Shown here: piece by piece, positions 1 through 64,000 of the stretch
Layout: every line of letters begins with the position of its first letter
Numbering within the stretch: position 1 is the first letter of the stretch
Program-made: the position numbers and the translations under genes
The notes under the pieces: model-generated
Told to the model about the DNA's origin: nothing
Seen by the model: the letters and a program-made list of their open reading frames with translations, nothing else
The model's database searches: none
Assembly (NCBI RefSeq): GCF_024053505.1
Contig: NZ_JAMXQS010000008.1
Location: 62,001-126,000, forward strand
Length of the DNA stretch: 64,000 bases
Reading direction: 5' to 3'
From: Mesorhizobium liriopis
Lineage (GTDB): Bacteria > Pseudomonadota > Alphaproteobacteria > Rhizobiales > Rhizobiaceae

Positions 1-422
1 AATCTCGACACCCTACTTGTTCGGAATGCGCTCGGCGCATTGGGTCTTGCGCGCAAGGCGGGAAGCCTCGTTTTCGGCGCGGCTCAGGTCGAGAAGGCCG
101 TACGCTCCGGCCGTGCCGCCTTCGTGCTTCACGCGACCGAAGCCTCACCTGACGGCATTCGCAAGATCACGAATGCGCGACACGCGGTCCTCCACATGGA
201 TGGACCCGCCATCGAAGCCTACAAACTGTTCTCCGAGGCCGAATTGGGTTTGGCATTGGGTGGGACAAATGTGATACATGCTGCCGTGCTCAGCGAAGGC
301 GCTGGCAAGGCGGTGGAAAAGCGCGTGCAGGCGCTCCATCGGTACCGGGGAGGTGGCTCCCCCGACAGCCGTTCAATGGATCAAGCGACTGCGCCCCAAG
401 ACGACGCCGCGAAGGATATGGA

Positions 423-426
<4 letters not shown>
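1..426 (+). CDS. RNA-binding protein with L7Ae-like domain (YlxR-type), 5' end missing
   Basis: The reading frame is open from the first base of the window, so the N-terminus lies outside it. The visible 141 residues contain an L7Ae/YbxF-like RNA-binding fold, seen in the stretch [12 protein letters not shown] near the left edge and [10 protein letters not shown] further on. In alphaproteobacteria the gene between nusA and infB encodes a DUF448/YlxR domain fused to such an L7Ae domain, so the missing part is probably the YlxR half. The stop codon overlaps the infB start (ATGA), which indicates translational coupling in the nusA-infB operon. The role is inferred to be ribosome or rRNA associated; no exact function can be read from the sequence. 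Confidence 0.85.
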
Positions 427-3527
<3,101 letters not shown>

Positions 3528-3568
3528 AAGCATCGGGGTGATCGATTGATCATCCTACCCAGAGTTGA

Positions 3569-3601
3569 AAGCGGGCGATGGAGCTGATCCATCGCCCGCT
3601 T
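3569..3601 (+). terminator. Strong stem-loop between infB and rbfA
   Basis: A perfect 14-bp inverted repeat (3569-3582 pairing with 3588-3601) with a 5-nt loop GCTGA lies 41 nt after the infB stop. There is no T-run after it, so it is not a classic intrinsic terminator. It could be a weak or partial terminator, an RNA-processing site or a 3'-end stabiliser within the operon. rbfA follows 62 nt downstream. Confidence 0.6.
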
Positions 3602-3663
3602 CGCTATCCGCGTCTCGAAGAAAATGGCGCGAAACGAACCGTTCCTCCGAAAGTTGTTGAGTG

Positions 3664-4062
3664 ATGTCGAGCCCCACGAAAGGCCCTTCCCAGCGCCAGC
3701 TCCGCGTCGGCGAGCAGGTCCGCCACGCATTGGCGGAAATGCTCCAGCGCGGCGAATTGCAGGATGACCTGATCGAAAGTGCCGTGATTTCGGTCGGCGA
3801 AGTGCGCATGTCGCCCGATCTCAAGATCGCCACCGCCTTTGTCGTGCCGCTGGGTGCCAAAGACGAGAACGCGGTGGTGGAAGCGCTCAACCGCCATGCG
3901 CGCTTTGTTCGCGGCCGCATGTCGCCCGCCTTGCGCCAGATGAAATACATGCCCGAATTCCGCTTCCGTCTCGACACGAGCTACGACAACATGACCCGCA
4001 TCGACGCCCTCCTGCGCTCGCCCGAAGTGGCGCGTGACCTCGACCACGACGAGGAAAACTAA
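3664..4062 (+). CDS. rbfA: 30S ribosome-binding factor RbfA
   Basis: RbfA is a KH-like cold-shock and ribosome-maturation factor that binds the 30S subunit near the 5' helix of 16S rRNA. The 132-residue product has the family's N-terminal [16 protein letters not shown] helix, the central [14 protein letters not shown] strand region and the [12 protein letters not shown] strand. A GTG precedes the ATG directly; the ATG at 3664 is preferred because the family normally begins close to this point. Its stop overlaps the truB start (TAATG), which suggests coupled translation. The position between infB and truB is the conserved one. Confidence 0.96.
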
Positions 4063-5000
4063 TGGCACGGCGGGGCAAGAAGAAGGGTCGGCCGGTTTCG
4101 GGCTGGCTGGTGCTGGACAAGCCGGCGGGACTGGGCTCGACCGAGGCCGTGTCCAAGATCAAGTGGCTGTTCGGTGCGGACAAGGCGGGCCACGCGGGCA
4201 CGCTCGATCCGCTGGCGTCCGGCATGCTGCCCATCGCCTTGGGCGAGGCGACCAAGACAGTGCCCTACGTCATGGATGGGGCGAAGACCTATCGCTTCAC
4301 CGTGGGCTGGGGCGAGGAGCGCAACACGGATGACCTCGAAGGCGAGGCGACGGTGCGTTCGGATCTGCGTCCCACGCGTGATGCGATCGAGGCGCTTCTG
4401 CCGCAGTTCACCGGCGTGATCATGCAGACGCCGCCGCAGTTCTCGGCCATCAAGATCGCCGGCAATCGCGCTTATGATCTGGCGCGCGATGGCGAGGTGG
4501 TGGAGATCCCCGCCCGCGAGGTCGAGATCGTCCGGTTCGAGATCGTGGAAATGCCCGACGCGAACCACACGACCTTCGAGGTCGAGTGCGGGAAGGGCAC
4601 CTATGTGCGCTCGCTGGCGCGCGACATGGGCCGCCTGCTCGGCTGCTACGGCCACATCACGCTGTTGCGCCGCGAGGAGGTCAGCCCCTTCACGGTGGAA
4701 GACCTCGTGACGCTGGCGGAACTCGAAACGGCGGGCGGCGAAACGGAAGAGATCGGCGAGCGCTTCGCGGCGCGCGACGAGTTCCTGCTCGATGCCGCTG
4801 CTGCCCTCGAAGATTTGCCGCAGCTGCCGCTCTCGGACGACGCGGCGCAGAAGATCAGGCTCGGCAATGCGGTGATCCTGCGCGGGCGGGACGCGCCGCT
4901 CCATGCGGACGAGGCCTGCGCCACCTCGCGCGGCAAGCTGGTGGCCATCGGCGCAGTCGAAGCGGGATTGTTCAAGCCCAAGCGCGTGTTTGTCGGGTAG
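4062..5000 (+). CDS. truB: tRNA pseudouridine(55) synthase TruB
   Basis: TruB isomerises U55 in the T-loop of tRNAs to pseudouridine. The 312-residue product carries the family signature [15 protein letters not shown] with the catalytic aspartate at D49, the KTYRF strand, and the C-terminal [13 protein letters not shown] segment that is typical of TruB. The C-terminal part of about 60 residues (PUA-like position) is present, so the gene is complete. The start overlaps the rbfA stop. It is followed immediately by the intergenic repeat element at 5001. Confidence 0.97.
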
Positions 5001-5185
5001 AGCGGTTTCCGACCATGTTGCATCGTCGGCACGCAGGTGATTTTGATTCAGCACAAGGCGCGAGGAGGGCGCGATGTTCATGCATCGTAACCGACGAGCA
5101 ACGCGGCTGCTGGGGCAAAATCGCCCCGCCGCGCAGCGGGCGCCCGAAGGGCGATGAGGGCGGTGCAATATGATTGGAAACCGCT
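5001..5185 (+). repeat. 185-bp intergenic element with 10-bp terminal inverted repeats, copy A
   Basis: The element is bounded by AGCGGTTTCC (5001-5010) and its exact reverse complement GGAAACCGCT (5176-5185). It fills the gap between the truB stop and the corA start almost completely. A related element of nearly the same length lies in the opposite orientation at 43941-44126; a 30-bp block is identical between them (5047-5076 and 44051-44080), and a 17-bp block around GTAACCGACGAG also matches. The inner part contains GC-rich self-complementary segments. There is no coding signal. It resembles the miniature intergenic mosaic repeats known from rhizobial genomes, but its family cannot be assigned without a database. 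Confidence 0.8.
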
Positions 5186-5190
5186 AACCC

Positions 5191-6273
5191 ATGCTCAAGG
5201 AACAGCGTGCCCTCCGCCGCAAGGCCAACCGCTCGCCGGTGGGCGCGGCTCCCGGCACGCTGACCGCGCACCCGCATGCGGAGCCGACGGAACTCAACCT
5301 CACGCTGGTCGGCAACGGGCGCAGCGAGTTCCACGAGAATGTCGCCTTCGATCTTGTCGCCAAGCGACGCGGCGAATTTCCGCTGGTCTGGCTCGATTGC
5401 GTGGGGCTCGGCGATGTCGAATTGATCGAGCGCGTCGGCAAGCTCTTCGGCCTGCACCGGCTGGCGCTGGAGGATGCGGTCAACACCGGCCAGCGGCCCA
5501 AGGCCGACTTCTACGACGCCCATGGTTTCGTCGTTCTGTCGATGATCGATGAGATCAAATCCGGCCGCGTGGAGCAGATCTCGCTCGCCTTCGGCAAGAA
5601 TTTCGTGGTCACCTTCCAGGAGCGCAAGGGCGACCCGTTCGAACCCGTGCGCCACCGCATCAAGCGTAATTCGCCCATCTGCGAGCGCGGCGGCGACTAT
5701 CTCGCCTACACGCTGATCGATGCCATCGTGGACAGCTATTTTCCCGTGGTCGAGAACATGGGCGACCTGATCGACAAGATGGAGGATGCGGTCTTCGCCG
5801 AGCGGGGCGGGGACCGGCGCATCAAGGAACTGCACATGCTGCGCCGAGGCGTGAGCGGGGTGAAGCGCTCGCTCTGGCCGCTGCGTGACGCGATGGCCGG
5901 GCTGACGCGCGCGGAGAGCCCGTTGGTAACGACCGAGACCAAGCTCTACTTCAACGACACGCTCGACCACGCCATTCGCCTGATCGAGATGGTCGAGACC
6001 TATCGCGACATGCTCACCGGCCTGATCGAGATCGACATCTCCATGGCGCAGGCGCGCACCAATGACGTGATCTCGTTTCTCACGATCATCTCCTCGATCT
6101 TCATCCCGCTCACGTTCGTCGCGGGCATCTGGGGCATGAATTTCGATCCGAAGGCCTCGCCCTATAATATGCCCGAGCTTGAGACCTATTACGGCTATCC
6201 GTTGGCACTTCTGTTCATGGCGGCGCTCGGCGGCGGCATCTTCGCCTATTTCAAATGGCGCAAGTGGCTTTGA
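5191..6273 (+). CDS. corA: CorA-family divalent cation (magnesium) transporter
   Basis: CorA proteins are pentameric inner-membrane channels for Mg2+ and related ions. The 360-residue product has the long cytosolic N-terminal domain, then two C-terminal transmembrane helices. The diagnostic GMN motif is at residues 315-317 at the end of the first helix, in the context GIWGMNFD, and the protein ends in the basic cluster KWRKWL that is usual for the cytosolic tail. The start lies 5 bp downstream of the intergenic repeat, and no good ribosome-binding site other than the GGAAA inside the right terminal repeat is visible, so the start is somewhat uncertain. A role in Co2+ or Zn2+ efflux is possible for some CorA relatives. 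Confidence 0.93.
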   Translation: MLKEQRALRRKANRSPVGAAPGTLTAHPHAEPTELNLTLVGNGRSEFHENVAFDLVAKRRGEFPLVWLDCVGLGDVELIERVGKLFGLHRLALEDAVNTGQRPKADFYDAHGFVVLSMIDEIKSGRVEQISLAFGKNFVVTFQERKGDPFEPVRHRIKRNSPICERGGDYLAYTLIDAIVDSYFPVVENMGDLIDKMEDAVFAERGGDRRIKELHMLRRGVSGVKRSLWPLRDAMAGLTRAESPLVTTETKLYFNDTLDHAIRLIEMVETYRDMLTGLIEIDISMAQARTNDVISFLTIISSIFIPLTFVAGIWGMNFDPKASPYNMPELETYYGYPLALLFMAALGGGIFAYFKWRKWL

Positions 6274-6443
6274 GGCAGTTTTTGCGAGGTAACACAGGCG
6301 TTTAAAGGAAGTGCTGGCGTTTGGGCCCCGACTTCATTATATGCGGCCCAGCAACGTGCACCGCACCTTGCCTTTAGCGGCCCCCGCTGGACGACATCCC
6401 GGCCGTGGGCATCTTCTCCTCTCCAATCATAAGGAACCATCCG
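6274..6443 (+). promoter_or_regulatory. rpsO upstream/leader region
   Basis: This 170-bp gap separates corA from rpsO. A -10-like TTATAT occurs at 6337-6342, but no convincing -35 was found. S15 leaders in several bacterial groups fold into structures bound by S15 for autoregulation, and the GC-rich segment 6344-6405 could serve this role. That is inference from family knowledge; I did not see an unambiguous known fold. Confidence 0.3.
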
Positions 6444-6713
6444 ATGTCGATCACTGCCGAGCGCAAGCAGGAATTGCTCAAGGAATACGCGACCCAGAAG
6501 GGCGACACCGGTTCGCCGGAAGTTCAGGTCGCGATCCTGTCCGAGCGCATCAAGAACCTGACCGAGCACTTCAAGGACCACAAGAAGGACAACCACTCCC
6601 GTCGTGGCCTTCTCAAGCTCGTGTCGCAGCGCCGCCGCCTTCTTGACTATCTCAAGGGCAAGGAAGAGGCGCGCTACCAGACGCTGATCGAGAAGCTCGG
6701 CCTGCGTCGCTAA
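6444..6713 (+). CDS. rpsO: 30S ribosomal protein S15
   Basis: S15 is a primary 16S rRNA-binding protein of the 30S platform. The 89-residue product has the expected length and hallmarks: N-terminal [16 protein letters not shown], the [11 protein letters not shown] segment, the [18 protein letters not shown] rRNA-contact helix, and the end [12 protein letters not shown]. The start at 6444 is chosen over an upstream in-frame ATG because it matches the family and has an AAGGA site at 6431-6435. It precedes pnp, as in most proteobacteria, and is followed by its own terminator. Confidence 0.98.
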
Positions 6714-6722
6714 AAACCATCC

Positions 6723-6755
6723 GAACCGGCGGAAACCTCATGTTTCCGCCGGTTC
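6723..6755 (+). terminator. rpsO intrinsic terminator
   Basis: A perfect 14-bp stem (6723-6736 with 6742-6755) and a 5-nt loop CTCAT lie 9 nt past the rpsO stop, followed by a short pyrimidine/T tract (ACCTTTTC). This is a good rho-independent terminator or an attenuator between rpsO and pnp. Confidence 0.85.
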
Positions 6756-6836
6756 ACCTTTTCGGACCGGCCGTCACAGCACGGCGGTCCGCTGAAGGCT
6801 TCCAGTGAAAAAGGAAGCCGCTCCATGGGAACGGGT

Positions 6837-6892
6837 CATGGGGCAGGATTGCAGGAGGCCTTCTCACGAGACCTCCCGCTGTCTTGCCCATG
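6837..6892 (+). promoter_or_regulatory. Long imperfect stem-loop in the pnp leader
   Basis: The segment 6837-6858 (starting CATGGGGCAGGA) pairs with 6872-6892 (ending TTGCCCATG) to give a stem of about 20 bp with a few mismatches, 79 nt upstream of the pnp start. In E. coli the pnp leader forms a long hairpin that is cut by RNase III and then allows PNPase to repress its own mRNA. The hairpin here sits in the equivalent place, so the same autoregulation is plausible. Confidence 0.55.
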
Positions 6893-6970
6893 GCTCGCCC
6901 GAACGAAGCCAGAGGGAAGAAGCCGCGCGCGTCTCATCGCGAGCCGCACTTCCCGTTTGAAGGACAAGGC

Positions 6971-9115
6971 ATGTTCTCACACCACAAAGTGGAAATCGAA
7001 TGGGCTGGGCGCCCGCTCACCCTCGAAACCGGCAAGATCGCGCGTCAGGCTGACGGCGCGGTTCTCGCCACTTATGGCGAAACCGTTGTTCTCGCCACGG
7101 TCGTTTCCGCCAAGGCCCCCAAGGTCGGCATCGACTTCTTCCCGCTCACCGTGAACTATCAGGAAAAGACCTTCGCGGCCGGCAAGATCCCCGGCGGCTA
7201 CTTCAAGCGCGAAGGCCGTCCGTCGGAAAAGGAAACGCTGGTTTCCCGCCTGATCGACCGCCCGATCCGCCCGCTCTTCGCGGAAGGCTATCGCAACGAC
7301 ACGCAGGTCGTCGTCACCGTCGTCCAGCACGACCTCGAAAACGATCCGGACATTCTGGCGATCGTCGCGACCTCGGCCGCGCTCACGCTTTCGGGCGTGC
7401 CTTTCATGGGCCCGATCGGCGGCGCGCGCGTCGGCTACATCAACGGCCAGTATGTTCTGAACCCGCATATCGACGAATATCCTGAGTCCAAGCTCGACCT
7501 CGTCGTGGCCGGCACCGGCGACGCCGTTCTGATGGTCGAGTCCGAGGCGCAGGAACTCGGCGAAGACGTGATGCTGGGTGCGGTCATGTTCGGCCACAAG
7601 GGCTTCCAGCCGGTGATCGACGCGATCATCAAGCTGGCCGAAGTCGCCGCCAAGGAACCGCGCGAGCACCAGCCCGCCAGCCTGGGCGAGCTCGAGACCG
7701 AAATCCTCGGCATCGCCGAAAGCGAGCTGCGCGAAGCCTACAAGAACACCGACAAGCAGACCCGCTACAACGCGGTCGACGCGGTGAAGGCCAGGGTCAA
7801 GGCGCATTTCACGCCGGCCGAAGGCGAGGCGCCGAAGTGGACCGCCGAGCAGGTCGCCGGCACGTTCAAGGACCTTCAGGCCAAGATCGTGCGCTGGAAC
7901 ATCCTCGACACGGGCTCGCGCATCGACGGCCGCGATCTCAAGACCGTTCGTCCGATCGTGTCGGAAGTGGGCGTTCTGCCCCGCACGCACGGCTCGGCGC
8001 TGTTCACGCGCGGCGAGACGCAGGCCCTCGTCGTGGCGACGCTCGGCACCGGCGAGGACGAGCAGTTCATCGACGCGTTGACCGGCACCTACAAGGAGAC
8101 CTTCCTCCTTCACTACAATTTCCCGCCTTACTCGGTGGGCGAGACCGGCCGCATGGGTTCGCCCGGCCGCCGCGAGATCGGCCACGGCAAGCTCGCCTGG
8201 CGCGCCGTGCACCCGGTTCTGCCCGCACCCGAGCAGTTCCCCTACACGCTGCGCGTGGTGTCGGAGATCACCGAGTCGAACGGTTCGTCGTCGATGGCGA
8301 CCGTTTGCGGCACCTCGCTGGCGCTGATGGATGCGGGCGTTCCGCTGACGAAGCCCGTCGCGGGCATCGCCATGGGCCTCATCAAGGAAGACGAGCGCTA
8401 CGCGGTGCTGTCGGACATCCTGGGTGACGAGGACCATCTCGGCGACATGGACTTCAAGGTCGCGGGTTCCGAGAATGGCATCACCTCGCTGCAGATGGAC
8501 ATCAAGATCGATGGCATCACCGAGGAGATCATGAAGGTCGCGCTGGACCAGGCCAAGGACGGCCGCCTGCACATCCTGAACGAGATGGCCAAGGCGCTGA
8601 CCTCGGCACGTTCGGAGCTCGGCGAGTTCGCGCCCCGCATCGAGGTCATGAACATCCCGACCGACAAGATCCGCGACGTGATCGGTTCCGGCGGCAAGGT
8701 GATCCGCGAGATCGTCGAGAAGACCGGCGCCAAGATCAACATCGAGGACGACGGCACGGTGAAGATCGCCTCTTCCAACGCCAAGGAGATCGAGGCGGCG
8801 AAGAAGTGGATCCACACCATCGTGGCCGAGCCGGAAGTGGGCGAGATCTACGAAGGCACGGTCGTCAAGACCGCCGACTTCGGCGCTTTCGTCAACTTCT
8901 TCGGCCCGCGCGACGGTCTCGTCCACATCTCCCAGCTCGCCAGCGAGCGCGTGGCCAAGACCACCGACGTCGTGAAGGAAGGCCAGAAGGTCTATGTGAA
9001 GCTCATGGGCTTCGACGAGCGCGGCAAGGTTCGCCTTTCCATGAAGGTCGTCGATCAGGAGACCGGCAAGGAAATCGCTCGCGACAAGAAGGAAGAGGGC
9101 GAAGACGCCGCCTGA
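6971..9115 (+). CDS. pnp: Polyribonucleotide nucleotidyltransferase (PNPase)
   Basis: PNPase is the phosphorolytic 3'-5' exoribonuclease of mRNA decay. The 714-residue product has the full architecture: two RNase PH-like domains separated by a helical linker, with RPIRPLF and the second-core [14 protein letters not shown] strand and [16 protein letters not shown] acidic metal/phosphate region, then a KH domain ([10 protein letters not shown]) and an S1 domain ([13 protein letters not shown]). The start [11 protein letters not shown] is the canonical one for the family; an AAGGA site precedes it closely. The longer in-frame upstream extension would overlap the leader hairpin and is unlikely. 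Confidence 0.98.
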
Positions 9116-9138
9116 TCGGTGGATCGCTGAAGATAAGA

Positions 9139-9168
9139 GGCGCGGCCGGCAACGGCCGCGCCTTTTTT
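9139..9168 (+). terminator. pnp intrinsic terminator
   Basis: A 10-bp GC-rich stem (9139-9148 with 9153-9162), a GCAA tetraloop and a run of six T directly after it, 23 nt past the pnp stop. This is a textbook rho-independent terminator and the end of the infB-pnp transcription block. Confidence 0.95.
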
Positions 9169-9211
9169 GTTTTGGAGGATGACTGCGGGGAGGGTGGTGC
9201 TCGTCATTCAG

Positions 9212-9253
9212 GTCACCCCCACCCTGTATCCCTCCCCACAAGGGGGAGGGAGG
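9212..9253 (+). repeat. 42-bp GC-rich palindromic repeat, copy 1
   Basis: The segment contains the core CCTCCCCACAAGGGGGAGG, preceded by an ACCCCCACCCT tract. It is repeated in inverted orientation at 9321-9362 with only a few mismatches, and in a more diverged direct form at 61590-61635. The 67 bp between the first two copies hold no gene. Confidence 0.8.
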
Positions 9254-9320
9254 ACATGCGCGTTGTGTCTGATCCTTCAAGCCAGGCGCCAAGCATCGAG
9301 GTCGAACGCTACGATGACGC

Positions 9321-9362
9321 CCTCTCTCCCCCTTGTGGGGAGGGATAAGGGGTGGGGGTAAC
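9321..9362 (-). repeat. 42-bp GC-rich palindromic repeat, copy 2 (inverted)
   Basis: This is the reverse complement of copy 1 at 9212-9253, containing TCCCCCTTGTGGGGAGGG and the GGGGTGGGGGT tract. Together the two copies could form a large stem in RNA or cruciform DNA. The rest of the 9169-9462 interval shows no gene. Confidence 0.8.
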
Positions 9363-9462
9363 GTCTCCGCCAGACGCAATCCCTCCGCGAGCATCCGCCG
9401 CCGACGCCCCTCCCCACCACCATCCCCTTGCCCCAGACTCACATCCCCTGCAGAAGCACCGC

Positions 9463-10473
9463 ATGACTGCCGCGACGCTTCTCCACCCCTTCACCGCCGA
9501 TCTGCTCCCGCCCCCCGCGCCGGATGCCCGCGTTTTCTGGCTCGGTGCCGATCCCGATTTAACGCTTCCCGAAGCATTCCCCTCCGACATCACCTTCGTC
9601 CAAGGCTTTCGCCCGACATTCCTGCGCCTTGCCAAGCCCGGCTTGAACGTCATCTCGAGCCCCGAAGGCGAGGTTTACGATCTCGCACTCGTCCAGTGCA
9701 CGCGCCACCGCGGCGAGAACGAGGCGCGGATCGGGGAGGCTCTGCGCCGTTTGAAGCCCGGTGGGCTGCTGGTGGTGGCTGGCGGCAAGATGGAAGGCGC
9801 AGATAGCCTGCGCAAGCGCGTCGGTTCGTGGCTTGCGCTCGAAGGGCATGCCTCGAAGCATCACGGCATCGTCTTCTGGGCGTATCGTCCGGACGTGCTC
9901 CCGCTCGAAGCCGCAGTGCCGGCGGAACCGGTGGAGTTCGAAAGCGATGGCGCGCGCTTCCGGACGCTGCCCGGCATGTTCTCGCATGGCGAGGTGGATG
10001 CGGCTTCGAAACTTCTCGCCGATCATCTCCCGACCGGCCTCAAAGGCGCTGCCGCCGACTTCTGCGCGGGGTGGGGCTATCTCTCTCGCCGTTTGCTCGA
10101 CGCGCAGCCGGGTCTCAGCGCACTCGATCTCTATGAGGCCGACTGGGCTTCGCTCCAAGCCGCCAAGAGCAATCTGGGTGGCGATGAGGGCAGGGCGCTC
10201 GGGTTCTTCTGGCAGGACCTGCTCGGCGAGCCCGTCGAGCGCCGCTATGATTTGATCGTCATGAACCCGCCCTTTCACCAGGGCCGGGCGGCGGAGCCGG
10301 GGATCGGGCAGGGGATGATCGAAAAAGCGGTGAAGGCGCTGAAGGGCGGCGGGCGGCTCTTCATGGTCGCCAATCGCGGCCTGCCTTACGAGACGGTGCT
10401 GGCGGCGCGGTTCAAGACAGTGAAGCCGCTTGGGGCGGACAAGCGTTTCAACCTGTTCGAGGCGGTGCGCTAA
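9463..10473 (+). CDS. RsmC-like class I SAM-dependent methyltransferase
   Basis: The 336-residue protein has two parts, as in RsmC/RlmG: a degenerate N-terminal methyltransferase-like domain and an active C-terminal one. The SAM-site region is ADFCAGWGYLSRRLL, and the amino-methyltransferase motif NPPFH is at residues 268-272, followed by the LKGGGRLFMVANR strand. NPPF motifs methylate exocyclic amines, so the likely substrate is a guanine N2 in rRNA (16S G1207 in E. coli RsmC). The start at 9463 excludes a low-complexity His/Pro-rich extension that overlaps the repeat pair. It is the only gene between two terminator-like structures, so it is probably monocistronic. Confidence 0.85.
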   Translation: MTAATLLHPFTADLLPPPAPDARVFWLGADPDLTLPEAFPSDITFVQGFRPTFLRLAKPGLNVISSPEGEVYDLALVQCTRHRGENEARIGEALRRLKPGGLLVVAGGKMEGADSLRKRVGSWLALEGHASKHHGIVFWAYRPDVLPLEAAVPAEPVEFESDGARFRTLPGMFSHGEVDAASKLLADHLPTGLKGAAADFCAGWGYLSRRLLDAQPGLSALDLYEADWASLQAAKSNLGGDEGRALGFFWQDLLGEPVERRYDLIVMNPPFHQGRAAEPGIGQGMIEKAVKALKGGGRLFMVANRGLPYETVLAARFKTVKPLGADKRFNLFEAVR

Positions 10474-10485
10474 AGTATTGTCTCG

Positions 10486-10522
10486 CCGCAATTGCGGACG
10501 CAAAACTGCTACGCAGTTTTGC
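10486..10522. terminator. Two adjacent hairpins between convergent genes
   Basis: A 12-bp palindrome CCGCAATTGCGG (10486-10497) is followed by a perfect 10-bp stem GCAAAACTGC/GCAGTTTTGC with a TAC loop (10500-10522). They lie between the convergent methyltransferase and fabI genes and probably end transcription from one or both sides. Confidence 0.6.
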
Positions 10523-10565
10523 TGGAATCGCTCTCGAAGCGCCCCCTAACGGTCGCTTTCGCCGC

Positions 10566-11372
10566 TTACTCTTTCGCGAAGTTCTTCAGCTCGTCGAGCG
10601 TGGGCATCGAGGTGATGTGATAGCCGGAATCCACATAGTGGATTTCGCCCGTCACGCCGGAGGCCATCTCCGAGAGAAGGTAGAGCGCGGAATTGCCGAC
10701 CTCTTCGATGCCGATATTGCGGCGAAGCGGCGAGTTGCGCTGCTGATAGGTGTACATGTGCCGCGCATCCGCGATGCCGGCGCCGGCCAGCGTCCGCACG
10801 GGACCGGCGGAGATGGCGTTCACACGGATGTCGCGCGGGCCGTAATCATTGGCGAGATAGCGCACGCTGGCTTCGAGTCCGGCCTTGGCCACACCCATCA
10901 CATTGTAGTTCGGCATCACGCGCACGGAGCCGGCATAAGTGAGGGTCAGAAGCGAGCCGCCATTGGGCATGATCTTTGCGGCTTCGCGCGCCACTTCCGT
11001 GAACGAGTAGCAGGAGATCACCATGGTGCGCACGAAATTGTCGCGCGTGGTGTCCGCATAGAGGCCCTTCAGCTCGTTCTTGTCGGAGAAGCCGATGGCG
11101 TGCACGAGGAAGTCGATCGAGCCCCACTCGCTCTGGAGCGTCTCGAAGACGGAAGCGACGGAGGCGCTGTCCTCGACATCGCAGGGGACGATGAGCCTGG
11201 CATCGACCTTGTCAGCCAGGGGCTTCACGCGGCGGCCAAAGGCTTCGCCCTGATAGGTGAAGGCCAGTTCCGCGCCTTGCGCGTGCAGCTTCTGGGCAAT
11301 GCCCCAGGCGATGGAGTGGTCGTTGGCCACACCCATCACGAGGCCGCGCTTGCCCTTCATCAATTCGTTCAT
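10566..11372 (-). CDS. fabI: Enoyl-[acyl-carrier-protein] reductase (NADH) FabI
   Basis: FabI reduces the trans-2 double bond of enoyl-ACP in each round of fatty acid elongation. The 268-residue product is an SDR-fold protein with the divergent cofactor loop GVANDHSIAWG near the N-terminus. The active-site Tyr and Lys are Y156 and K163, with Y146 also conserved, matching the E. coli numbering exactly. It ends the fabA-fabB-fabI run, starting 2 bp after the fabB stop, so the three genes are likely one transcript. Confidence 0.96.
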   Translation of the reverse strand: MNELMKGKRGLVMGVANDHSIAWGIAQKLHAQGAELAFTYQGEAFGRRVKPLADKVDARLIVPCDVEDSASVASVFETLQSEWGSIDFLVHAIGFSDKNELKGLYADTTRDNFVRTMVISCYSFTEVAREAAKIMPNGGSLLTLTYAGSVRVMPNYNVMGVAKAGLEASVRYLANDYGPRDIRVNAISAGPVRTLAGAGIADARHMYTYQQRNSPLRRNIGIEEVGNSALYLLSEMASGVTGEIHYVDSGYHITSMPTLDELKNFAKE

Positions 11373-11374
11373 GA

Positions 11375-12595
11375 TCAGGCCTCGTAGCGGCGGAAGACGA
11401 GCGTGGCGTTGGTGCCGCCAAAGCCGAAGGAGTTGGACAGCACGGTGTCGATCTTGGCACCGTCAATGCGCTCGCGCACGACCGGCACGCCCTCGAATTC
11501 CGGATCGAGGTTTTCGATATGCGCGCTTTCGCCGATGAAGCCCGCCTGCATCATCAGGATCGAATAGATCGATTCCTGCACGCCGGCTGCACCCAGGCTG
11601 TGGCCGGTCAAGGACTTGGTGGAGGCGACGTGCGGCATCTTTTCGCCGAACACCTCGCGGATGGCGCCGACTTCCTTGCTGTCGCCCACCGGCGTCGAGG
11701 TGCCGTGCGTGTTGATGTAATCGACCGGGCCTTCCACGCCCTGCAGCGCCTGGCGCATGCAGCGCGCCGCACCCTCGCCGGAAGGGGCCACCATGTCGTA
11801 GCCGTCCGAGGTCGCGCCATAGCCGACGATCTCGGCATAGATCTTGGCGCCGCGCGCCTTGGCGTGTTCGAGCTCTTCCACCACGAGCACGCCGGCACCA
11901 CCGGCGATCACGAAGCCGTCGCGGTCGACGTCATAGGCGCGGCTCGCGACATCCGGGCGGTCGTTGTACTTGGACGACATCGCACCCATCGCGTCGAACA
12001 GGTTCGACATGGTCCAGTCGAGGTCCTCGTGGCCGCCCGCGAAGACCATGTCCTGCTTGCCCCATTGGATCAGCTCATAGGCATTGCCGATGCAGTGCGC
12101 CGAGGTGGAGCAGGCGGACGAGATCGAATAGTTCACGCCATGGATCTTGAACCAGGTCGCGAGCGTGGCGGAGGCCGTGGACGACATGGCTTTGGGCACC
12201 GCGAAGGGGCCGACGCGCTTGGGGCTTTCGTTCTTGCGGGTGGTGTCGGCTGCTTCCACGATTGTACGCGTGGAAGGCCCGCCCGAGCCCATGATGATGC
12301 CGGTGCGCTCGTTCGTGATATCGGACGCTTCGAGGCCACCATCGGCGATGGCTTGCTCCATCGCGACATGGTTCCATGCACCGCCCTGACCGAGGAAGCG
12401 CATCGCGCGGCGATCCACCAGTTCCGCGGGGTCAAGCGAAGGCTTGCCCCAGACGCGGCAGCGGAAGCCGTGCTCGGCGAATGAATCGGAGAATGAAATG
12501 CCGGATTTGGCGTCGCGCAGCGATGCGGTGACTTCCTCGGCATTGTTGCCGATCGAGGACACGATGCCGAGGCCCGAAACGACCACACGTCTCAT
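11375..12595 (-). CDS. fabB: 3-oxoacyl-[acyl-carrier-protein] synthase I FabB
   Basis: FabB elongates the cis-3-decenoyl-ACP made by FabA and is essential for the anaerobic unsaturated fatty acid route. The 406-residue product has the thiolase-fold catalytic triad: the nucleophile C162 in [11 protein letters not shown], and histidines in [11 protein letters not shown] and TGHSLGAAG. The [18 protein letters not shown] segment is also typical of the family. It sits between fabA (55 bp upstream) and fabI (2 bp downstream). Confidence 0.97.
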
Positions 12596-12650
12596 TGTAA
12601 ACTCCCGAGGCTCAGGGGCAGCGAGCGGATGCGCCCGCCACCCGCGTGGC

Positions 12651-13172
12651 TCAAGCCGAAGCGGCTTCCTTGAACAGGCCGACGCGCAGGTCGGTGGCCG
12701 TGTAGATGGTTTCGCCGTCGGCCTTGAGCCAGCCGTCGCCGATGCAAAGTATGAGGCGGCCGCGCATCACGCGCTTGAAATCGACGCCGTACTCGACGCG
12801 TTTCGTCTTGGGCGTCACCATGCCGGTGAACTTGACCTCGCCGGTGGACAGCGCGCGGCCCTTGCCGGGCTCGCCCAGCCAGCCGAGGAAGAAGCCCGAC
12901 AGCTGCCAGAGCGCGTCGAGGCCGAGGCAGCCCGGCATCACCGGATCGCCGATGAAGTGGCAGGGGAAGAACCAAAGGTCGCGGTGAATGTCGAGTTCGG
13001 CGCGCACATGGCCCTTGCCATGCTCGCCGCCGTCCGAAGTGATCTCGGTGATGCGATTGAACATCAGCATCGGCGGATAAGGCAGCTGTGCGTTGCCTAC
13101 CCCGAACAGTTCGCCGCGCGCGCAGGCGAGAAGTTCTTCGTAGTCGAAGGAATGACGCTCGGAAAAGCTCAC
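12651..13172 (-). CDS. fabA: 3-hydroxydecanoyl-[ACP] dehydratase/isomerase FabA
   Basis: FabA dehydrates 3-hydroxydecanoyl-ACP and isomerises the product, introducing the double bond of unsaturated fatty acids. With the GTG start at 13172 the protein has 173 residues, close to the family's usual 171-172. The catalytic pair is H72 (in [12 protein letters not shown]) and D86. The open frame continues upstream to an ATG at 13265, giving 31 extra residues of low similarity to the family; the GTG is preferred because homologues start close to the [15 protein letters not shown] segment. It is the first gene of fabA-fabB-fabI and is divergent from irr. Confidence 0.93.
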
Positions 13173-13477
13173 GGACGGCAAACCCCATTGCGGGTCCCGT
13201 TGAGGGAGAATGCCGCTGATCGAACCGTTCTGCCTGTCACCCTGACGCTCGCCTTTCGCTTTCATCGCCCGTTCCGGCGCAAGGTCATGCGCTTAAACTG
13301 CGGCGGTTCGGGGGTCAACCGAAACCCATAAGGCTTTGCCTGCTCCGAAACGCCGCAAACCTGTGCTATTGATCCATTTTCGCCGACCGAATATATGCTT
13401 GCCATCCTTCTGTCATGGAAGGATCAAACGGGAAGCCGGGCCAATCGAGGCTCGGGAGTGTTTTATTCAGGCGGTCG

Positions 13478-13915
13478 ATGGATATTTCGATCAGTAACCC
13501 AATGGGCTTCGAGCCCGCGAGCGAGCGCGTCCGTGCGGCGGGGCTGAGGCCCACGCGGCAGCGTGTGGCGCTGGCCGAGCTCCTGTTCGCCAAGGGCGAC
13601 CGCCATCTCTCCGCGGAAGAGCTGCACGAGGAAGCGCTGGGCGCCGGCGTGCCGGTTTCGCTCGCCACCGTCTACAATTGCCTGCACCAGTTCACCGAGG
13701 CAGGGCTCCTGCGCATTTTGTCGGTGGAAGGCTCGCGGACCTATTTCGACACCAACATCTCCGACCACCACCACTTCTTCGTGGAAGGCGAGAACCGCGT
13801 CTATGACATCGACCAGGGCCCGGTTCAGATCCTGAACCTGCCCGAGCCCCCCGAAGGCATGGAAATCGCCAATGTCGACGTGGTGGTGCGCCTGCGGCCC
13901 ATGAAGGACCGCTAG
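13478..13915 (+). CDS. irr: Iron response regulator Irr (Fur family)
   Basis: Irr is the rhizobial heme-responsive repressor/activator of iron and heme genes. The 145-residue product has the winged-helix region LRPTRQRVALAELLF and the LATVYNCLHQFTEAGL recognition part, followed by the dimerisation domain. The heme-binding HHH motif is at H97-H99. The N-terminal heme regulatory Cys-Pro motif known from Bradyrhizobium is absent (the site reads GLRPTR). The ATG at 13478 is chosen, but in-frame ATGs at 13415 and 13502 are also possible. Adjacency to fabA is the usual arrangement in Hyphomicrobiales. Confidence 0.93.
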   Translation: MDISISNPMGFEPASERVRAAGLRPTRQRVALAELLFAKGDRHLSAEELHEEALGAGVPVSLATVYNCLHQFTEAGLLRILSVEGSRTYFDTNISDHHHFFVEGENRVYDIDQGPVQILNLPEPPEGMEIANVDVVVRLRPMKDR

Positions 13916-13952
13916 GAAGCGTCTTCGCGTCCGTTTTCAGATCGGGACGACC

Positions 13953-14516
13953 TCAGTCGTCCACCGACTCGCCCGGGTAGGCGCCCCAGATCTGGGACTG
14001 CACGACATAGCCCTCATGGCCGGCGAAAACCATTTCGCACCATGTGCCGTCGCATTTCTTGATCGACCCGACCACGCCGGGATCGACCAGCGCTACCTTG
14101 CCCGCATCCTTGGACGCCGAGGCATAGACCGGGATCTGCACATCCTTGCCGCGCTGCCAGGGTGCGGTGATGCCGGTGCGGCGGCCCGAAAGCAGGCCTT
14201 GATTGACCCAGCCTTCCGCGCCATCCGCATCGCGGATACGGCGCCAGTTGTCGTATTCCTGGATGATCTCCATCGGCATGCCGGCCTTGAGATACATCCA
14301 GTCCACCGGATAGTTCACGCCGGGTCCGATGCGTGAGTTGACCTTGCCCGAGCGCAGCGAGACGAAGCGAGGGAGCGGCAGGCCGCTCGGGCCCGTGGTG
14401 GTCGCGGCGAACACGCTGTCGCCCGCTTCCTGAGCGTGACCCTGAGCCATCGGCAGCGCCGCCAGCATCACCGCGAAAAGGCTTGCCGCGATGGCACGGG
14501 AGGCTGTGTGGCGCAT
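13953..14516 (-). CDS. Exported SH3-domain protein
   Basis: The 187-residue protein starts with a cleavable signal peptide (hydrophobic core ASLFAVMLAALPMA, likely cut after GHAQ or nearby). It is followed by two bacterial SH3-like segments, the first around SGKVNSRIGPGVNYPVDW and the second around YASASKDAGKVALVDPG. Such proteins act in the periplasm and often bind cell-wall peptides. It is divergent from the 2-hydroxyacid dehydrogenase at 14685. An AGAAGGGA site precedes the ATG. No specific substrate can be assigned. Confidence 0.85.
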   Translation of the reverse strand: MRHTASRAIAASLFAVMLAALPMAQGHAQEAGDSVFAATTTGPSGLPLPRFVSLRSGKVNSRIGPGVNYPVDWMYLKAGMPMEIIQEYDNWRRIRDADGAEGWVNQGLLSGRRTGITAPWQRGKDVQIPVYASASKDAGKVALVDPGVVGSIKKCDGTWCEMVFAGHEGYVVQSQIWGAYPGESVDD

Positions 14517-14684
14517 GATCGGTCTGTTCCCTTCTCTCGGGGCTTGCTTCGGCGGCGGAACACCGGCAGACACGACGCAAGCGTTCCGAACGCTCCCGTT
14601 TCGGCTTTTTTGCCGGCCCGACGCATGAGAGAAATCATCGCGCGTCTTGGTTAAGGAGTGTTCAACGCCGGCCACGGAGAGGCA

Positions 14685-15689
14685 TTGTTGAGCACGCGAA
14701 AGAGACCCCTCGTCGTTCTGACCCGCAAGCTGCCCGACCCGGTCGAAACGCGCATGCGCGAGCTGTTCGACGCGCGCCTCAACATCGACGATCACCCGAT
14801 GACAGAAGGCGATCTGGCGGCAGCACTCCGCGAGGCGGATGTCCTGGTGCCGACCATCACCGACAAGATCGACGCGGCGCTTCTCCAGCAGGCCGGACCC
14901 CAGCTCAAGCTGATCGCGAATTTCGGAAACGGCGTGGACAGGATCGATGTGGCGGCGGCCGCCGCCCGCGGCATCACGGTGACCAACACGCCCAATGTTC
15001 TGACCGAAGACACCGCCGACATGACCATGGCGCTGATCTTGGCCGTGCCGCGCCGGCTCGCGGAAGGTGCCAATGTGCTGCCCGATGGGCCGAAATGGAG
15101 CGGCTGGTCGCCGACATGGATGCTGGGGCGCCGCATCGGGGGCAAGCGGCTGGGCATTGTCGGCATGGGCCGCATCGGGGCGGCCGTCGCACGGCGCGCC
15201 AAGGCGTTCGGGCTGTCCATCCATTATCACAACCGCCATCGGGCAGCGGCGCAGCTCGAGGACGAGCTGGAGGCGACCTATTGGGAAAGCCTCGACCAGA
15301 TGCTCGCGCGCATGGACATCATCTCGGTGAACTGCCCCTCGACGCCGGCGACTTTCCATCTCTTGTCCGCACGTCGCCTGGCACTCATGCAGCCCTCAGC
15401 CACCATCGTGAACACTGCGCGCGGCGACATCATCGACGAGGATGCGCTGATCAAGCTCCTCGCGGACAACAAGCTCGCGGGTGCAGGGCTCGACGTCTTC
15501 ACCAACGAGCCGGCGGTGAACCCCAAGCTCGTGAAGCTCGCCGCCAAGGGCAAGGTCGTGCTTCTGCCGCATATGAGTTCGGCCACGATCGAAGGCCGCA
15601 TCGACATGGGCGAGAAGGTGATCGTGAACATTCGCGCCTTCATCGACGGCCACCGGCCGCCTGACCGGGTGCTGCCGAACAAGGTGTAG
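14685..15689 (+). CDS. D-isomer-specific 2-hydroxyacid dehydrogenase (glyoxylate/hydroxypyruvate reductase type)
   Basis: The protein reduces 2-keto acids such as glyoxylate or hydroxypyruvate with NAD(P)H. It has the Rossmann motif GIVGMGRIG, and the catalytic Arg, Glu and His lie in NTARGDII, FTNEPAV and LPHMSSAT. The start is probably the TTG at 14685 (or the next codon, also TTG), because GGAGAGG lies just upstream; an in-frame GTG at 14658 also exists. With 14685 it has 334 residues. The exact substrate is not certain; a glyoxylate reductase or D-glycerate dehydrogenase role is the best inference from the sequence family. Confidence 0.88.
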   Translation: MLSTRKRPLVVLTRKLPDPVETRMRELFDARLNIDDHPMTEGDLAAALREADVLVPTITDKIDAALLQQAGPQLKLIANFGNGVDRIDVAAAAARGITVTNTPNVLTEDTADMTMALILAVPRRLAEGANVLPDGPKWSGWSPTWMLGRRIGGKRLGIVGMGRIGAAVARRAKAFGLSIHYHNRHRAAAQLEDELEATYWESLDQMLARMDIISVNCPSTPATFHLLSARRLALMQPSATIVNTARGDIIDEDALIKLLADNKLAGAGLDVFTNEPAVNPKLVKLAAKGKVVLLPHMSSATIEGRIDMGEKVIVNIRAFIDGHRPPDRVLPNKV

Positions 15690-15854
15690 GAGCCCATTTG
15701 AACCTTCTTCGGGTCGGTCCAGCGGTTCTTTTCGACGCCCGCTTCGTTGCCGAGCCTCGTCGATGCCTCCAGCATCGCCTGCGTTCGGCGCCTCTCAGGC
15801 GACGAAAATCCCTCGCCGGACCTCAGCCGATGAAGGTCCAAACAGCCTCCGAGC

Positions 15855-16598
15855 TCAGCGTCCGTATTCGATCGCATCGAACCGCGCGCCGAGGCCGTCG
15901 TAAAGCAGCAGGCGGCCGACCAGCGGTTCGCCGATGCCGAGCAGAAGCTTGAGCACCTCGGTCGCCTGAAGCGTGCCGATGACGCCGGGCAAGACGCCGA
16001 GCACGCCGGCTTCCGCGCAGGACGGCACGGTGCCGGGCGGGGGAGGGGCGGGGAAGAGGTCGCGATAGGCGGGATAGGGGCGGCCCTCGCTATCCTGCGC
16101 ATACGGCATGAACACCGTCACCGAGCCATCGAAGCGCGAGAGCGAGCCATGCACTAGGGGCTTTCGGGCTTTCTCGCAGGCATCGGCGAGCAGGTAGCGG
16201 GTGGCGAAATTGTCGGAGCCGTCGGCGATTACATCGAACCCGCGCACCATTTCATCGGCATTCGCGGCATCGAGACGGACGAGGTGGGTTTCGACCGCGA
16301 CATGCGGGTTGATGGCTTTCAGCGCTTCTGCGGCGCTCGCCACCTTGGCGATGCCGACCTGCGTGCTGCCGTGGATCACCTGCCGCTGGAGGTTCGACAG
16401 CGACACGCGGTCGTCGTCCACGATGCCGAGCGTGCCGACGCCTGCGGCAGCCAAATATTGCAGGATCGGGCTGCCCAGGCCGCCTGCGCCGACCACCAGC
16501 ACTCTCGCTGCCTTGAGCGCCTGCTGGCCCGCACCGCCCACTTCGGGCAGCACGATATGGCGGGCGTAGCGTTCGAGTTCTTCCGGTGAAAGCGTCAT
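15855..16598 (-). CDS. moeB: MoeB/ThiF-type sulfur-carrier adenylyltransferase
   Basis: This enzyme adenylates the C-terminal glycine of a ubiquitin-like sulfur carrier (MoaD or ThiS). The 247-residue product has the ATP-binding GAGGLGSP loop, the DDDRVSLSNLQRQ segment and the adenylate-site Asp in ADGSDNF. The two CxxC zinc motifs of E. coli MoeB are not visible; only one Cys (VPSCAEAGVLG) remains near their place. The open frame extends upstream to 16637 and overlaps the recF stop; an ATG at 16631 would couple translation to recF, but homologues begin near LSPEELERYARH, so 16598 is given. Confidence 0.86.
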   Translation of the reverse strand: MTLSPEELERYARHIVLPEVGGAGQQALKAARVLVVGAGGLGSPILQYLAAAGVGTLGIVDDDRVSLSNLQRQVIHGSTQVGIAKVASAAEALKAINPHVAVETHLVRLDAANADEMVRGFDVIADGSDNFATRYLLADACEKARKPLVHGSLSRFDGSVTVFMPYAQDSEGRPYPAYRDLFPAPPPPGTVPSCAEAGVLGVLPGVIGTLQATEVLKLLLGIGEPLVGRLLLYDGLGARFDAIEYGR

Positions 16599-16623
16599 GG
16601 GAGGGAAGATAGGGTGCGCGAGC

Positions 16624-17784
16624 TCAAACATCCTCACGCACTTCGCCGTCCGAAACGCGCAGGAACTGAGCGCGGCCTTCGAGGCTGCCGAATAATTCGC
16701 GCTCGGTGCCCGTCATGAAGCTCTGGCAGCCGAGTTCGTCGAGGATGTCGAAAAGGGCCGCGCGCCGGCCGGCATCGAGATGGGCCGCGACTTCATCGAG
16801 CAGGAGCACGGGCACGGTGCCGGCGATCTCGCCCGTCAGCCGCGCATGGCTCAGGACCAAGCCGATCAGCAAGGCCTTCTGCTCGCCGGTGGAGCAGAGG
16901 GCGGCCGGCATCCTCTTGGGCGCATGGGACACGAGAAGGTCTGACCGATGCGGGCCGTCGAGCGTACGCCCGGCCGCGCGGTCGCGCTCCCGGCCATCGC
17001 GCAAGGACGCGCGGTAAGTCTCTTCGAGATCAACTGCCGCCTGACCCTCCACCTGTTCTTCGAGCGGGCCGGAAAGCGCGATGGTGGATTGCGGAAACGG
17101 GTTGTCGGCCGGCAGGCGGTCGATCATGGCCTGAAGCAGGCGAACCAGCTCGACACGGGCGGCGGCAATCGCCACGCCGGTTTCTGCCATCTGCGTCTCG
17201 ATGGCCTCGAAAAAGGCGCGGTCGCGCACATCGTCGGCAAGCAGCCTGTTACGCGAGCGCATGGCCTTCTCGAAGGCAATCGCACGCTGGCCGTGGCTCG
17301 GATCGACGGCGAGAACCAAGCGGTCGAGGAAGCGCCGCCGGTCGCCGGCCGGACCAGTGAAAAGCGTGTCCATGGAAGGGGTGAGCCAGACCACGCGCAG
17401 GATATCGAGAAGCTCGTCGGCGTTGCGGGCATTGGCGCCATTGATACGCACGCGGCGCAACAGGCCCTCGTCGGCGTTGGGAGACGCACCGGCCGTGCCC
17501 GTGCCCACCTCGCTTTCGCCTTCCGGCCCGTCGATTGCAGCATGGATCGCAAAGCCGTCGGTGCCCGCGCGCGCCACATCGGCGTAAGACGCGCGGCGCA
17601 GGCCGCGGCCGGGCGAGAGAAAGGAGATGGCTTCCAGAAGATTGGTCTTTCCCGCCCCGTTCTCGCCCGTGAATACGACCGCACCCGGCGCGAGGCCGAG
17701 CGCGAGCTGGCTGTAATTACGGAAATCGGAAAGCGTCAGCCGCGTCAGGTGGACGGCGGCTGGAGCAAGGGACTGTGAAGCCAC
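16624..17784 (-). CDS. recF: DNA replication and repair protein RecF
   Basis: RecF is an SMC-like ATPase that loads RecA at single-strand gaps together with RecO and RecR. The 386-residue protein has Walker A GENGAGKT at 40-47, the signature-like STGEQKALL segment and the Walker B VLLLDEVAAHLD. Start is GTG at 17784. It lies 15 bp after dnaN in the same direction, so a dnaN-recF transcript is likely. recR is also in this window (56702). Confidence 0.95.
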   Translation of the reverse strand: MASQSLAPAAVHLTRLTLSDFRNYSQLALGLAPGAVVFTGENGAGKTNLLEAISFLSPGRGLRRASYADVARAGTDGFAIHAAIDGPEGESEVGTGTAGASPNADEGLLRRVRINGANARNADELLDILRVVWLTPSMDTLFTGPAGDRRRFLDRLVLAVDPSHGQRAIAFEKAMRSRNRLLADDVRDRAFFEAIETQMAETGVAIAAARVELVRLLQAMIDRLPADNPFPQSTIALSGPLEEQVEGQAAVDLEETYRASLRDGRERDRAAGRTLDGPHRSDLLVSHAPKRMPAALCSTGEQKALLIGLVLSHARLTGEIAGTVPVLLLDEVAAHLDAGRRAALFDILDELGCQSFMTGTERELFGSLEGRAQFLRVSDGEVREDV

Positions 17785-17799
17785 AGGATGGGATGCGCG

Positions 17800-18921
17800 C
17801 TAAACGCGCATCGGCATCAGCACGTAAAGCGCCTGGTCGTCGCTCTGGTCGTGGATCAGCGTGGGCGAGCCCGCATCGGCCAGCATGAAGCGCGCCTCCG
17901 AGCCCGAAAGCTGGCCGGCGACGTCGAGCAGATAGCGGGCATTGAAGCCGATCTCGATGGGCTCCGCCGAGTAGTCGGCCGCGAGCTCTTCGGTCGCCGA
18001 GCCGGAGTCGGGATTGTTCACCGCGAGCACCAGCTGGCCGTCATTGATGGAAAGCTTCACCGCACGACCGCGCTCCGACGAGATCGTGGACACGCGGTCC
18101 ACGGCCTGCGCGAAGGACTGGCGGTCGATCACGAGTTGCTTGTCGTTCTGGGTCGGGATCACGCGCTGGTAGTCGGGGAAGGTGCCATCGATCAGCTTCG
18201 AGGTCAGCACGATGCCGCCGATGGTGAAGCGGATCTTGGTTTCGGAAAGCTCGACACCTACCGTCTGCTCGGCGTCGCCATCGAGCAGCTTCTGCAACTC
18301 GCCGACCGTCTTGCGCGGAATGATGATGCCCGGCATGCCTTCAGCACCCGAAGGGGCTTCCACTTCGGCGCGCGCCAGACGGTGACCGTCGGTCGCGACT
18401 GCGCGCAGCTTCAGCTTGCCGTCCGATTCGATGGCGTGAAAGAAGATGCCGTTGAGGTAGTAGCGCGTTTCTTCCGTCGAGATCGCGAACTGCGTCTTGT
18501 CGATCAGGCCCTTTAGCGAGGGACCGTCGATGGAGAAGGAATGCGAGAAGGAGCCGGCGGAGAGTTCGGGGAAATCTGACTGCGGCAGGCACTGGAGGCG
18601 GAAGGACGAGCGGCCGGCGACGACCGTCATCGCATTGCCGTCCTCGTCGAGCTTCAGCATGACTTCCGCGCCATCGGGCAGCTTGCGCACGATGTCGTAG
18701 AGGAGATGCGCCGGCACGGTGGTCGCGCCCGGCTGATCGACGCGGGCAAGCGTCGCCTCGGTGATTTCAAGGTCGAGATCGGTCGCCTTCATGTCCACGC
18801 CGCCGCCCTTGGCTTCGAGCAGCACGTTGGACAGGATCGGGATCGTGTTGCGGCGTTCGACCACGCGATGCACGTGGTTCAGGGCCTTGAGAAGGTTGGA
18901 GCGTTCAAGCACGACGCGCAT
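17800..18921 (-). CDS. dnaN: DNA polymerase III beta subunit (sliding clamp)
   Basis: The beta clamp encircles DNA and tethers polymerase III. The 373-residue product spans three clamp domains and contains the usual landmarks: N-terminal MRVVLERSNLLKALNHV, NTIPILSNVLLEA, and the C-terminal YVLMPMRV that closes the dimer/peptide-binding pocket. It is downstream of dnaA in the same direction with a hairpin between them, so it is probably transcribed at least partly from its own promoter in 18922-19052. Confidence 0.97.
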   Translation of the reverse strand: MRVVLERSNLLKALNHVHRVVERRNTIPILSNVLLEAKGGGVDMKATDLDLEITEATLARVDQPGATTVPAHLLYDIVRKLPDGAEVMLKLDEDGNAMTVVAGRSSFRLQCLPQSDFPELSAGSFSHSFSIDGPSLKGLIDKTQFAISTEETRYYLNGIFFHAIESDGKLKLRAVATDGHRLARAEVEAPSGAEGMPGIIIPRKTVGELQKLLDGDAEQTVGVELSETKIRFTIGGIVLTSKLIDGTFPDYQRVIPTQNDKQLVIDRQSFAQAVDRVSTISSERGRAVKLSINDGQLVLAVNNPDSGSATEELAADYSAEPIEIGFNARYLLDVAGQLSGSEARFMLADAGSPTLIHDQSDDQALYVLMPMRV

Positions 18922-19052
18922 GACGGAACTCGCTGGTGGGAGCGGGGCCTTGCGCGCTGCAACGGGGTTTGCGCGCGTCTCGGCTCATCCGCTCTTGGGA
19001 ACTGAGGGACCGGCAAAATGCCAGTAGTTGCTACCCGATTGCAAGGGCGACG

Positions 19053-19082
19053 AAAGGCGCGCGTCATGAAACGCGCGCCTTT
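19053..19082 (-). terminator. Hairpin downstream of dnaA
   Basis: A perfect 12-bp stem (19053-19064 with 19071-19082) and a 6-nt loop lie 19 nt after the dnaA stop. Read on the minus strand the stem ends in CCTTTCG. It is a likely terminator or attenuator between dnaA and dnaN. Confidence 0.75.
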
Positions 19083-19101
19083 TGAGCGTGATGCCCGGTT
19101 T

Positions 19102-20580
19102 TCAGTCGCTGATCAGGCGGCGGAGCAGCTCGATCTCCTGCGCCAGCGTGCCGTCGGTGCCGGCGAGGCCCTCGATCTTGCGCACCGCATGGAGCACCGT
19201 GGTGTGGTCGCGGCCACCGAAGCGACGGCCGATCTCGGGCAGCGAGCGCGGCGTCATGATCTTGGCGAGATACATCGCCACCTGGCGCGGCTTGACGACC
19301 GTGCGGGTGCGGCGGTTCGAGAGCAGTTCGGTCTTCGACACGTTGTAGTGGCGGGCGACCACGCGCTGGATATCCTCAATGCGCACGCGCTTGGGCTCGC
19401 CCGAGCGGTAGATGTGGCCAAGGATCTCGTCGATGCGATCGACCGTGATCTGCGGCTCGAAGGTGCGGCGGAACAGGATCTGGTTGAAGGCCCCCTCGAG
19501 TTCGCGTCCGCTTCCCGTGACGGTGCGGGCGACATGGGCGAGCACATCTTCCGAGACATCGACGGTGGCGTCGGTCGCCTGGGCCTGTTGGAGGCGCGTC
19601 TTGAGCATGGACAGGCGCATCGCGTAGTCGGGCACCGACATTTCGAGTGCGACACCGCCATTGAGGCGCGAGCGGACGCGAGGCTCGAGCGATTCCAGCT
19701 CTGAGGGCGGACGGTCGGCGGCGACGACAACCTGCTTGGCGCTGTCGAGCAGCATGTTGAGAAGGTGGCAGAACTCGTTCTGGATCGACTTGCCCTGCAG
19801 GAACTGCATGTCGTCGATGATCAAAAGATCGATGTCGCGCAGCTGCTCCTTGAGGCTGAGCGCATTGTTGTCGCGGATCGCGGTGGCGAAGCGCCACATG
19901 AAATATTCGGCAGTGAGATAAACGACGCGGGCACGCGGGTTTTCAGTGAGCGCATGGGCGGCGATGGCCTGAAGCAGGTGCGTCTTGCCCAGACCCACGC
20001 TGGCGTGAAGGAAGAGCGGGTTGAAGCGCACGGCGTTCGGGGCCTGCTCGGCCACGGCACGGGCCGCGGCAAAGGCCACGCGGTTGGACGGACCTTCCAC
20101 GAAGGTGTCGAAGGTGTAGCGGCTGTCGAGCGGCGAGCCGAGCACGCCGCTCTGGCGCAGGTCGTTCTCATTGGCAGGCTGGGCGGTGGCGCGAGACTGT
20201 GCCGCTGCGCGTTCGACCACGGGGGCGGCAGCGGAAGCGATGCGGGCGGCGGGACGGCGGGTGTCGATCGAGACGGGGTTATCCGTGACCGGCGTCTGGG
20301 GCAGGCGGGTGGCGGAGCGCACGGCGATCTCGACGCGGAGCAGGCTCGGCTCTTCTTTCTTCCAGAGCTCGGTGATCATGTCGAGATAGTGGCTGTTGAT
20401 CCACGAGCGCAGGAAGGCAGTCGGCACCGAGATGCGGACGACCGAACGGGTCGCCTCATCGAGCTTCATGCGGCCGAACCAGCTTGAATAGACTTCCTGG
20501 CCCAGGCGCGCCTTGAGCTGCGCCTTCACCTTTTCGAAAACCGGTTCCGCACCATTCATCTCGATCGCGTTCGCAGTCAT
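19102..20580 (-). CDS. dnaA: Chromosomal replication initiator DnaA
   Basis: DnaA melts the origin and recruits the replicative helicase. The 492-residue protein shows all domains: the N-terminal oligomerisation domain (about 13-80), a linker rich in Ala (about 90-140), the AAA+ domain with Walker A GLGKT at 196-200 and Walker B LLIIDD ending at D257, and the C-terminal helix-turn-helix with the signature [19 protein letters not shown] (about 452-470). It reads away from rpsT, and its upstream region contains a dense GANTC cluster. Confidence 0.98.
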
Positions 20581-21190
20581 TTTCGTCCCCGTACTCTACT
20601 CACTCGCGGCTTTCTTCGGGCCACCCCGCCCGGAAGATCGCCGCCTCGATTTTCGGCAAGCCGAAGGCGTTCGGTGGCAAACACCACCGTCGCGCCCTCC
20701 GGGCTTTCCAGTTACACTCGAGAGCAAACCAAGCCCGTTCGCGGAAAACTCGACCCGCGCCGTGCAGTGTTGCCGATGTCCTGGTTCGGAAGGCCCTCCG
20801 CCTTCCCTCTCGATGGAGTGAACCTACGAAAATGCCTGTGGACAGATCAAGACCAGCATTAAGACAATTTTAGACAATTGCGTCCAAACACTAATCTCGC
20901 GCCAAGAGTCTTGATGAGCCGGCAACGCAAAATCGTTGTGAATCAAGACTCTTTCGGCGAGTCCAGGCGAGTTGTTAACCATTGATCGCCGCCGAAGATT
21001 CTTTCGCTTGACTCAATGCCCTGCGACCAAGACTCGCCCCGATTCCAACAAGACTCTGCCGCACCCCGACTAACCTGTTGATTCAGAGCGATATTTTCTG
21101 ACTCTGGGGAAGGGGTTGGCGGATAAGACTCACGTGGCGAAAGGCAAGTAGGCTAACGAAGATTCTTTGGGCGAAATCGAGCAGCGTTAA
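20581..21190 (-). promoter_or_regulatory. dnaA upstream region with GANTC cluster (candidate cell-cycle control region)
   Basis: This 610-bp gene-free region separates dnaA from the rpsT terminator. Twelve GANTC sites, the target of the CcrM adenine methylase, occur at 20906, 20947, 20959, 20997, 21010, 21031, 21041, 21052, 21080, 21100, 21127 and 21161 (first base). Many are in the longer context AAGANTCTT. Two DnaA-box-like 9-mers are present: TGTGGACAG at 20837 and TGTGAATCA at 20937, each with two changes from the consensus. A direct repeat AGACAATT lies near 20863-20880. No open frame is credible here. It could be a methylation-controlled dnaA promoter or part of a replication origin. 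Confidence 0.75.
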
Positions 21191-21224
21191 CGAAAAAGCC
21201 CGGCACGATGGCCGGGCTTTTTCG
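21191..21224. terminator. Bidirectional-looking terminator downstream of rpsT
   Basis: A perfect 14-bp stem, CGAAAAAGCCCGGC (21191-21204) with its complement at 21211-21224, has a 6-nt loop and A/T runs on both sides. It lies 22 nt after the rpsT stop and is the terminator of rpsT on the minus strand. Confidence 0.92.
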
Positions 21225-21246
21225 ATTTAAAAATGTTAATCGCAGA

Positions 21247-21510
21247 TCAGGCGAGGGTCTTCACCCGGTGCGCCAGACGCGAAATCTTGCGCGAAGCGGT
21301 GTTGCGGTGAAGCACGCCCTTGGAAGCAGCGCGCATCAGCTCGGGCTGTGCAGCGGTCAGGGCTGCTGCTGCTGCCGACTTGTCGCCGGTGAGCAGCGCT
21401 TCCTCGACCTTGCGGATGAAAGTGCGGATGCGCGAGCGGCGGTTCTTGTTGACTGCCGTGCGGCGGGCGATCTTGCGCGTGGCCTTTTGGGCCGACGTCG
21501 TATTGGCCAT
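21247..21510 (-). CDS. rpsT: 30S ribosomal protein S20
   Basis: S20 is a small basic primary-binding protein of the 30S subunit. The 87-residue product starts [17 protein letters not shown] and continues through the [16 protein letters not shown] helix, ending [12 protein letters not shown], as expected. An in-frame extension to 21537 is rejected because the family always starts at the MANT-like sequence. rpsT next to dnaA is a conserved alphaproteobacterial arrangement. Confidence 0.97.
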
Positions 21511-21657
21511 CTTGGTTTCCCGTGTCTCTCTGAACAAGCCGGGAAAGCCCAGCCGATAAAAACAAGCGCGGCGGCACCAAGGCCGCCTCGAACTTGGGCC
21601 TGCCTATAAGCTAGCGATGTGATTTCGTCAACGCCGTTGCGATTATCGCTACACCGG

Positions 21658-22548
21658 TCAGCGTTGGCAAACCGGGCAATAGAAGGTCGAGCGCCCGCTT
21701 TGCACGATGCGGGTGATCACACCCCGGCATGTGGGCTTGGGGCAGGGCTCGCCCTCACGGTCGTAAACGCTGAAGCGGTGCTGGAAATTGCCCTCGCTGC
21801 CATCGGCTTGCCGGTAATCGCGCAGGGAGGAACCGCCCGCCTCGATGGCGTCCGCAATCACCGAGCGCACGGCGGTGGCCAGCCGGTCGGCACGCAGCGA
21901 TGACTGTCCCTTGGCAGGCGCGATGGTACCAGCTGCGCGCCTCGGCGAGAGGCCCGCGCGCCAGAGCGCTTCGGAGACGTAGATATTGCCGAGGCCCGCG
22001 ATCAGCGTCTGGTCGAGAAGGGCGGCCTTCAATGGGGTCTGCTTGCCCTTGAAAAGGGTGGCCAGCATCGCGCCATCGAGCGCGTTGCCGGTCGGCTCGA
22101 CGCCCAAGCCATCCAGCATCGGATGGATGGCGGGCACTTCGGTCGCGAACAGCATGAAGCCGAAGCGGCGCGGGTCGTTGAAGATCACGCGGCGGGTAAC
22201 GTCATCGCGGCAGAGCAGGTGGAAGACGACGTGGTCATGCGCCTCGAGCTTGGAGCGCGGATGGTGGAAGAGCCCCGGCGTCAGGCTTTCGTCTTCCGTC
22301 TGCACGCGAAACGCGCCCGACATGCCGAGATGGCAGATCAGCGGCGGACCTTGGTCGAGATAAAGAAGCAGATATTTCGCGCGCCGGCCGAGGCTGACGA
22401 TGGTTCTGCCTTCAAGCGTCTCGGCGAAGCGCTCGGGAAAGGGAAAGCGCAGATTCGCGCGTCGCGTCTCGACCTTGAGGACCTTCGCGCCTTCCATGGT
22501 CGGCTCGAGACCACGCCGGACGGTTTCGACTTCCGGCAATTCAGGCAC
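21658..22548 (-). CDS. mutM: Formamidopyrimidine-DNA glycosylase (Fpg/MutM)
   Basis: MutM excises oxidised purines such as 8-oxoguanine and cleaves the resulting abasic site. The start is taken as the GTG at 22548, because the catalytic N-terminal proline must follow the initiator methionine ([13 protein letters not shown]) and a GGAG site lies 6 nt upstream. The product has 296 residues, the [11 protein letters not shown] strand with the catalytic lysine region, and a C-terminal zinc finger with four cysteines (CPKPTC and CPVC). Its start overlaps the end of deoB by 8 bp, which suggests coupling. Confidence 0.96.
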
Positions 22549-23752
22549 GGATTTCTCCAAGGAACGAACGCCCGTATGGGCCGGGAGCGATTCCCAGATG
22601 CTCGGCCACCGTCTCGCCGATATCGCTGAAACAAGAACGCAAACCCACCGAGCCTCCCCTCAGGCCGGGCGCAAGGCCCAGGATCGGCACGCGTTCGCGC
22701 GTGTGATCCGTGCCTTTCCAGGTCGGGTCGCAGCCATGGTCGGCGGTCAGGATCAGCATGTCGCCGGGTTTCAGCACGGCAAAGGCTTCCGGCAGCCGCC
22801 TGTCGAACGCTTCGAGCGCCGCCGCATAGCCGCCTGCGTCACGGCGGTGGCCGAAGATCATGTCGAAATCGACGAAGTTCGCGAAAACCAGATCGCCATC
22901 TTCCGCCTCATTCATCGCGCGCAACGCTTCGTCCCAGACGGCATCGTTGCCCGACGCCTTGCGCGAGACCGTGATACCCTTTTGTGCGAAGATGTCGCCG
23001 ATCTTGCCGATGGCGAAGACTCTACCGCCTGCCGCCTCGATGCGGTCGAGGAGTGTCGGTTCGGGTGGCGGCACGGCCAGATCGCGCCGGTTGCCGGTGC
23101 GCACGAAACCGCTTGCCGCGTCACCCACGAAGGGCCGCGCGATCACGCGGCCGATATTGAGCGGGTCGACCAAGTGCCGTGCGATGCCGCAGAGATCGTA
23201 AAGCCGTTGGAGGCCGAAGCTCTCCTCATGGGCCGCGATCTGGAGAACGGAGTCGGCCGAAGTATAAAGAATGGGCTTGCCCGTCTCCATATGCTCGGCG
23301 CCGAGGCGGGCGATGATTTCGGTGCCCGAAGCGTGGCAATCACCGAGAATGCCGGGAAGAGCGGCCTCGTCGATGAGCGCCTCGATCAGCGAGGCAGGAA
23401 AGGCCGGAACCGTTTGCGGGAAGTAGCCCCAGTCGAACGGAACGGGGAGGCCGGCAATCTCCCAATGTCCGGAAGGCGTGTCCTTGCCTTTGGAGATTTC
23501 GGTGGCCGCGCCATGAAAGCTATGGGGCAAAAGTGCCGAGGCCGGGAACAGTCGATGTGCCGATGCGAGCGCCGCCGAAACGCCAAGGCCGAGTGCCGCC
23601 ATATGGGGCAGGCTCAGCGCTTGCTCCCGCGCCTCTTCGCAGAAGCGCGCGATGTGCCCCAGCGTATCGGCACCGGAATCGCCGAAATCCGCGGCATCGG
23701 GCGCGCCGCCGATCCCAAAGGAATCGAGAACAAACAAAAAGGCACGCGCCAT
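22541..23752 (-). CDS. deoB: Phosphopentomutase DeoB
   Basis: DeoB interconverts ribose-1- and ribose-5-phosphate (and deoxyribose forms) in nucleoside salvage. The 403-residue product has the alkaline-phosphatase-like metal sites: [14 protein letters not shown] at the N-terminus and [18 protein letters not shown] near the C-terminus. The [12 protein letters not shown]-type region is present as [12 protein letters not shown]. It is the upstream partner of mutM in a two-gene unit; no other nucleoside-salvage gene is adjacent in this window. Confidence 0.96.
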
Positions 23753-23827
23753 GAGGGAGAAGGGTGAACCTCTGCGGAGAACTGCCCTCAGATAAGTTCG
23801 GGCGCGCCGTTTGACAACGCAGGTGTT

Positions 23828-24451
23828 TCAGCAGTTCGAGCAGGCGATCACGTTCGTCTGGCGCGGGCGGAGGAAGTAGGTTTCGCTCATGTTCAGTTCG
23901 TTGAAGGCCGACAAAAAGCCCAGTGTCTTCTGTTCGCTGGCCGACCACGCGATCACCGGCTTATAGCCGAGCTTGGCCTCGACCTTGATGAGAAAGCCGT
24001 TTCGCGTCAGCAGTTTTTCCGGAACGGTCACCTTTGTCTCAGCCGCGTAGGGCCGGGAATACTGGTCTTTCACCAATTGGCCGGACCAAGCGATCTTTGC
24101 CTCGGGTGTGTCGGAGTCGCTCATTTGGATGGCCGTCACGATGACCTCGGGGTTTGAGCGGTTATAGGGCTGCACGATGGCCGTGCCGATCCGCATGATC
24201 GCCGTCAGGTCCTCTTTGGTCATCGGCTTGCCGGACTGCTGCTGCGTGATGAGATCCGCCACCATCGAGCCGACACGGCCGATCTTCTTGTCCGTCTCGA
24301 TTGCCTGTCCCGCTTCCATGGTGAGAAAGTACATGCAGAAGAGCACGGGCACCAAAATGGCGAACTCGACGGCCGCGACGCCGCGCCGGTCATGAAAGAA
24401 GCGTTGCCATGCCGATTTTCCGCCTTGGGCGATCGTCCCGCGCTTATTCAT
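23828..24451 (-). CDS. TadE/TadF-family pilus assembly pseudopilin
   Basis: The 207-residue protein has the Tad pseudopilin pattern: a short basic leader, then RRGVAAVEFAILVPVLF. The prepilin peptidase would cut after G24, leaving E29-F30 at the conserved position, followed by the hydrophobic helix. The remainder is a periplasmic globular domain. It overlaps the preceding pseudopilin gene by 8 bp. It is likely TadF-like and functions with the Flp pilus encoded divergently at 25848-34804. Which of TadE or TadF it is cannot be settled by eye. Confidence 0.82.
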   Translation of the reverse strand: MNKRGTIAQGGKSAWQRFFHDRRGVAAVEFAILVPVLFCMYFLTMEAGQAIETDKKIGRVGSMVADLITQQQSGKPMTKEDLTAIMRIGTAIVQPYNRSNPEVIVTAIQMSDSDTPEAKIAWSGQLVKDQYSRPYAAETKVTVPEKLLTRNGFLIKVEAKLGYKPVIAWSASEQKTLGFLSAFNELNMSETYFLRPRQTNVIACSNC

Positions 24452-25007
24452 CGAAGGGCTCGTTCTGCCATGTGACGCTGGCGAATTGCAGGATGGTGTT
24501 GTCGTCGAAGTTGGACATCGACTTGCGCAGGAAGTCCGTGATGATGGGCCACTTGTAGAAAACCCGCAGCATGTTGATGGTGGACGGGCCCGCCGCAGTT
24601 ACCCCCTTGGTCTTTACATTCGTCCGCCCTTCGAACTCGATCCGCACATCAGACGCATCTTTGAAGGTTGCATATTGCTGAAGGTCGAACGTCAGGCCAG
24701 GGCATCCGGATGCCACCATGATGCTGATCTTGGCGCAGAGCCGTCTCTGAATTTCTGCGGGTGTGATCTCGACCTTCCTGAACTGACCGGTGCGGATGTC
24801 TCGGGCGATGTCGTCCGTCGCATTGGCCAGCACCTGTTGGCCTGCAAAGGAGATGCAGCTCTCCAGCACGGCGAAGGTGAGCAGCGAGAAGGGGATGACA
24901 AGCAACGCGAATTCGAGCGCGGTGGCGCCATCGCGGCTTTTGAGGAAGCGCGACAGCGGCCATCGGCCGCCGCGGCTTCCTCGCTCAACTTGGTGTGCCC
25001 CCGTCAT
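24444..25007 (-). CDS. TadE-family pilus assembly pseudopilin
   Basis: The 187-residue product has the motif SRDGATALEFALLVIPFSLL, with predicted prepilin peptidase cleavage after G27 and the E32-F33 pair at position 5-6 of the mature protein. A periplasmic domain follows. ATG 25007 is chosen; an in-frame start at 25058 would add a 17-residue leader. It overlaps the next pseudopilin gene by 8 bp, so both are probably coupled and serve as minor pilins of the Tad pilus. Confidence 0.82.
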   Translation of the reverse strand: MTGAHQVERGSRGGRWPLSRFLKSRDGATALEFALLVIPFSLLTFAVLESCISFAGQQVLANATDDIARDIRTGQFRKVEITPAEIQRRLCAKISIMVASGCPGLTFDLQQYATFKDASDVRIEFEGRTNVKTKGVTAAGPSTINMLRVFYKWPIITDFLRKSMSNFDDNTILQFASVTWQNEPFDE

Positions 25008-25136
25008 GTGTTCGCCAACCCTCAAGCGAAACTCGAACTCTCCCACCCTTTGTTGCATGGGAGGAGTTTAGAACTGGTTCGCGCCTTTTGAGGATTTGGT
25101 GGTCTGACGGTAGGTCCGCGTTCACCAATGCCGAAC

Positions 25137-25565
25137 CTATTGGCTGGCGCTCATCTCGCTCTCGGAAGCGCGTTCGGCTTCGCCCTTGTAGGAGCTTTCG
25201 CAATAGGGCGTGCAGGACAGCGTCTGGACGCTGGCACGGCGATAAACGCGCACGGAGCGCTGGTCGTCACGCGAGACCACCACTTCCTGCTCCATGATCG
25301 TGCCGCCATCCGCATCGAGCACCACGACATTGGTGATGCCGAAGCCCTTGCCCGTGAGAACCAGAGTCTTCGCATCCTGCACGGAGGCGTCCGCAATGGC
25401 CGGATTGCCGATCACGATCGTATCGGCCGCGCGCGAAAGCTTGAGAAGCTTGGCCTGGTTCAAAGAAACGGGGATCGTGCCCTCGGCACGCGCGACCGTC
25501 GAGACGGCAGCCAGGCAGAGCGCGACCTTGATCGCCAGATGACTGAAGGAAACGAGGCGCGCCAT
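25137..25565 (-). CDS. Free-standing secretin N-domain-like protein of the Tad locus
   Basis: The 142-residue exported protein starts with a signal peptide (hydrophobic IKVALCLAAVSTVARA) and then carries a domain that resembles the N-terminal part of CpaC: compare ADTIVIGNPAIADASVQDAKTLVLTGKG here with the VLVANPSVADAVTRTARRIYLFGK region of the secretin at 27651. The secretin channel itself is absent. Two cysteines near the C-terminus (SCTPYCE) could form a disulfide. It is transcribed ahead of the two pseudopilins and divergent from flp. It may be a periplasmic partner of the secretin or of the pilus. Confidence 0.75.
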   Translation of the reverse strand: MARLVSFSHLAIKVALCLAAVSTVARAEGTIPVSLNQAKLLKLSRAADTIVIGNPAIADASVQDAKTLVLTGKGFGITNVVVLDADGGTIMEQEVVVSRDDQRSVRVYRRASVQTLSCTPYCESSYKGEAERASESEMSASQ

Positions 25566-25847
25566 GACGGTCCTGGAACAGAGGCGAGAAGCGTGATGAA
25601 TGCACTGTGACCGAGAATGGTGAATTCGCGGTTAAACGCTTCCCGCGCATAGTTCGTACCGAAGGATTGACCGCTCTTGGCCGGGTACCAGGAATTAACC
25701 CTGCAAAACGCCGGAACTATTCAATGAATCGGTAAGGGTCTTTTTTAAGCCGATCGCAACAGCTCTTTTCTAGTGTGTGCTCATCCGATCGAAACAAAAG
25801 AAACTTCGACGGAAACTGCTGCAACAACTGGAGACAGGAGCTCTCGC

Positions 25848-26048
25848 ATGGTTAAGCTTTTCGCACGTTTCAAGAAAGACGAGTCCGGCGCAACCGCCAT
25901 CGAATACGGCCTGATCGCCGCCCTGATCGGCGTTGCCATCATCGTCGGCGCCGGTTCGCTGGGTAATACGCTCAACAAGAAGTTCGACTCGATCGCCACG
26001 ACCGTTGGCGGTGCAAGCGCTACGACTGGCGGCGGCGCGGCGAAGTAA
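25848..26048 (+). CDS. pilA: Flp/Fap-type major pilin
   Basis: The 66-residue prepilin is the structural subunit of the tight-adherence pilus. The leader MVKLFARFKKDESG is followed by ATAIEYGLIAALIG; the peptidase would cut after G14, giving the E-Y pair typical of Flp pilins, followed by a hydrophobic helix. The start at 25848 has an AGGAG site at 25836-25840, so the longer in-frame ORF is rejected. A terminator follows, so most transcripts may stop here and give high pilin levels relative to the cpa genes. Confidence 0.93.
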   Translation: MVKLFARFKKDESGATAIEYGLIAALIGVAIIVGAGSLGNTLNKKFDSIATTVGGASATTGGGAAK

Positions 26049-26064
26049 TCGCCCTGCAATGACT

Positions 26065-26118
26065 GGACGGAAATTGTCCGTCCAAATCTCGGGCCGCTCC
26101 GAAAAGGGGCGGCCTTTT
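26065..26118 (+). terminator. Terminator after the pilin gene
   Basis: A small hairpin (GGACGG at 26065 with CCGTCC at 26078) is followed by a larger one, GGCCGCTCC (26092-26100) with GGGGCGGCC (26106-26114), and TTTT. It is a probable rho-independent terminator between pilA and cpaA. Confidence 0.75.
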
Positions 26119-26148
26119 GCTTGAAGAGGGCCGAAGCGCCTCAAGCGA

Positions 26149-26682
26149 ATGGGAAACCCAATGGTACTGCCGGTTCTGACAATCCTCGTATTTGCTGTGT
26201 GCATGGTATCAGCTGCCGTGACAGACCTGCTATCCATGACAATCCGCAACCGCGTCTCGATGGTCCTGATCGTTTCATTCGCGGTGATCGCACCGCTGGC
26301 AGGCATGGAATGGCAGAGCTATGCCCTGCACTGTGCAGCCGGTCTCTTGGTTCTGCTGATAACTTTCGGGCTTTTTGCACTCGGTGCCATGGGCGGCGGC
26401 GACGCCAAATTGATGTCGGCGACAGCTTTGTGGATGGGGCTCGGCCCCGCACTCATGGAATATGTTCTGGTGGCCTCCGTGCTCGGCGGCCTGCTGACCC
26501 TGTCGATCCTGCTGCTGCGCGTGTCGCCGAAATTCATTTTGAACGGCGCCGGACGTTTCCTTCCGCATCTCGTGGACAAGAAGATCGGCATCCCCTACGG
26601 CATCGCGCTGGGCGCGGCGGGCCTGCTTACCTGTACTGAAAGCGATCTCGTGCGATGGGCACTGGGCTCGGTCAATGGCTGA
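26149..26682 (+). CDS. cpaA: Prepilin peptidase CpaA/TadV
   Basis: CpaA cleaves the Flp prepilin and the TadE/F pseudopilins. The 177-residue integral membrane protein is an aspartic protease of the GxGD class: the first Asp is D26 (AAVTDLLSMTI) and the second is D85 in GGGDAK. Several hydrophobic helices surround these motifs. It follows the pilin terminator and precedes cpaB by 150 bp. Confidence 0.93.
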   Translation: MGNPMVLPVLTILVFAVCMVSAAVTDLLSMTIRNRVSMVLIVSFAVIAPLAGMEWQSYALHCAAGLLVLLITFGLFALGAMGGGDAKLMSATALWMGLGPALMEYVLVASVLGGLLTLSILLLRVSPKFILNGAGRFLPHLVDKKIGIPYGIALGAAGLLTCTESDLVRWALGSVNG

Positions 26683-26696
26683 ATACTCGCCATAAA

Positions 26697-26733
26697 GGTT
26701 AAATTAACCGCGCCCGGTAGCGTTGCGTTAACC
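26697..26733 (+). promoter_or_regulatory. TTAA-rich palindromic motifs upstream of cpaB
   Basis: A perfect 13-bp palindrome GGTTAAATTAACC (26697-26709) and a second GTTAACC (26727-26733) lie between cpaA and cpaB. TTAA(C) motifs are the core of CtrA binding sites in alphaproteobacteria, but the canonical TTAA-N7-TTAA spacing is not met. This may be a promoter/operator for the cpaB-tadC operon. Confidence 0.4.
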
Positions 26734-26832
26734 ATGTCTTGACGTTTCCCTCGCATCTTTGTCCATGACCGCGAGGGGGAGTGGGGAATTTCACCTGTTG
26801 CGGATCGCTCGAATTCGCAAGGTGATATTCCG

Positions 26833-27654
26833 ATGCCCGCTTCGCGCATCATCATTCTCGGCGTGGCTGCTGCCGCAGCCGGCGGCGCTGGTTATGTGGC
26901 CAAGAATATGTCGGCCGCTGAGCCGGCGGTCATGGCCGAGCAGGCGCCACAGCAGCCGCAAATCCAGCTTTCCGAAGTTCTGGTGCTTTCGGCCGACGTG
27001 CCGATGGGCGCACCGCTCGGTGGGCAGATTGCCTGGAAAAGCTGGCCGACCGAGGGCATAGCCACCGGCTTCATCACCAAATCCGACGATCCAGAAGCCG
27101 AAGAGACGTTGAAGAACGCGGTCGCCCGCGTTCCGCTCTACCAGGGTGAGCCACTGCGCAAGGCCAAGCTGATCGGGGAGGGCCAGAGCTTTCTGTCAGC
27201 CCTTCTGCCGGCCGGCAAGCGTGCGGTCGCGACGCAGATCGCCGCGGACACATCCGCCGGCGGCTTTATCCTCCCCAATGACTACGTGGACGTCATCATG
27301 ACGCGTAGAGCCCCGGCAGGCGCGGGCGGCACGACCGGCGACGGTTTCATCACGGAAACAGTGCTCAAGAACGTCAAGGTTCTCGCGATCGACCAGGCCA
27401 TTCAGGAGGATGAGGAAGGTAAGCGAACGCGCGTCGGACAGACGGCAACGCTCGAACTGACCCCGCAGCAGGCGGAAATCATTACGGTCGCCCACCAGAT
27501 GGCGGAACGGCTGACGCTGGCGCTCCGCTCGGTCAGCGACAGCCAGGAAAAGATCACCGAAGAAGCCGACTACCTCGTCACGGGTGCCGGCCGACGTGGC
27601 ACCGTGCGGCTGGTGAAGGCCGGCGTGATGACCGAAGAAGGAGCACGCAAGTGA
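26833..27654 (+). CDS. cpaB: Flp pilus assembly protein CpaB
   Basis: CpaB/RcpC is a periplasmic/inner-membrane protein of the Tad machine that contains an SAF domain and probably contacts the secretin. The 273-residue product has an N-terminal membrane anchor (IIILGVAAAAAGGAGYVA) and the SAF region around EVLVLSADVPMGAPLG. A good AAGGTGAT site precedes the ATG. Its stop overlaps the cpaC GTG start, giving translational coupling. Confidence 0.93.
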   Translation: MPASRIIILGVAAAAAGGAGYVAKNMSAAEPAVMAEQAPQQPQIQLSEVLVLSADVPMGAPLGGQIAWKSWPTEGIATGFITKSDDPEAEETLKNAVARVPLYQGEPLRKAKLIGEGQSFLSALLPAGKRAVATQIAADTSAGGFILPNDYVDVIMTRRAPAGAGGTTGDGFITETVLKNVKVLAIDQAIQEDEEGKRTRVGQTATLELTPQQAEIITVAHQMAERLTLALRSVSDSQEKITEEADYLVTGAGRRGTVRLVKAGVMTEEGARK

Positions 27655-29213
27655 GCCCTGCTTCTCCCGCCCGCAGCCATTCCCACACCTCGCCGGTTAC
27701 TCTCATGCTACGCCGTTCGCTCCAGGTCACCCTTGCAGCGACGATGCTTCTTTCGCCGGCCACGGCTTTCGCTGGCGGCGAACTCGGTCTTCGCTCCGAT
27801 TATGCACCGGCCTATGCGGGTCTCGAGAAGCGCACCAAGATCGGCCTCAACAAGTCGCTGGTGCTCGACCTGCCAGCCGACGCCTATGATGTGCTGGTCG
27901 CAAACCCCTCCGTTGCCGATGCCGTCACGCGTACCGCACGGCGCATCTACCTTTTCGGCAAACAGGTCGGCCAGACCAATGTGATCGTGTTCGGCCCGAA
28001 CGGGGAACAGATCGCCTATTACGATATCGAGGTGGAGCGCGACGTCGCCGGCCTCGAAACCTATATCGCGCGCTTCCTGCCCGGTTCGAACATCAAGGTC
28101 GAGCTGATCAACGACAACGTGGTGCTGACGGGCACCGTCGAGACGCCACTTGATTCCAAGCGCGCGATGCAGCTGGCCCAGGCTTTCGTGAAGGGTGGTG
28201 AAGCGACCACGGGCCAATATTCGCAGACCGCATCCGGCGGTTCGGGCGACAATGGCGTTGCCATCAACAATCCGGACGAAGAGCGCCAGTCGAGCTCGAT
28301 CATCAACCTGATCCAGATCGTGGGCGAGGATCAGGTGACGCTCAAGGTCACGGTGGCCGAGGTTTCGCGGTCGGTGATGAAGCAGCTGGGTGTGAACCTG
28401 ATCGCACAAGGCTCCATCGATGGCATCAGCGCGACGGCACTGACGGGCATCCCCGGTGGTTTCACGGCGCCGCTGGCTTCAGCCACGGGAGCCAACCTGA
28501 TTGGGGACCGTGTTCAAGCTTCGCTCCGCGCCATGGAGCAGTCTGGCGTCATGAAAACACTTGCTGAGCCCACATTGACGGCGGTCTCTGGGGAGAAGGC
28601 CACGTTCAAGGTGGGCGGCGAGTACAATATCCTTCGAGAGGTTCAGCCGCCGACACGCGATGAAAATGGTGTGGTCGATCCGGGTGGCCTTCAATATCAG
28701 CAGATCGAATACGGCATCGGTCTGGAATTCATGCCGGTCGTTCTATCTCCCGGCCGCATCAGCCTCAAGGTGAGAACTTCGGTGTCAGAGCCAACGACCG
28801 AAGCTCCTTCTGCCGCCGGCAGCGGTCCGATCGGGCCATCATTGCGAAAGCGCCTTGCTGACACCACGGTCGAACTGCCTTCAGGTGGTTCGATGATGAT
28901 CGCAGGCCTTGTGCGTGACGAGGTCAAGCAGACGATAGGCGGGCTACCTGGACTGTCGAAAATCCCGGTTCTCGGCACGCTCTTCCGTTCACGCGATTTC
29001 GTCCGCAACGAGACCGAACTGGTCGTGATCGTCACACCATACCTCGTCAAGCCCGTTGCGCGTGCCGAGCTCAACCGCCCGGACGACAATTTCACACCGC
29101 CCAGCGACGGCGCCGGAAACTTCCTCGGTCGCGTCAATCGCGTCTACGGAACCATGAAAACCGACAAGCCCAACGGCCGCTATCACGGCGTCGTCGGCTT
29201 CATCTACAAGTGA
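27651..29213 (+). CDS. cpaC: Tad pilus outer-membrane secretin CpaC/RcpA
   Basis: CpaC forms the outer-membrane channel for the Flp pilus. The 520-residue product has a signal peptide, the N-domain with VLVANPSVADAVT, a BON-like segment (VELINDNVVLTGTVETPLDSKRA), and the secretin domain near the C-terminus (GGSMMIAGLVRDEVKQTIGGLPGLSKIPVLGTLF). The GTG at 27651 overlaps the cpaB stop; an internal ATG at 27705 starts right at the signal-peptide core and could be the true start. Confidence 0.95.
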   Translation: MSPASPARSHSHTSPVTLMLRRSLQVTLAATMLLSPATAFAGGELGLRSDYAPAYAGLEKRTKIGLNKSLVLDLPADAYDVLVANPSVADAVTRTARRIYLFGKQVGQTNVIVFGPNGEQIAYYDIEVERDVAGLETYIARFLPGSNIKVELINDNVVLTGTVETPLDSKRAMQLAQAFVKGGEATTGQYSQTASGGSGDNGVAINNPDEERQSSSIINLIQIVGEDQVTLKVTVAEVSRSVMKQLGVNLIAQGSIDGISATALTGIPGGFTAPLASATGANLIGDRVQASLRAMEQSGVMKTLAEPTLTAVSGEKATFKVGGEYNILREVQPPTRDENGVVDPGGLQYQQIEYGIGLEFMPVVLSPGRISLKVRTSVSEPTTEAPSAAGSGPIGPSLRKRLADTTVELPSGGSMMIAGLVRDEVKQTIGGLPGLSKIPVLGTLFRSRDFVRNETELVVIVTPYLVKPVARAELNRPDDNFTPPSDGAGNFLGRVNRVYGTMKTDKPNGRYHGVVGFIYK

Positions 29214-29230
29214 GAAGGGCAGGGCTTCCG

Positions 29231-29929
29231 ATGACTTCCCGTGCAATCCTTGCCCGCCTGATCCAGGGCGCGGCGCTTGTTTCGCTTGGGCTTCTCGCGG
29301 GTTGCGAAACCAATCGTGACAGCGTGGTGGTAGGCTCCATCCCCGACGACTACCGCACCAATCACCCGATCGTCATCAAGGAGCGCGATCAGGTCCTCGA
29401 CCTGCCGGTCGGTGCCTCCGAGCACGGCATGACGGATGTCCAGCGCGTGCGCTTCGACGGGTTCATCGCGAATTACGACCGCAAGTCCGCGCCCGTGCTG
29501 ACCGTCATGGCACCAGCCGGCGGCCTCAACCACGTGGCGGCAGCGCAAGCCGCACGTGAACTGGGCTATCGCGCGCAGAAGCGTGGCGTGCCGCCGGGCC
29601 GCATCGCGGTGACGTCCTACAGCGCGCCTTCAGCCGACTCCGCGCCGCCGATCCGCATCGTTTATGCCGCGATGCGCGCGGGCGTCGAAAAATGCGGGCG
29701 CTGGCCGGCCGATCTCAACAGCAATCTCGAAAACAAGCACTACGCGAATTTCGGCTGCGCCTCGCAGAACAACCTCGCCATGCAGGTCGCCAATCCCGCC
29801 GACCTGCTCGGACCGCGCCAGCCGAGCGAGATCGATGCGGAGAACCGTTCCGAGGTCATCGAAGCCTATCGCAAGCGCGAGATTTCGGGCGAACTGACCG
29901 GCAGTTCCGAAGTCGATATCAACTTCTAA
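29231..29929 (+). CDS. cpaD: CpaD/RcpB-family pilus lipoprotein
   Basis: CpaD proteins help the secretin at the outer membrane. The 232-residue product starts with a lipoprotein signal with the lipobox LLAGC, so C25 would be acylated. The family landmarks SYSAPSADSAPPIRIVYA and CASQNNLAMQVANPADL are present. ATG 29231 with an upstream GAAGGG-rich site is chosen over a GTG at 29210. It sits between cpaC and cpaE as expected. Confidence 0.9.
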   Translation: MTSRAILARLIQGAALVSLGLLAGCETNRDSVVVGSIPDDYRTNHPIVIKERDQVLDLPVGASEHGMTDVQRVRFDGFIANYDRKSAPVLTVMAPAGGLNHVAAAQAARELGYRAQKRGVPPGRIAVTSYSAPSADSAPPIRIVYAAMRAGVEKCGRWPADLNSNLENKHYANFGCASQNNLAMQVANPADLLGPRQPSEIDAENRSEVIEAYRKREISGELTGSSEVDINF

Positions 29930-29947
29930 TCACCAGGGCACACTCTG

Positions 29948-31228
29948 ATGAGCAATCTCGCCCTCGCTTCCCTCGACGACATCGATCCCGTCGTTGCCGA
30001 TCTCTCCACGCTGCAAAGCCTGCGGCCCGTGCCACGCGTTTCGATTCAGGCCTTCTGCGAAACGGAAGCGGTCGCCAATCCGCTTCAGCGCGCGAGCGAA
30101 GACCGGCGCATGAACAAGACCCATGTGAAGATCCACATGGGCGGCATCCCGACGGCAATCGAGTTCTATTCATCGGCACCGACGCCGAACCTGATCGTCC
30201 TGGAATCGCGCGCGACGCCCGGCGAGCTCGTCTCGCAACTCGGGCAACTGGCCGAATTCTGTGACCCGACATCCAAGGTCGTGGTGATCGGCCACCACAA
30301 CGATGTGGGGCTTTATCGCGAGCTGATCCGCTCGGGCGTATCCGAATATATGGTGGCGCCGATCTCGATGGCCGACATCGTCGGCGTCATCAGCGCGATC
30401 TTCGTCGATCCGGAAGCCGATCCGATCGGCCGCTCGGTGGCATTCATCGGCGCCAAGGGCGGCGTGGGGTCCTCCACGATCGCGCATAACATCGCCTGGT
30501 CGATGTCCACGCTGTTCACCTCCGAGGTGATGGTAGCCGACATGGATTTGGCCTTCGGCACCGCCAACATCAATTTCGACCAGGATCCGGCCCAAGGCAT
30601 CGCCGAGGCGGTCTTTGCGCCCGAGCGCGTGGACGAGGTCTATCTCGACCGCCTGCTCGCTCAATGCGCCGAGCGGCTCTCGCTTCTGGCCGCGCCTTCG
30701 ACGCTCGACCGCACCTATGATTTCGACGGCGACGCGTTCAAGGGGATCATCGAGACCGCGCAGCGCTCCGCACCGCTTCTCGTGCTCGACGTGCCGCATG
30801 CCTGGACGAGCTGGACGCGTGCGACGCTGTCGTCCGCCGATGAGGTGGTGATCACCGCGACGCCGGAACTCGCCAATCTGCGCAACACGAAGAACCTCGT
30901 GGACATGCTGCGCAAGCTGCGTCCCAACGACAAGCCGCCGCATCTCGTGCTCAATCAGGTCGGCATGCCGAAGCGGCCCGAAATCGCGACCGCGGATTTT
31001 GTGGAGCCGCTCGGCCTCGAAGTGCTCGCCGTCATTCCGTTCGAGCCACAGCTTTTCGGGAATGCTGCGAACAATGGGCGGATGCTGGGTGAGATGGATG
31101 CCAAGAGCCCCATTGTCGGGACGATGAGCCATATGGCCCATGTGCTCACCGGCCGCGCCGAGGTGAAGGCGCGCAAAGGTGCCGGCATCTCAAAGCTGAT
31201 CAACCGGCTGAAGCTCGCCAAGAAATAG
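29948..31228 (+). CDS. cpaE: Pilus-assembly ATPase CpaE (ParA/MinD-like)
   Basis: CpaE is a MinD-like ATPase that localises the Tad machine to the pole. The 426-residue product has an N-terminal receiver-like part (about 70-155) without clear phosphoacceptor residues and a C-terminal ATPase with the deviant Walker A GAKGGVGSST and the MVADMDLAFGT segment. It is the first cytosolic component of the cluster, with cpaF following. Confidence 0.92.
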   Translation: MSNLALASLDDIDPVVADLSTLQSLRPVPRVSIQAFCETEAVANPLQRASEDRRMNKTHVKIHMGGIPTAIEFYSSAPTPNLIVLESRATPGELVSQLGQLAEFCDPTSKVVVIGHHNDVGLYRELIRSGVSEYMVAPISMADIVGVISAIFVDPEADPIGRSVAFIGAKGGVGSSTIAHNIAWSMSTLFTSEVMVADMDLAFGTANINFDQDPAQGIAEAVFAPERVDEVYLDRLLAQCAERLSLLAAPSTLDRTYDFDGDAFKGIIETAQRSAPLLVLDVPHAWTSWTRATLSSADEVVITATPELANLRNTKNLVDMLRKLRPNDKPPHLVLNQVGMPKRPEIATADFVEPLGLEVLAVIPFEPQLFGNAANNGRMLGEMDAKSPIVGTMSHMAHVLTGRAEVKARKGAGISKLINRLKLAKK

Positions 31229-31303
31229 GGCGTAAAGCTTCCCTAACAGCCCTCGGCTAATTTGCGAGGCGGGGGGCGGGTGAAGCGTAGGGGTTAGACG
31301 AGA

Positions 31304-32782
31304 ATGTTCGGAAGACGCGGAACCGAAGATACGAGACCGGCTGCGCCCGAGTTCAAACCGCCCGCGGCGGTGGCTGCCGTTGCGCCGCGCGTGGTTGAAA
31401 CGCAAGCCGCGCCGCGTGCGGCGGAGGCCCCTCCGCGTCGTGTCGTAGCCGAGACGCCGCCGCTGGCCCCCCAGCGCAAAGCGCCCGCGCGCGAGCGCAA
31501 CGACAGCTACTACGAGACCAAGGCACAGGTCTTTTCGGCGCTCATCGACACGATCGATCTTTCCCAGCTTTCCAAGCTCGACGCGGAAGCTGCGCGCGAG
31601 GAAATCCGCGACATCGTCAACGACATCATCGCGATCAAGAATTTCGCGATGTCGATCGCCGAGCAGGAAGAGCTGCTCGAGGATATCTGCAACGACGTGC
31701 TGGGCTACGGCCCGCTCGAGCCGCTTCTGGCGCGCGACGACATTGCCGACATCATGGTCAACGGCGCGAGAAGCGTCTTCATCGAAGTGGACGGCAAGGT
31801 CGAACTGACGCCGATCCGCTTCCGCGACAACCAGCAGCTCCTCAACATCTGCCAGCGCATCGTGTCCCAGGTCGGTCGCCGCGTCGATGAAGCCTCGCCG
31901 ATCTGCGACGCGCGCCTGCCCGACGGCTCTCGCGTCAACGTCATCGCCCCGCCGCTCGCCATCGATGGCACCGCTCTCACCATCCGCAAGTTCAAGAAGG
32001 ACAAGCTGACCCTCGACCAGCTGGTCAAGTTCGGCGCGATCTCGCCGGAAGGCGCGGAGGTGCTCAAGATCATTGGCCGCGTGCGCTGCAACACCATCAT
32101 CTCGGGCGGCACGGGTTCGGGCAAGACGACGCTGCTCAATTGCTTGACCAATTATGTGGACCGCGACGAGCGTGTGATCACCTGCGAGGACTCGGCCGAA
32201 CTTCAGCTCCAGCAGCCGCATGTGGTGCGCCTCGAAACGCGCCCGCCAAACCTCGAAGGCGAGGGGCAGGTGACCATGCGTGATCTGGTCAAGAACTGTC
32301 TGCGCATGCGCCCCGAGCGCATCATCGTCGGCGAGGTGCGTGGTTCGGAAGTGTTCGATCTTTTGCAGGCCATGAACACCGGCCATGACGGCTCGATGGG
32401 TACGATCCACTCCAATTCCCCACGCGAATGCCTCAACCGCATGGAATCGATGATCGCCATGGGCGGCTTCTCACTTCCGCAGAAGACCGTGCGCGAGATC
32501 ATCGTCGGTTCGGTCGACGTCATCATCCAGGCCGCCCGCCTGCGCGACGGTTCGCGCCGCATCACCCACATCACCGAGGTGATCGGTATGGAGGGCGACG
32601 TGATCATCACGCAGGATCTGGTGCTCTACAACATCAAGGGCGAGGACGCGTCGGGCCGGCTGATCGGCGAACATGTCTCGACCGGCATCGGCCGCCCGCA
32701 TTTCTGGGATCGTGCGCGCTACTATGGTGAGGAAGCGCGGCTCGCCGCAGCACTCGAAGCCATGGAAAAGCAGCGGAACTAG
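31304..32782 (+). CDS. cpaF: Tad secretion/pilus ATPase CpaF (TadA)
   Basis: CpaF is the hexameric motor ATPase for pilus assembly. After a Pro/Ala-rich N-terminus (about 1-65) the 492-residue protein has the type II/IV secretion ATPase core: Walker A GGTGSGKT at 268-275, MRPERIIVGEVRGSE, and the GHDGSMGTIHSN His box. It is in the expected order before the two inner-membrane proteins tadB and tadC. Confidence 0.96.
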   Translation: MFGRRGTEDTRPAAPEFKPPAAVAAVAPRVVETQAAPRAAEAPPRRVVAETPPLAPQRKAPARERNDSYYETKAQVFSALIDTIDLSQLSKLDAEAAREEIRDIVNDIIAIKNFAMSIAEQEELLEDICNDVLGYGPLEPLLARDDIADIMVNGARSVFIEVDGKVELTPIRFRDNQQLLNICQRIVSQVGRRVDEASPICDARLPDGSRVNVIAPPLAIDGTALTIRKFKKDKLTLDQLVKFGAISPEGAEVLKIIGRVRCNTIISGGTGSGKTTLLNCLTNYVDRDERVITCEDSAELQLQQPHVVRLETRPPNLEGEGQVTMRDLVKNCLRMRPERIIVGEVRGSEVFDLLQAMNTGHDGSMGTIHSNSPRECLNRMESMIAMGGFSLPQKTVREIIVGSVDVIIQAARLRDGSRRITHITEVIGMEGDVIITQDLVLYNIKGEDASGRLIGEHVSTGIGRPHFWDRARYYGEEARLAAALEAMEKQRN

Positions 32783-32797
32783 GGGCAAGCGCGCGCG

Positions 32798-33805
32798 ATG
32801 ATCCTCGACAGTTCCCTTCTTATCGCGCTCCTCGCCGCCGTCAGTGCCGGCGGGCTCGCTTATGCGCTTCTCTTCAACCGGATCGAAACCGAGAAGAATG
32901 TCGGCAAGCGCCTCGAAACGGTGAAGCAGGTCGACAACGACCGCGCTGCCAAGAAGGCGTCGCGCGACCGTGCGTCGGAACTGACCAAGCGTCGCAAGTC
33001 GATCCAGGATTCGCTCAAGGATTTGAGCGACAAGCAGAAGGAACGCGACAAGAGCACGCGCAAGCCGCCGCTGCGCATCCAGATCAAGCAGGCCGGCATG
33101 ACGACGAGCATGGAGCGCTTCACGATCTACTCGGTGGTGTGTGGGGTGATCCTCACGCTTCTGGCACTGGTCGCCGGCGCGCCGCTTTGGGCGCTGCCCG
33201 GCGTTCTGGCCGCGGGTGCGGTCGGCCTGCCGCGCTGGTTCGTGGCTTTCCGTCGGGGGCGGCGGGTGAAGGCGTTTCTCAATGAGTTCCCGAACGCGCT
33301 CGACGTGATCGTACGTGCGGTGAAATCCGGCCTGCCGCTCAACGATGCGATCCGCCTGATCGCCAGCGAAAGCCAGGAGCCGGTGCGCGCCGAGTTCAAG
33401 CGCATCGTGGAAGGGCAGCAGGTCGGCCTTTCCATCCCCGAAGCCTGCATGCGCATGCCCGAAACCATGCCGTGCCCCGAAGCGGGCTTTTTCGGCATCG
33501 TGATCCAGATCCAGGCCCAGGCGGGCGGCAACCTGTCGGAAGCCATCGGAAACCTGAGCCGTGTCTTGCGCGACCGCAAGAAGATGAAGGCCAAGGTCCA
33601 GGCGCTCTCCATGGAAGCCAAAGCATCCGCCGCCATTATCGGCGCGCTGCCCTTCATCGTGGCCACGCTCGTCTACCTGTCGAGCCCCACTTACATCATG
33701 CCGCTTTTCACCACGAGCACGGGCCATCTGATCCTCGCCGTATCCGGCGTGTGGATGTCGATCGGCATTTTCGTGATGAAGAAGATGATGAGCTTCGAGG
33801 TTTAG
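32798..33805 (+). CDS. tadB: Tad inner-membrane platform protein TadB
   Basis: TadB belongs to the GspF family of platform proteins. The 335-residue product has a short N-terminal hydrophobic segment (LLIALLAAVSAGGLAYAL), a charged cytosolic region, two central hydrophobic helices around 110-160 (VVCGVILTLLALVAG), and GspF-domain helices followed by C-terminal membrane segments. The domain includes the AVKSGLPLNDAIRLIASE region typical of the family. tadC follows after 3 bp. Confidence 0.92.
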   Translation: MILDSSLLIALLAAVSAGGLAYALLFNRIETEKNVGKRLETVKQVDNDRAAKKASRDRASELTKRRKSIQDSLKDLSDKQKERDKSTRKPPLRIQIKQAGMTTSMERFTIYSVVCGVILTLLALVAGAPLWALPGVLAAGAVGLPRWFVAFRRGRRVKAFLNEFPNALDVIVRAVKSGLPLNDAIRLIASESQEPVRAEFKRIVEGQQVGLSIPEACMRMPETMPCPEAGFFGIVIQIQAQAGGNLSEAIGNLSRVLRDRKKMKAKVQALSMEAKASAAIIGALPFIVATLVYLSSPTYIMPLFTTSTGHLILAVSGVWMSIGIFVMKKMMSFEV

Positions 33806-33808
33806 ACC

Positions 33809-34804
33809 GTGATCGATACCGTCACACGCGCCGTCTTCGACCCCTCGTTCCTCATCGCGGCGCTGACTGCCATTGCGGTCTTCGCCACGATCTTCACCGC
33901 GCTGCCCTCGCTCAGCGGCAATTCATTGAAGCTTCGCATGCGCTCGGTGGCACTGGAGCGCGAGGAATTGCGCGCCAAGCAGCGCGCGCGATTGGCGACC
34001 GAGGCGGGACGCCGCAAGGGCCTGCGCGAGCAGGAGTCGCACAAGATGCGCTCGATCGTCGAGCGCTTCGACCTGCGTAATGCCCTGGCTGACGAGAACA
34101 CCGTCGCCAAGCTGCGTATGGCGGGCTATCGCGGCCAGAACCCGCTGACGCGCTTTCTGTTCTTTCGCCTCATCCTGCCATTCGTCGGTCTGGCGCTCGG
34201 GCTGTTCTATATTTTCGTGCTCGGCGGCATTCCCGACAAGCCGCCTTTCGTAAAGTTCTTCGTTTGCGTGCTGATGGCCTATGCGGGCTTCTATCTGCCC
34301 GTGATCTACGTCAACAATGTCGCGGGCAAGCGCAAGGCGTCGATCCAGAAGGCGTGGCCGGATGCGCTCGATCTGATGCTGATCTGCGTCGAATCCGGCA
34401 TGTCGGTGGAAGCGGCATTCCGCAAGGTGGCTGAAGAGATCGGCGCGCAGTCGGTCGATCTCGCGGAAGAGTTCGTCTTGACCAACGCCGAACTCTCCTT
34501 CCTGCAGGAGCGCAAGCAGGCCTACGAGAACCTCGCACTGCGCACCGGACTGGAATCGGTTCGCTCGGTCACGCAAGCCCTGGTTCAGGCTGAGCGCTAC
34601 GGCACGCCCGTCGCGCACGCGCTCCGCGTGCTGGCCGCCGAAAGCCGTGAGATGCGGATGAATGCGGCCGAGAAAAAGGCCGCAGCCCTGCCGCCCAAGC
34701 TCACCGTGCCGATGATCCTTTTCTTCCTGCCGGTGCTGTTCGGCATCATTCTGGGCCCGGCCGGCATTCAGCTCAGCCAAGGCGGCATCTTCGGCGGGAA
34801 TTAA
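33809..34804 (+). CDS. tadC: Tad inner-membrane platform protein TadC
   Basis: TadC is the partner of TadB in the membrane platform. The 331-residue product has the same GspF-type organisation: an N-terminal membrane segment, a cytosolic region rich in basic residues, helices around FRLILPFVGLALGLFY, and the family sequence CVESGMSVEAAFRKVAEEIG. The C-terminus LTVPMILFFLPVLFGIILGPAGIQ is a membrane hairpin. It closes the plus-strand cpa operon. Confidence 0.93.
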   Translation: MIDTVTRAVFDPSFLIAALTAIAVFATIFTALPSLSGNSLKLRMRSVALEREELRAKQRARLATEAGRRKGLREQESHKMRSIVERFDLRNALADENTVAKLRMAGYRGQNPLTRFLFFRLILPFVGLALGLFYIFVLGGIPDKPPFVKFFVCVLMAYAGFYLPVIYVNNVAGKRKASIQKAWPDALDLMLICVESGMSVEAAFRKVAEEIGAQSVDLAEEFVLTNAELSFLQERKQAYENLALRTGLESVRSVTQALVQAERYGTPVAHALRVLAAESREMRMNAAEKKAAALPPKLTVPMILFFLPVLFGIILGPAGIQLSQGGIFGGN

Positions 34805-34877
34805 AGCGTCCTGAGGCGGAGCCCGTTCGCTTCGCCTTCAGATAAAGCCAGCAGAGGCAGCGGGTTCGACCAACGCC

Positions 34878-35693
34878 TCAGCCCTGGTTCGCGACCGCCT
34901 TCTTCTGCTCGCGTGCGATGTCCTTGTAGGCGTTCTGCTGGGCGAGCATGGCGCGGAGATAGGCCACGTTGGCATTGGCCTGATCGGGCGACATCTCGTT
35001 GCGTGCGATGGCCTCCGCCTCATCGAAGCGGCCCTGAAGGCCGACCACGAGTGCCAGGTTCTGGCGCACGCGGCTGTCGGCGCCGGGTGCCTGGGATGCC
35101 GGTCGCAAATAGGTTTCAGCCGAGCGCAGATCACCTTCGAGCAGATAGGACATACCGAGATTGCTGAGCACCGAGGGCTCGTTCGGCTTGATGTCGAGCG
35201 CCTTGCGATAGGATTCGCGCGCATCCTGCGGCTTGCCCATCTGGTCGAGAATGGCGCCTTCGGCCGACAAAAGCTTCCAGTCGGGATATTCGGGCGTCTG
35301 GGCGCGGCGCACGGCATCGAGCGCGGGCTCGAGTTGGCCCGCACCGGCCAGCGCCTTGCCGTAGGCCGCCAGAACCGTGCGGTCCTTCGGATAGCCGATG
35401 GCCGTGCGGCGCATCACGGCGAGCGCCTGATCGGTCTTGCCGTCCATCTGCAGCGCGTTGGCGTAGGAAAGCGCCGTATCCCGGTTCTTCGGATCCTTCG
35501 CATAGGCATCACCGAGCGAGGCCGTCGCGCCGTCGAGCTGCGGGCCCGACATGCGGGCCATGTCGGCATGCCCGCGCGAAACGGAGCCGGTGGTGAAGGG
35601 CTTGCTGGCGCAGGCAGCGGTGCCGGCCGCGAGCGCACCGAGAAGTGCGACGCGCACAAGGCGTTTGCCGAGCGAACCGTGGGCGAAATGCAT
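34878..35693 (-). CDS. tadD: TadD-family TPR lipoprotein
   Basis: The 271-residue lipoprotein has a lipobox ending at C28 (GTAAC) and several TPR-like repeats (for example ALDIKPNEPSVLSNLGMSYLLEGDL). TadD proteins act as pilotins for the Tad secretin. The ATG at 35693 is chosen over an upstream in-frame start at 35756, because it precedes the signal peptide directly. It is convergent with tadC and divergent from the peptidase at 35814. Confidence 0.87.
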   Translation of the reverse strand: MHFAHGSLGKRLVRVALLGALAAGTAACASKPFTTGSVSRGHADMARMSGPQLDGATASLGDAYAKDPKNRDTALSYANALQMDGKTDQALAVMRRTAIGYPKDRTVLAAYGKALAGAGQLEPALDAVRRAQTPEYPDWKLLSAEGAILDQMGKPQDARESYRKALDIKPNEPSVLSNLGMSYLLEGDLRSAETYLRPASQAPGADSRVRQNLALVVGLQGRFDEAEAIARNEMSPDQANANVAYLRAMLAQQNAYKDIAREQKKAVANQG

Positions 35694-35765
35694 GGCCGAA
35701 AATCCCCTCGGCCCGTGGCTTCGCGCCAGCTTTTCTCGGGCCGCCTTTCCTCTCACTGAAATATT

Positions 35766-35790
35766 TGGTTAACCCTAATGACTGGTTAAC
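35766..35790. promoter_or_regulatory. Repeated TGGTTAAC motif between divergent tadD and the peptidase
   Basis: TGGTTAAC occurs twice in direct order, at 35766-35773 and 35783-35790, with a 17-bp period. The site lies in the short divergent promoter region. GTTAAC contains the TTAA(C) core of CtrA motifs, but the spacing differs from the canonical site, so its role is uncertain. Confidence 0.4.
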
Positions 35791-35813
35791 ATCGCAGGCC
35801 CGGAAGGCTTCCC

Positions 35814-37187
35814 ATGCCCGTTGTAATCGTTTCAGCGCTCGAACAAGCGCGGCCCGTTCACGCCGTGAACCAAGGTGGCCTGGAAAATGCCGGTCTCGAT
35901 GACCAGGCACTCGGCTGGGCGAACGCGAACCGCTTCTCCGGCAAAAGCGGCGAGGTGCTGGTGCTGCCGAGCCAGGACGGCAAAATTGCCGGTGCGCTGT
36001 TCGGCACCGGCCCGGAAGGCGAGGGGGCGTCGCTCGATTGGGGCGTGCTCGCGCGCGGTCTTCCGCAAGGCGACTGGCGGTTCGCTCAAAGCCCGCTTGA
36101 TCCCGCGCTTGCAGCACTGGGGCTCGTGCTTGGCGGCTACCGCTTCACGCGCTACGGCAAGAAGCCAGGCGAGGCCCTACGCTGGGTGCTACCCGAGGGA
36201 GCCGATGCCGCCTGGGTCGCACGGGTCGCGGATGGCGTGGCGCTTGTGCGGGATCTCGTCAACACGCCGACCTCCGACATGGGACCGGACAAGCTCGAAG
36301 AGGCCGTGCGCGGTCTGGCCGCCAAGCACGGTGCAACGGTCGAAACGACCCTCGGCGACGCGCTTCTCGACGCCAATTTCCCGATGATCCATGCGGTGGG
36401 CCGTGCATCCGCCATCGCGCCCCGCCTCATCGATCTGCGTTGGGGCGAGGAAGGCCACCCGCGCGTGACGCTGGTCGGCAAGGGCGTGTGCTTCGACACC
36501 GGCGGGCTCGACATCAAGCCCGCGAGCGGCATGCTTTTGATGAAGAAGGACATGGGCGGTGCTGCCAATGTTCTGGGCTTGGCCTCGATGATCATGGCCT
36601 CCAAGCTGCCCGTGCGCCTGCGCGTGCTCGTTCCGGCCGTCGAGAACTCGATCTCCGCCAATGCCTTCCGCCCGAGCGACATTCTGCCGAGCCGAAAGGG
36701 CATCACGGTCGAAATCGGCAACACGGACGCCGAGGGCCGCCTCGTGCTGGCTGATGCGTTGGCGCTCGCCGATGAGGAAGAGCCGGAACTCCTGATCGAC
36801 ATGGCGACGCTGACGGGGGCGGCCCGCGTGGCACTCGGCCCCGACCTGCCGCCTTTCTACACCGACGACGATGCGTTCGCCTCGGAACTGGCGGAGGCAG
36901 CCGTGGCCGTCGAGGACCCGCTTTGGCGCATGCCGCTCTGGAAGCCTTATGCGGCCAAGCTTTCGTCAAAGGTGGCCGACACCAACAACGTCACCACGGA
37001 TGGTTTTGCCGGCTCGATCACCGCCGCACTTTTTCTCCAGCGCTTCGTGGAGAAAGCGAAGACCTGGGCGCATTTCGACATCTTCGCCTGGAGCCCGTCC
37101 GACAAGCCGTCCTGCCCGACAGGCGGCGAGGCACAGGCGATCCGGGCGCTCGAACGCCTCCTATCCCAGCGATACGCGCGTGATTGA
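35814..37187 (+). CDS. M17-family leucyl aminopeptidase
   Basis: The 457-residue protein is a zinc/manganese-dependent aminopeptidase of the PepA family. The signature NTDAEGRLVLADAL is present, with the metal-binding KGVCFDTGGLDIKP segment and the NVTTDGFAGSITAALFL end region. It lacks an export signal and should act in the cytosol on short peptides. It forms a unit with the MarR regulator and the NlpC/P60 hydrolase downstream, an arrangement often seen in Hyphomicrobiales. Confidence 0.93.
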   Translation: MPVVIVSALEQARPVHAVNQGGLENAGLDDQALGWANANRFSGKSGEVLVLPSQDGKIAGALFGTGPEGEGASLDWGVLARGLPQGDWRFAQSPLDPALAALGLVLGGYRFTRYGKKPGEALRWVLPEGADAAWVARVADGVALVRDLVNTPTSDMGPDKLEEAVRGLAAKHGATVETTLGDALLDANFPMIHAVGRASAIAPRLIDLRWGEEGHPRVTLVGKGVCFDTGGLDIKPASGMLLMKKDMGGAANVLGLASMIMASKLPVRLRVLVPAVENSISANAFRPSDILPSRKGITVEIGNTDAEGRLVLADALALADEEEPELLIDMATLTGAARVALGPDLPPFYTDDDAFASELAEAAVAVEDPLWRMPLWKPYAAKLSSKVADTNNVTTDGFAGSITAALFLQRFVEKAKTWAHFDIFAWSPSDKPSCPTGGEAQAIRALERLLSQRYARD

Positions 37188-37225
37188 AAGGGATCGGCAA
37201 CCGTTTTGAGCGAAATAGTGCAGTT

Positions 37226-37588
37226 ATGACGGTCGCCCTTCGCCCTTCTCAGGCCTTGCGCCTGTGGCAGCAGGTCGCGCTCACGGAAGTGCGCGCGAAC
37301 ATGCCCGATCTGTCCATGCGCCAAGCCGCGATCCTGCTTTCCGTTTATCTCGACCCGCCGCCGCATACGGTGCGGGGTCTGGCCGCCCAATTGGGCGTGA
37401 CCAAGCCGGTGATAACCCGCGCGCTCGACGCCATGGGCACGCTGGGTCTGGTCGCCCGCCGCCGCGACGAGGCGGACCGCCGCAACGTTCTGGTGCGCCG
37501 CACGGTGAAGGGCGCGCTCTTCGTGGAGCGGTTCGGCGATGCCATCATTGCGCGTGCCGCCGAACTGCCGACGATCGGGCACGGCTGA
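37226..37588 (+). CDS. MarR-family winged-helix regulator
   Basis: The 120-residue product is a small DNA-binding protein with the winged-helix pattern QAAILLSVYLDPPPHTVRGLAAQLGVTKPVITRALDA, followed by a wing ARRRDEADRRNVLV. The start ATG 37226 removes 14 residues of an upstream ORF extension. Its TGA overlaps the ATG of the NlpC/P60 gene, so they are translationally coupled. The effector is unknown. Confidence 0.83.
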   Translation: MTVALRPSQALRLWQQVALTEVRANMPDLSMRQAAILLSVYLDPPPHTVRGLAAQLGVTKPVITRALDAMGTLGLVARRRDEADRRNVLVRRTVKGALFVERFGDAIIARAAELPTIGHG

Positions 37589-38436
37589 TGGCAGCGCTCG
37601 ACAAACGCCTGAACGCGTTCCGCCCCGACCTCGCTGACGCTCGCCTGAAGGGCCATGTCGAGGCCAAGCGCTTCGTCGAAGGCCGTGCAGCACGCGTGAT
37701 CGTACCCGTCGCAGACCTCAAGCACGAACCGCGTCATGATGCAGGGCTCGACACACAACTGATCTTCGGTACGATCGTCCAGGTCTTCGACAGTCACGAG
37801 GACTGGGCTTGGGTGCAGGCCGAGCGGGACGGCTATGTCGGTTATCTGTCGAGCGAAGCCCTCGGCGCGCCAGCCGATAGGCCGACGCACATCGTTTCCG
37901 CTGCCCGCACGTTTCTCTATCCCGGCCCGGACATGAAACTGCCGCGGACCGGCACGCTCTCGCTCGGCTCCGAACTGGTGGTCACCGATTGGACTGAGAC
38001 GCGTGGCTCGCGCTATGGGCGGCTCGACACCGGCGAATGGGCCATGGCCGTACATCTTCGTGAGATCGATGCCACCGAACAGGATTTCGTCGCGATCGCC
38101 GAACGGCTGCTCGGTACGCCCTATCTCTGGGGCGGCGCCAGCGGCTTCGGCATCGACTGCTCAGGCTTGGTGCAGCTTTCGCTTCGCATGGCCGGCCGCA
38201 CAGTGCTGCGCGACACGGATATGCAGGCAGGAAGCGTCGGCGAGACTGTCGACGGAGCCGATCTTCGTCGCGGCGATCTCGTCTTCTGGCGCAGTCATGT
38301 CGGCATCATGCGCGACGCGGAAACGCTGATCCACGCCAACGGCCACACCATGGACGTGGCGCTCGAACCTCTCCGGGACGCGGTCGAGCGCATCGGCTAC
38401 CTTTATGGGCAGCCGACCGTCTATCGCCGACCCTGA
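37588..38436 (+). CDS. NlpC/P60-family peptidoglycan peptidase
   Basis: NlpC/P60 enzymes cut peptidoglycan cross-linking peptides. The 282-residue product has two SH3-like segments in the N-terminal half and a C-terminal catalytic domain with C191 (GIDCSGLVQ), H237 (SHVGIM) and H249 (IHANG). No signal peptide is visible in the sequence, which is odd for a cell-wall enzyme; it may act on imported or recycled muropeptides in the cytosol. It starts on the MarR stop codon (TGATG). Confidence 0.92.
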   Translation: MAALDKRLNAFRPDLADARLKGHVEAKRFVEGRAARVIVPVADLKHEPRHDAGLDTQLIFGTIVQVFDSHEDWAWVQAERDGYVGYLSSEALGAPADRPTHIVSAARTFLYPGPDMKLPRTGTLSLGSELVVTDWTETRGSRYGRLDTGEWAMAVHLREIDATEQDFVAIAERLLGTPYLWGGASGFGIDCSGLVQLSLRMAGRTVLRDTDMQAGSVGETVDGADLRRGDLVFWRSHVGIMRDAETLIHANGHTMDVALEPLRDAVERIGYLYGQPTVYRRP

Positions 38437-38440
38437 AGGC

Positions 38441-39391
38441 TCAATAGCCGGCGGATCGGTCCACCACATTCTCCGGCATCTCGCCGCGATCCAACTGCTC
38501 CATGCCTTCCAGCATCGGCCCGACGAGATGGTTGGGGTCCGATGTCGCAGCCGCGTGCGGGGTGATGATGAGGCGCGGGTGAAGCCAGAGCGGGCTGTCG
38601 GCCGGCAGCGGTTCCTGCTCGAACACGTCGAGGCTCGCTTCCTTGAGCGTATTGTCGTCGAGCGCGCGCAGGATGTCGGCGTCGCGCTGCAACTGGCCGC
38701 GCCCGGCGTTGATCAGCACGGCCCCGCCCAGCGCGTTGCGGCGGCGCAGTTCCTTCAGCAGCGCATAGTCGATGATGCCCTGCGTCGTCGGTGTCAGCGG
38801 CAGGAGCACGGTGAGGATATCGGTGGCGTTGAGAAAGGGCACGAGGCCGCTTTCGCCGGAATAGGTGTGAACATTCGCCACCTCGCGCGGCGTGCGGCTC
38901 CAGCCGTTCACGGTGAAGCCGAGCCCGTTCAGGGCCTCGGCCGCCGCGCGGCCTAGCTGTCCGAGCCCCATGATGCCGACCGAAACATCGCCGGCCGTGC
39001 GCTGCCCCACCTCGTGCCACACCTTCCGCCCCTGCTGCGCGCGGTAAAGCGCGCCCTGGCGGTGATGGTCGAGCACGCGCCAGACGACATATTCCACCAT
39101 GTGCTGGGTGAGATTCGGATCGACCACGCGCACCACCGGCACATCCGGCAAATCGGGGTCGGCCATGATGTGGTCGACGCCGGCGCCGATCGAAAAGATG
39201 CCACGCAGGTTCGGCAGGTTTCTGAGCGCGCCATGCGGATGTTTCCAGACCACCGCATAGGCCACGCTCGGATCGGCCGAGCCGTCCGCATCCATCACCA
39301 CCTCGCGGCCAGCGCTCAGCAGTTCGTGCCAGCGGCGGGGGCTGAAGCCTGAAACGGAAAGAAGAACGCGCGATGCGTCGCTGTCTGCCAT
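38441..39391 (-). CDS. ghrA: Glyoxylate/hydroxypyruvate reductase, GhrA type
   Basis: The 316-residue NAD(P)-dependent 2-hydroxyacid dehydrogenase reduces glyoxylate and hydroxypyruvate. It has the Rossmann motif GIMGLGQLGRAAAE, a catalytic Arg in INAGRGQLQ, a Glu in FEQEPLP and a His in ITPHAAA. It is a second member of this superfamily in the window, in addition to the protein at 14685, with which it shares only the general fold. It follows yejF by 10 bp and may be co-transcribed with the peptide importer. Confidence 0.9.
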   Translation of the reverse strand: MADSDASRVLLSVSGFSPRRWHELLSAGREVVMDADGSADPSVAYAVVWKHPHGALRNLPNLRGIFSIGAGVDHIMADPDLPDVPVVRVVDPNLTQHMVEYVVWRVLDHHRQGALYRAQQGRKVWHEVGQRTAGDVSVGIMGLGQLGRAAAEALNGLGFTVNGWSRTPREVANVHTYSGESGLVPFLNATDILTVLLPLTPTTQGIIDYALLKELRRRNALGGAVLINAGRGQLQRDADILRALDDNTLKEASLDVFEQEPLPADSPLWLHPRLIITPHAAATSDPNHLVGPMLEGMEQLDRGEMPENVVDRSAGY

Positions 39392-39401
39392 GCTTGAAAC
39401 C

Positions 39402-41021
39402 CTAGTCGGCCACTGCGCCTTGCGGCGCGGTTTCGATGCGGAAGGCGGCGGCCATCAGTGCCTTGGTATAATCCGTCTGCGGGCGCTCGAAGATGTCCTT
39501 CGCCGGTCCCTGTTCCACGATGCGCCCATTCTGCATGACGATCACATGGTTCGCTAGCGCGCGCACCACTTTGAGATCGTGGGAAATGAAGAGATAGGCA
39601 AGGTCGTGCTTGGCCTGCAGGTTGCGCAGCAGGTCCACGACCTGCGCCTGCACGCTCATGTCGAGCGCGGAAGTGGGCTCGTCCAGCATCACGAAACGCG
39701 GCGAAAGCACCATGGCACGCGCGATTGCGATGCGCTGGCGCTGCCCGCCGGAGAACTCGTGCGGATAGCGGTGGCGCGTTTCGGGGTCGAGCCCGACCTC
39801 GCGCAGCACATCGACCACGCGGGTGTCACGCTCGGACGCATTCAGCTTCGGCTCGTGGATCCTCAGCCCCTCCTCGATGATTTCACCCACCGACATACGG
39901 GGTGAGAGCGAGCCGAACGGGTCTTGGAACACGATCTGCAACTCGCTGCGCAAGGGCCGCATCTCGGAGAACGAGAGCTTGTCGATGCTTTTATCCTCGA
40001 AGCGGATCTCGCCCTTTGACGAGATCATACGGCAGAGCGCCAGACCCAACGTCGTCTTGCCTGAACCGGACTCGCCCACCACGCCGACCGTCTGGCCCGC
40101 GCGCAGCTCGATGTCGATGCCGTCCACGGCCTTTACATGGTCGACGGTCTTGCGGAAGAAGCCTTCCTTGATCGGAAACCACACCTTCACGTCGCGGCCC
40201 GTCATCACGGGCTTCGCCGTCTCCAGCACGGCCGGCGGTTGGCCCTTTGGCTCGGCGGCGAGCAGGTGGCGCGTGTAGTCGTGCCGCGGATTGGCGAAGA
40301 TGTCTCGCGTCGGACCTTCCTCGACGATCTTGCCTTTCGTCATCACGCAGACACGGTCGGCGATGCGGCGCACGATGCCCAGATCGTGGGTGATGAACAG
40401 CATGGACATGTTGTTCTTGGTCTTGAGCTCGGCCAGCAGCTTGAGGATCTGCGCCTGCACGGTCACGTCCAGCGCCGTGGTCGGCTCGTCGGCGATCAGG
40501 AGGTCCGGCTCGTTGGCGAGCGCCATGGCGATCATCACGCGCTGGCGCTGCCCGCCCGACAGCTGATGCGGATAGGCGGCGAGCCGCTTTTCCGGGTCGC
40601 GGATGCCGACTTCATGCAAGAGTTCCAGCGTACGCGCCCGCCGCTCACGCTCGCGCAGTCCCCGATGGAGCTTCAGTACCTCGCCGATCTGCCGCTCGAT
40701 CGTGTGAAGCGGGTTGAGCGAGGTCATCGGCTCTTGGAAGATCATCGCGATCTTGTTGCCACGCACCCGCCGTAACTGCTTCTCGTCGAGCTGCAACAGG
40801 TCTTGGCCGCCGAACATGATCTGCCCGGATGGATGGCTCGCCTGCGGATAGGGCAGCAGCTTCAGCACAGAAAGGGCCGAGATCGACTTGCCCGACCCGG
40901 ATTCGCCTACCAGCGCCAGCGTTTCACCCTTGGCGATGTCGAACGAAATACGGTCCACGGCCGGCTTCGGCCCGCCGAAGGACACCGACAGGTCGCGGAC
41001 GGAAAGCAAAGGCTCGGTCAA
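39402..41021 (-). CDS. yejF: Double ATP-binding subunit of the YejABEF importer
   Basis: YejF couples ATP hydrolysis to peptide import through YejB/YejE. The 539-residue product carries two complete ABC ATPase domains: Walker A GESGSGKS at 39-46 and a second GESGSGKT, signatures LSGGQRQRV and FSGGQRQRI, and Walker B sites LLIADEPT and FVMLDEPT. The start is a TTG at 41021 that overlaps the vapC stop (TTGA). A longer in-frame ORF upstream is rejected because it would run through vapC in another frame. Confidence 0.93.
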
Positions 41022-41410
41022 GCGGCTGCCTCGACATCGGTCTGGCGGAAGTCGTCGCCCTTGTAGAGCAAAGGTTCGCCGCGGGCTTTGGAAAGGGCGT
41101 AGGCGAAGCAGTCGCCGAGGTTCAGTCTGGCGGCGTGGTTGCCTTTGCCGAACTGGCGATAGGCGTGACGCGCCGCGACAGCCTGGTCGGCTGTCACCGG
41201 AGCGACCTCGACCCCAAGTAGCGCCATGAGGGAATCGAGACCTTCCGACCACTCTTCATCGCGAAGTCGGTCCACCCGGATCGCGACCTCCAGATAATTG
41301 ACGGCAGAAATCTCGTGCGGCCCGCTCCTGGACGTGATCAACGTCTTGAAGCCGGCGCCATCCTGCTCGTTCAGCATGATGGCGAGAATTGCGGATGCAT
41401 CAACGATCAC
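41018..41410 (-). CDS. vapC: VapC-family PIN-domain toxin
   Basis: VapC toxins are PIN-domain ribonucleases that cleave tRNA or rRNA. The 130-residue product has the expected acidic site: D4, E41, D100 and D119 or D120, with the LGDCFAYALSK segment characteristic of the family. It begins with GTG overlapping the vapB stop (GTGA), and its own TGA overlaps the TTG start of yejF. It is thus embedded in the importer operon. Confidence 0.88.
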   Translation of the reverse strand: MIVDASAILAIMLNEQDGAGFKTLITSRSGPHEISAVNYLEVAIRVDRLRDEEWSEGLDSLMALLGVEVAPVTADQAVAARHAYRQFGKGNHAARLNLGDCFAYALSKARGEPLLYKGDDFRQTDVEAAA

Positions 41411-41655
41411 GCGGGCAAACCATCTTCGTCATAGAGGTCGGAATGGTCACTCGTCACGCCGGGCGGAACGGGGGGAAGGTTAGCGAGAAGCGCGTCGATC
41501 TTTCTGATCCGCTCGGCCACATCACGATCCCGGTGGACACGTGCCAAGCGCTCCTCGACCGACCGCCGGATCGCCTCGGTCAGGCTTTCGCCGGTTTCAC
41601 CCGCGAGTTGACGGACGAGACGCTCGACCTCATCGCTTTTGATGTTCATGCCCAT
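41407..41655 (-). CDS. vapB: VapB-family antitoxin
   Basis: The 82-residue product is a Rv0623/PSK-type antitoxin, with MNIKSDEVERLVRQLAGETG as the N-terminal DNA-binding part and ESLTEAIRRSVEERLARV as the ribbon-helix-helix-like helices. The start ATG at 41655 has a GGAG site 6 nt upstream. The C-terminal tail is the likely toxin-neutralising segment. The gene overlaps vapC, as in other toxin-antitoxin pairs. Confidence 0.85.
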   Translation of the reverse strand: MGMNIKSDEVERLVRQLAGETGESLTEAIRRSVEERLARVHRDRDVAERIRKIDALLANLPPVPPGVTSDHSDLYDEDGLPA

Positions 41656-41704
41656 GACAAGCTCCATGGTAGAAAGTCGCAGCGATTATACCATGCCCTT
41701 TGAC

Positions 41705-42856
41705 TCATCGAAACGTCTTCCGCGGATCGAAAGCGTCACGCGTGGCTTCGCCGATGAAGATCAGCAGCGACAGCATCAGCGAAATCACGACGAAGCCGGA
41801 AAGCCCCAGCCAAGGCGCGTTCAGGTTGCGCTGGCCCTGCTTGAGCAACTCGCCGAGGGAAGCCGAGCCGGGGGGCAGGCCGAAGCCGAGGAAGTCGAGC
41901 GAGGTCAGCGTCGAGATCGAGGCGTTGAGGATGAAGGGCAAGAAGGTGAGCGTCGCGACCATCGCGTTGGGCAACAGATGCCGGACGATGATGGTGCGGT
42001 TGGGCACACCCAAAGCGCGGGCGGCATTCACATATTCGAAATTGCGCGCGCGCAGGAATTCCGCGCGCACCACGCCGACGAAGCCGACCCATGAGAAAAG
42101 CAGCATCAGCCCGAGCAGGATGAAGAAGCCGGGCGGCAGGATCGCGGCAACGATCATCAAGAGATAAAGCACTGGGATCGCCGACCAGATCTCGATGAAG
42201 CGCTGGAAGATGATATCCGTCCAGCCGCCGAAATAACCCTGCACGGCACCCGCCGACACGCCGATCACGGCAGAGCCGATCGTGAGCAAGAGGCCGAAGA
42301 AGACGGACACGCGGAAGCCGTAGATGACGCGCGCCAGCACGTCGCGCGCGCCGTCATCCGTGCCGAGCCAGTTCCAGTTGCCGACCGTGCAGTTCCGATC
42401 GTTCACGCCCTGCGGGTAGCGCGCGCAACGCTCCTCCTTCGAATACATCCATGACGGCTTGGCGGGTGCGGCTTCAGGGATTTCGTTGTTCGCCGTGCGG
42501 TAGGAATAACGGACGGGCGGCCAGATCAGCCAGCCATTCGCTTCGATCTCGTCCTGGATCACCGGGTCGCGATAGTCGGTGACGGCATAGAAACCGCCGA
42601 ACTTCTCTTCCGGGTAATCAACTGCCACGGGCACGATCAACTCGCCCTTGTACATGCCGATGAGCGGGCGGTCGTTGGCGATCAGCTCCGAACAGCAGGT
42701 GAGCACGAAAAGGACGAGGAAAATCCAGAGCGACCAGTATCCGCGCCGGTTCGCCTTGAAGTTCTGCCAGCGCCGCTTGTTGAGGGGCGATAGCCAGATG
42801 CGCGCAGGGACCTCGCGCACCTTCTCGACTTCGGCCTTGAGCTGGATTTCAAACAT
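41705..42856 (-). CDS. yejE: Peptide ABC transporter permease YejE
   Basis: YejE is one of the two inner-membrane permeases of the YejABEF importer. The 383-residue product has an N-terminal helix ([15 protein letters not shown]), a large periplasmic loop and a C-terminal permease domain of five or six helices with the EAA-type loop [16 protein letters not shown]. It overlaps the end of yejB by 8 bp. The large periplasmic loop with the [12 protein letters not shown] region is typical of YejE. Confidence 0.93.
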
Positions 42857-43937
42857 CGCGCTTCTCGAAATCGATGCGCGGATCGATCCAGGTATAGGTC
42901 AGGTCGGACAAAAGCCCCACGAAAAGCCCGATCAGCGAGAAGATGTAGAGATTGGCGAAGACCACCGGATAATCGCGGTCGAGCACCGAGCGGTAGCCGA
43001 GAAGCCCCAAGCCATCCAGCGAGAAAATGTTCTCGATCAGAAGCGAGCCGGTGAAGAAGGCCGAGATGAAGGCGCCCGGAAAGCCCGCGATCACGATCAG
43101 CATCGCATTGCGGAATACATGGCCGTAAAGCACCTGCCGCTCGGACAGGCCCTTGGCGCGCGCGGTGACCACATACTGCTTGCGGATTTCTTCCAGAAAG
43201 GAGTTCTTCGTCAGAAGCGTGGTGGTCGCGAAGGCCGATAGCACCATGGCTGTGAGCGGCAGGGCCAAGTGCCAGAAATAATCGAGAATCTTCATCGGCC
43301 AGGACAACTGGCTCCAGTTCTCCGAGGTCAAACCACGCAGCGGGAACCAGTCGAAGAACGAGCCGCCGGCGAAAAGCACCATCAGGAGGATCGCGAAGAG
43401 AAAACCGGGGATCGCATAGCCGACGATCACCACCGCACTCGTCCAGATGTCGAACTGCGAGCCGTCCTGCACCGCCTTGCGGATGCCGAGCGGGATCGAA
43501 ATCAGGTAGGAGATCAGCGTGATCCAGAGGCCGAGCGAGATCGAGACCGGCATTTTCTCGAGGATCAGGTCGAGCACCGAGATGTCGCGGAAATAGCTGT
43601 CGCCGAAGTCGAAGCGGAGATAATCCCACAGCATCTTGCCGAAGCGTTCGAGCGGCGGTCGGTCGAAGCCGAACTGTTTTTCGAGGCTTGCGATGAATTC
43701 GGGATCGAGCCCTTGCGCGCCGCGATAGCGCGAGCTTTCGCCGCCCACGTCGAGCTGGCTGTTGCCGATATCCGCGCCGCCTCCGCCCAAGCCGTCGCCG
43801 GCCTGGCCCTGCAGGCGCGCGATGACCTGCTCGACGGGGCCGCCTGGGGCGAACTGGACCACGAGAAACGAGATCGCCATGATGCCGAAGATGGTCGGGA
43901 TCATCAGCAGGATGCGGCGTAAGAGATAGGCGCCCAC
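42849..43937 (-). CDS. yejB: Peptide ABC transporter permease YejB
   Basis: YejB is the other membrane subunit of the importer. The 362-residue product begins with a GTG, has the first helix [19 protein letters not shown], a Gly-rich periplasmic insert ([12 protein letters not shown]) that is common in rhizobial YejB proteins, and the EAA-type loop [14 protein letters not shown]. It overlaps yejE by 8 bp. The intergenic repeat element B lies just upstream and separates it from the binding-protein genes. Confidence 0.93.
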
Positions 43938-43940
43938 TAG

Positions 43941-44126
43941 AGCAGCTTCCCGCCGTGCCGCACCGCCGTCATCGCCCTTCGGGCGCCCGCTTTCGCGGCG
44001 GGGCGCTTTTGCTCCAGCCCGCGCGGCCCTCGTCGGTTACGATGCGGTGGCATCGCGCCCTCCTCGCGCCTTGTGCTGAACCAAAATCGCCTCCGTGCCG
44101 ACAATGCGCCAGGGCTGGAAACTGCT
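43941..44126 (-). repeat. 186-bp intergenic element with inverted-repeat ends, copy B
   Basis: This element is related to copy A at 5001-5185 but inverted. Its ends are AGCAGCTTCC (43941-43950) and GGAAACTGCT (44117-44126), which pair with one mismatch and can be extended by an AG/CT on each side. It is 186 bp long, one more than copy A, and shares a 30-bp identical block (44051-44080) and several shorter ones. It lies between the second binding protein and yejB in a putative operon, so it could fold in the transcript. Confidence 0.8.
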
Positions 44127-44156
44127 CTGGCCTCAGCCTCGCGGCCGGGCCTCACG

Positions 44157-46025
44157 TCATAATCCAATCGCTTGCGCCTTCGCCTTGTCCCACCACCAGA
44201 GAGCCTCGACGGGGAAGCCGTAATCGGGCTTCGGCTCCTTGAAGCCGAACGCATCCCAATAGGCCGACTTGTGATTCGCCGAGAACCAATTGGGAATCCA
44301 GTCGAGCCGCGCGCGCAAGACCCGGTCGAGCGCACGCAGCGCCACCGCAAGCTCCGCGCGAGTTTCGGCCGCCCCCGCGGCATCGATCAGGGCATCCACC
44401 GCAGGGTCGGCCGTGCCCGGCAAGTTGTGCGAGCCTTCGCTGCTGGCCGTGTCGGAATGAAAGCTGTCGAGCACTTCGTCGCGCGTCGGCGTCGCGGTGA
44501 AGGATGCGGCCATCATCACCATATCGAAATCGAAGCTGCGCTGACGCTTTTCGTATTGCGTGGAGTCGACCTGCCGGATGCGGGCATCCACGCCCACCGC
44601 GCGCAGGTTCTCCACGAATGGACCCATGACGCGGGCAAGCGAATCGTCCTCGACCATGATTTCGAGCACGAGCGTGCCGCCATCCTTTCGCACGAGCGCC
44701 CCAGCGCGCTCCCAGCCAGCTTCCTTGAGAAGCCTTGCGGCCTGGCCCAGAAGCTTGCGGTCGCGGCCTGAGCCGTTGGACACCGGCTGGATCACGGCTT
44801 CGCCGAACGCTGCATCGGGGATCTTGCCGCGCCAGGGTTCGAGCAGCACCAGTTCCTCGGGCGATGGCACGCCTTCCGCCTTGAAGTCCGAACGCTCGAA
44901 GGGCGACTGCGAGCGCGCATAGGCGTTGAAGAAGAGGTTTCGGTTCGTCCATTCGAAGTCGAAGCAGAGTGCGATGGCCTGCCTCACGCGCATATCCTTG
45001 AACTGCGCGCGGCGCTGGTTGAGCGCCCAAGCCTGCATGACGGGGCGCAGTTCGGACGAGAATTCGCGCTTCACCACGCGCTTTTCCTGCACTGCCGGAA
45101 AGTCGTAGCCGGTCGCCCAGATCCGGCTCGTCGCTTCCTCGCGATATTTGATATCGCCTTTCTTGAAGGCTTCGAAAGCAGCCTGACGGTCGCCGTAGAA
45201 CTCGATGCGGATGCGGTCGAAATGGTAGAGGCCGCGATTGACGCCAAGGTCGCGCCCCCAGAAATCCGCCACGCGCTCATATTCGATCGATTGGCCCGGT
45301 GCCACGCGGCCGACCTTGTAGGGGCCCGAGCCGAGAAGCGGCGCGGTCGCCGCGCGTTCGAAGCCGTTCGCCTCGATGTCGGCTTCGGAAAAGATGGGGA
45401 ACCCTGCGAGTTGCAGGATCAGACGTGCCGACTGTTTGCCATCGAGCACGAGTTTGAAGGTCTCGCCATCACTCTCGGCCGCTGCCATGCGGCGCAAGGG
45501 AAGCATCAGTTGCGGGTGACCTTTCTCCTTCAGGAGCCTGAACGAATAGGCGATGTCGCTGGGTTTGATCGGTGTGCCGTCATGGAAACGGGCTTCGGGG
45601 CGGATGCGGAAAAGGAAGCTATTGCGGTCGGGCGCGATCGTGACGCTTCGCGCCACTTCGCCATAGATCGCATCCGGCTCGTCCAGGGCCGAGACCATCA
45701 GCGAGGAGAAGCACATCTCCATGCGGGGCGGAGCTTCGCCGCGTAGCGCGTAGGAGTTCAGCGTGTTGAAGGTGAGGGGACTCTGGTTGAAATACCAGTA
45801 GGAAGGCGAGAAGTTGAAGGTGCCGCCCTTGGGCGCATCCGGCGAGGCGTAGTCGAAATGCGGGAAGTCCGCCGGATATTTCAGATCGCCGAAGGCCGAC
45901 ATGCCGTGCAGAGGCCTGTCCGTCGGCAGCGCGGCAAACGCTTTATGCGAGAGAAGCGGTGCCGCGAGCGCTGCGCCGCCAAGCGCGAGAAACCCGCGCC
46001 GGCTGATGCCGAGCGGCACTCTCAC
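44157..46025 (-). CDS. YejA-type peptide-binding protein with Tat signal
   Basis: The 622-residue family 5 extracellular solute-binding protein begins with a twin-arginine signal (SRRGFLALGGAALAAPLL, RR at 9-10), so it is exported folded by the Tat system. The mature part has the SBP_bac_5 landmarks FNTLNSYALRGEAPP, the RFHDGTPIKPSDIAYSF region and LVLEIMVEDDS. It starts on the stop of its upstream paralogue (ATGA), and serves with YejBEF in import of peptides such as microcin-C-like or host antimicrobial peptides (family knowledge). Confidence 0.9.
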   Translation of the reverse strand: MRVPLGISRRGFLALGGAALAAPLLSHKAFAALPTDRPLHGMSAFGDLKYPADFPHFDYASPDAPKGGTFNFSPSYWYFNQSPLTFNTLNSYALRGEAPPRMEMCFSSLMVSALDEPDAIYGEVARSVTIAPDRNSFLFRIRPEARFHDGTPIKPSDIAYSFRLLKEKGHPQLMLPLRRMAAAESDGETFKLVLDGKQSARLILQLAGFPIFSEADIEANGFERAATAPLLGSGPYKVGRVAPGQSIEYERVADFWGRDLGVNRGLYHFDRIRIEFYGDRQAAFEAFKKGDIKYREEATSRIWATGYDFPAVQEKRVVKREFSSELRPVMQAWALNQRRAQFKDMRVRQAIALCFDFEWTNRNLFFNAYARSQSPFERSDFKAEGVPSPEELVLLEPWRGKIPDAAFGEAVIQPVSNGSGRDRKLLGQAARLLKEAGWERAGALVRKDGGTLVLEIMVEDDSLARVMGPFVENLRAVGVDARIRQVDSTQYEKRQRSFDFDMVMMAASFTATPTRDEVLDSFHSDTASSEGSHNLPGTADPAVDALIDAAGAAETRAELAVALRALDRVLRARLDWIPNWFSANHKSAYWDAFGFKEPKPDYGFPVEALWWWDKAKAQAIGL

Positions 46026-47896
46026 TGCACGCTCCGGTATTTCGCGGCGAGCGCCTTTTCCTTTTCCGGATCAACCCACCAGGATTCCACGTCCGGCCCG
46101 ATATAGGTCGGCTGTTTGGCGGGAATGCCGAACTTGTTCCAGTAGGCGAGCCACACCTCGGGCCGGTGATATTGTGGGATCACGTAGAAATTCCAAAGCA
46201 GCACCCGGTCGAGCGCATGCGTGGTGGCGAGCAGCTCGTCGCGATCCTTGGCAAAGATCACCTTGTCGATCAGCGCATCCACGACCGGGTTCTTGATGCC
46301 CGAATAGTTGCGCGACCCCTGCGCGTCCGCCGCGCGCGTCGACCAGTAGTCACGCTGCTCGTTGCCGGGCGAATCCGACTGCGGCAGCGTGGTGGTGATC
46401 ATGTCGAAGTCGAAGCCGTTGACGCGGTTCACATATTGCGTCGGGTCGACGATGCGCAGGTCGGCCTGGATCCCGATCTTGCGCAGATTGGTGATCAGCG
46501 GGTTGAAGATCACCTCGTCGGTCGCATCCTTGCCGAGCATCTGGAAACGGAAGACCTCGCCCGTCTTCGCGTTGACCATCTGCCGGCCTTTGATCGCCCA
46601 GCCGGCTTCGCCGAGGAGGCGAACCGCTTCGCGCAGATTGGTGCGCTCGGCTTGGGGGGTATCGTAGACCGGCAGCTTGAAGGGTTCGGTGAGGAGGGCG
46701 GGGGGCAGCTTATCCTTGAACTCGGAGAGGATCTCCAACTCGCGGCCCTGAGGCACGCCGCTCGATGCGAGTTCGCTGCCGACATAATAGCTCGACGTGC
46801 GCTTGCTCGAATTGAACAGCACCGTGCGGTTCATGGTTTCGAAATCGAAGGCGTAAGTGAGGGCCTGACGCACGCGGACGTCCTGAAAGAGCGGGCGGCG
46901 TGTGTTCATCACATAGCCCTGCATGAATGCGCGGGACGAGGCTTCGAATTCCTTTTTGATCACGTCGCCGGCTTGTACGGCCGGGAAATTGTAGGCCGTG
47001 TTCCAGCGGCGCGAGCTGTTCTCGGGATTGATGTCCTCAAGCCCGCCTTTGGTGAAAGCGACGAAGGCGGCGTTCTCGTCCTGGATATAGGTGTAGCGCC
47101 GCTTGTCGAAATTCTCGCGGCCGAGCTTCACCGGCAGTTTCGCCCCCCAATAGTTCGGCACGCGGGCCCAGACGATCTCCGAGCCCGGCTTGAAGCTTTC
47201 GATTCTGTAGGCGGCCGAACCCAGTGGCGGTTCGAGCGTGGGTTGGGTGATGTCGCGCTTACGCCCTTGCGCGTCCGTACCCTCCCACCAATGCTTGGGA
47301 AGCACTGCGAGGTCGCCCATGATCTTGGGCAGCTCGCGGTTGCCCTTCTGGTCGAAGCGAAACTCTACCTCATGGTCGTTCAGCGCCACGGCTTCCGAAA
47401 CGTTCTCGTAGTAGCGGTTGTATTGCGGGCTGTTCTTCTTCAGCACATTGAACGACCAGATCACGTCCTCGGCGGTGATCGGCTGTCCGTCATGCCATTT
47501 GGCGGCAGGGTTGAGGCGATAGGTCGCCGAGGAATAGTCGTCGGGGTATTTGTAGGCTTCTGCGACCAGCGCATGGCTGACGCTGGGCTCATCGACCGAC
47601 TGTTCCATCAGCGTGTCGTAGAGGAGCCCGCCGCCAAAGGCGCCGAAGCCCGCGGCCGGTGTGCCGCGTACGATATACGGGTTGAAGCTGTCGAAAGTGC
47701 CGGGCGACACCGTGTTGAGCGTGCCCCCCTTCGGAGCGTCAGGGTTCACATAGTCGTAGTGCTGGAAGTTCTGGCCGTACTTGCTATCGCCGAGCAGGGA
47801 AGAAGAGGTCTGCCAGTCCGCGCTCCATGCGTTTGAGACGGCAAACAGGACGGCTGCGGTGCCCCAGGCAATCCCACGGACAGTGCTTCGCGTCAT
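46022..47896 (-). CDS. yejA: YejA-type peptide-binding protein with Sec signal
   Basis: The 624-residue product is a paralogue of the neighbour at 44157 but has an ordinary Sec signal (RGIAWGTAAVLFAVSNAWSA). Conserved blocks are NPDAPKGGTLNTVSPGTFDSF and KWHDGQPITAEDVIWSFNVL. It is the first gene of the Yej operon. A tandem pair of binding proteins ahead of the permeases is typical of rhizobial YejABEF loci. The two proteins have diverged and may bind different peptide sets. Confidence 0.9.
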   Translation of the reverse strand: MTRSTVRGIAWGTAAVLFAVSNAWSADWQTSSSLLGDSKYGQNFQHYDYVNPDAPKGGTLNTVSPGTFDSFNPYIVRGTPAAGFGAFGGGLLYDTLMEQSVDEPSVSHALVAEAYKYPDDYSSATYRLNPAAKWHDGQPITAEDVIWSFNVLKKNSPQYNRYYENVSEAVALNDHEVEFRFDQKGNRELPKIMGDLAVLPKHWWEGTDAQGRKRDITQPTLEPPLGSAAYRIESFKPGSEIVWARVPNYWGAKLPVKLGRENFDKRRYTYIQDENAAFVAFTKGGLEDINPENSSRRWNTAYNFPAVQAGDVIKKEFEASSRAFMQGYVMNTRRPLFQDVRVRQALTYAFDFETMNRTVLFNSSKRTSSYYVGSELASSGVPQGRELEILSEFKDKLPPALLTEPFKLPVYDTPQAERTNLREAVRLLGEAGWAIKGRQMVNAKTGEVFRFQMLGKDATDEVIFNPLITNLRKIGIQADLRIVDPTQYVNRVNGFDFDMITTTLPQSDSPGNEQRDYWSTRAADAQGSRNYSGIKNPVVDALIDKVIFAKDRDELLATTHALDRVLLWNFYVIPQYHRPEVWLAYWNKFGIPAKQPTYIGPDVESWWVDPEKEKALAAKYRSVQ

Positions 47897-48007
47897 TCCC
47901 GACCTTTCGTTCTCGTTTCAGCGAACATACAGATCCCCTTGGGGTATATTCCTGCCGCATTATCCGACGGCGAAGCGAATACGCTTCGAATGGAAACGCT
48001 CATAACA

Positions 48008-48034
48008 AAAAAGCCAGGCGAAACCTGGCTTTTT
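48008..48034 (-). terminator. Intrinsic terminator downstream of the cytochrome gene
   Basis: An 11-bp stem AAAAAGCCAGG (48008-48018) pairs with CCTGGCTTTTT (48024-48034) around a CGAAA loop. On the minus strand it ends in a run of T, 45 nt after the cytochrome stop. It also insulates the yejA promoter. Confidence 0.9.
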
Positions 48035-48078
48035 CAAGAGTGCACCGATGAAAACGGCGTTATTGCGGGCGTGCCGCC

Positions 48079-48804
48079 TTACTGTGCGGGAGCCGCAGGG
48101 GCAGGCGTGGCACCCGAGGGGGCTGCACCCGTCGGTGCGCCGGTCGCCGGTTCGCCGGCCGGCGCGGTTGCGGGAGCCTCGGGAGCTGCGGCGCCTTCGC
48201 CGGCAGCAGGCGCCGAGCCGGCAGGGGCCGAAGTGTTCTCAGGTGCCGGCGCCGCATCGGCTGCCGGCAGAGGAGCCGGGTTGTCGGACAGCGTGCGCAG
48301 GTAGGCGATCAGGTTCGCGCGCTCGTCATCCTTCTTGAGGCCGGCGAAGCTCATCGCGGTGCCCTTCACATATGATTTAGGCCCGTGAAGAAAGCCGTTG
48401 AGGTGCTCGAAGTCCCACTTCTGCGAACCGCCTTGGCTGAATTCCTTCATGCCGGCCGAATAGGCGAAGCCCTCATGGCTTGCGACCGGACGATTGACCA
48501 CGTCCCACAGGTCGGGACCGACCTTGTTCGGGCCGCCCTTTTCACCGGAATGACAGGCCTGGCACTTCTTGAAGATGGTGGCGCCGGCTTCCGCATTGGC
48601 ATTGGCGAGAAGCTGGCCGATCGGCACGGCAGCGGCAGTCTCGGCCGTGGCGCCGCCCGTTTCCTCGGTCGCCTCGATGGCATAGCCGGGCTTTTCCGGA
48701 ACGGGAGCGGCAAACAGGGCATCGGACACGATCGCCACCGAGAATACCATGAAAGCGGCACCCAGTACCGCACCGAGGATCTTGTTGATCTCGAAGGAAT
48801 CCAT
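48079..48804 (-). CDS. Membrane-anchored class I cytochrome c (CycM type)
   Basis: The 241-residue protein has an uncleaved N-terminal membrane anchor ([18 protein letters not shown]) and a class I cytochrome c domain with the heme motif CQACH at 81-85 and the axial methionine M151 in KGTAMSFAG. The C-terminal 75 residues are an Ala/Pro-rich low-complexity tail that faces the periplasm. CycM-type proteins carry electrons to terminal oxidases. The start at 48804 has GAGGCAGGG just upstream. Confidence 0.9.
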
Positions 48805-49006
48805 CCCTGCCTCTACCACTCAGGCCTGCTGGCCGCGCTCTCCTCAAGCGCGCGCTGGCGTGGGCCATCCTCCCGGAGCGCCCTTTGAAATTGCGGCGAA
48901 ACTAGGTCTTTTGCCCGACCCGCGCAACACCTATAAGGGCCCGCGCCCATGAGGCGTTTTGACACTTTTCGCCATCCTTCCGGCCCCTTCCTCGAGCATT
49001 CTGGCC

Positions 49007-49747
49007 ATGAGCACTCTGGTTCTGATCCCCGCCCGCATCGGCTCGACCCGCCTGCCGGGCAAGCCGCTGGCTCCCATCGGTGACGCGCCGATGATCGTCC
49101 ACGTCGCGCGCCGTGCCGCTGAAAGCCGTGCCGGCCGCGTGGTGGTGGCAACCGACGACGAGGGCGTGAAGAGGGCGGTGGAAGATCACGGCTTCGAGGC
49201 GGTGATGACCCGCGCCGATCACGAATCGGGCTCGGACCGCATCTGGGAAGCGCTGAACCTCGTCGATCCTGAGGCGCAAGCCGACCGCATCGTCAATGTT
49301 CAGGGTGACCTGCCGACGCTCGACCCCGCACTGATCTCGGATGCGCTGGCCCTTCTCGACGACCCGGAGGTTGCCATCGGCACGCTTGGGGTCGAGATCA
49401 CGCGCGAGGATGAGAAGACCAACCCGAATGTGGTGAAGATCGTCGGCTCGCCGCGTTCGGAGAAGCGTCTGCGCGCGCTCTATTTCACCCGCGCCACCGC
49501 GCCTTACGGCGATGGCCCGCTGTTTCACCATGTCGGCCTCTACGCTTATCGCCGCGACGCATTGGAGCGTTTCGTCGCGCTCAAGCCCTCGACGCTTGAG
49601 CGCCGCGAGAAGCTCGAACAGCTGCGCGCGCTGGAAGCGGGCATGCGCATCGATGCGGCCCTCGTCGGCGGCGTTCCCCTTGGCGTCGATACGCCCGAGG
49701 ACTTGGAGCGCGCCCGCGAGCTTCTGGCAGGCGATCACCATGGCTGA
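49007..49747 (+). CDS. kdsB: 3-deoxy-manno-octulosonate cytidylyltransferase KdsB
   Basis: KdsB activates Kdo to CMP-Kdo for lipopolysaccharide inner-core synthesis. The 246-residue product has the nucleotide-binding [14 protein letters not shown] motif, the [12 protein letters not shown] metal/substrate site and the [13 protein letters not shown] segment. Codon ATG 49007 is chosen over a longer in-frame extension. It overlaps pheA by 8 bp, so the two are coupled although their pathways differ. Confidence 0.95.
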
Positions 49748-50606
49748 CACGCCTCGCATCGCCTATCAGGGCGAACCCGGTGCCAACTCCGATACCGCCT
49801 GCCGCAACGTGTTCGGCGAGAGCATGGAGCCGTTGCCCTGCGCGACCTTTGAGGACGCCTTCGCGGCACTCGCCTCGGGCGCGGCCGAACTCGCCATGAT
49901 CCCGATCGAGAACACGATCGCGGGCCGCGTGGCAGATATTCATCACCTTCTGCCCGAGTCCGGCTTCCACATCGTCGGCGAATATTTCCTGCCGATCCAT
50001 TTTCAGCTGATGGTGCTGCCGGGCACGAAGATCGAACGGATCAAGACCGTCCACAGTCACATCCATGCCCTCGGCCAGTGCCGCAAGGTGATCCGCGAAA
50101 ATGGCTGGACCAAGCAGGTGGCCGGCGATACGGCGGGTGCTGCGCGCCTCGTTCGGGACATGGGCGACCCGACGCAGGCAGCCCTTTCGCCGCGCCTTGC
50201 GGCCTCGCTCTATGGGCTCGATATCGTCGCCGAGAACGTCGAGGACACGGAAAACAACGTCACCCGCTTCGTGGTGCTGTCACGCGACAAGAACTGGGCG
50301 CCGCGCGCGCATTCCGGGCAGCGCATGATGACGACCTTCGTCTTCCGCGTGCACAATATTCCGGCCGCCCTTTACAAGGCCATGGGCGGTTTCGCGACCA
50401 ATGGCGTCAACATGGTGAAGCTCGAGTCCTACCAGCTCGGCGGCACTTTTTTCGCGACCCAGTTCTATGCCGACATCGAAGGCCATCCGGACGACCCGAA
50501 TGTGGCACAGGCACTGAAGGAGCTCGACTTCTTCTCGCGCGAGGTGCGCATTCTTGGCGTCTATCCCGCGCATGAGTGGCGCGACACGCAGGTGCTCGAC
50601 GGTTAA
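49740..50606 (+). CDS. pheA: Prephenate dehydratase PheA
   Basis: Prephenate dehydratase makes phenylpyruvate in phenylalanine synthesis. The 288-residue monofunctional enzyme has the periplasmic-binding-like domain with [10 protein letters not shown] and the catalytic NVTRFVVL, followed by an ACT domain ([18 protein letters not shown]). The usual ESRP motif of the ACT regulatory loop reads ESYQ, which may change feedback sensitivity. It ends with a TAA that overlaps the convergent eptA stop. Confidence 0.95.
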
Positions 50607-52234
50607 GACCCCACCTGCGCCACTCTCGGCGCAGTCTTGCGGCATGGGGCGAAGAGGTCGAGCGCCGGCTTTCGGAGACTTGTCTCGACATCCATCAGGC
50701 TGAGCATGGATGGAAACAGGTTGTCCTGCGAGACGCTCTCGTCGGCATGGGCGCGCAGGCAGCTTGCGTCGATGCCGGCATCCTTCGTGAAACTGTCGCC
50801 CAGCCAGACCGCCATCGGCACATGGGTCTGCTCGGCGGGCGCCATGAAATAGGGTGTGCCGTGCATGTAAAGCCCGTCTTCGCCGAGCGACTCGCCGTGG
50901 TCCGACACGAAAACCATCGCCGGCTCGATCCGCCCATCGCGCGCCTTCAGCTTGCGGATCACCTCGCCGAGGATGTGGTCGGAATAGAGCAGGGAATTGT
51001 CATAGGCGTTGACGATCTCCGCTCGGCTGCAGTCGGTGAGATGGGCTGACAGGCACTCAGGCTCGAAGCGGCGAAACGCGGCGGGGTAGCGCTTGTGATA
51101 GGACGGCCCGTGGCTGCCCAGCATGTGCAGAACCAGAACCGTATCCTGCTTCACGCCATCCAGAAACGGATCGAGCCCGTCGAGCAAAGTCTGGTCGTAG
51201 CATTCGCCCCCCTCGCATTCGGCCGGATTCTTGTTGCCCATGCGATGATACTCGACCCGGTCGGCGACGCCCTTGGAGCCGGTATTGTTGTCCCACCAGA
51301 CCACGGGAATGCCCGCATGCTTGAGAACGTCGGTGAGGTTCTCGGTCGAGAGGCCCTTGTAGTCGGAATAGTCGGCGCGCCCATATTTCGAGAACATGCA
51401 GGGCACGGAAACGGCGGTGGAGGTGCCACAGCTGGTGGCATGGGGATAGTTGATCGCTTCCGTTTCGCGCAGTTCAGGCGTTGTGTCGCGCTCGTAGCCG
51501 TTCAGCCCGAAATTCTGTGCGCGTGCGGTTTCGCCCACCACGATCACGGCAAGGCGCGGCGGACGGGCCGCATTGGCTTCATGACGGGCATCGAGCCCGA
51601 TCGGCTCCAGCGTGGCGTGCGCATTGCGCCAGCTGACCACACCGAACTTCACCGCCGCCGTGATGGGCCCCCCGGGATTCGAGCTTTCCAGGAGATCGCC
51701 GTGTTCGCGGAAGGTCGAGGCAAGGCCGGCATAGTTGAGGAAGATCAGCCCGCAGGCGGCGAAGATCAGTGGAAACACCACCGCGCTGTTATGTGCGAGC
51801 TTGCGAAGAAAAGGCTCATGGCGAACCTCGACCCACAGAATGAACAGGCTCGGCAGCAGCCCGTAGAGCACCATGTGCATCACGAGCGCCGGGCTCATGA
51901 AGCTGCCGGCTTCCCCGGGCGTGGTGTTGAAGAGATCGCGCACCATGTCGCGCGTGATGACGATGCCGAAATCATCCACGAAATAGGAGGCCGCCGCCGA
52001 AACGATCACGAAAAGGACCAGCACGGGCTTGATCACATATTTCGCGGAGAAGCTCACGCAGAGAGCGATGATCAGAAGGGCGAAGGCAAGCGCGAAGCTG
52101 AAGCCTTCGATCGGCGAGTGGTCGAAATAGGTCAGCGCATGCGCCCAGAAGGTCCGGTTGAGGACCGCAAGAAGATAGGCGGCGGTAAGGACAGCCAGCG
52201 CGATGCTGGAAAGGCGGGGGCGGAAAAGACGCAT
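50603..52234 (-). CDS. eptA: Lipid A/LPS phosphoethanolamine transferase (EptA/MCR family)
   Basis: The 543-residue protein has five N-terminal membrane helices and a periplasmic sulfatase-fold domain. The metal/catalytic residues are E235 (GETAR), the probable phosphoacceptor T271 (SCGTSTAVSVPCMFS) and D445-H446 (SDHGESLGE). The conserved cysteines that form disulfides in EptA (for example around PCMF, ECEGGEC and ECLSAHLTDC) are present. The family transfers phosphoethanolamine to lipid A and lowers susceptibility to cationic peptides. An upstream GTG at 52276 is a possible alternative start. It is chromosomal, without mobile-element neighbours. Confidence 0.92.
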   Translation of the reverse strand: MRLFRPRLSSIALAVLTAAYLLAVLNRTFWAHALTYFDHSPIEGFSFALAFALLIIALCVSFSAKYVIKPVLVLFVIVSAAASYFVDDFGIVITRDMVRDLFNTTPGEAGSFMSPALVMHMVLYGLLPSLFILWVEVRHEPFLRKLAHNSAVVFPLIFAACGLIFLNYAGLASTFREHGDLLESSNPGGPITAAVKFGVVSWRNAHATLEPIGLDARHEANAARPPRLAVIVVGETARAQNFGLNGYERDTTPELRETEAINYPHATSCGTSTAVSVPCMFSKYGRADYSDYKGLSTENLTDVLKHAGIPVVWWDNNTGSKGVADRVEYHRMGNKNPAECEGGECYDQTLLDGLDPFLDGVKQDTVLVLHMLGSHGPSYHKRYPAAFRRFEPECLSAHLTDCSRAEIVNAYDNSLLYSDHILGEVIRKLKARDGRIEPAMVFVSDHGESLGEDGLYMHGTPYFMAPAEQTHVPMAVWLGDSFTKDAGIDASCLRAHADESVSQDNLFPSMLSLMDVETSLRKPALDLFAPCRKTAPRVAQVGS

Positions 52235-52316
52235 GGTGGAGGACTTCAGCGGATGAGCCGCGTGGATTGAAGCCACCTCGATTGCGTCGGAATTGAGCCG
52301 GCGTCTTTGCGTTCGC

Positions 52317-53225
52317 TCAGTTCTCCGCCCAAAAGCGGATCAGCTGCGAGGCGATCGCACTCTGCGGCGGGATGACGAGCCCGTCGGGATGGGCATTGTC
52401 GATCATCAGCCGCACCTCGTCGCGCGAGAACCAGCGGCAGGATTCGAGCTCCTCCAAATCTGCATCGACCTGGGTGTCGAGCGCTTCGCCGAAGCAGCCG
52501 ATCATGAGCGAATGGGGGAAGGGCCAGGGCTGGCTGGCGTGGTAGGCGACGCGGCCGAGCCGGATGCCTGACTCCTCGAAGGTCTCGCGCCGGACCGCAT
52601 CCTCGATCGTCTCGCCGGGCTCGATGAAGCCGGCCAGTGCCGAATACATGCCCGGCGCGAAGTGGGCGCCGCGCCCGAGCAGGCAGGCATCGGGTTGGAC
52701 GGTCAACATGATGACCACCGGATCGGTGCGCGGGAAATGCTCGGCAGCGCAGGATGGGCAGGCGCGCTTGACGCCGCCGCCGCGCATTTCACTCGGATGT
52801 CCGCAGCGCGCGCAGAACCGGTTGTTGGCATGCCAGTTGAGCAGGGCATTGGCTTGCGCCAGCGCACCCATCAGCGCTTCGTCGGGTGTGCCTTGCGCAT
52901 AAAGCCCGCGCAGGGGCACGGCTTCGAAACCTGACTGTGGCTCGCCTTCCGGGGCGAGTGCCAGAACCGGATGGGTCTCGTTCCAGCCAAGCAGGACGGT
53001 CAAGCCCGGGAGCCCGCCGATCTCCGAGGGGGCGAAGCTGGTTCGGCCTTCGCGCGTCCAGACCTGTCCATTGGCGACGAGCAGAACCCGCGCCGAAGGA
53101 TCGGCCAGAGCCCGCTCGATGTCGTCGTCACCGCGCTGCTCGGAGCGGCGATCGATGCGATTGCCGGCGAAGCCGTTGAAAGCGCTGGCCTCGCGCTCGG
53201 GCGCATTCCAAAGAGGGAAGGGCAT
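52317..53225 (-). CDS. nudC: NAD+ diphosphatase NudC
   Basis: NudC hydrolyses NADH and removes NAD caps from RNA. The 302-residue product has the family's zinc ribbon (CARCG and CPSC, four cysteines) and the Nudix box GFIEPGETIEDAVRRETFEESG, with the NudC-specific SQPWPFPHSLM tail. The ATG at 53225 is chosen; the ORF extends upstream into the HIT gene in a different frame. The HIT gene ends 5 bp upstream, so the two are likely an operon. Confidence 0.95.
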   Translation of the reverse strand: MPFPLWNAPEREASAFNGFAGNRIDRRSEQRGDDDIERALADPSARVLLVANGQVWTREGRTSFAPSEIGGLPGLTVLLGWNETHPVLALAPEGEPQSGFEAVPLRGLYAQGTPDEALMGALAQANALLNWHANNRFCARCGHPSEMRGGGVKRACPSCAAEHFPRTDPVVIMLTVQPDACLLGRGAHFAPGMYSALAGFIEPGETIEDAVRRETFEESGIRLGRVAYHASQPWPFPHSLMIGCFGEALDTQVDADLEELESCRWFSRDEVRLMIDNAHPDGLVIPPQSAIASQLIRFWAEN

Positions 53226-53230
53226 GGAGG

Positions 53231-53650
53231 CTAAAGTGCCGCGCGAACGCGTTCGGCGAGCCTGCGCATCGCATCCGGCTTGTAGGGCTCGCGCGGCCCG
53301 TAGCCCCAGACTGGGCCGGGCCATCCGGCATCGTTCTCCGAGCGCGCGACCACATGCACATGCAGCTGCCGCACGATGTTGCCGAGCGCGCCGGTGTTGA
53401 TCTTGGTGCAGCCGGACACGCGCTTGAGCGCCTGAGCCACCATATTGGTCTCGAATGTCAGCATCGTCTGGTCGAGTGGTGTCAGGTCGTGCACTTCCTC
53501 GATGCCCGGCCGCTGCGGCACGAGGATCAGCCAAGGCCAGCGCGCATCGTCCATCATTCGCAACTCGCACAGGCCGAGCCACATCACGGGCTCGCTGTCA
53601 CCTTCGAGCCTGCGGTCGAGCTCGAAACCGGCCTTGAGGCCAGGAAGCAT
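53231..53650 (-). CDS. HIT-family nucleotide-binding hydrolase
   Basis: The 139-residue protein has the histidine triad as QLHVHVVAR near residue 95 and N-terminal strand features of HIT hydrolases. It probably cleaves nucleoside phosphoramidates or dinucleotides, but the exact substrate is unknown. It is just upstream of nudC, so both may act in nucleotide sanitation. Confidence 0.9.
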   Translation of the reverse strand: MLPGLKAGFELDRRLEGDSEPVMWLGLCELRMMDDARWPWLILVPQRPGIEEVHDLTPLDQTMLTFETNMVAQALKRVSGCTKINTGALGNIVRQLHVHVVARSENDAGWPGPVWGYGPREPYKPDAMRRLAERVRAAL

Positions 53651-53741
53651 CGGCGTTCCCTCTTTATCTTATAGGCAAAAGGCTAGAGCGCGCCCTGACC
53701 TTGAGCAAGGGTGGGCAGGTGCTTTTCACTCAAATCCCGGC

Positions 53742-53770
53742 TTGCATTCCCTGTTCCGATTGCCGATATG
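53742..53770 (+). promoter_or_regulatory. Putative promoter of the SRP RNA gene
   Basis: A -35-like TTGCAT (53742-53747) and a -10-like GATATG (53765-53770) are separated by 17 bp. The expected transcription start about 7 nt downstream coincides with the 5' end of the SRP RNA at 53778. Confidence 0.55.
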
Positions 53771-53777
53771 TCTTTTC

Positions 53778-53874
53778 GGGAGGTTGGTGGTGGACGAGCC
53801 ACTCGCCAACCGGGTCAGGTCCGGAAGGAAGCAGCCCTAACGAGCCCCGGCACGGGTCATCGTGCCAGCCTCCC
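53778..53874 (+). ncRNA. ffs: Signal recognition particle 4.5S-type RNA
   Basis: The 97-nt segment has the conserved SRP RNA core GGTCAGGTCCGGAAGGAAGC followed by CAGCCCTAACGAG, with the closing stem GGGAGGTTGG (53778-53787) pairing with CCAGCCTCCC (53865-53874). It is immediately upstream of dnaX, the usual place in alphaproteobacteria. The RNA works with Ffh in membrane targeting of nascent proteins. Confidence 0.95.
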
Positions 53875-54032
53875 ACCTCTCATCCCGCTTGCGGCGCGGT
53901 TCGCGCGCCGGGCGGCTGAATGAAAATCTGAAGCGCCGTGGAATTGAACGCCTGTTGGTTGACGGGCGAACGATGCCCGGCGACAGTCGGCCCGACGATA
54001 TTCGGGTTGCGTCTGGAGAGTTCGAAAAGCGG

Positions 54033-55847
54033 ATGGCGGACACGCAAGGCAGCGAAGCGGGGCAGGCCGGCCGGACCGACAAGACCGGCTACCGCGTCCT
54101 CGCACGCAAATACCGCCCCGCCGACTTTTCCTCGCTGATCGGCCAGGAGCCGATGGTCCGCACCCTGACCAACGCGTTCAGCAGCGGCCGCATTGCGCAA
54201 GCCTGGATGCTGACCGGCGTGCGCGGCGTGGGCAAGACCACCACAGCGCGCATCCTTGCGCGTGCGCTCAATTACAAGACCGCGGAAATCAACGCGCCCT
54301 CGGTCGATCTGACTGTTCCCGGCGAGCACTGCCAGGCCATCATGGAAGGCCGCCATGTCGATGTGATCGAGATGGACGCGGCCTCGCATACGGGCGTGGA
54401 CAATATGCGCGACCTGCTCGAACAGGTGCGCTACGCGCCGGTTTCCGCGCGCTACAAGGTCTATATCATCGACGAAGTGCACATGCTTTCGGGCGGCGCC
54501 TTCAACGCGATGCTGAAGACGCTGGAGGAGCCGCCGCCGCATGTGAAATTCATCTTCGCGACGACCGAAATCCGCAAGGTGCCGATCACGGTCTTGTCGC
54601 GTTGCCAGCGCTTCGACCTGCGCCGCGTCGAGCCCAATGTGCTCGTGCCCCATCTGCAGGGCATCATGAGCAAGGAGGGCGTGGAGGCCGAAGGCGATGC
54701 CTTGGCGCTGGTCGCACGCGCGGCCGAAGGCTCGGTGCGCGACGCGTTGTCCATTCTCGATCAGGCCATTGCGCATAGCGGCGGCGCGGTCTCCGCCGAG
54801 GCCGTGCGCGACATGCTGGGTCTGGCCGACCGCGCGCGTGTGGTCGATCTCTTCGAGCATCTGATGAAGGGTGACGTCGCGCAGGCGCTGACCGAGTTTC
54901 GCGCGCAGTATGATGCCGGCGCCGATCCGTCCGCCGTGCTGACCGACCTCGCCGAGTTCACCCATCTCGTCTCCAAGCTGCGTTTTCTCGAAAACAGCAC
55001 GGATGCGACGCTGACGCCCGACGAGCGCGAGCGGGGCGGGGCATTCGCGAAATCGCTGTCCACCGCCGTGCTGTCGCGGGCCTGGCAGATGCTCCTGAAG
55101 GGCTTGAGCGAGGTTGCCGGTGCGCCGCGTCCGGCGAGTGCCGCGGAAATGGTGCTGATCCGCATCGCACATGCCGCGCATCTGCCGACCTTGGACGAAG
55201 CCTTGCGCTCGCTCGAAAACGGCGCGGCGTCGAACGGCGTCACCGCCCGCTCGCTGCCTGCGACGCCGCGCCCCACCAATGGCGACGGCGCACCGCCGCC
55301 GATGCAGAGCTATGCGCCGTCCACATCCGGGCCCGCCGCCACCATGCGCCGCGCGCCGGAACCCGTGGCGGAGGCGCCCGTCGAGACCGGTCCGCGCGTG
55401 GGGACCATTCAGGATGTGGTGAGCCTCGCCGAGTTGCATCGCGATCTCGCCTTCAAGGTTCTGCTCAAGCGCTGCGTGCGCCCGGTCAAGATCGAGCAGA
55501 ACAAGATGGAGGTGAGCTTCACGGAGGACGCGCCACCGACGCTTGCGACCGATCTGACCACGCGCCTGCGCAAATGGACCGGCCAGAACTGGTTCGTCTC
55601 GGTCTCGAAACGCGAGGGCGGCAAGACGCTCAGCGAGATCGAGACCGCGCGCCGCGAGGACGCTTTCACCGATGCGCGCTCCGATCCGACGGTTGCCGAG
55701 ATCCTCGCCCGCTTTCCCGGCGCCAAGATCACCGATGTCCGCATCGCGGTTTCGGACGACGAAGTCGCTGAGGCGGAAATGTCTACGGACGCGCCCGACA
55801 CGCCCGGCCTCGACCCTATCGAGGCCGATGACGACGACAACGATTAG
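54033..55847 (+). CDS. dnaX: DNA polymerase III gamma/tau subunit
   Basis: DnaX is the clamp-loader ATPase that organises the replisome. The 604-residue product has Walker A GVRGVGKTTTA, the Walker B region YIIDEVHML, sensor 1 ATTEIRKVPITVLSRCQRF, and a C-terminal Pro/Ala-rich linker plus tau-like domain. Only one Cys (GEHCQAIMEGRH) remains where other DnaX proteins carry four zinc-binding cysteines. ATG 54033 is chosen over an in-frame extension that overlaps the SRP RNA gene. No A-rich slippery sequence for programmed frameshifting was seen. Confidence 0.95.
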   Translation: MADTQGSEAGQAGRTDKTGYRVLARKYRPADFSSLIGQEPMVRTLTNAFSSGRIAQAWMLTGVRGVGKTTTARILARALNYKTAEINAPSVDLTVPGEHCQAIMEGRHVDVIEMDAASHTGVDNMRDLLEQVRYAPVSARYKVYIIDEVHMLSGGAFNAMLKTLEEPPPHVKFIFATTEIRKVPITVLSRCQRFDLRRVEPNVLVPHLQGIMSKEGVEAEGDALALVARAAEGSVRDALSILDQAIAHSGGAVSAEAVRDMLGLADRARVVDLFEHLMKGDVAQALTEFRAQYDAGADPSAVLTDLAEFTHLVSKLRFLENSTDATLTPDERERGGAFAKSLSTAVLSRAWQMLLKGLSEVAGAPRPASAAEMVLIRIAHAAHLPTLDEALRSLENGAASNGVTARSLPATPRPTNGDGAPPPMQSYAPSTSGPAATMRRAPEPVAEAPVETGPRVGTIQDVVSLAELHRDLAFKVLLKRCVRPVKIEQNKMEVSFTEDAPPTLATDLTTRLRKWTGQNWFVSVSKREGGKTLSEIETARREDAFTDARSDPTVAEILARFPGAKITDVRIAVSDDEVAEAEMSTDAPDTPGLDPIEADDDDND

Positions 55848-55859
55848 GAGATCGACGGG

Positions 55860-56183
55860 ATGAAGGATTTGCTCGGCCTGATGGGCAAGGCCAAGGAGAT
55901 GCAGGCGAAGTTCCAGTCCATGCAGGAAGAGATCGCCAATCTCGAAGCCACCGGCAATTCCGGCGGCGGGCTGGTTTCAGTCACGCTGTCGGGCAAGTTC
56001 GAGATGCGCTCGCTCAAGATCGACCCTTCGCTGGTGAAGCCTGACGAGGCGGAGATCCTGGAGGATCTGGTGCTGGCCGCGTTCAACGACGCACGGGCGA
56101 AGGTCGAGGCCGAGATGCAGGAAAAGACGCAGTCGCTGACGGCCGGGTTGCCGATCCCGCCGGGGATGAAGCTGCCTTTTTAG
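55860..56183 (+). CDS. ybaB: Nucleoid-associated protein YbaB/EbfC
   Basis: YbaB/EbfC proteins are small dimeric DNA-binding proteins. The 107-residue product starts [19 protein letters not shown], has the [20 protein letters not shown] strand block and the conserved C-terminal [12 protein letters not shown]. It is 12 bp after dnaX and belongs to the conserved dnaX-ybaB-recR cluster. Confidence 0.96.
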
Positions 56184-56211
56184 AGAGGCGGCTTTGGCCA
56201 ATCGGCTCGGT

Positions 56212-56592
56212 CTACCAACTAATCGGGTTGCCGAGCCAAAGATCTGCGATGATCGTGCCTGCCACGAAAAACACGCCGTTGACCACGATCAGGGCGATTG
56301 TCGCGAGCAGAGCCAGAAGAGCGGAGCCAATTGGGCGAGAGCGGAAGAAGTAGAAGATCAGGGCAAAGACGCCGAAGATTGCCACCAGCCAGATCAGGGA
56401 GCGCTTAACGGGATAGTTTCGCTCGCGTGCATCCCAGACGCACCACCTTGCGATCAATAAGCCGAAAGCGAGTGTGACTCCGATCCCGATCCAGAATTCC
56501 GCCGCCCCGCCTAGAGGAATGAACGGATCGGCGATGCCGACGAGGAGCGACACCAGAAAAGTCGCTGCGAGGATTAAAGTCTTTGGCTGCAA
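56212..56592 (-). CDS. Small hypothetical membrane protein
   Basis: The 126-residue protein has about four hydrophobic segments ([67 protein letters not shown]). No family is recognised. It lies on the opposite strand and interrupts the otherwise conserved ybaB-recR order, so it is likely an insertion into that cluster. It is probably real because of its length and membrane-protein pattern, but this is not certain. Confidence 0.6.
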
Positions 56593-56701
56593 ACCCTATA
56601 TTCTCCTTATCAGTTCCGCTTTTCTGAAACACGCTCGCCATAGCTTCACAGCGGGCGCAAAAGCTTTTTGTCGCTGTCCCCATTTCGAGCTGTTTTCGTT
56701 T

Positions 56702-57307
56702 ATGTCCAAGCGCATCGCCGGCCCCGAGATCGAGAAACTGATCCAGCTACTCGCCCGCGTGCCGGGTCTGGGCCCGCGTTCGGCGCGCCGCGCAGCGCTT
56801 CATCTCATCAAGAAGAAAGACCAGCTGTTGGTCCCCCTCTCGCAGGCCATGACCAGCGCGGCAGAGAACGTCCGCGTCTGCTCGCGCTGCGGCAATGTCG
56901 ATACGACCGATCCTTGCACGGTCTGTTCCGACCCGCGCCGTGATCCGGCGACCGTGATCGTGGTCGAGGACGTGGCCGATCTCTGGGCGCTCGAGCGGGC
57001 CGGCGCGTTGAACGCGGGCTACCATGTGCTCGGCGGCACGCTTTCGCCGCTCGACGGAATCGGGCCTGACCAGCTTACCATCCGCCAGCTCGTGTCGCGC
57101 GTGGCGGAAGGCGAGATCAAGGAGGTGGTGCTCGCCGTGAACGCCACCGTCGAGGGCCAGACCACGGCGCATTACCTGACCGATCAGCTGAGCGGCATGG
57201 ATGTGCGTGTGACGAGGCTTGCCTACGGCGTGCCGGTCGGCGGCGAACTCGACTATCTGGACGAGGGTACATTGTCCGCCGCTCTCCGTGCCCGCACGGC
57301 ATTTTAG
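56702..57307 (+). CDS. recR: Recombination protein RecR
   Basis: RecR acts with RecO and RecF in RecA loading at gaps. The 201-residue product has the helix-hairpin-helix [19 protein letters not shown], the zinc finger [16 protein letters not shown], and the Toprim domain with [15 protein letters not shown] 56702 gives the usual length; the longer in-frame ORF upstream overlaps the opposite-strand membrane gene and is rejected. Confidence 0.96.
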
Positions 57308-57348
57308 AGACTGTTTGAGGCAAGGCCGCGTGGGTTAGGGTGCCGCCC

Positions 57349-58590
57349 ATGGTACGTTCCACGATCCGCACCACGCTTCTCGCCTGCCTCGCATCGCTGC
57401 CGCTAATGGGCGCGGTCCAGGCGGCGCCCATCGATGACCAGTTTCAGACCTGGCTCTCCGCCGACCTCTGGCCTGACGCGAAGAAGGCCGGCGTCTCCAA
57501 GGCGACGTTCGACGCGGCCTTCAAGGGTGTCGAGCCCAACCTGAAACTGCCCGACCTTGTCCTGCCCGGCCAGAAGCCGGAAACGCCCACCAAGCAGCAT
57601 CAAGCGGAGTTCCGCTCGCCTGCTGCCTACTTCGCGCCCAAGACCGTGGACGCCGTGGTGAATGGCGGGCGCTCGCGCCTGCAATCGAATGCCCGCACGC
57701 TGGCGCGGATCGAGAAGCAGAGCGGCGTGCCGGGGCCGGTGCTGCTGGCCGTCTGGGGTCGTGAGTCGGGCTTTGGTGCGGCCAAGATTCCCTACGACGC
57801 CTTCGAGGTTCTGAGCACCAAGGCCTTTCTTTCGACGCGCAAGGAGATGTTCCGCGCGGAAGTGATCGCAGCCCTCCAGATGCTCCAAAGCGGGCGCGTG
57901 ACGCGCGCCGATATGCGTTCGTCCTGGGCGGGCGCGCTCGGCCAGCCGCAGTTCATGCCGACCTCGTTCCTGAAGAACGCCGTCGATGGCGATGGCGACG
58001 GGCATGTCGATATCTGGACCTCGACGCCCGATGTGCTCGCCTCCATCGCCAACTACCTCGACCATTATGGCTGGCAGAAGGGGCGCGACTGGGGCTTCGA
58101 GGTGAACTTGCCCGAAAGCGTCTCCTGCGCGCTCGAAGGACCGGATCGCGGCAAGAAGTTCGGCGAATGGGCCAAGCTCGGCATCACCCGCGCGAACGGC
58201 AGGCCGTTTCCGAAGGCCGAGATGAACAAGGAAGGCTTCCTGATGCTGCCCGCCGGCCGCTCGGGGCCGGCATTCCTCGTCACGCCGAATTTCTATGTGC
58301 TCAAGGAATACAATGAGAGCGATCTTTACGCCCTCTTCATCGGTCACGGCGCGGACCGCATCGGTGGCGCGAAGAGCGGGTTTGCGGGCACATGGCAGCC
58401 GGTCGAGGGTCTGATGCGCTCGGACGTGGCGAGCCTCCAGCGCGCTTTGAGCGCCAAGGGTTACGACACGGGTGGTGCGGATGGCTTGCCAGGCTTTCGC
58501 ACGCGTCGTTCGATCGGCGAGTGGCAGACCGCCCAAGGCCAGCCTGCCACGTGCTATCCGAATGCCGCTTTGGTGAAAGCGGTTCGCTAG
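57349..58590 (+). CDS. Lytic murein transglycosylase (MltB family)
   Basis: The 413-residue exported enzyme cuts the glycan chain of peptidoglycan, forming 1,6-anhydro ends. It has a signal peptide ([16 protein letters not shown]), an MltB-type (SLT_2) domain with the catalytic Glu E139 in [10 protein letters not shown], and a C-terminal peptidoglycan-binding repeat ([20 protein letters not shown]). ATG 57349 is preferred over GTG 57340. Its stop codon overlaps the convergent stop of the next gene. Confidence 0.93.
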
Positions 58591-59582
58591 GCCGCTTGCT
58601 TCAGCTCCTCGCACGACTGCGCGAGGATTTCGAACGAGCGCTTGCGCGCCTGATGATCGAATATCTGTGCCGTCACCATCAGCTCGTCCGCGCCGGTGTG
58701 CGCCGCGAATTCCGCCACGCCGCGCCGGACCACATCCGGGCCGCCCACCACCGAGCATGAGAGCGCCGAGGCGAGGATCGGCTTGAAGCGCGGATCGAGG
58801 TTTTCTTCATAAGCTTCAACCGGCGGCGGCAGCTTGCCGGCGCGGCCCGTGCGCAGGTTCACGAAAGCCTGCTGGAGCGAGGAGAAGAGCAGTTGCGCCT
58901 CGTCGTCCGTGTCGGCGGCGAAGACGTTGAGGCCCAGCATCACATAAGGCCGGTCGAGTTGTTCGGAGGGCTCGAAGCGTTCGCGATAGATGCGAATGGC
59001 GCTTTCCATCTCTGCCGGCGCGAAATGCGAGGCGAAGGCGTAAGGCAGGCCGAGCATGGCCGCGAGTTGGGCGCCATAAAGGCTGGAGCCGAGGATCCAG
59101 ACCGGCACTTCCTCGCCCTCGCCGGGAAAGGCATGCACGTTCGAGCCGGGATCACCCTTGAAGTAGCGCATCAGCTCGATGACGGAGCGCGGAAAATCGT
59201 CTTCCTGGTTGAGGCTGCGTCGCAGCGCATGCGCCGTGCCCATGTCGGTGCCCGGCGCGCGGCCGAGGCCCAGATCGATGCGCCCGGGATGGAGGGCGGC
59301 GAGCGTGCCGAACTGTTCGGCGATCACCAGCGGCGCGTGGTTGGGTAGCATCACGCCGCCGGAGCCGACACGGATCGTGGAAGTGGCGGCGGCCACATGG
59401 GCGAGCGCCACGGCGGTCGCAGCACTCGCAATACCCGCCATGTTGTGATGCTCGGCCATCCAATAGCGCTTGAAGCCAAGCTTCTCCGCGTGCTGCGCAA
59501 GGTCGATGGAGTTTCTGAGCGCATCGCCCGAGCTCGAACCTTCGGGCACCGGGGCGAGGTCGAGAACCGAAAGGTCGGCCAT
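58587..59582 (-). CDS. Luciferase-like (LLM class) flavin-dependent oxidoreductase
   Basis: The 331-residue TIM-barrel protein belongs to the bacterial luciferase-like superfamily (alkanal monooxygenase-like group). The landmarks are [25 protein letters not shown] and [10 protein letters not shown]. It probably uses FMN or another flavin as cofactor. The substrate is unknown. It is followed on the same strand, upstream, by a second LLM protein at 59646, from which it differs widely in sequence. Confidence 0.88.
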
Positions 59583-59645
59583 GAGATGTCTCCTGAACGG
59601 AAATGTTTCATTCCATATGGGAGGTGCGCCGGCCGCTGCCAACCG

Positions 59646-60689
59646 TCAGGCAGCCTTTGCGGTGCCGATCTCCTGCCGCACCAATGGCGCCACCTTGGTG
59701 CCGAACAGTTCGATCGCCTTCATGATGTTCGCATGCGGTTGCACACCGATGGCCATCTGGATCAGGAAGCGGTCGTTCTTGAAGAGCTTGTGGTTGGCGA
59801 TGATCTTTTCCGCGACCAGTTCCGGCTCACCGACAAAGAGATTGCCGCGCGGGCCACGTGCCGCGTCGAAATGGGCGCGGTTGGTCGGCCCCCAGCCGCG
59901 CTCGCGACCGATGCGGTCCATCACCTCGGCCTGCGGGCCGTAGAACAGGTCGGCGGCCTTGTCGGTCGTTTCCGCCACGAAGCCGTGGACGTTGATGCTG
60001 GTCTTGAGCGTCGCGGGATCGTGCCCGGCTTGCGTCGCTGCCCGGCGGTAGAGCTCGAAAAGGGGGGCAAAGCGCGGGGTCTCGCCGCCGATGATGGCGA
60101 GCGCCACGGGTAAGCCGAGATGGGCCGCGCGCACCACGGATTGCGGCGTGCCACCCACCGCCACCCAGATCGGCAGCTTGTCCTGCAGGGGACGGGGATA
60201 GACACCGCGATCATGGATCGCGGGCCGCATCGCGCCTTCCCATGTCACGCGCTCCGCGTCGCGGATCTTCAGGAGCAGAGCGAGCTTCTCGGAATAAAGG
60301 TCGTCGTAGTCTTCCAGCGCATAACCGAAGAGGGGAAAGGACTCGATGAAGGAGCCGCGGCCGGCCATGATCTCGGCACGGCCATCGGACAGAAGGTCGA
60401 GCGTCGCGAATTGCTGGAACACCCGCACGGGATCGTCGGATGAGAGCACGGTGACAGCGGAAGTCAGCTTGATGTTCTTCGTGCGCTCGGCAGCGGCGGC
60501 CAATGCCACGGCGGGGGCGGAGGCCGCATAATCCGGGCGGTGGTGCTCGCCCAGGCCGAACACGTCGAGACCCACCTGGTCGGCGAGTTCGATCTCCTCG
60601 ATCAGATCGCGCATCCGCTGGTGCGGGCTGATGCTGCCGGGGCCGGGGGCGAGGCTCACATCGGCGAATGTGTAGAGACCGAGTTCCAT
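59646..60689 (-). CDS. Luciferase-like (LLM class) oxidoreductase, Atu2307/SP_0267 type
   Basis: The 347-residue protein has the same fold as its neighbour but belongs to another subgroup, seen in the [11 protein letters not shown] start, [12 protein letters not shown] and [21 protein letters not shown]. It should bind a flavin. The gene is 63 bp upstream of the other LLM gene in the same direction. A role in detoxification or desulfurisation is possible but not supported by context. Confidence 0.85.
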
Positions 60690-60873
60690 GGCAAATCGCT
60701 CTTGAGAAAGGTGCGTTCTCCAGTTAAGAGAAGCCCCGTCGCCGCACTAGAGCATGGCTCGGTGAACGGTGCATCCAATAAGCGAAAAAGCATGGCAGAT
60801 GTGCTCGATCTGCCCTTGAACCGCGCGCCCGGATTCGTATGTAAAGCGCGCAAACTCCCCGAAGGTATGAAAG

Positions 60874-61302
60874 TTGGCAATCTACAAGGAACAGAATTTC
60901 GCTGATCGGCGCGGTGCGGCCAACGACGCGAAGAAGGCGCTTCTCGCTAAGTTCAAGGCACGCCCCTCGGACGACGATCCGGAAGTGATCGCTCGCAAGG
61001 CCGAGCGTCAGAAGATCCTCGAAGAGCGCGAGAAGCGCGAGGTCGAGAAGGAAAAGAAGCGTCAGGAGCGCTTGGCGATCGAAGCCAAGGAGCGCGCCGA
61101 GCGCGAGGCTCGCGAGGCGGTGGAACGGGCAGAGCGCGAAGCGCGCGAAGCCGAGGAAGCCCGCATCCGCGAAGCGGAAGAGATGGAGCGTCTGGCTGCC
61201 GAAATGGCGGACGAGGCGTCCAAGAAGGCCAAGCGCGACGCGCGCTATGCCGCCCGCAAGCAGCGCAACGGTCGCATGCCGCCTCCGCCGCGGCCGTCCT
61301 GA
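60874..61302 (+). CDS. DUF6481-type charged coiled-coil protein
   Basis: The 142-residue protein begins with a TTG (MAIYKEQNFADRRGAAN), preceded by GAAGG at 60861-60865. It is dominated by a long highly charged helix (EREKREVEKEKKRQERLAIE and following), and ends in KRDARYAARKQRNGRMPPPP. This matches a DUF6481-like group common in Hyphomicrobiales. It is soluble, very basic/acidic and likely binds nucleic acid or another protein, but the function is unknown. Confidence 0.82.
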   Translation: MAIYKEQNFADRRGAANDAKKALLAKFKARPSDDDPEVIARKAERQKILEEREKREVEKEKKRQERLAIEAKERAEREAREAVERAEREAREAEEARIREAEEMERLAAEMADEASKKAKRDARYAARKQRNGRMPPPPRPS

Positions 61303-61355
61303 TCAATTCCCCATGAAGCGAATGGCGCGGAAGCAATTCCGCGACATTCTTGTTT

Positions 61356-61487
61356 TCACTTCTCGGTTTTCTTCGCGCGGATTGCGATCACGGGTGCTGG
61401 GGCTTCCTTGCTTGCCGCGCCCTTCGCCTTGGCGTCCTTTTTCGGTTTGCGCGCTTCCTTGCCGGGGCGCATCGAACCTTTTGCCAT
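61356..61487 (-). CDS. 43-residue lysine-rich conserved-type small protein
   Basis: The minus strand holds an ATG with a strong GGAGG site 7 nt upstream. It encodes a 43-residue basic protein that begins MAKGSMRPGKEARKPKKD, continues with lysine/alanine repeats and ends IRAKKTEK. Small proteins of this MAKG...KPKK type are often annotated as hypothetical in alphaproteobacteria, so it is probably expressed. It is too short for most gene finders. It may bind nucleic acid or ribosomes, but that is a guess. Confidence 0.7.
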   Translation of the reverse strand: MAKGSMRPGKEARKPKKDAKAKGAASKEAPAPVIAIRAKKTEK

Positions 61488-61589
61488 ATGGGTTTCCTCC
61501 GTTGTGGTGTTGGGTCGAGTGAAGCGGAAAGTGGGGTGGGTGGCAAGATCGGTTCGGCCGCTTAGCGGCCATGCTGTTCAGGTGGAAGC

Positions 61590-61635
61590 GTTATCCCCAC
61601 CCCTTACCCCTCCCATCTGTGGGGAAGGGTAGAGG
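61590..61635 (+). repeat. Diverged copy of the GC-rich palindromic repeat (copy 3)
   Basis: The segment shares TCCCCACCCCTTACCCCTCCC and the following GTGGGGAAGGG with the repeats at 9212 and 9321, with a changed loop (ATCT for ACAA). It lies in the short gap before rmuC. No gene overlaps it. Confidence 0.65.
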
Positions 61636-61671
61636 CGACCTATCCGGTTCCGCCAATCCTGCCGATTGCCC

Positions 61672-62862
61672 TTACTCCCCATCCTCCACGATCCGCAGCC
61701 GCAACGCTCCCGGCCTCGGCTCCACCCGCCGCACCGGTTCCGGCTGAGCCCCCTCGCTCAGTTCCATCGCCTCTATCCGCTCGCCGCGCTTGGTCAATCT
61801 CTCCGTCACCGCGAGAATGTCGCCGACATCCTTGCCTGTCTGAGTCCAGTGCTGGTTGAGCTTGCGCACGCGCTCGTCGAGGCGGCCCAGATCCTCGCCA
61901 AGCTTGGCAACTTCCGCCTGAATCAGATGCGCCTGCTCGCGCATGCGGGCGTCCTTGAGGATGCCTTGCATGACCTGGATCGACAGCATCAGGAGCGAGG
62001 GCGAGACGATCACCACGCGTGCCCGATGCGCGCGCTGGACGATGGTGTCGAAGTTCTCGTGGATTTCCGCGAACACGCCCTCCGAAGGCACGAACATGAA
62101 GGCCGTGTCCTGCGTTTCGCCGGGCAAAAGATACTTGGTTGAAATATCGCGGATATGGACTTCGATGTCGCGGCGGAAACTTTGGGCCGCGGCCTTGCGG
62201 GTTTCCGGCGTGTCGGCGGCGCGGATGGCGTTCCAGGCTTCGAGCGGGAACTTGGCGTCGACGGCCAAGGAAGGCTGGCCGTTGGGCATGCGGATCAGGC
62301 AATCGGGCCTGCTGCCATTCGAAAGCGTCGCCTGAAACTCGAAAGCGCCATGTGGCAGGGCGTCGGCCACGATGGCTTCCATGCGGCCCTGGCCGAAGGC
62401 GCCACGTGCCTGCTTGTCGGAGAGCACGTGTTGCAGCTTCACGACCTGCCCGGCAAGGCTCTGGATGTTGGCCTGTGCCGCATCGATCGCCGCCAGCCGC
62501 TCGCCGAGCTTGGACAGGTTGAGATGCGTCGCGCGGGTCTGCTCGACCATGGTCTGGCCGATGCGGCCTGTCATCGCGTCGAGGCGCTGGCCGACGGAGC
62601 GGTTGAGCTCCGCCTGCCGGGCACCCAGCGCATCGGCGACCGCACCCAGGCGACCACCGAGTTCGGCCTGCGTGCGGGCGAGGGCTTCGAATTGGCGATT
62701 GGCGCGCCGGGCGCTGCGCGCGAAGAGGGCGACGAGCGTAAGAGCCGCGAGTCCCAGCCCGGCAAGCAGCAACTGCCCCGAGCTCAGCGTGGTCGCGCCG
62801 AGGCGGAAGGCGGGTTCTGCGAGGGCTGAAGCGTCCATAGCGGCAAGCTTTGTCCGATTCAT
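61672..62862 (-). CDS. rmuC: DNA recombination protein RmuC homologue
   Basis: RmuC proteins limit recombination between short repeats and are predicted nuclease-like. The 396-residue product has an N-terminal membrane segment ([18 protein letters not shown]), a coiled-coil region (about 60-160), and the conserved RmuC domain with [23 protein letters not shown] and [15 protein letters not shown]. Start 62862 is given; ATG 62838 is also possible. It is divergent from def. Confidence 0.9.
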
Positions 62863-62928
62863 CTTAAGGAAGACGGAACAAAGCGGGACCGTGTTGACGA
62901 CAGCGAGGCGGCCATCTACCTGAACGCC

Positions 62929-63462
62929 ATGACGATCAAGCCCCTCGTGATCCTGCCCGACCCGCTTTTGCGCGAGGTCTCCAAGCCCGTCGAACGCTTC
63001 GACGCCGACCTGCGCCGCTTCAACGCGGACATGTTCGAGACCATGTATGACGCGCCGGGCATCGGGTTGGCCGCGATCCAGGTCGGCGAGCCGTTGCGCA
63101 TGCTGGTGATCGACCTCGCCAAGGAAGAGGAGGAGCCGCAGCCGCTGACCGTCATCAACCCGGAGATCGTCCACAACGGCGACGAGCGCTCGGTCTACGA
63201 GGAAGGCTGTCTGTCGATCCCCGACTACTATGCCGAGGTAGAGCGTCCGGCTGTTATCCGCGTGCGCTTCCTCGATATCGAAGGCAAGCAACAGGAGATC
63301 GAGGCCAATGGCCTGCTCGCGACCTGCTTGCAGCACGAGATCGACCATCTGAACGGCGTGCTCTTCATCGATCATATCTCGAAACTCAAGCGCGACATGG
63401 TGGTGCGCCGCTTCAAGAAGCTCGCCAAGGACAGACCGGCGCCCTCGAAGCTCGCAAGCTGA
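62929..63462 (+). CDS. def: Peptide deformylase
   Basis: Def removes the formyl group from the N-terminus of nascent proteins. The 177-residue product has all three motifs: GIGLAAIQ (44-51), EGCLS (92-96, metal ligand C94) and HEIDH (136-140, with H136 and H140 as metal ligands). It is followed after 20 bp by fmt, the reciprocal formyltransferase, the conserved arrangement. Confidence 0.98.
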
Positions 63463-63482
63463 GTGGGGCAGGGGACGCGTCG

Positions 63483-64000
63483 GTGAAACACCGCTTGGTT
63501 TTCATGGGCACGCCGGATTTCTCCGTGCCCACGCTTCGCGCGCTTCATGATGCAGGCCACGCGATCGTTGCCGTTTACTCCCAGCCGCCGCGCCCGGCAG
63601 GGCGCCGTGGGCTTGAGCTTGTGCCGTCGCCCGTGGCGCGGGAGGCGGAACGGCTCGGAATTCCTGTTCGCACGCCGGTCTCGTTGAAGAGTGCCGAGGA
63701 GCACGAGGCGTTTCGGGCGCTGGATGCGGATGTGGCGGTGGTGGTGGCCTATGGGCTGATCCTGCCGCCTGCGATCCTCGAAGCGCCACGCTTTGGCTGC
63801 CTCAATGGCCATGCCTCGCTTCTGCCGCGCTGGCGCGGTGCCGCCCCCATCCAGCGGGCCATCATGGCCGGCGACCGGGAAACCGGCACGATGGTGATGC
63901 AGATGGAGCGCGGGCTGGACACCGGCCCCGTCGCCCTGACCGCGCGGCTTGCCATCGGCGCGGACGAGACGGCCGGAGAGTTGCATGACCGATTGAGCGA
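63483..64000 (+). CDS. fmt: Methionyl-tRNA formyltransferase, 3' end missing
   Basis: Fmt formylates initiator Met-tRNA. The gene starts with GTG at 63483, with an AGGGGA site upstream, and runs off the right edge. The visible 172 residues contain the N-terminal [16 protein letters not shown], the [13 protein letters not shown] signature and [12 protein letters not shown] (D in the active site). The segment [10 protein letters not shown] has a Gly where most members have an Ile (NIHA), so the catalytic Asn-His pair is still present. Confidence 0.95.

Follow-up and report, generated by a model that had tools for sequence, protein, structure and literature searches.

In the 64-kb window (the whole stretch of DNA that was analysed), the dnaA gene lies on the minus strand at 19102..20580, encodes 492 aa and begins with an ATG at 20580. 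It is followed on the same strand by dnaN (17800..18921) and recF (16624..17784). Its upstream neighbour is rpsT (S20; 21247..21510, minus strand), beyond which lies a mutM/fpg-like gene with an approximate start (21658..22560, minus strand); the names of these four genes were recognised from the sequence. A likely rpsT terminator, a GC-rich inverted repeat between A and T runs, was placed by eye at 21193..21224, and the list given by a scan does not contain it. The dnaA promoter that we infer, TTGATC - 18 nt - TAGGTT on the minus strand (20821..20850), was likewise placed by eye, against a promoter-like block of the relatives described below, and it overlaps CTGTCCACA, a DnaA box with 2 mismatches. 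The promoter pattern used for the relatives has no match at 20821..20850 itself, and a promoter scan missed this promoter and reported one on the opposite strand. Between rpsT and the promoter, 13 GANTC sites form an array at 20906..21165.

The sites start at 20906, 20940, 20947, 20959, 20997, 21010, 21031, 21041, 21052, 21080, 21100, 21127 and 21161. They span 260 bp, lie 326-585 bp from the dnaA ATG, precede the inferred -35 box by about 55 to 315 bp, and reach at best five sites within 60 bp. An earlier note on this DNA had listed twelve sites in the 260 bp; all 12 positions are correct, and a thirteenth site, the GAATC at 20940, was missed. The distance that it gave from the dnaA start, and the closeness of the array to the rpsT terminator, are borne out by the coordinates. 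Two DnaA-box-like 9-mers noted nearby proved weak: in the dnaA-rpsT intergenic region no DnaA box was found within one mismatch of TTATCCACA, and three were found at 2 mismatches. Helical phasing of the sites is weak (p 0.054, 0.025, 0.188, 0.497 and 0.569 at 10.0, 10.25, 10.5, 10.75 and 11.0 bp, respectively). Local repeat expansion was also considered and rejected; the array contains three imperfect inverted pairs and a single family of 12-bp direct repeats, and therefore cannot be put down to local duplication. A search for RNA families in the array gave nine matches up to E 1, all under the gathering scores, the best of which (BSnc120, 28.8 vs 114 bits) takes in the end of the array and overlaps with the likely terminator of rpsT. 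This sub-threshold likeness to the Brucella sRNA extends over 21143-21238 on the plus strand.

GANTC is depleted in the window, which holds 87 sites against 340.5 (sd 17.4) in dinucleotide shuffles. A genome sample was made up of the window and 40 stretches of 20 kb (864 kb, 19% of 4.48 Mb), into which the stretches holding hemE, gcrA and ccrM were put deliberately. Outside the array its GANTC background is 1.279/kb, about one site per 780 bp and not one per 256 bp as had been assumed for chance. It can be seen that the dnaA array is the densest 260-bp window of the sample with 13 sites, the next ones holding 6, 5, 5 and 5; within this 19% of the genome it is thus the top cluster, as the earlier note had proposed to check by counting. 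At the genome rate, the Poisson probability of 13 sites in 260 bp is 7e-17. The runners-up are the hemE-ppsR region (6), the region upstream of gcrA (5) and two spots in one stretch (5 each), and at least four GANTC per 60 bp are reached in the 864 kb only by the dnaA array and by an array beside hemE. Upstream of gcrA, the five sites lie 30-215 bp from the start assumed here (L125 12145-12328, contig C1 of G000), and this region resembles the gcrA promoter of A. tumefaciens, for which many sites are reported. As for the two other 5-site clusters (L123 1102-1260 and 4701-4945, contig C11 of G000), one is in a glycosyltransferase-like frame and the other extends from the start of a gene into intergenic DNA. 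In G033, a relative with a complete genome, 400 kb of sampled sequence contain two 7-site windows (L144 7472-7612 and L140 7119-7277), both intergenic, one just upstream of a ddl-like gene and the other beside a long helicase-like frame (both names recognised from the sequence). In many bacteria ddl lies next to ftsQAZ. Dense GANTC upstream regions are not confined to replication loci, and the dnaA array is extreme but not unique in kind.

The flanks of the array sites carry a bias of their own. A or T flanks GANTC at 21 of 26 array positions, as against 605 of 2198 elsewhere; TT follows the half-site in 11 of 26 cases, as against 54 of 1170 in 464 kb; and the palindrome AAGANTCTT, said earlier to embrace many of the sites, is found at 4 of the 13, these being 4 of only 16 copies genome-wide. 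Such features would suit sites that bind another regulator, for example MucR or a dimer reading AAGANTCTT, the match to CcrM then being secondary or the regulator excluding CcrM; in Caulobacter and S. meliloti, MucR is reported to shield GANTC from CcrM (PMC5172544). This explanation seems unlikely to us: part of the flank bias is accounted for by the AT content of the array (48%, above that of the genome), the full AAGANTCTT is confined to the four sites just mentioned, and, GANTC being otherwise depleted in the genome, an accidental cluster of exactly this motif is improbable. Two words were also tried as genome-wide motifs and rejected, AAGANTCTT with 16 matches vs 15 for its reversed control and GANTCTTTCG with 17 vs 13.

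The orthologous region flanked by rpsT and dnaA was compared in 141 relatives (127 distinct sequences, some genomes counted twice), 7 of 109 and 1 of 40 loci having been left out for want of a usable rpsT match; all conservation counts are without correction for relatedness. The listed relatives, the named ones including Mesorhizobium and Nitratireductor, have DnaA identities of at most 79%, and no same-genus genome is among them. Two GANTC per 260 bp were found in 45 of the 141 relatives and three in another 45, while the maxima are 8 in one relative, 7 in two and 6 in five. Four sites in 60 bp occur in a single relative, compared with five at this locus, and no counterpart of the 13-site array was observed in any of the 141. 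A further 27 dnaA-upstream loci outside this set reach at most 7 sites per 260 bp; in G033, dnaA stands at a contig start and its upstream region falls outside the comparison. When the array region was searched as DNA against 394 family genomes, only matches of 23-48 bases were obtained, in 8 of the 393 others. Smaller expansions exist in relatives, and the 13 sites are an outlier. Loci with 7-8 GANTC per 260 bp upstream of dnaA are also seen in other genera (L290, L293, L298), perhaps as independent expansions.

Enrichment as such is widespread. The orthologous regions of the 141 relatives hold 4.3 GANTC/kb; for 102 relatives the whole region holds 4.04/kb vs 1.53/kb in the remaining locus sequence, and in 80 named dnaA loci (897 kb) all three windows with at least 5 GANTC per 260 bp lie upstream of dnaA. 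The dnaA promoter block of the relatives, seen also in the listed part of an alignment of 27, was recognised by a pattern of the CTTGCC..TAATGT type in 103 of the 141. In these 103, the GANTC density is 9.2/kb over the 300 bp that precede the -35 box vs 1.6/kb from the box to the ATG. The sites peak at -100..-81 (104 sites) and -40..-21 (74 sites), counted from the -35 hexamer. The first peak corresponds to an element, here called element b, of the form TTTGAATCACAA, which occurs in permissive form anywhere in the region in 127 of 141 relatives and in the strict form TTGA[AT]TCACAA in 63. Our locus keeps a GANTC at -94, within this peak. Element b is present on the dnaA strand as TTGATTCACAA (20936-20946, minus strand), directly preceded by an extra GAGTC (20947-20951) that brings the element to 20936..20951; the strict form lies at -366 from the ATG. 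The element of the second peak, GATTCNTTAAAA, stands next to the -35 box in 66 of 141 relatives and is absent here, and a third element, GAGTCAAG, is found in 27 of 141 and here at -434. Of the 13 sites, we take two or three to be inherited positions and about ten to be lineage-specific. On the conservation that the earlier note had proposed to check in relatives the answer is mixed: one element is retained, but the 13-site array recurs in 0 of 141. These results suggest that the placing of GANTC ahead of the dnaA promoter is a family theme, enlarged here.

Some of the same counts could be read as neutral accumulation, in which GANTC would be counter-selected mainly in coding DNA and would have drifted up in the dnaA-rpsT intergenic region. 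The orthologous regions already stand at an elevated rate, most site positions are not common to the relatives, and in Ensifer the intergenic frequency of GANTC is reported to be about twice the coding one (PMC8725594). However, with the average density of the orthologous regions as background, the Poisson probability of 13 sites in 260 bp is 2e-10; with the higher density found immediately ahead of the relatives' dnaA promoters it is 1.5e-6. As a comparable cluster is also absent from the 864 kb, we hold neutral accumulation to be very unlikely. The evidence for a replacement of DnaA boxes by GANTC is weak (Spearman -0.17, p 0.048, relatedness not corrected): a DnaA box within one mismatch is present in the dnaA upstream region of 116 of the 141 relatives, and 25 others are without one as well.

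The second array consists of five GANTC in 46 bp immediately upstream of hemE (L121 1966-2011; contig C11 of G000, 121966-122011), 10-55 bp from the hemE start. The hemE-ppsR region of our genome (ppsR named from the sequence) has five DnaA boxes within one mismatch; nowhere else in the 864 kb do at least 3 such boxes fall within 400 bp. As hemE and COG1806 are reported to flank the Caulobacter-type origin (PMC1914354), the hemE-ppsR region is presumed to be the chromosomal origin. Beside hemE, the arrangement GATTC-N5-GAGTC-N3-GAATC-N4-GACTC or similar was observed in 7 of 30 loci including our own (also L155-L171), and 15 of 30 have the N3 pair. A density of at least four GANTC per 60 bp is reached there by 14 of 37 loci, our own included. 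In the 135 bp beside hemE, distant loci of the same family (L176-L183) carry 1-2 GANTC; in other families 20 of 22 loci carry 0-2, and the remaining two 3 and 4. The 13-mer TGTTGGAATCGGG (21038..21050, minus strand) is common to the dnaA and hemE arrays and is found nowhere else in the genome. When both arrays were shuffled with GANTC kept, a shared word of at least 13 was obtained in 7 of 3000 trials.

It had been suggested that the dnaA array might serve origin function. An origin at dnaA, with the array as part of it, would agree with the gene order dnaA-dnaN-recF, with the DnaA boxes found there in most relatives, and with the GC skew of the dnaA contig, which passes from negative to positive values in the stretch of about 58 to 82 kb that includes dnaA, a clearer change than that of the hemE contig, where the skew rises from negative only to about zero. 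The mapping by skew proposed in the earlier note therefore gives a sign change near dnaA in this draft genome, and for that reason the odds of an origin at dnaA are slightly raised; they remain low. In one complete relative the skew changes sign at 0.27-0.50 Mb and 3.02-3.25 Mb (twenty noisy samples, several of them out of line), and the interval lying opposite the second change includes hemE (0.70 Mb) but leaves out dnaA (0), which leans to the hemE side but is not decisive. Since the array region lacks a DnaA box within one mismatch and the sole DnaA-box group in the sample is that at hemE-ppsR, an origin at dnaA is highly improbable and is not favoured here.

The machinery for GANTC methylation is encoded in this genome. 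CcrM is represented by a 388-aa ORF with a DPPYNL motif and a RAMA domain over the cut-off (E 3.2e-18), and GcrA by a PF07750 match (E 1.5e-52). No PF03925 match, which would indicate SeqA, was found in the genome, and the E. coli control was positive. CcrM is reported to act at the end of replication, so that loci stay hemimethylated after the fork has passed (PMC8725594).

The two arrays together raise the possibility of sequestration, modelled on SeqA acting on GATC in E. coli: a putative protein would bind hemimethylated GANTC clusters at the dnaA promoter and at oriC and would block both until CcrM re-methylates them. E. coli offers the precedent: its dnaA promoter carries 8 GATC, and its oriC has 11 (PMC10073500). 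In the 864 kb only the dnaA and hemE-ppsR arrays, the latter at the predicted oriC, reach the density of at least four sites per 60 bp; they have a 13-mer in common that is unique to them; and the spacing and density of the hemE array recur in relatives as given above. Read most broadly, relatives of Mesorhizobium would have evolved, independently of Dam/SeqA, sequence-sharing GANTC arrays at the origin and the dnaA promoter, silenced for the rest of the cycle by a putative hemimethylation-sensitive reader, the dnaA arm being extreme here; this broad version we offer only tentatively and with a low expectation. Sequestration itself we consider rather unlikely. A SeqA homologue was not found, and because CcrM works at the end of replication hemimethylation would persist without any protection. 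In A. tumefaciens, ori1 is reported not to be significantly changed by CcrM depletion or excess (PMC11514494). Moreover, the hemE array may serve hemE only, the hemE stretch was chosen on purpose in a sample that covers 19% of the genome, and one relative has 4 GANTC per 60 bp at places outside both loci. Thus the sequestration-like array of the earlier note gains a second array beside hemE but no SeqA homologue.

In the reading that we prefer, the 13 sites probably belong to an enlarged control block ahead of the dnaA promoter, through which CcrM methylation is read. The array sites would be fully methylated before replication and, once the fork has passed, hemimethylated until replication ends and CcrM appears; the methylation state of the block, read by RNA polymerase directly or via GcrA or another factor, would alter dnaA transcription, so that DnaA synthesis would follow fork passage. 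The many clustered sites would sharpen or lengthen the switch. In A. tumefaciens the gcrA promoter is reported to carry 6 GANTC within 250 bp, and methylation to lower its activity there as well as in E. coli (PMC11514494). By analogy with it, less dnaA transcription in the fully methylated state would be the likelier sign. For dnaA of Caulobacter the sign is opposite to that of the A. tumefaciens gcrA promoter. We infer the methylation of the sites, the response of dnaA, its direction and its sharpening; what is observed is the array, its extremity in the sample, the preferred GANTC positions in relatives, the CcrM and GcrA genes and the denser GANTC at hemE and gcrA. In this form the methylation timer for dnaA proposed in the earlier note gains support from CcrM with its RAMA domain, from GcrA and from the family-wide GANTC upstream of the dnaA promoter. 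Against it stand the distance of the sites from the inferred -35 box, the missing GATTCNTTAAAA near that box, the lack of a counterpart of the full array in the 141 relatives and the dense GANTC found at loci unrelated to replication. Simple GcrA control of the Caulobacter type appears less suitable, the Caulobacter GcrA consensus being given as YGAKTCK (PMC7987155): it fits 2 of the 13 array sites, which is not above the background of 282 of 1099, and the array lies well upstream.

Promoters under CcrM control in Caulobacter (ctrA P1, mipZ, dnaA, ftsZ) have in common with this locus CcrM, GcrA and GANTC upstream of the promoter of a cell-cycle gene. They are reported to carry one site at ctrA P1 and two at mipZ (PMC3667746), and up to five or six sites in 300 bp upstream of ctrA are described for some orders (PMC8116508). 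In contrast, the sites here number 13 in 260 bp, begin 55 bp and end 315 bp from the inferred -35 box and include few of the YGAKTCK type. The methylation state is reported to affect the dnaA promoter of Caulobacter (PMC3973325), and in S. meliloti dnaA ranks among the top intergenic hits for GANTC methylation (PMC11711589). The gcrA promoter of A. tumefaciens, with several GANTC likewise upstream of a cell-cycle regulator, is a precedent for many-site control; it concerns another gene with half as many sites, and regulation was shown there whereas our evidence is from sequence. The GATC clusters of the Dam/SeqA system are likewise arrays at the initiator promoter and at the origin, the latter only presumed here, but motif and methyltransferase differ, SeqA was not found, and CcrM, unlike Dam, is restricted in the cell cycle (PMC6090056). 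In related bacteria GANTC is also known to be enriched where replication is controlled: repABC origins and repE promoters are reported to be GANTC-rich (PMC6090056; PMC11514494); those replicons use RepC, whereas the array here belongs to the chromosomal dnaA locus. In the open-access texts consulted, a GANTC array was found described neither for the dnaA promoter of a rhizobium nor for the neighbourhood of hemE.

The arrangement recalls the use that E. coli makes of another methylation site, and may help to time replication. To our knowledge, it is still an open question whether GANTC hemimethylation restrains the chromosomal origin or the supply of initiator in alphaproteobacteria, and this genome makes the question directly testable. 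In the parts of the A. tumefaciens study that were available, dnaA is not named as CcrM-regulated (PMC11514494), promoters being defined there as the 200 bp upstream of ORFs only. Such surveys may miss dnaA, whose inferred promoter in the relatives lies at a median of 456 bp from the start codon.
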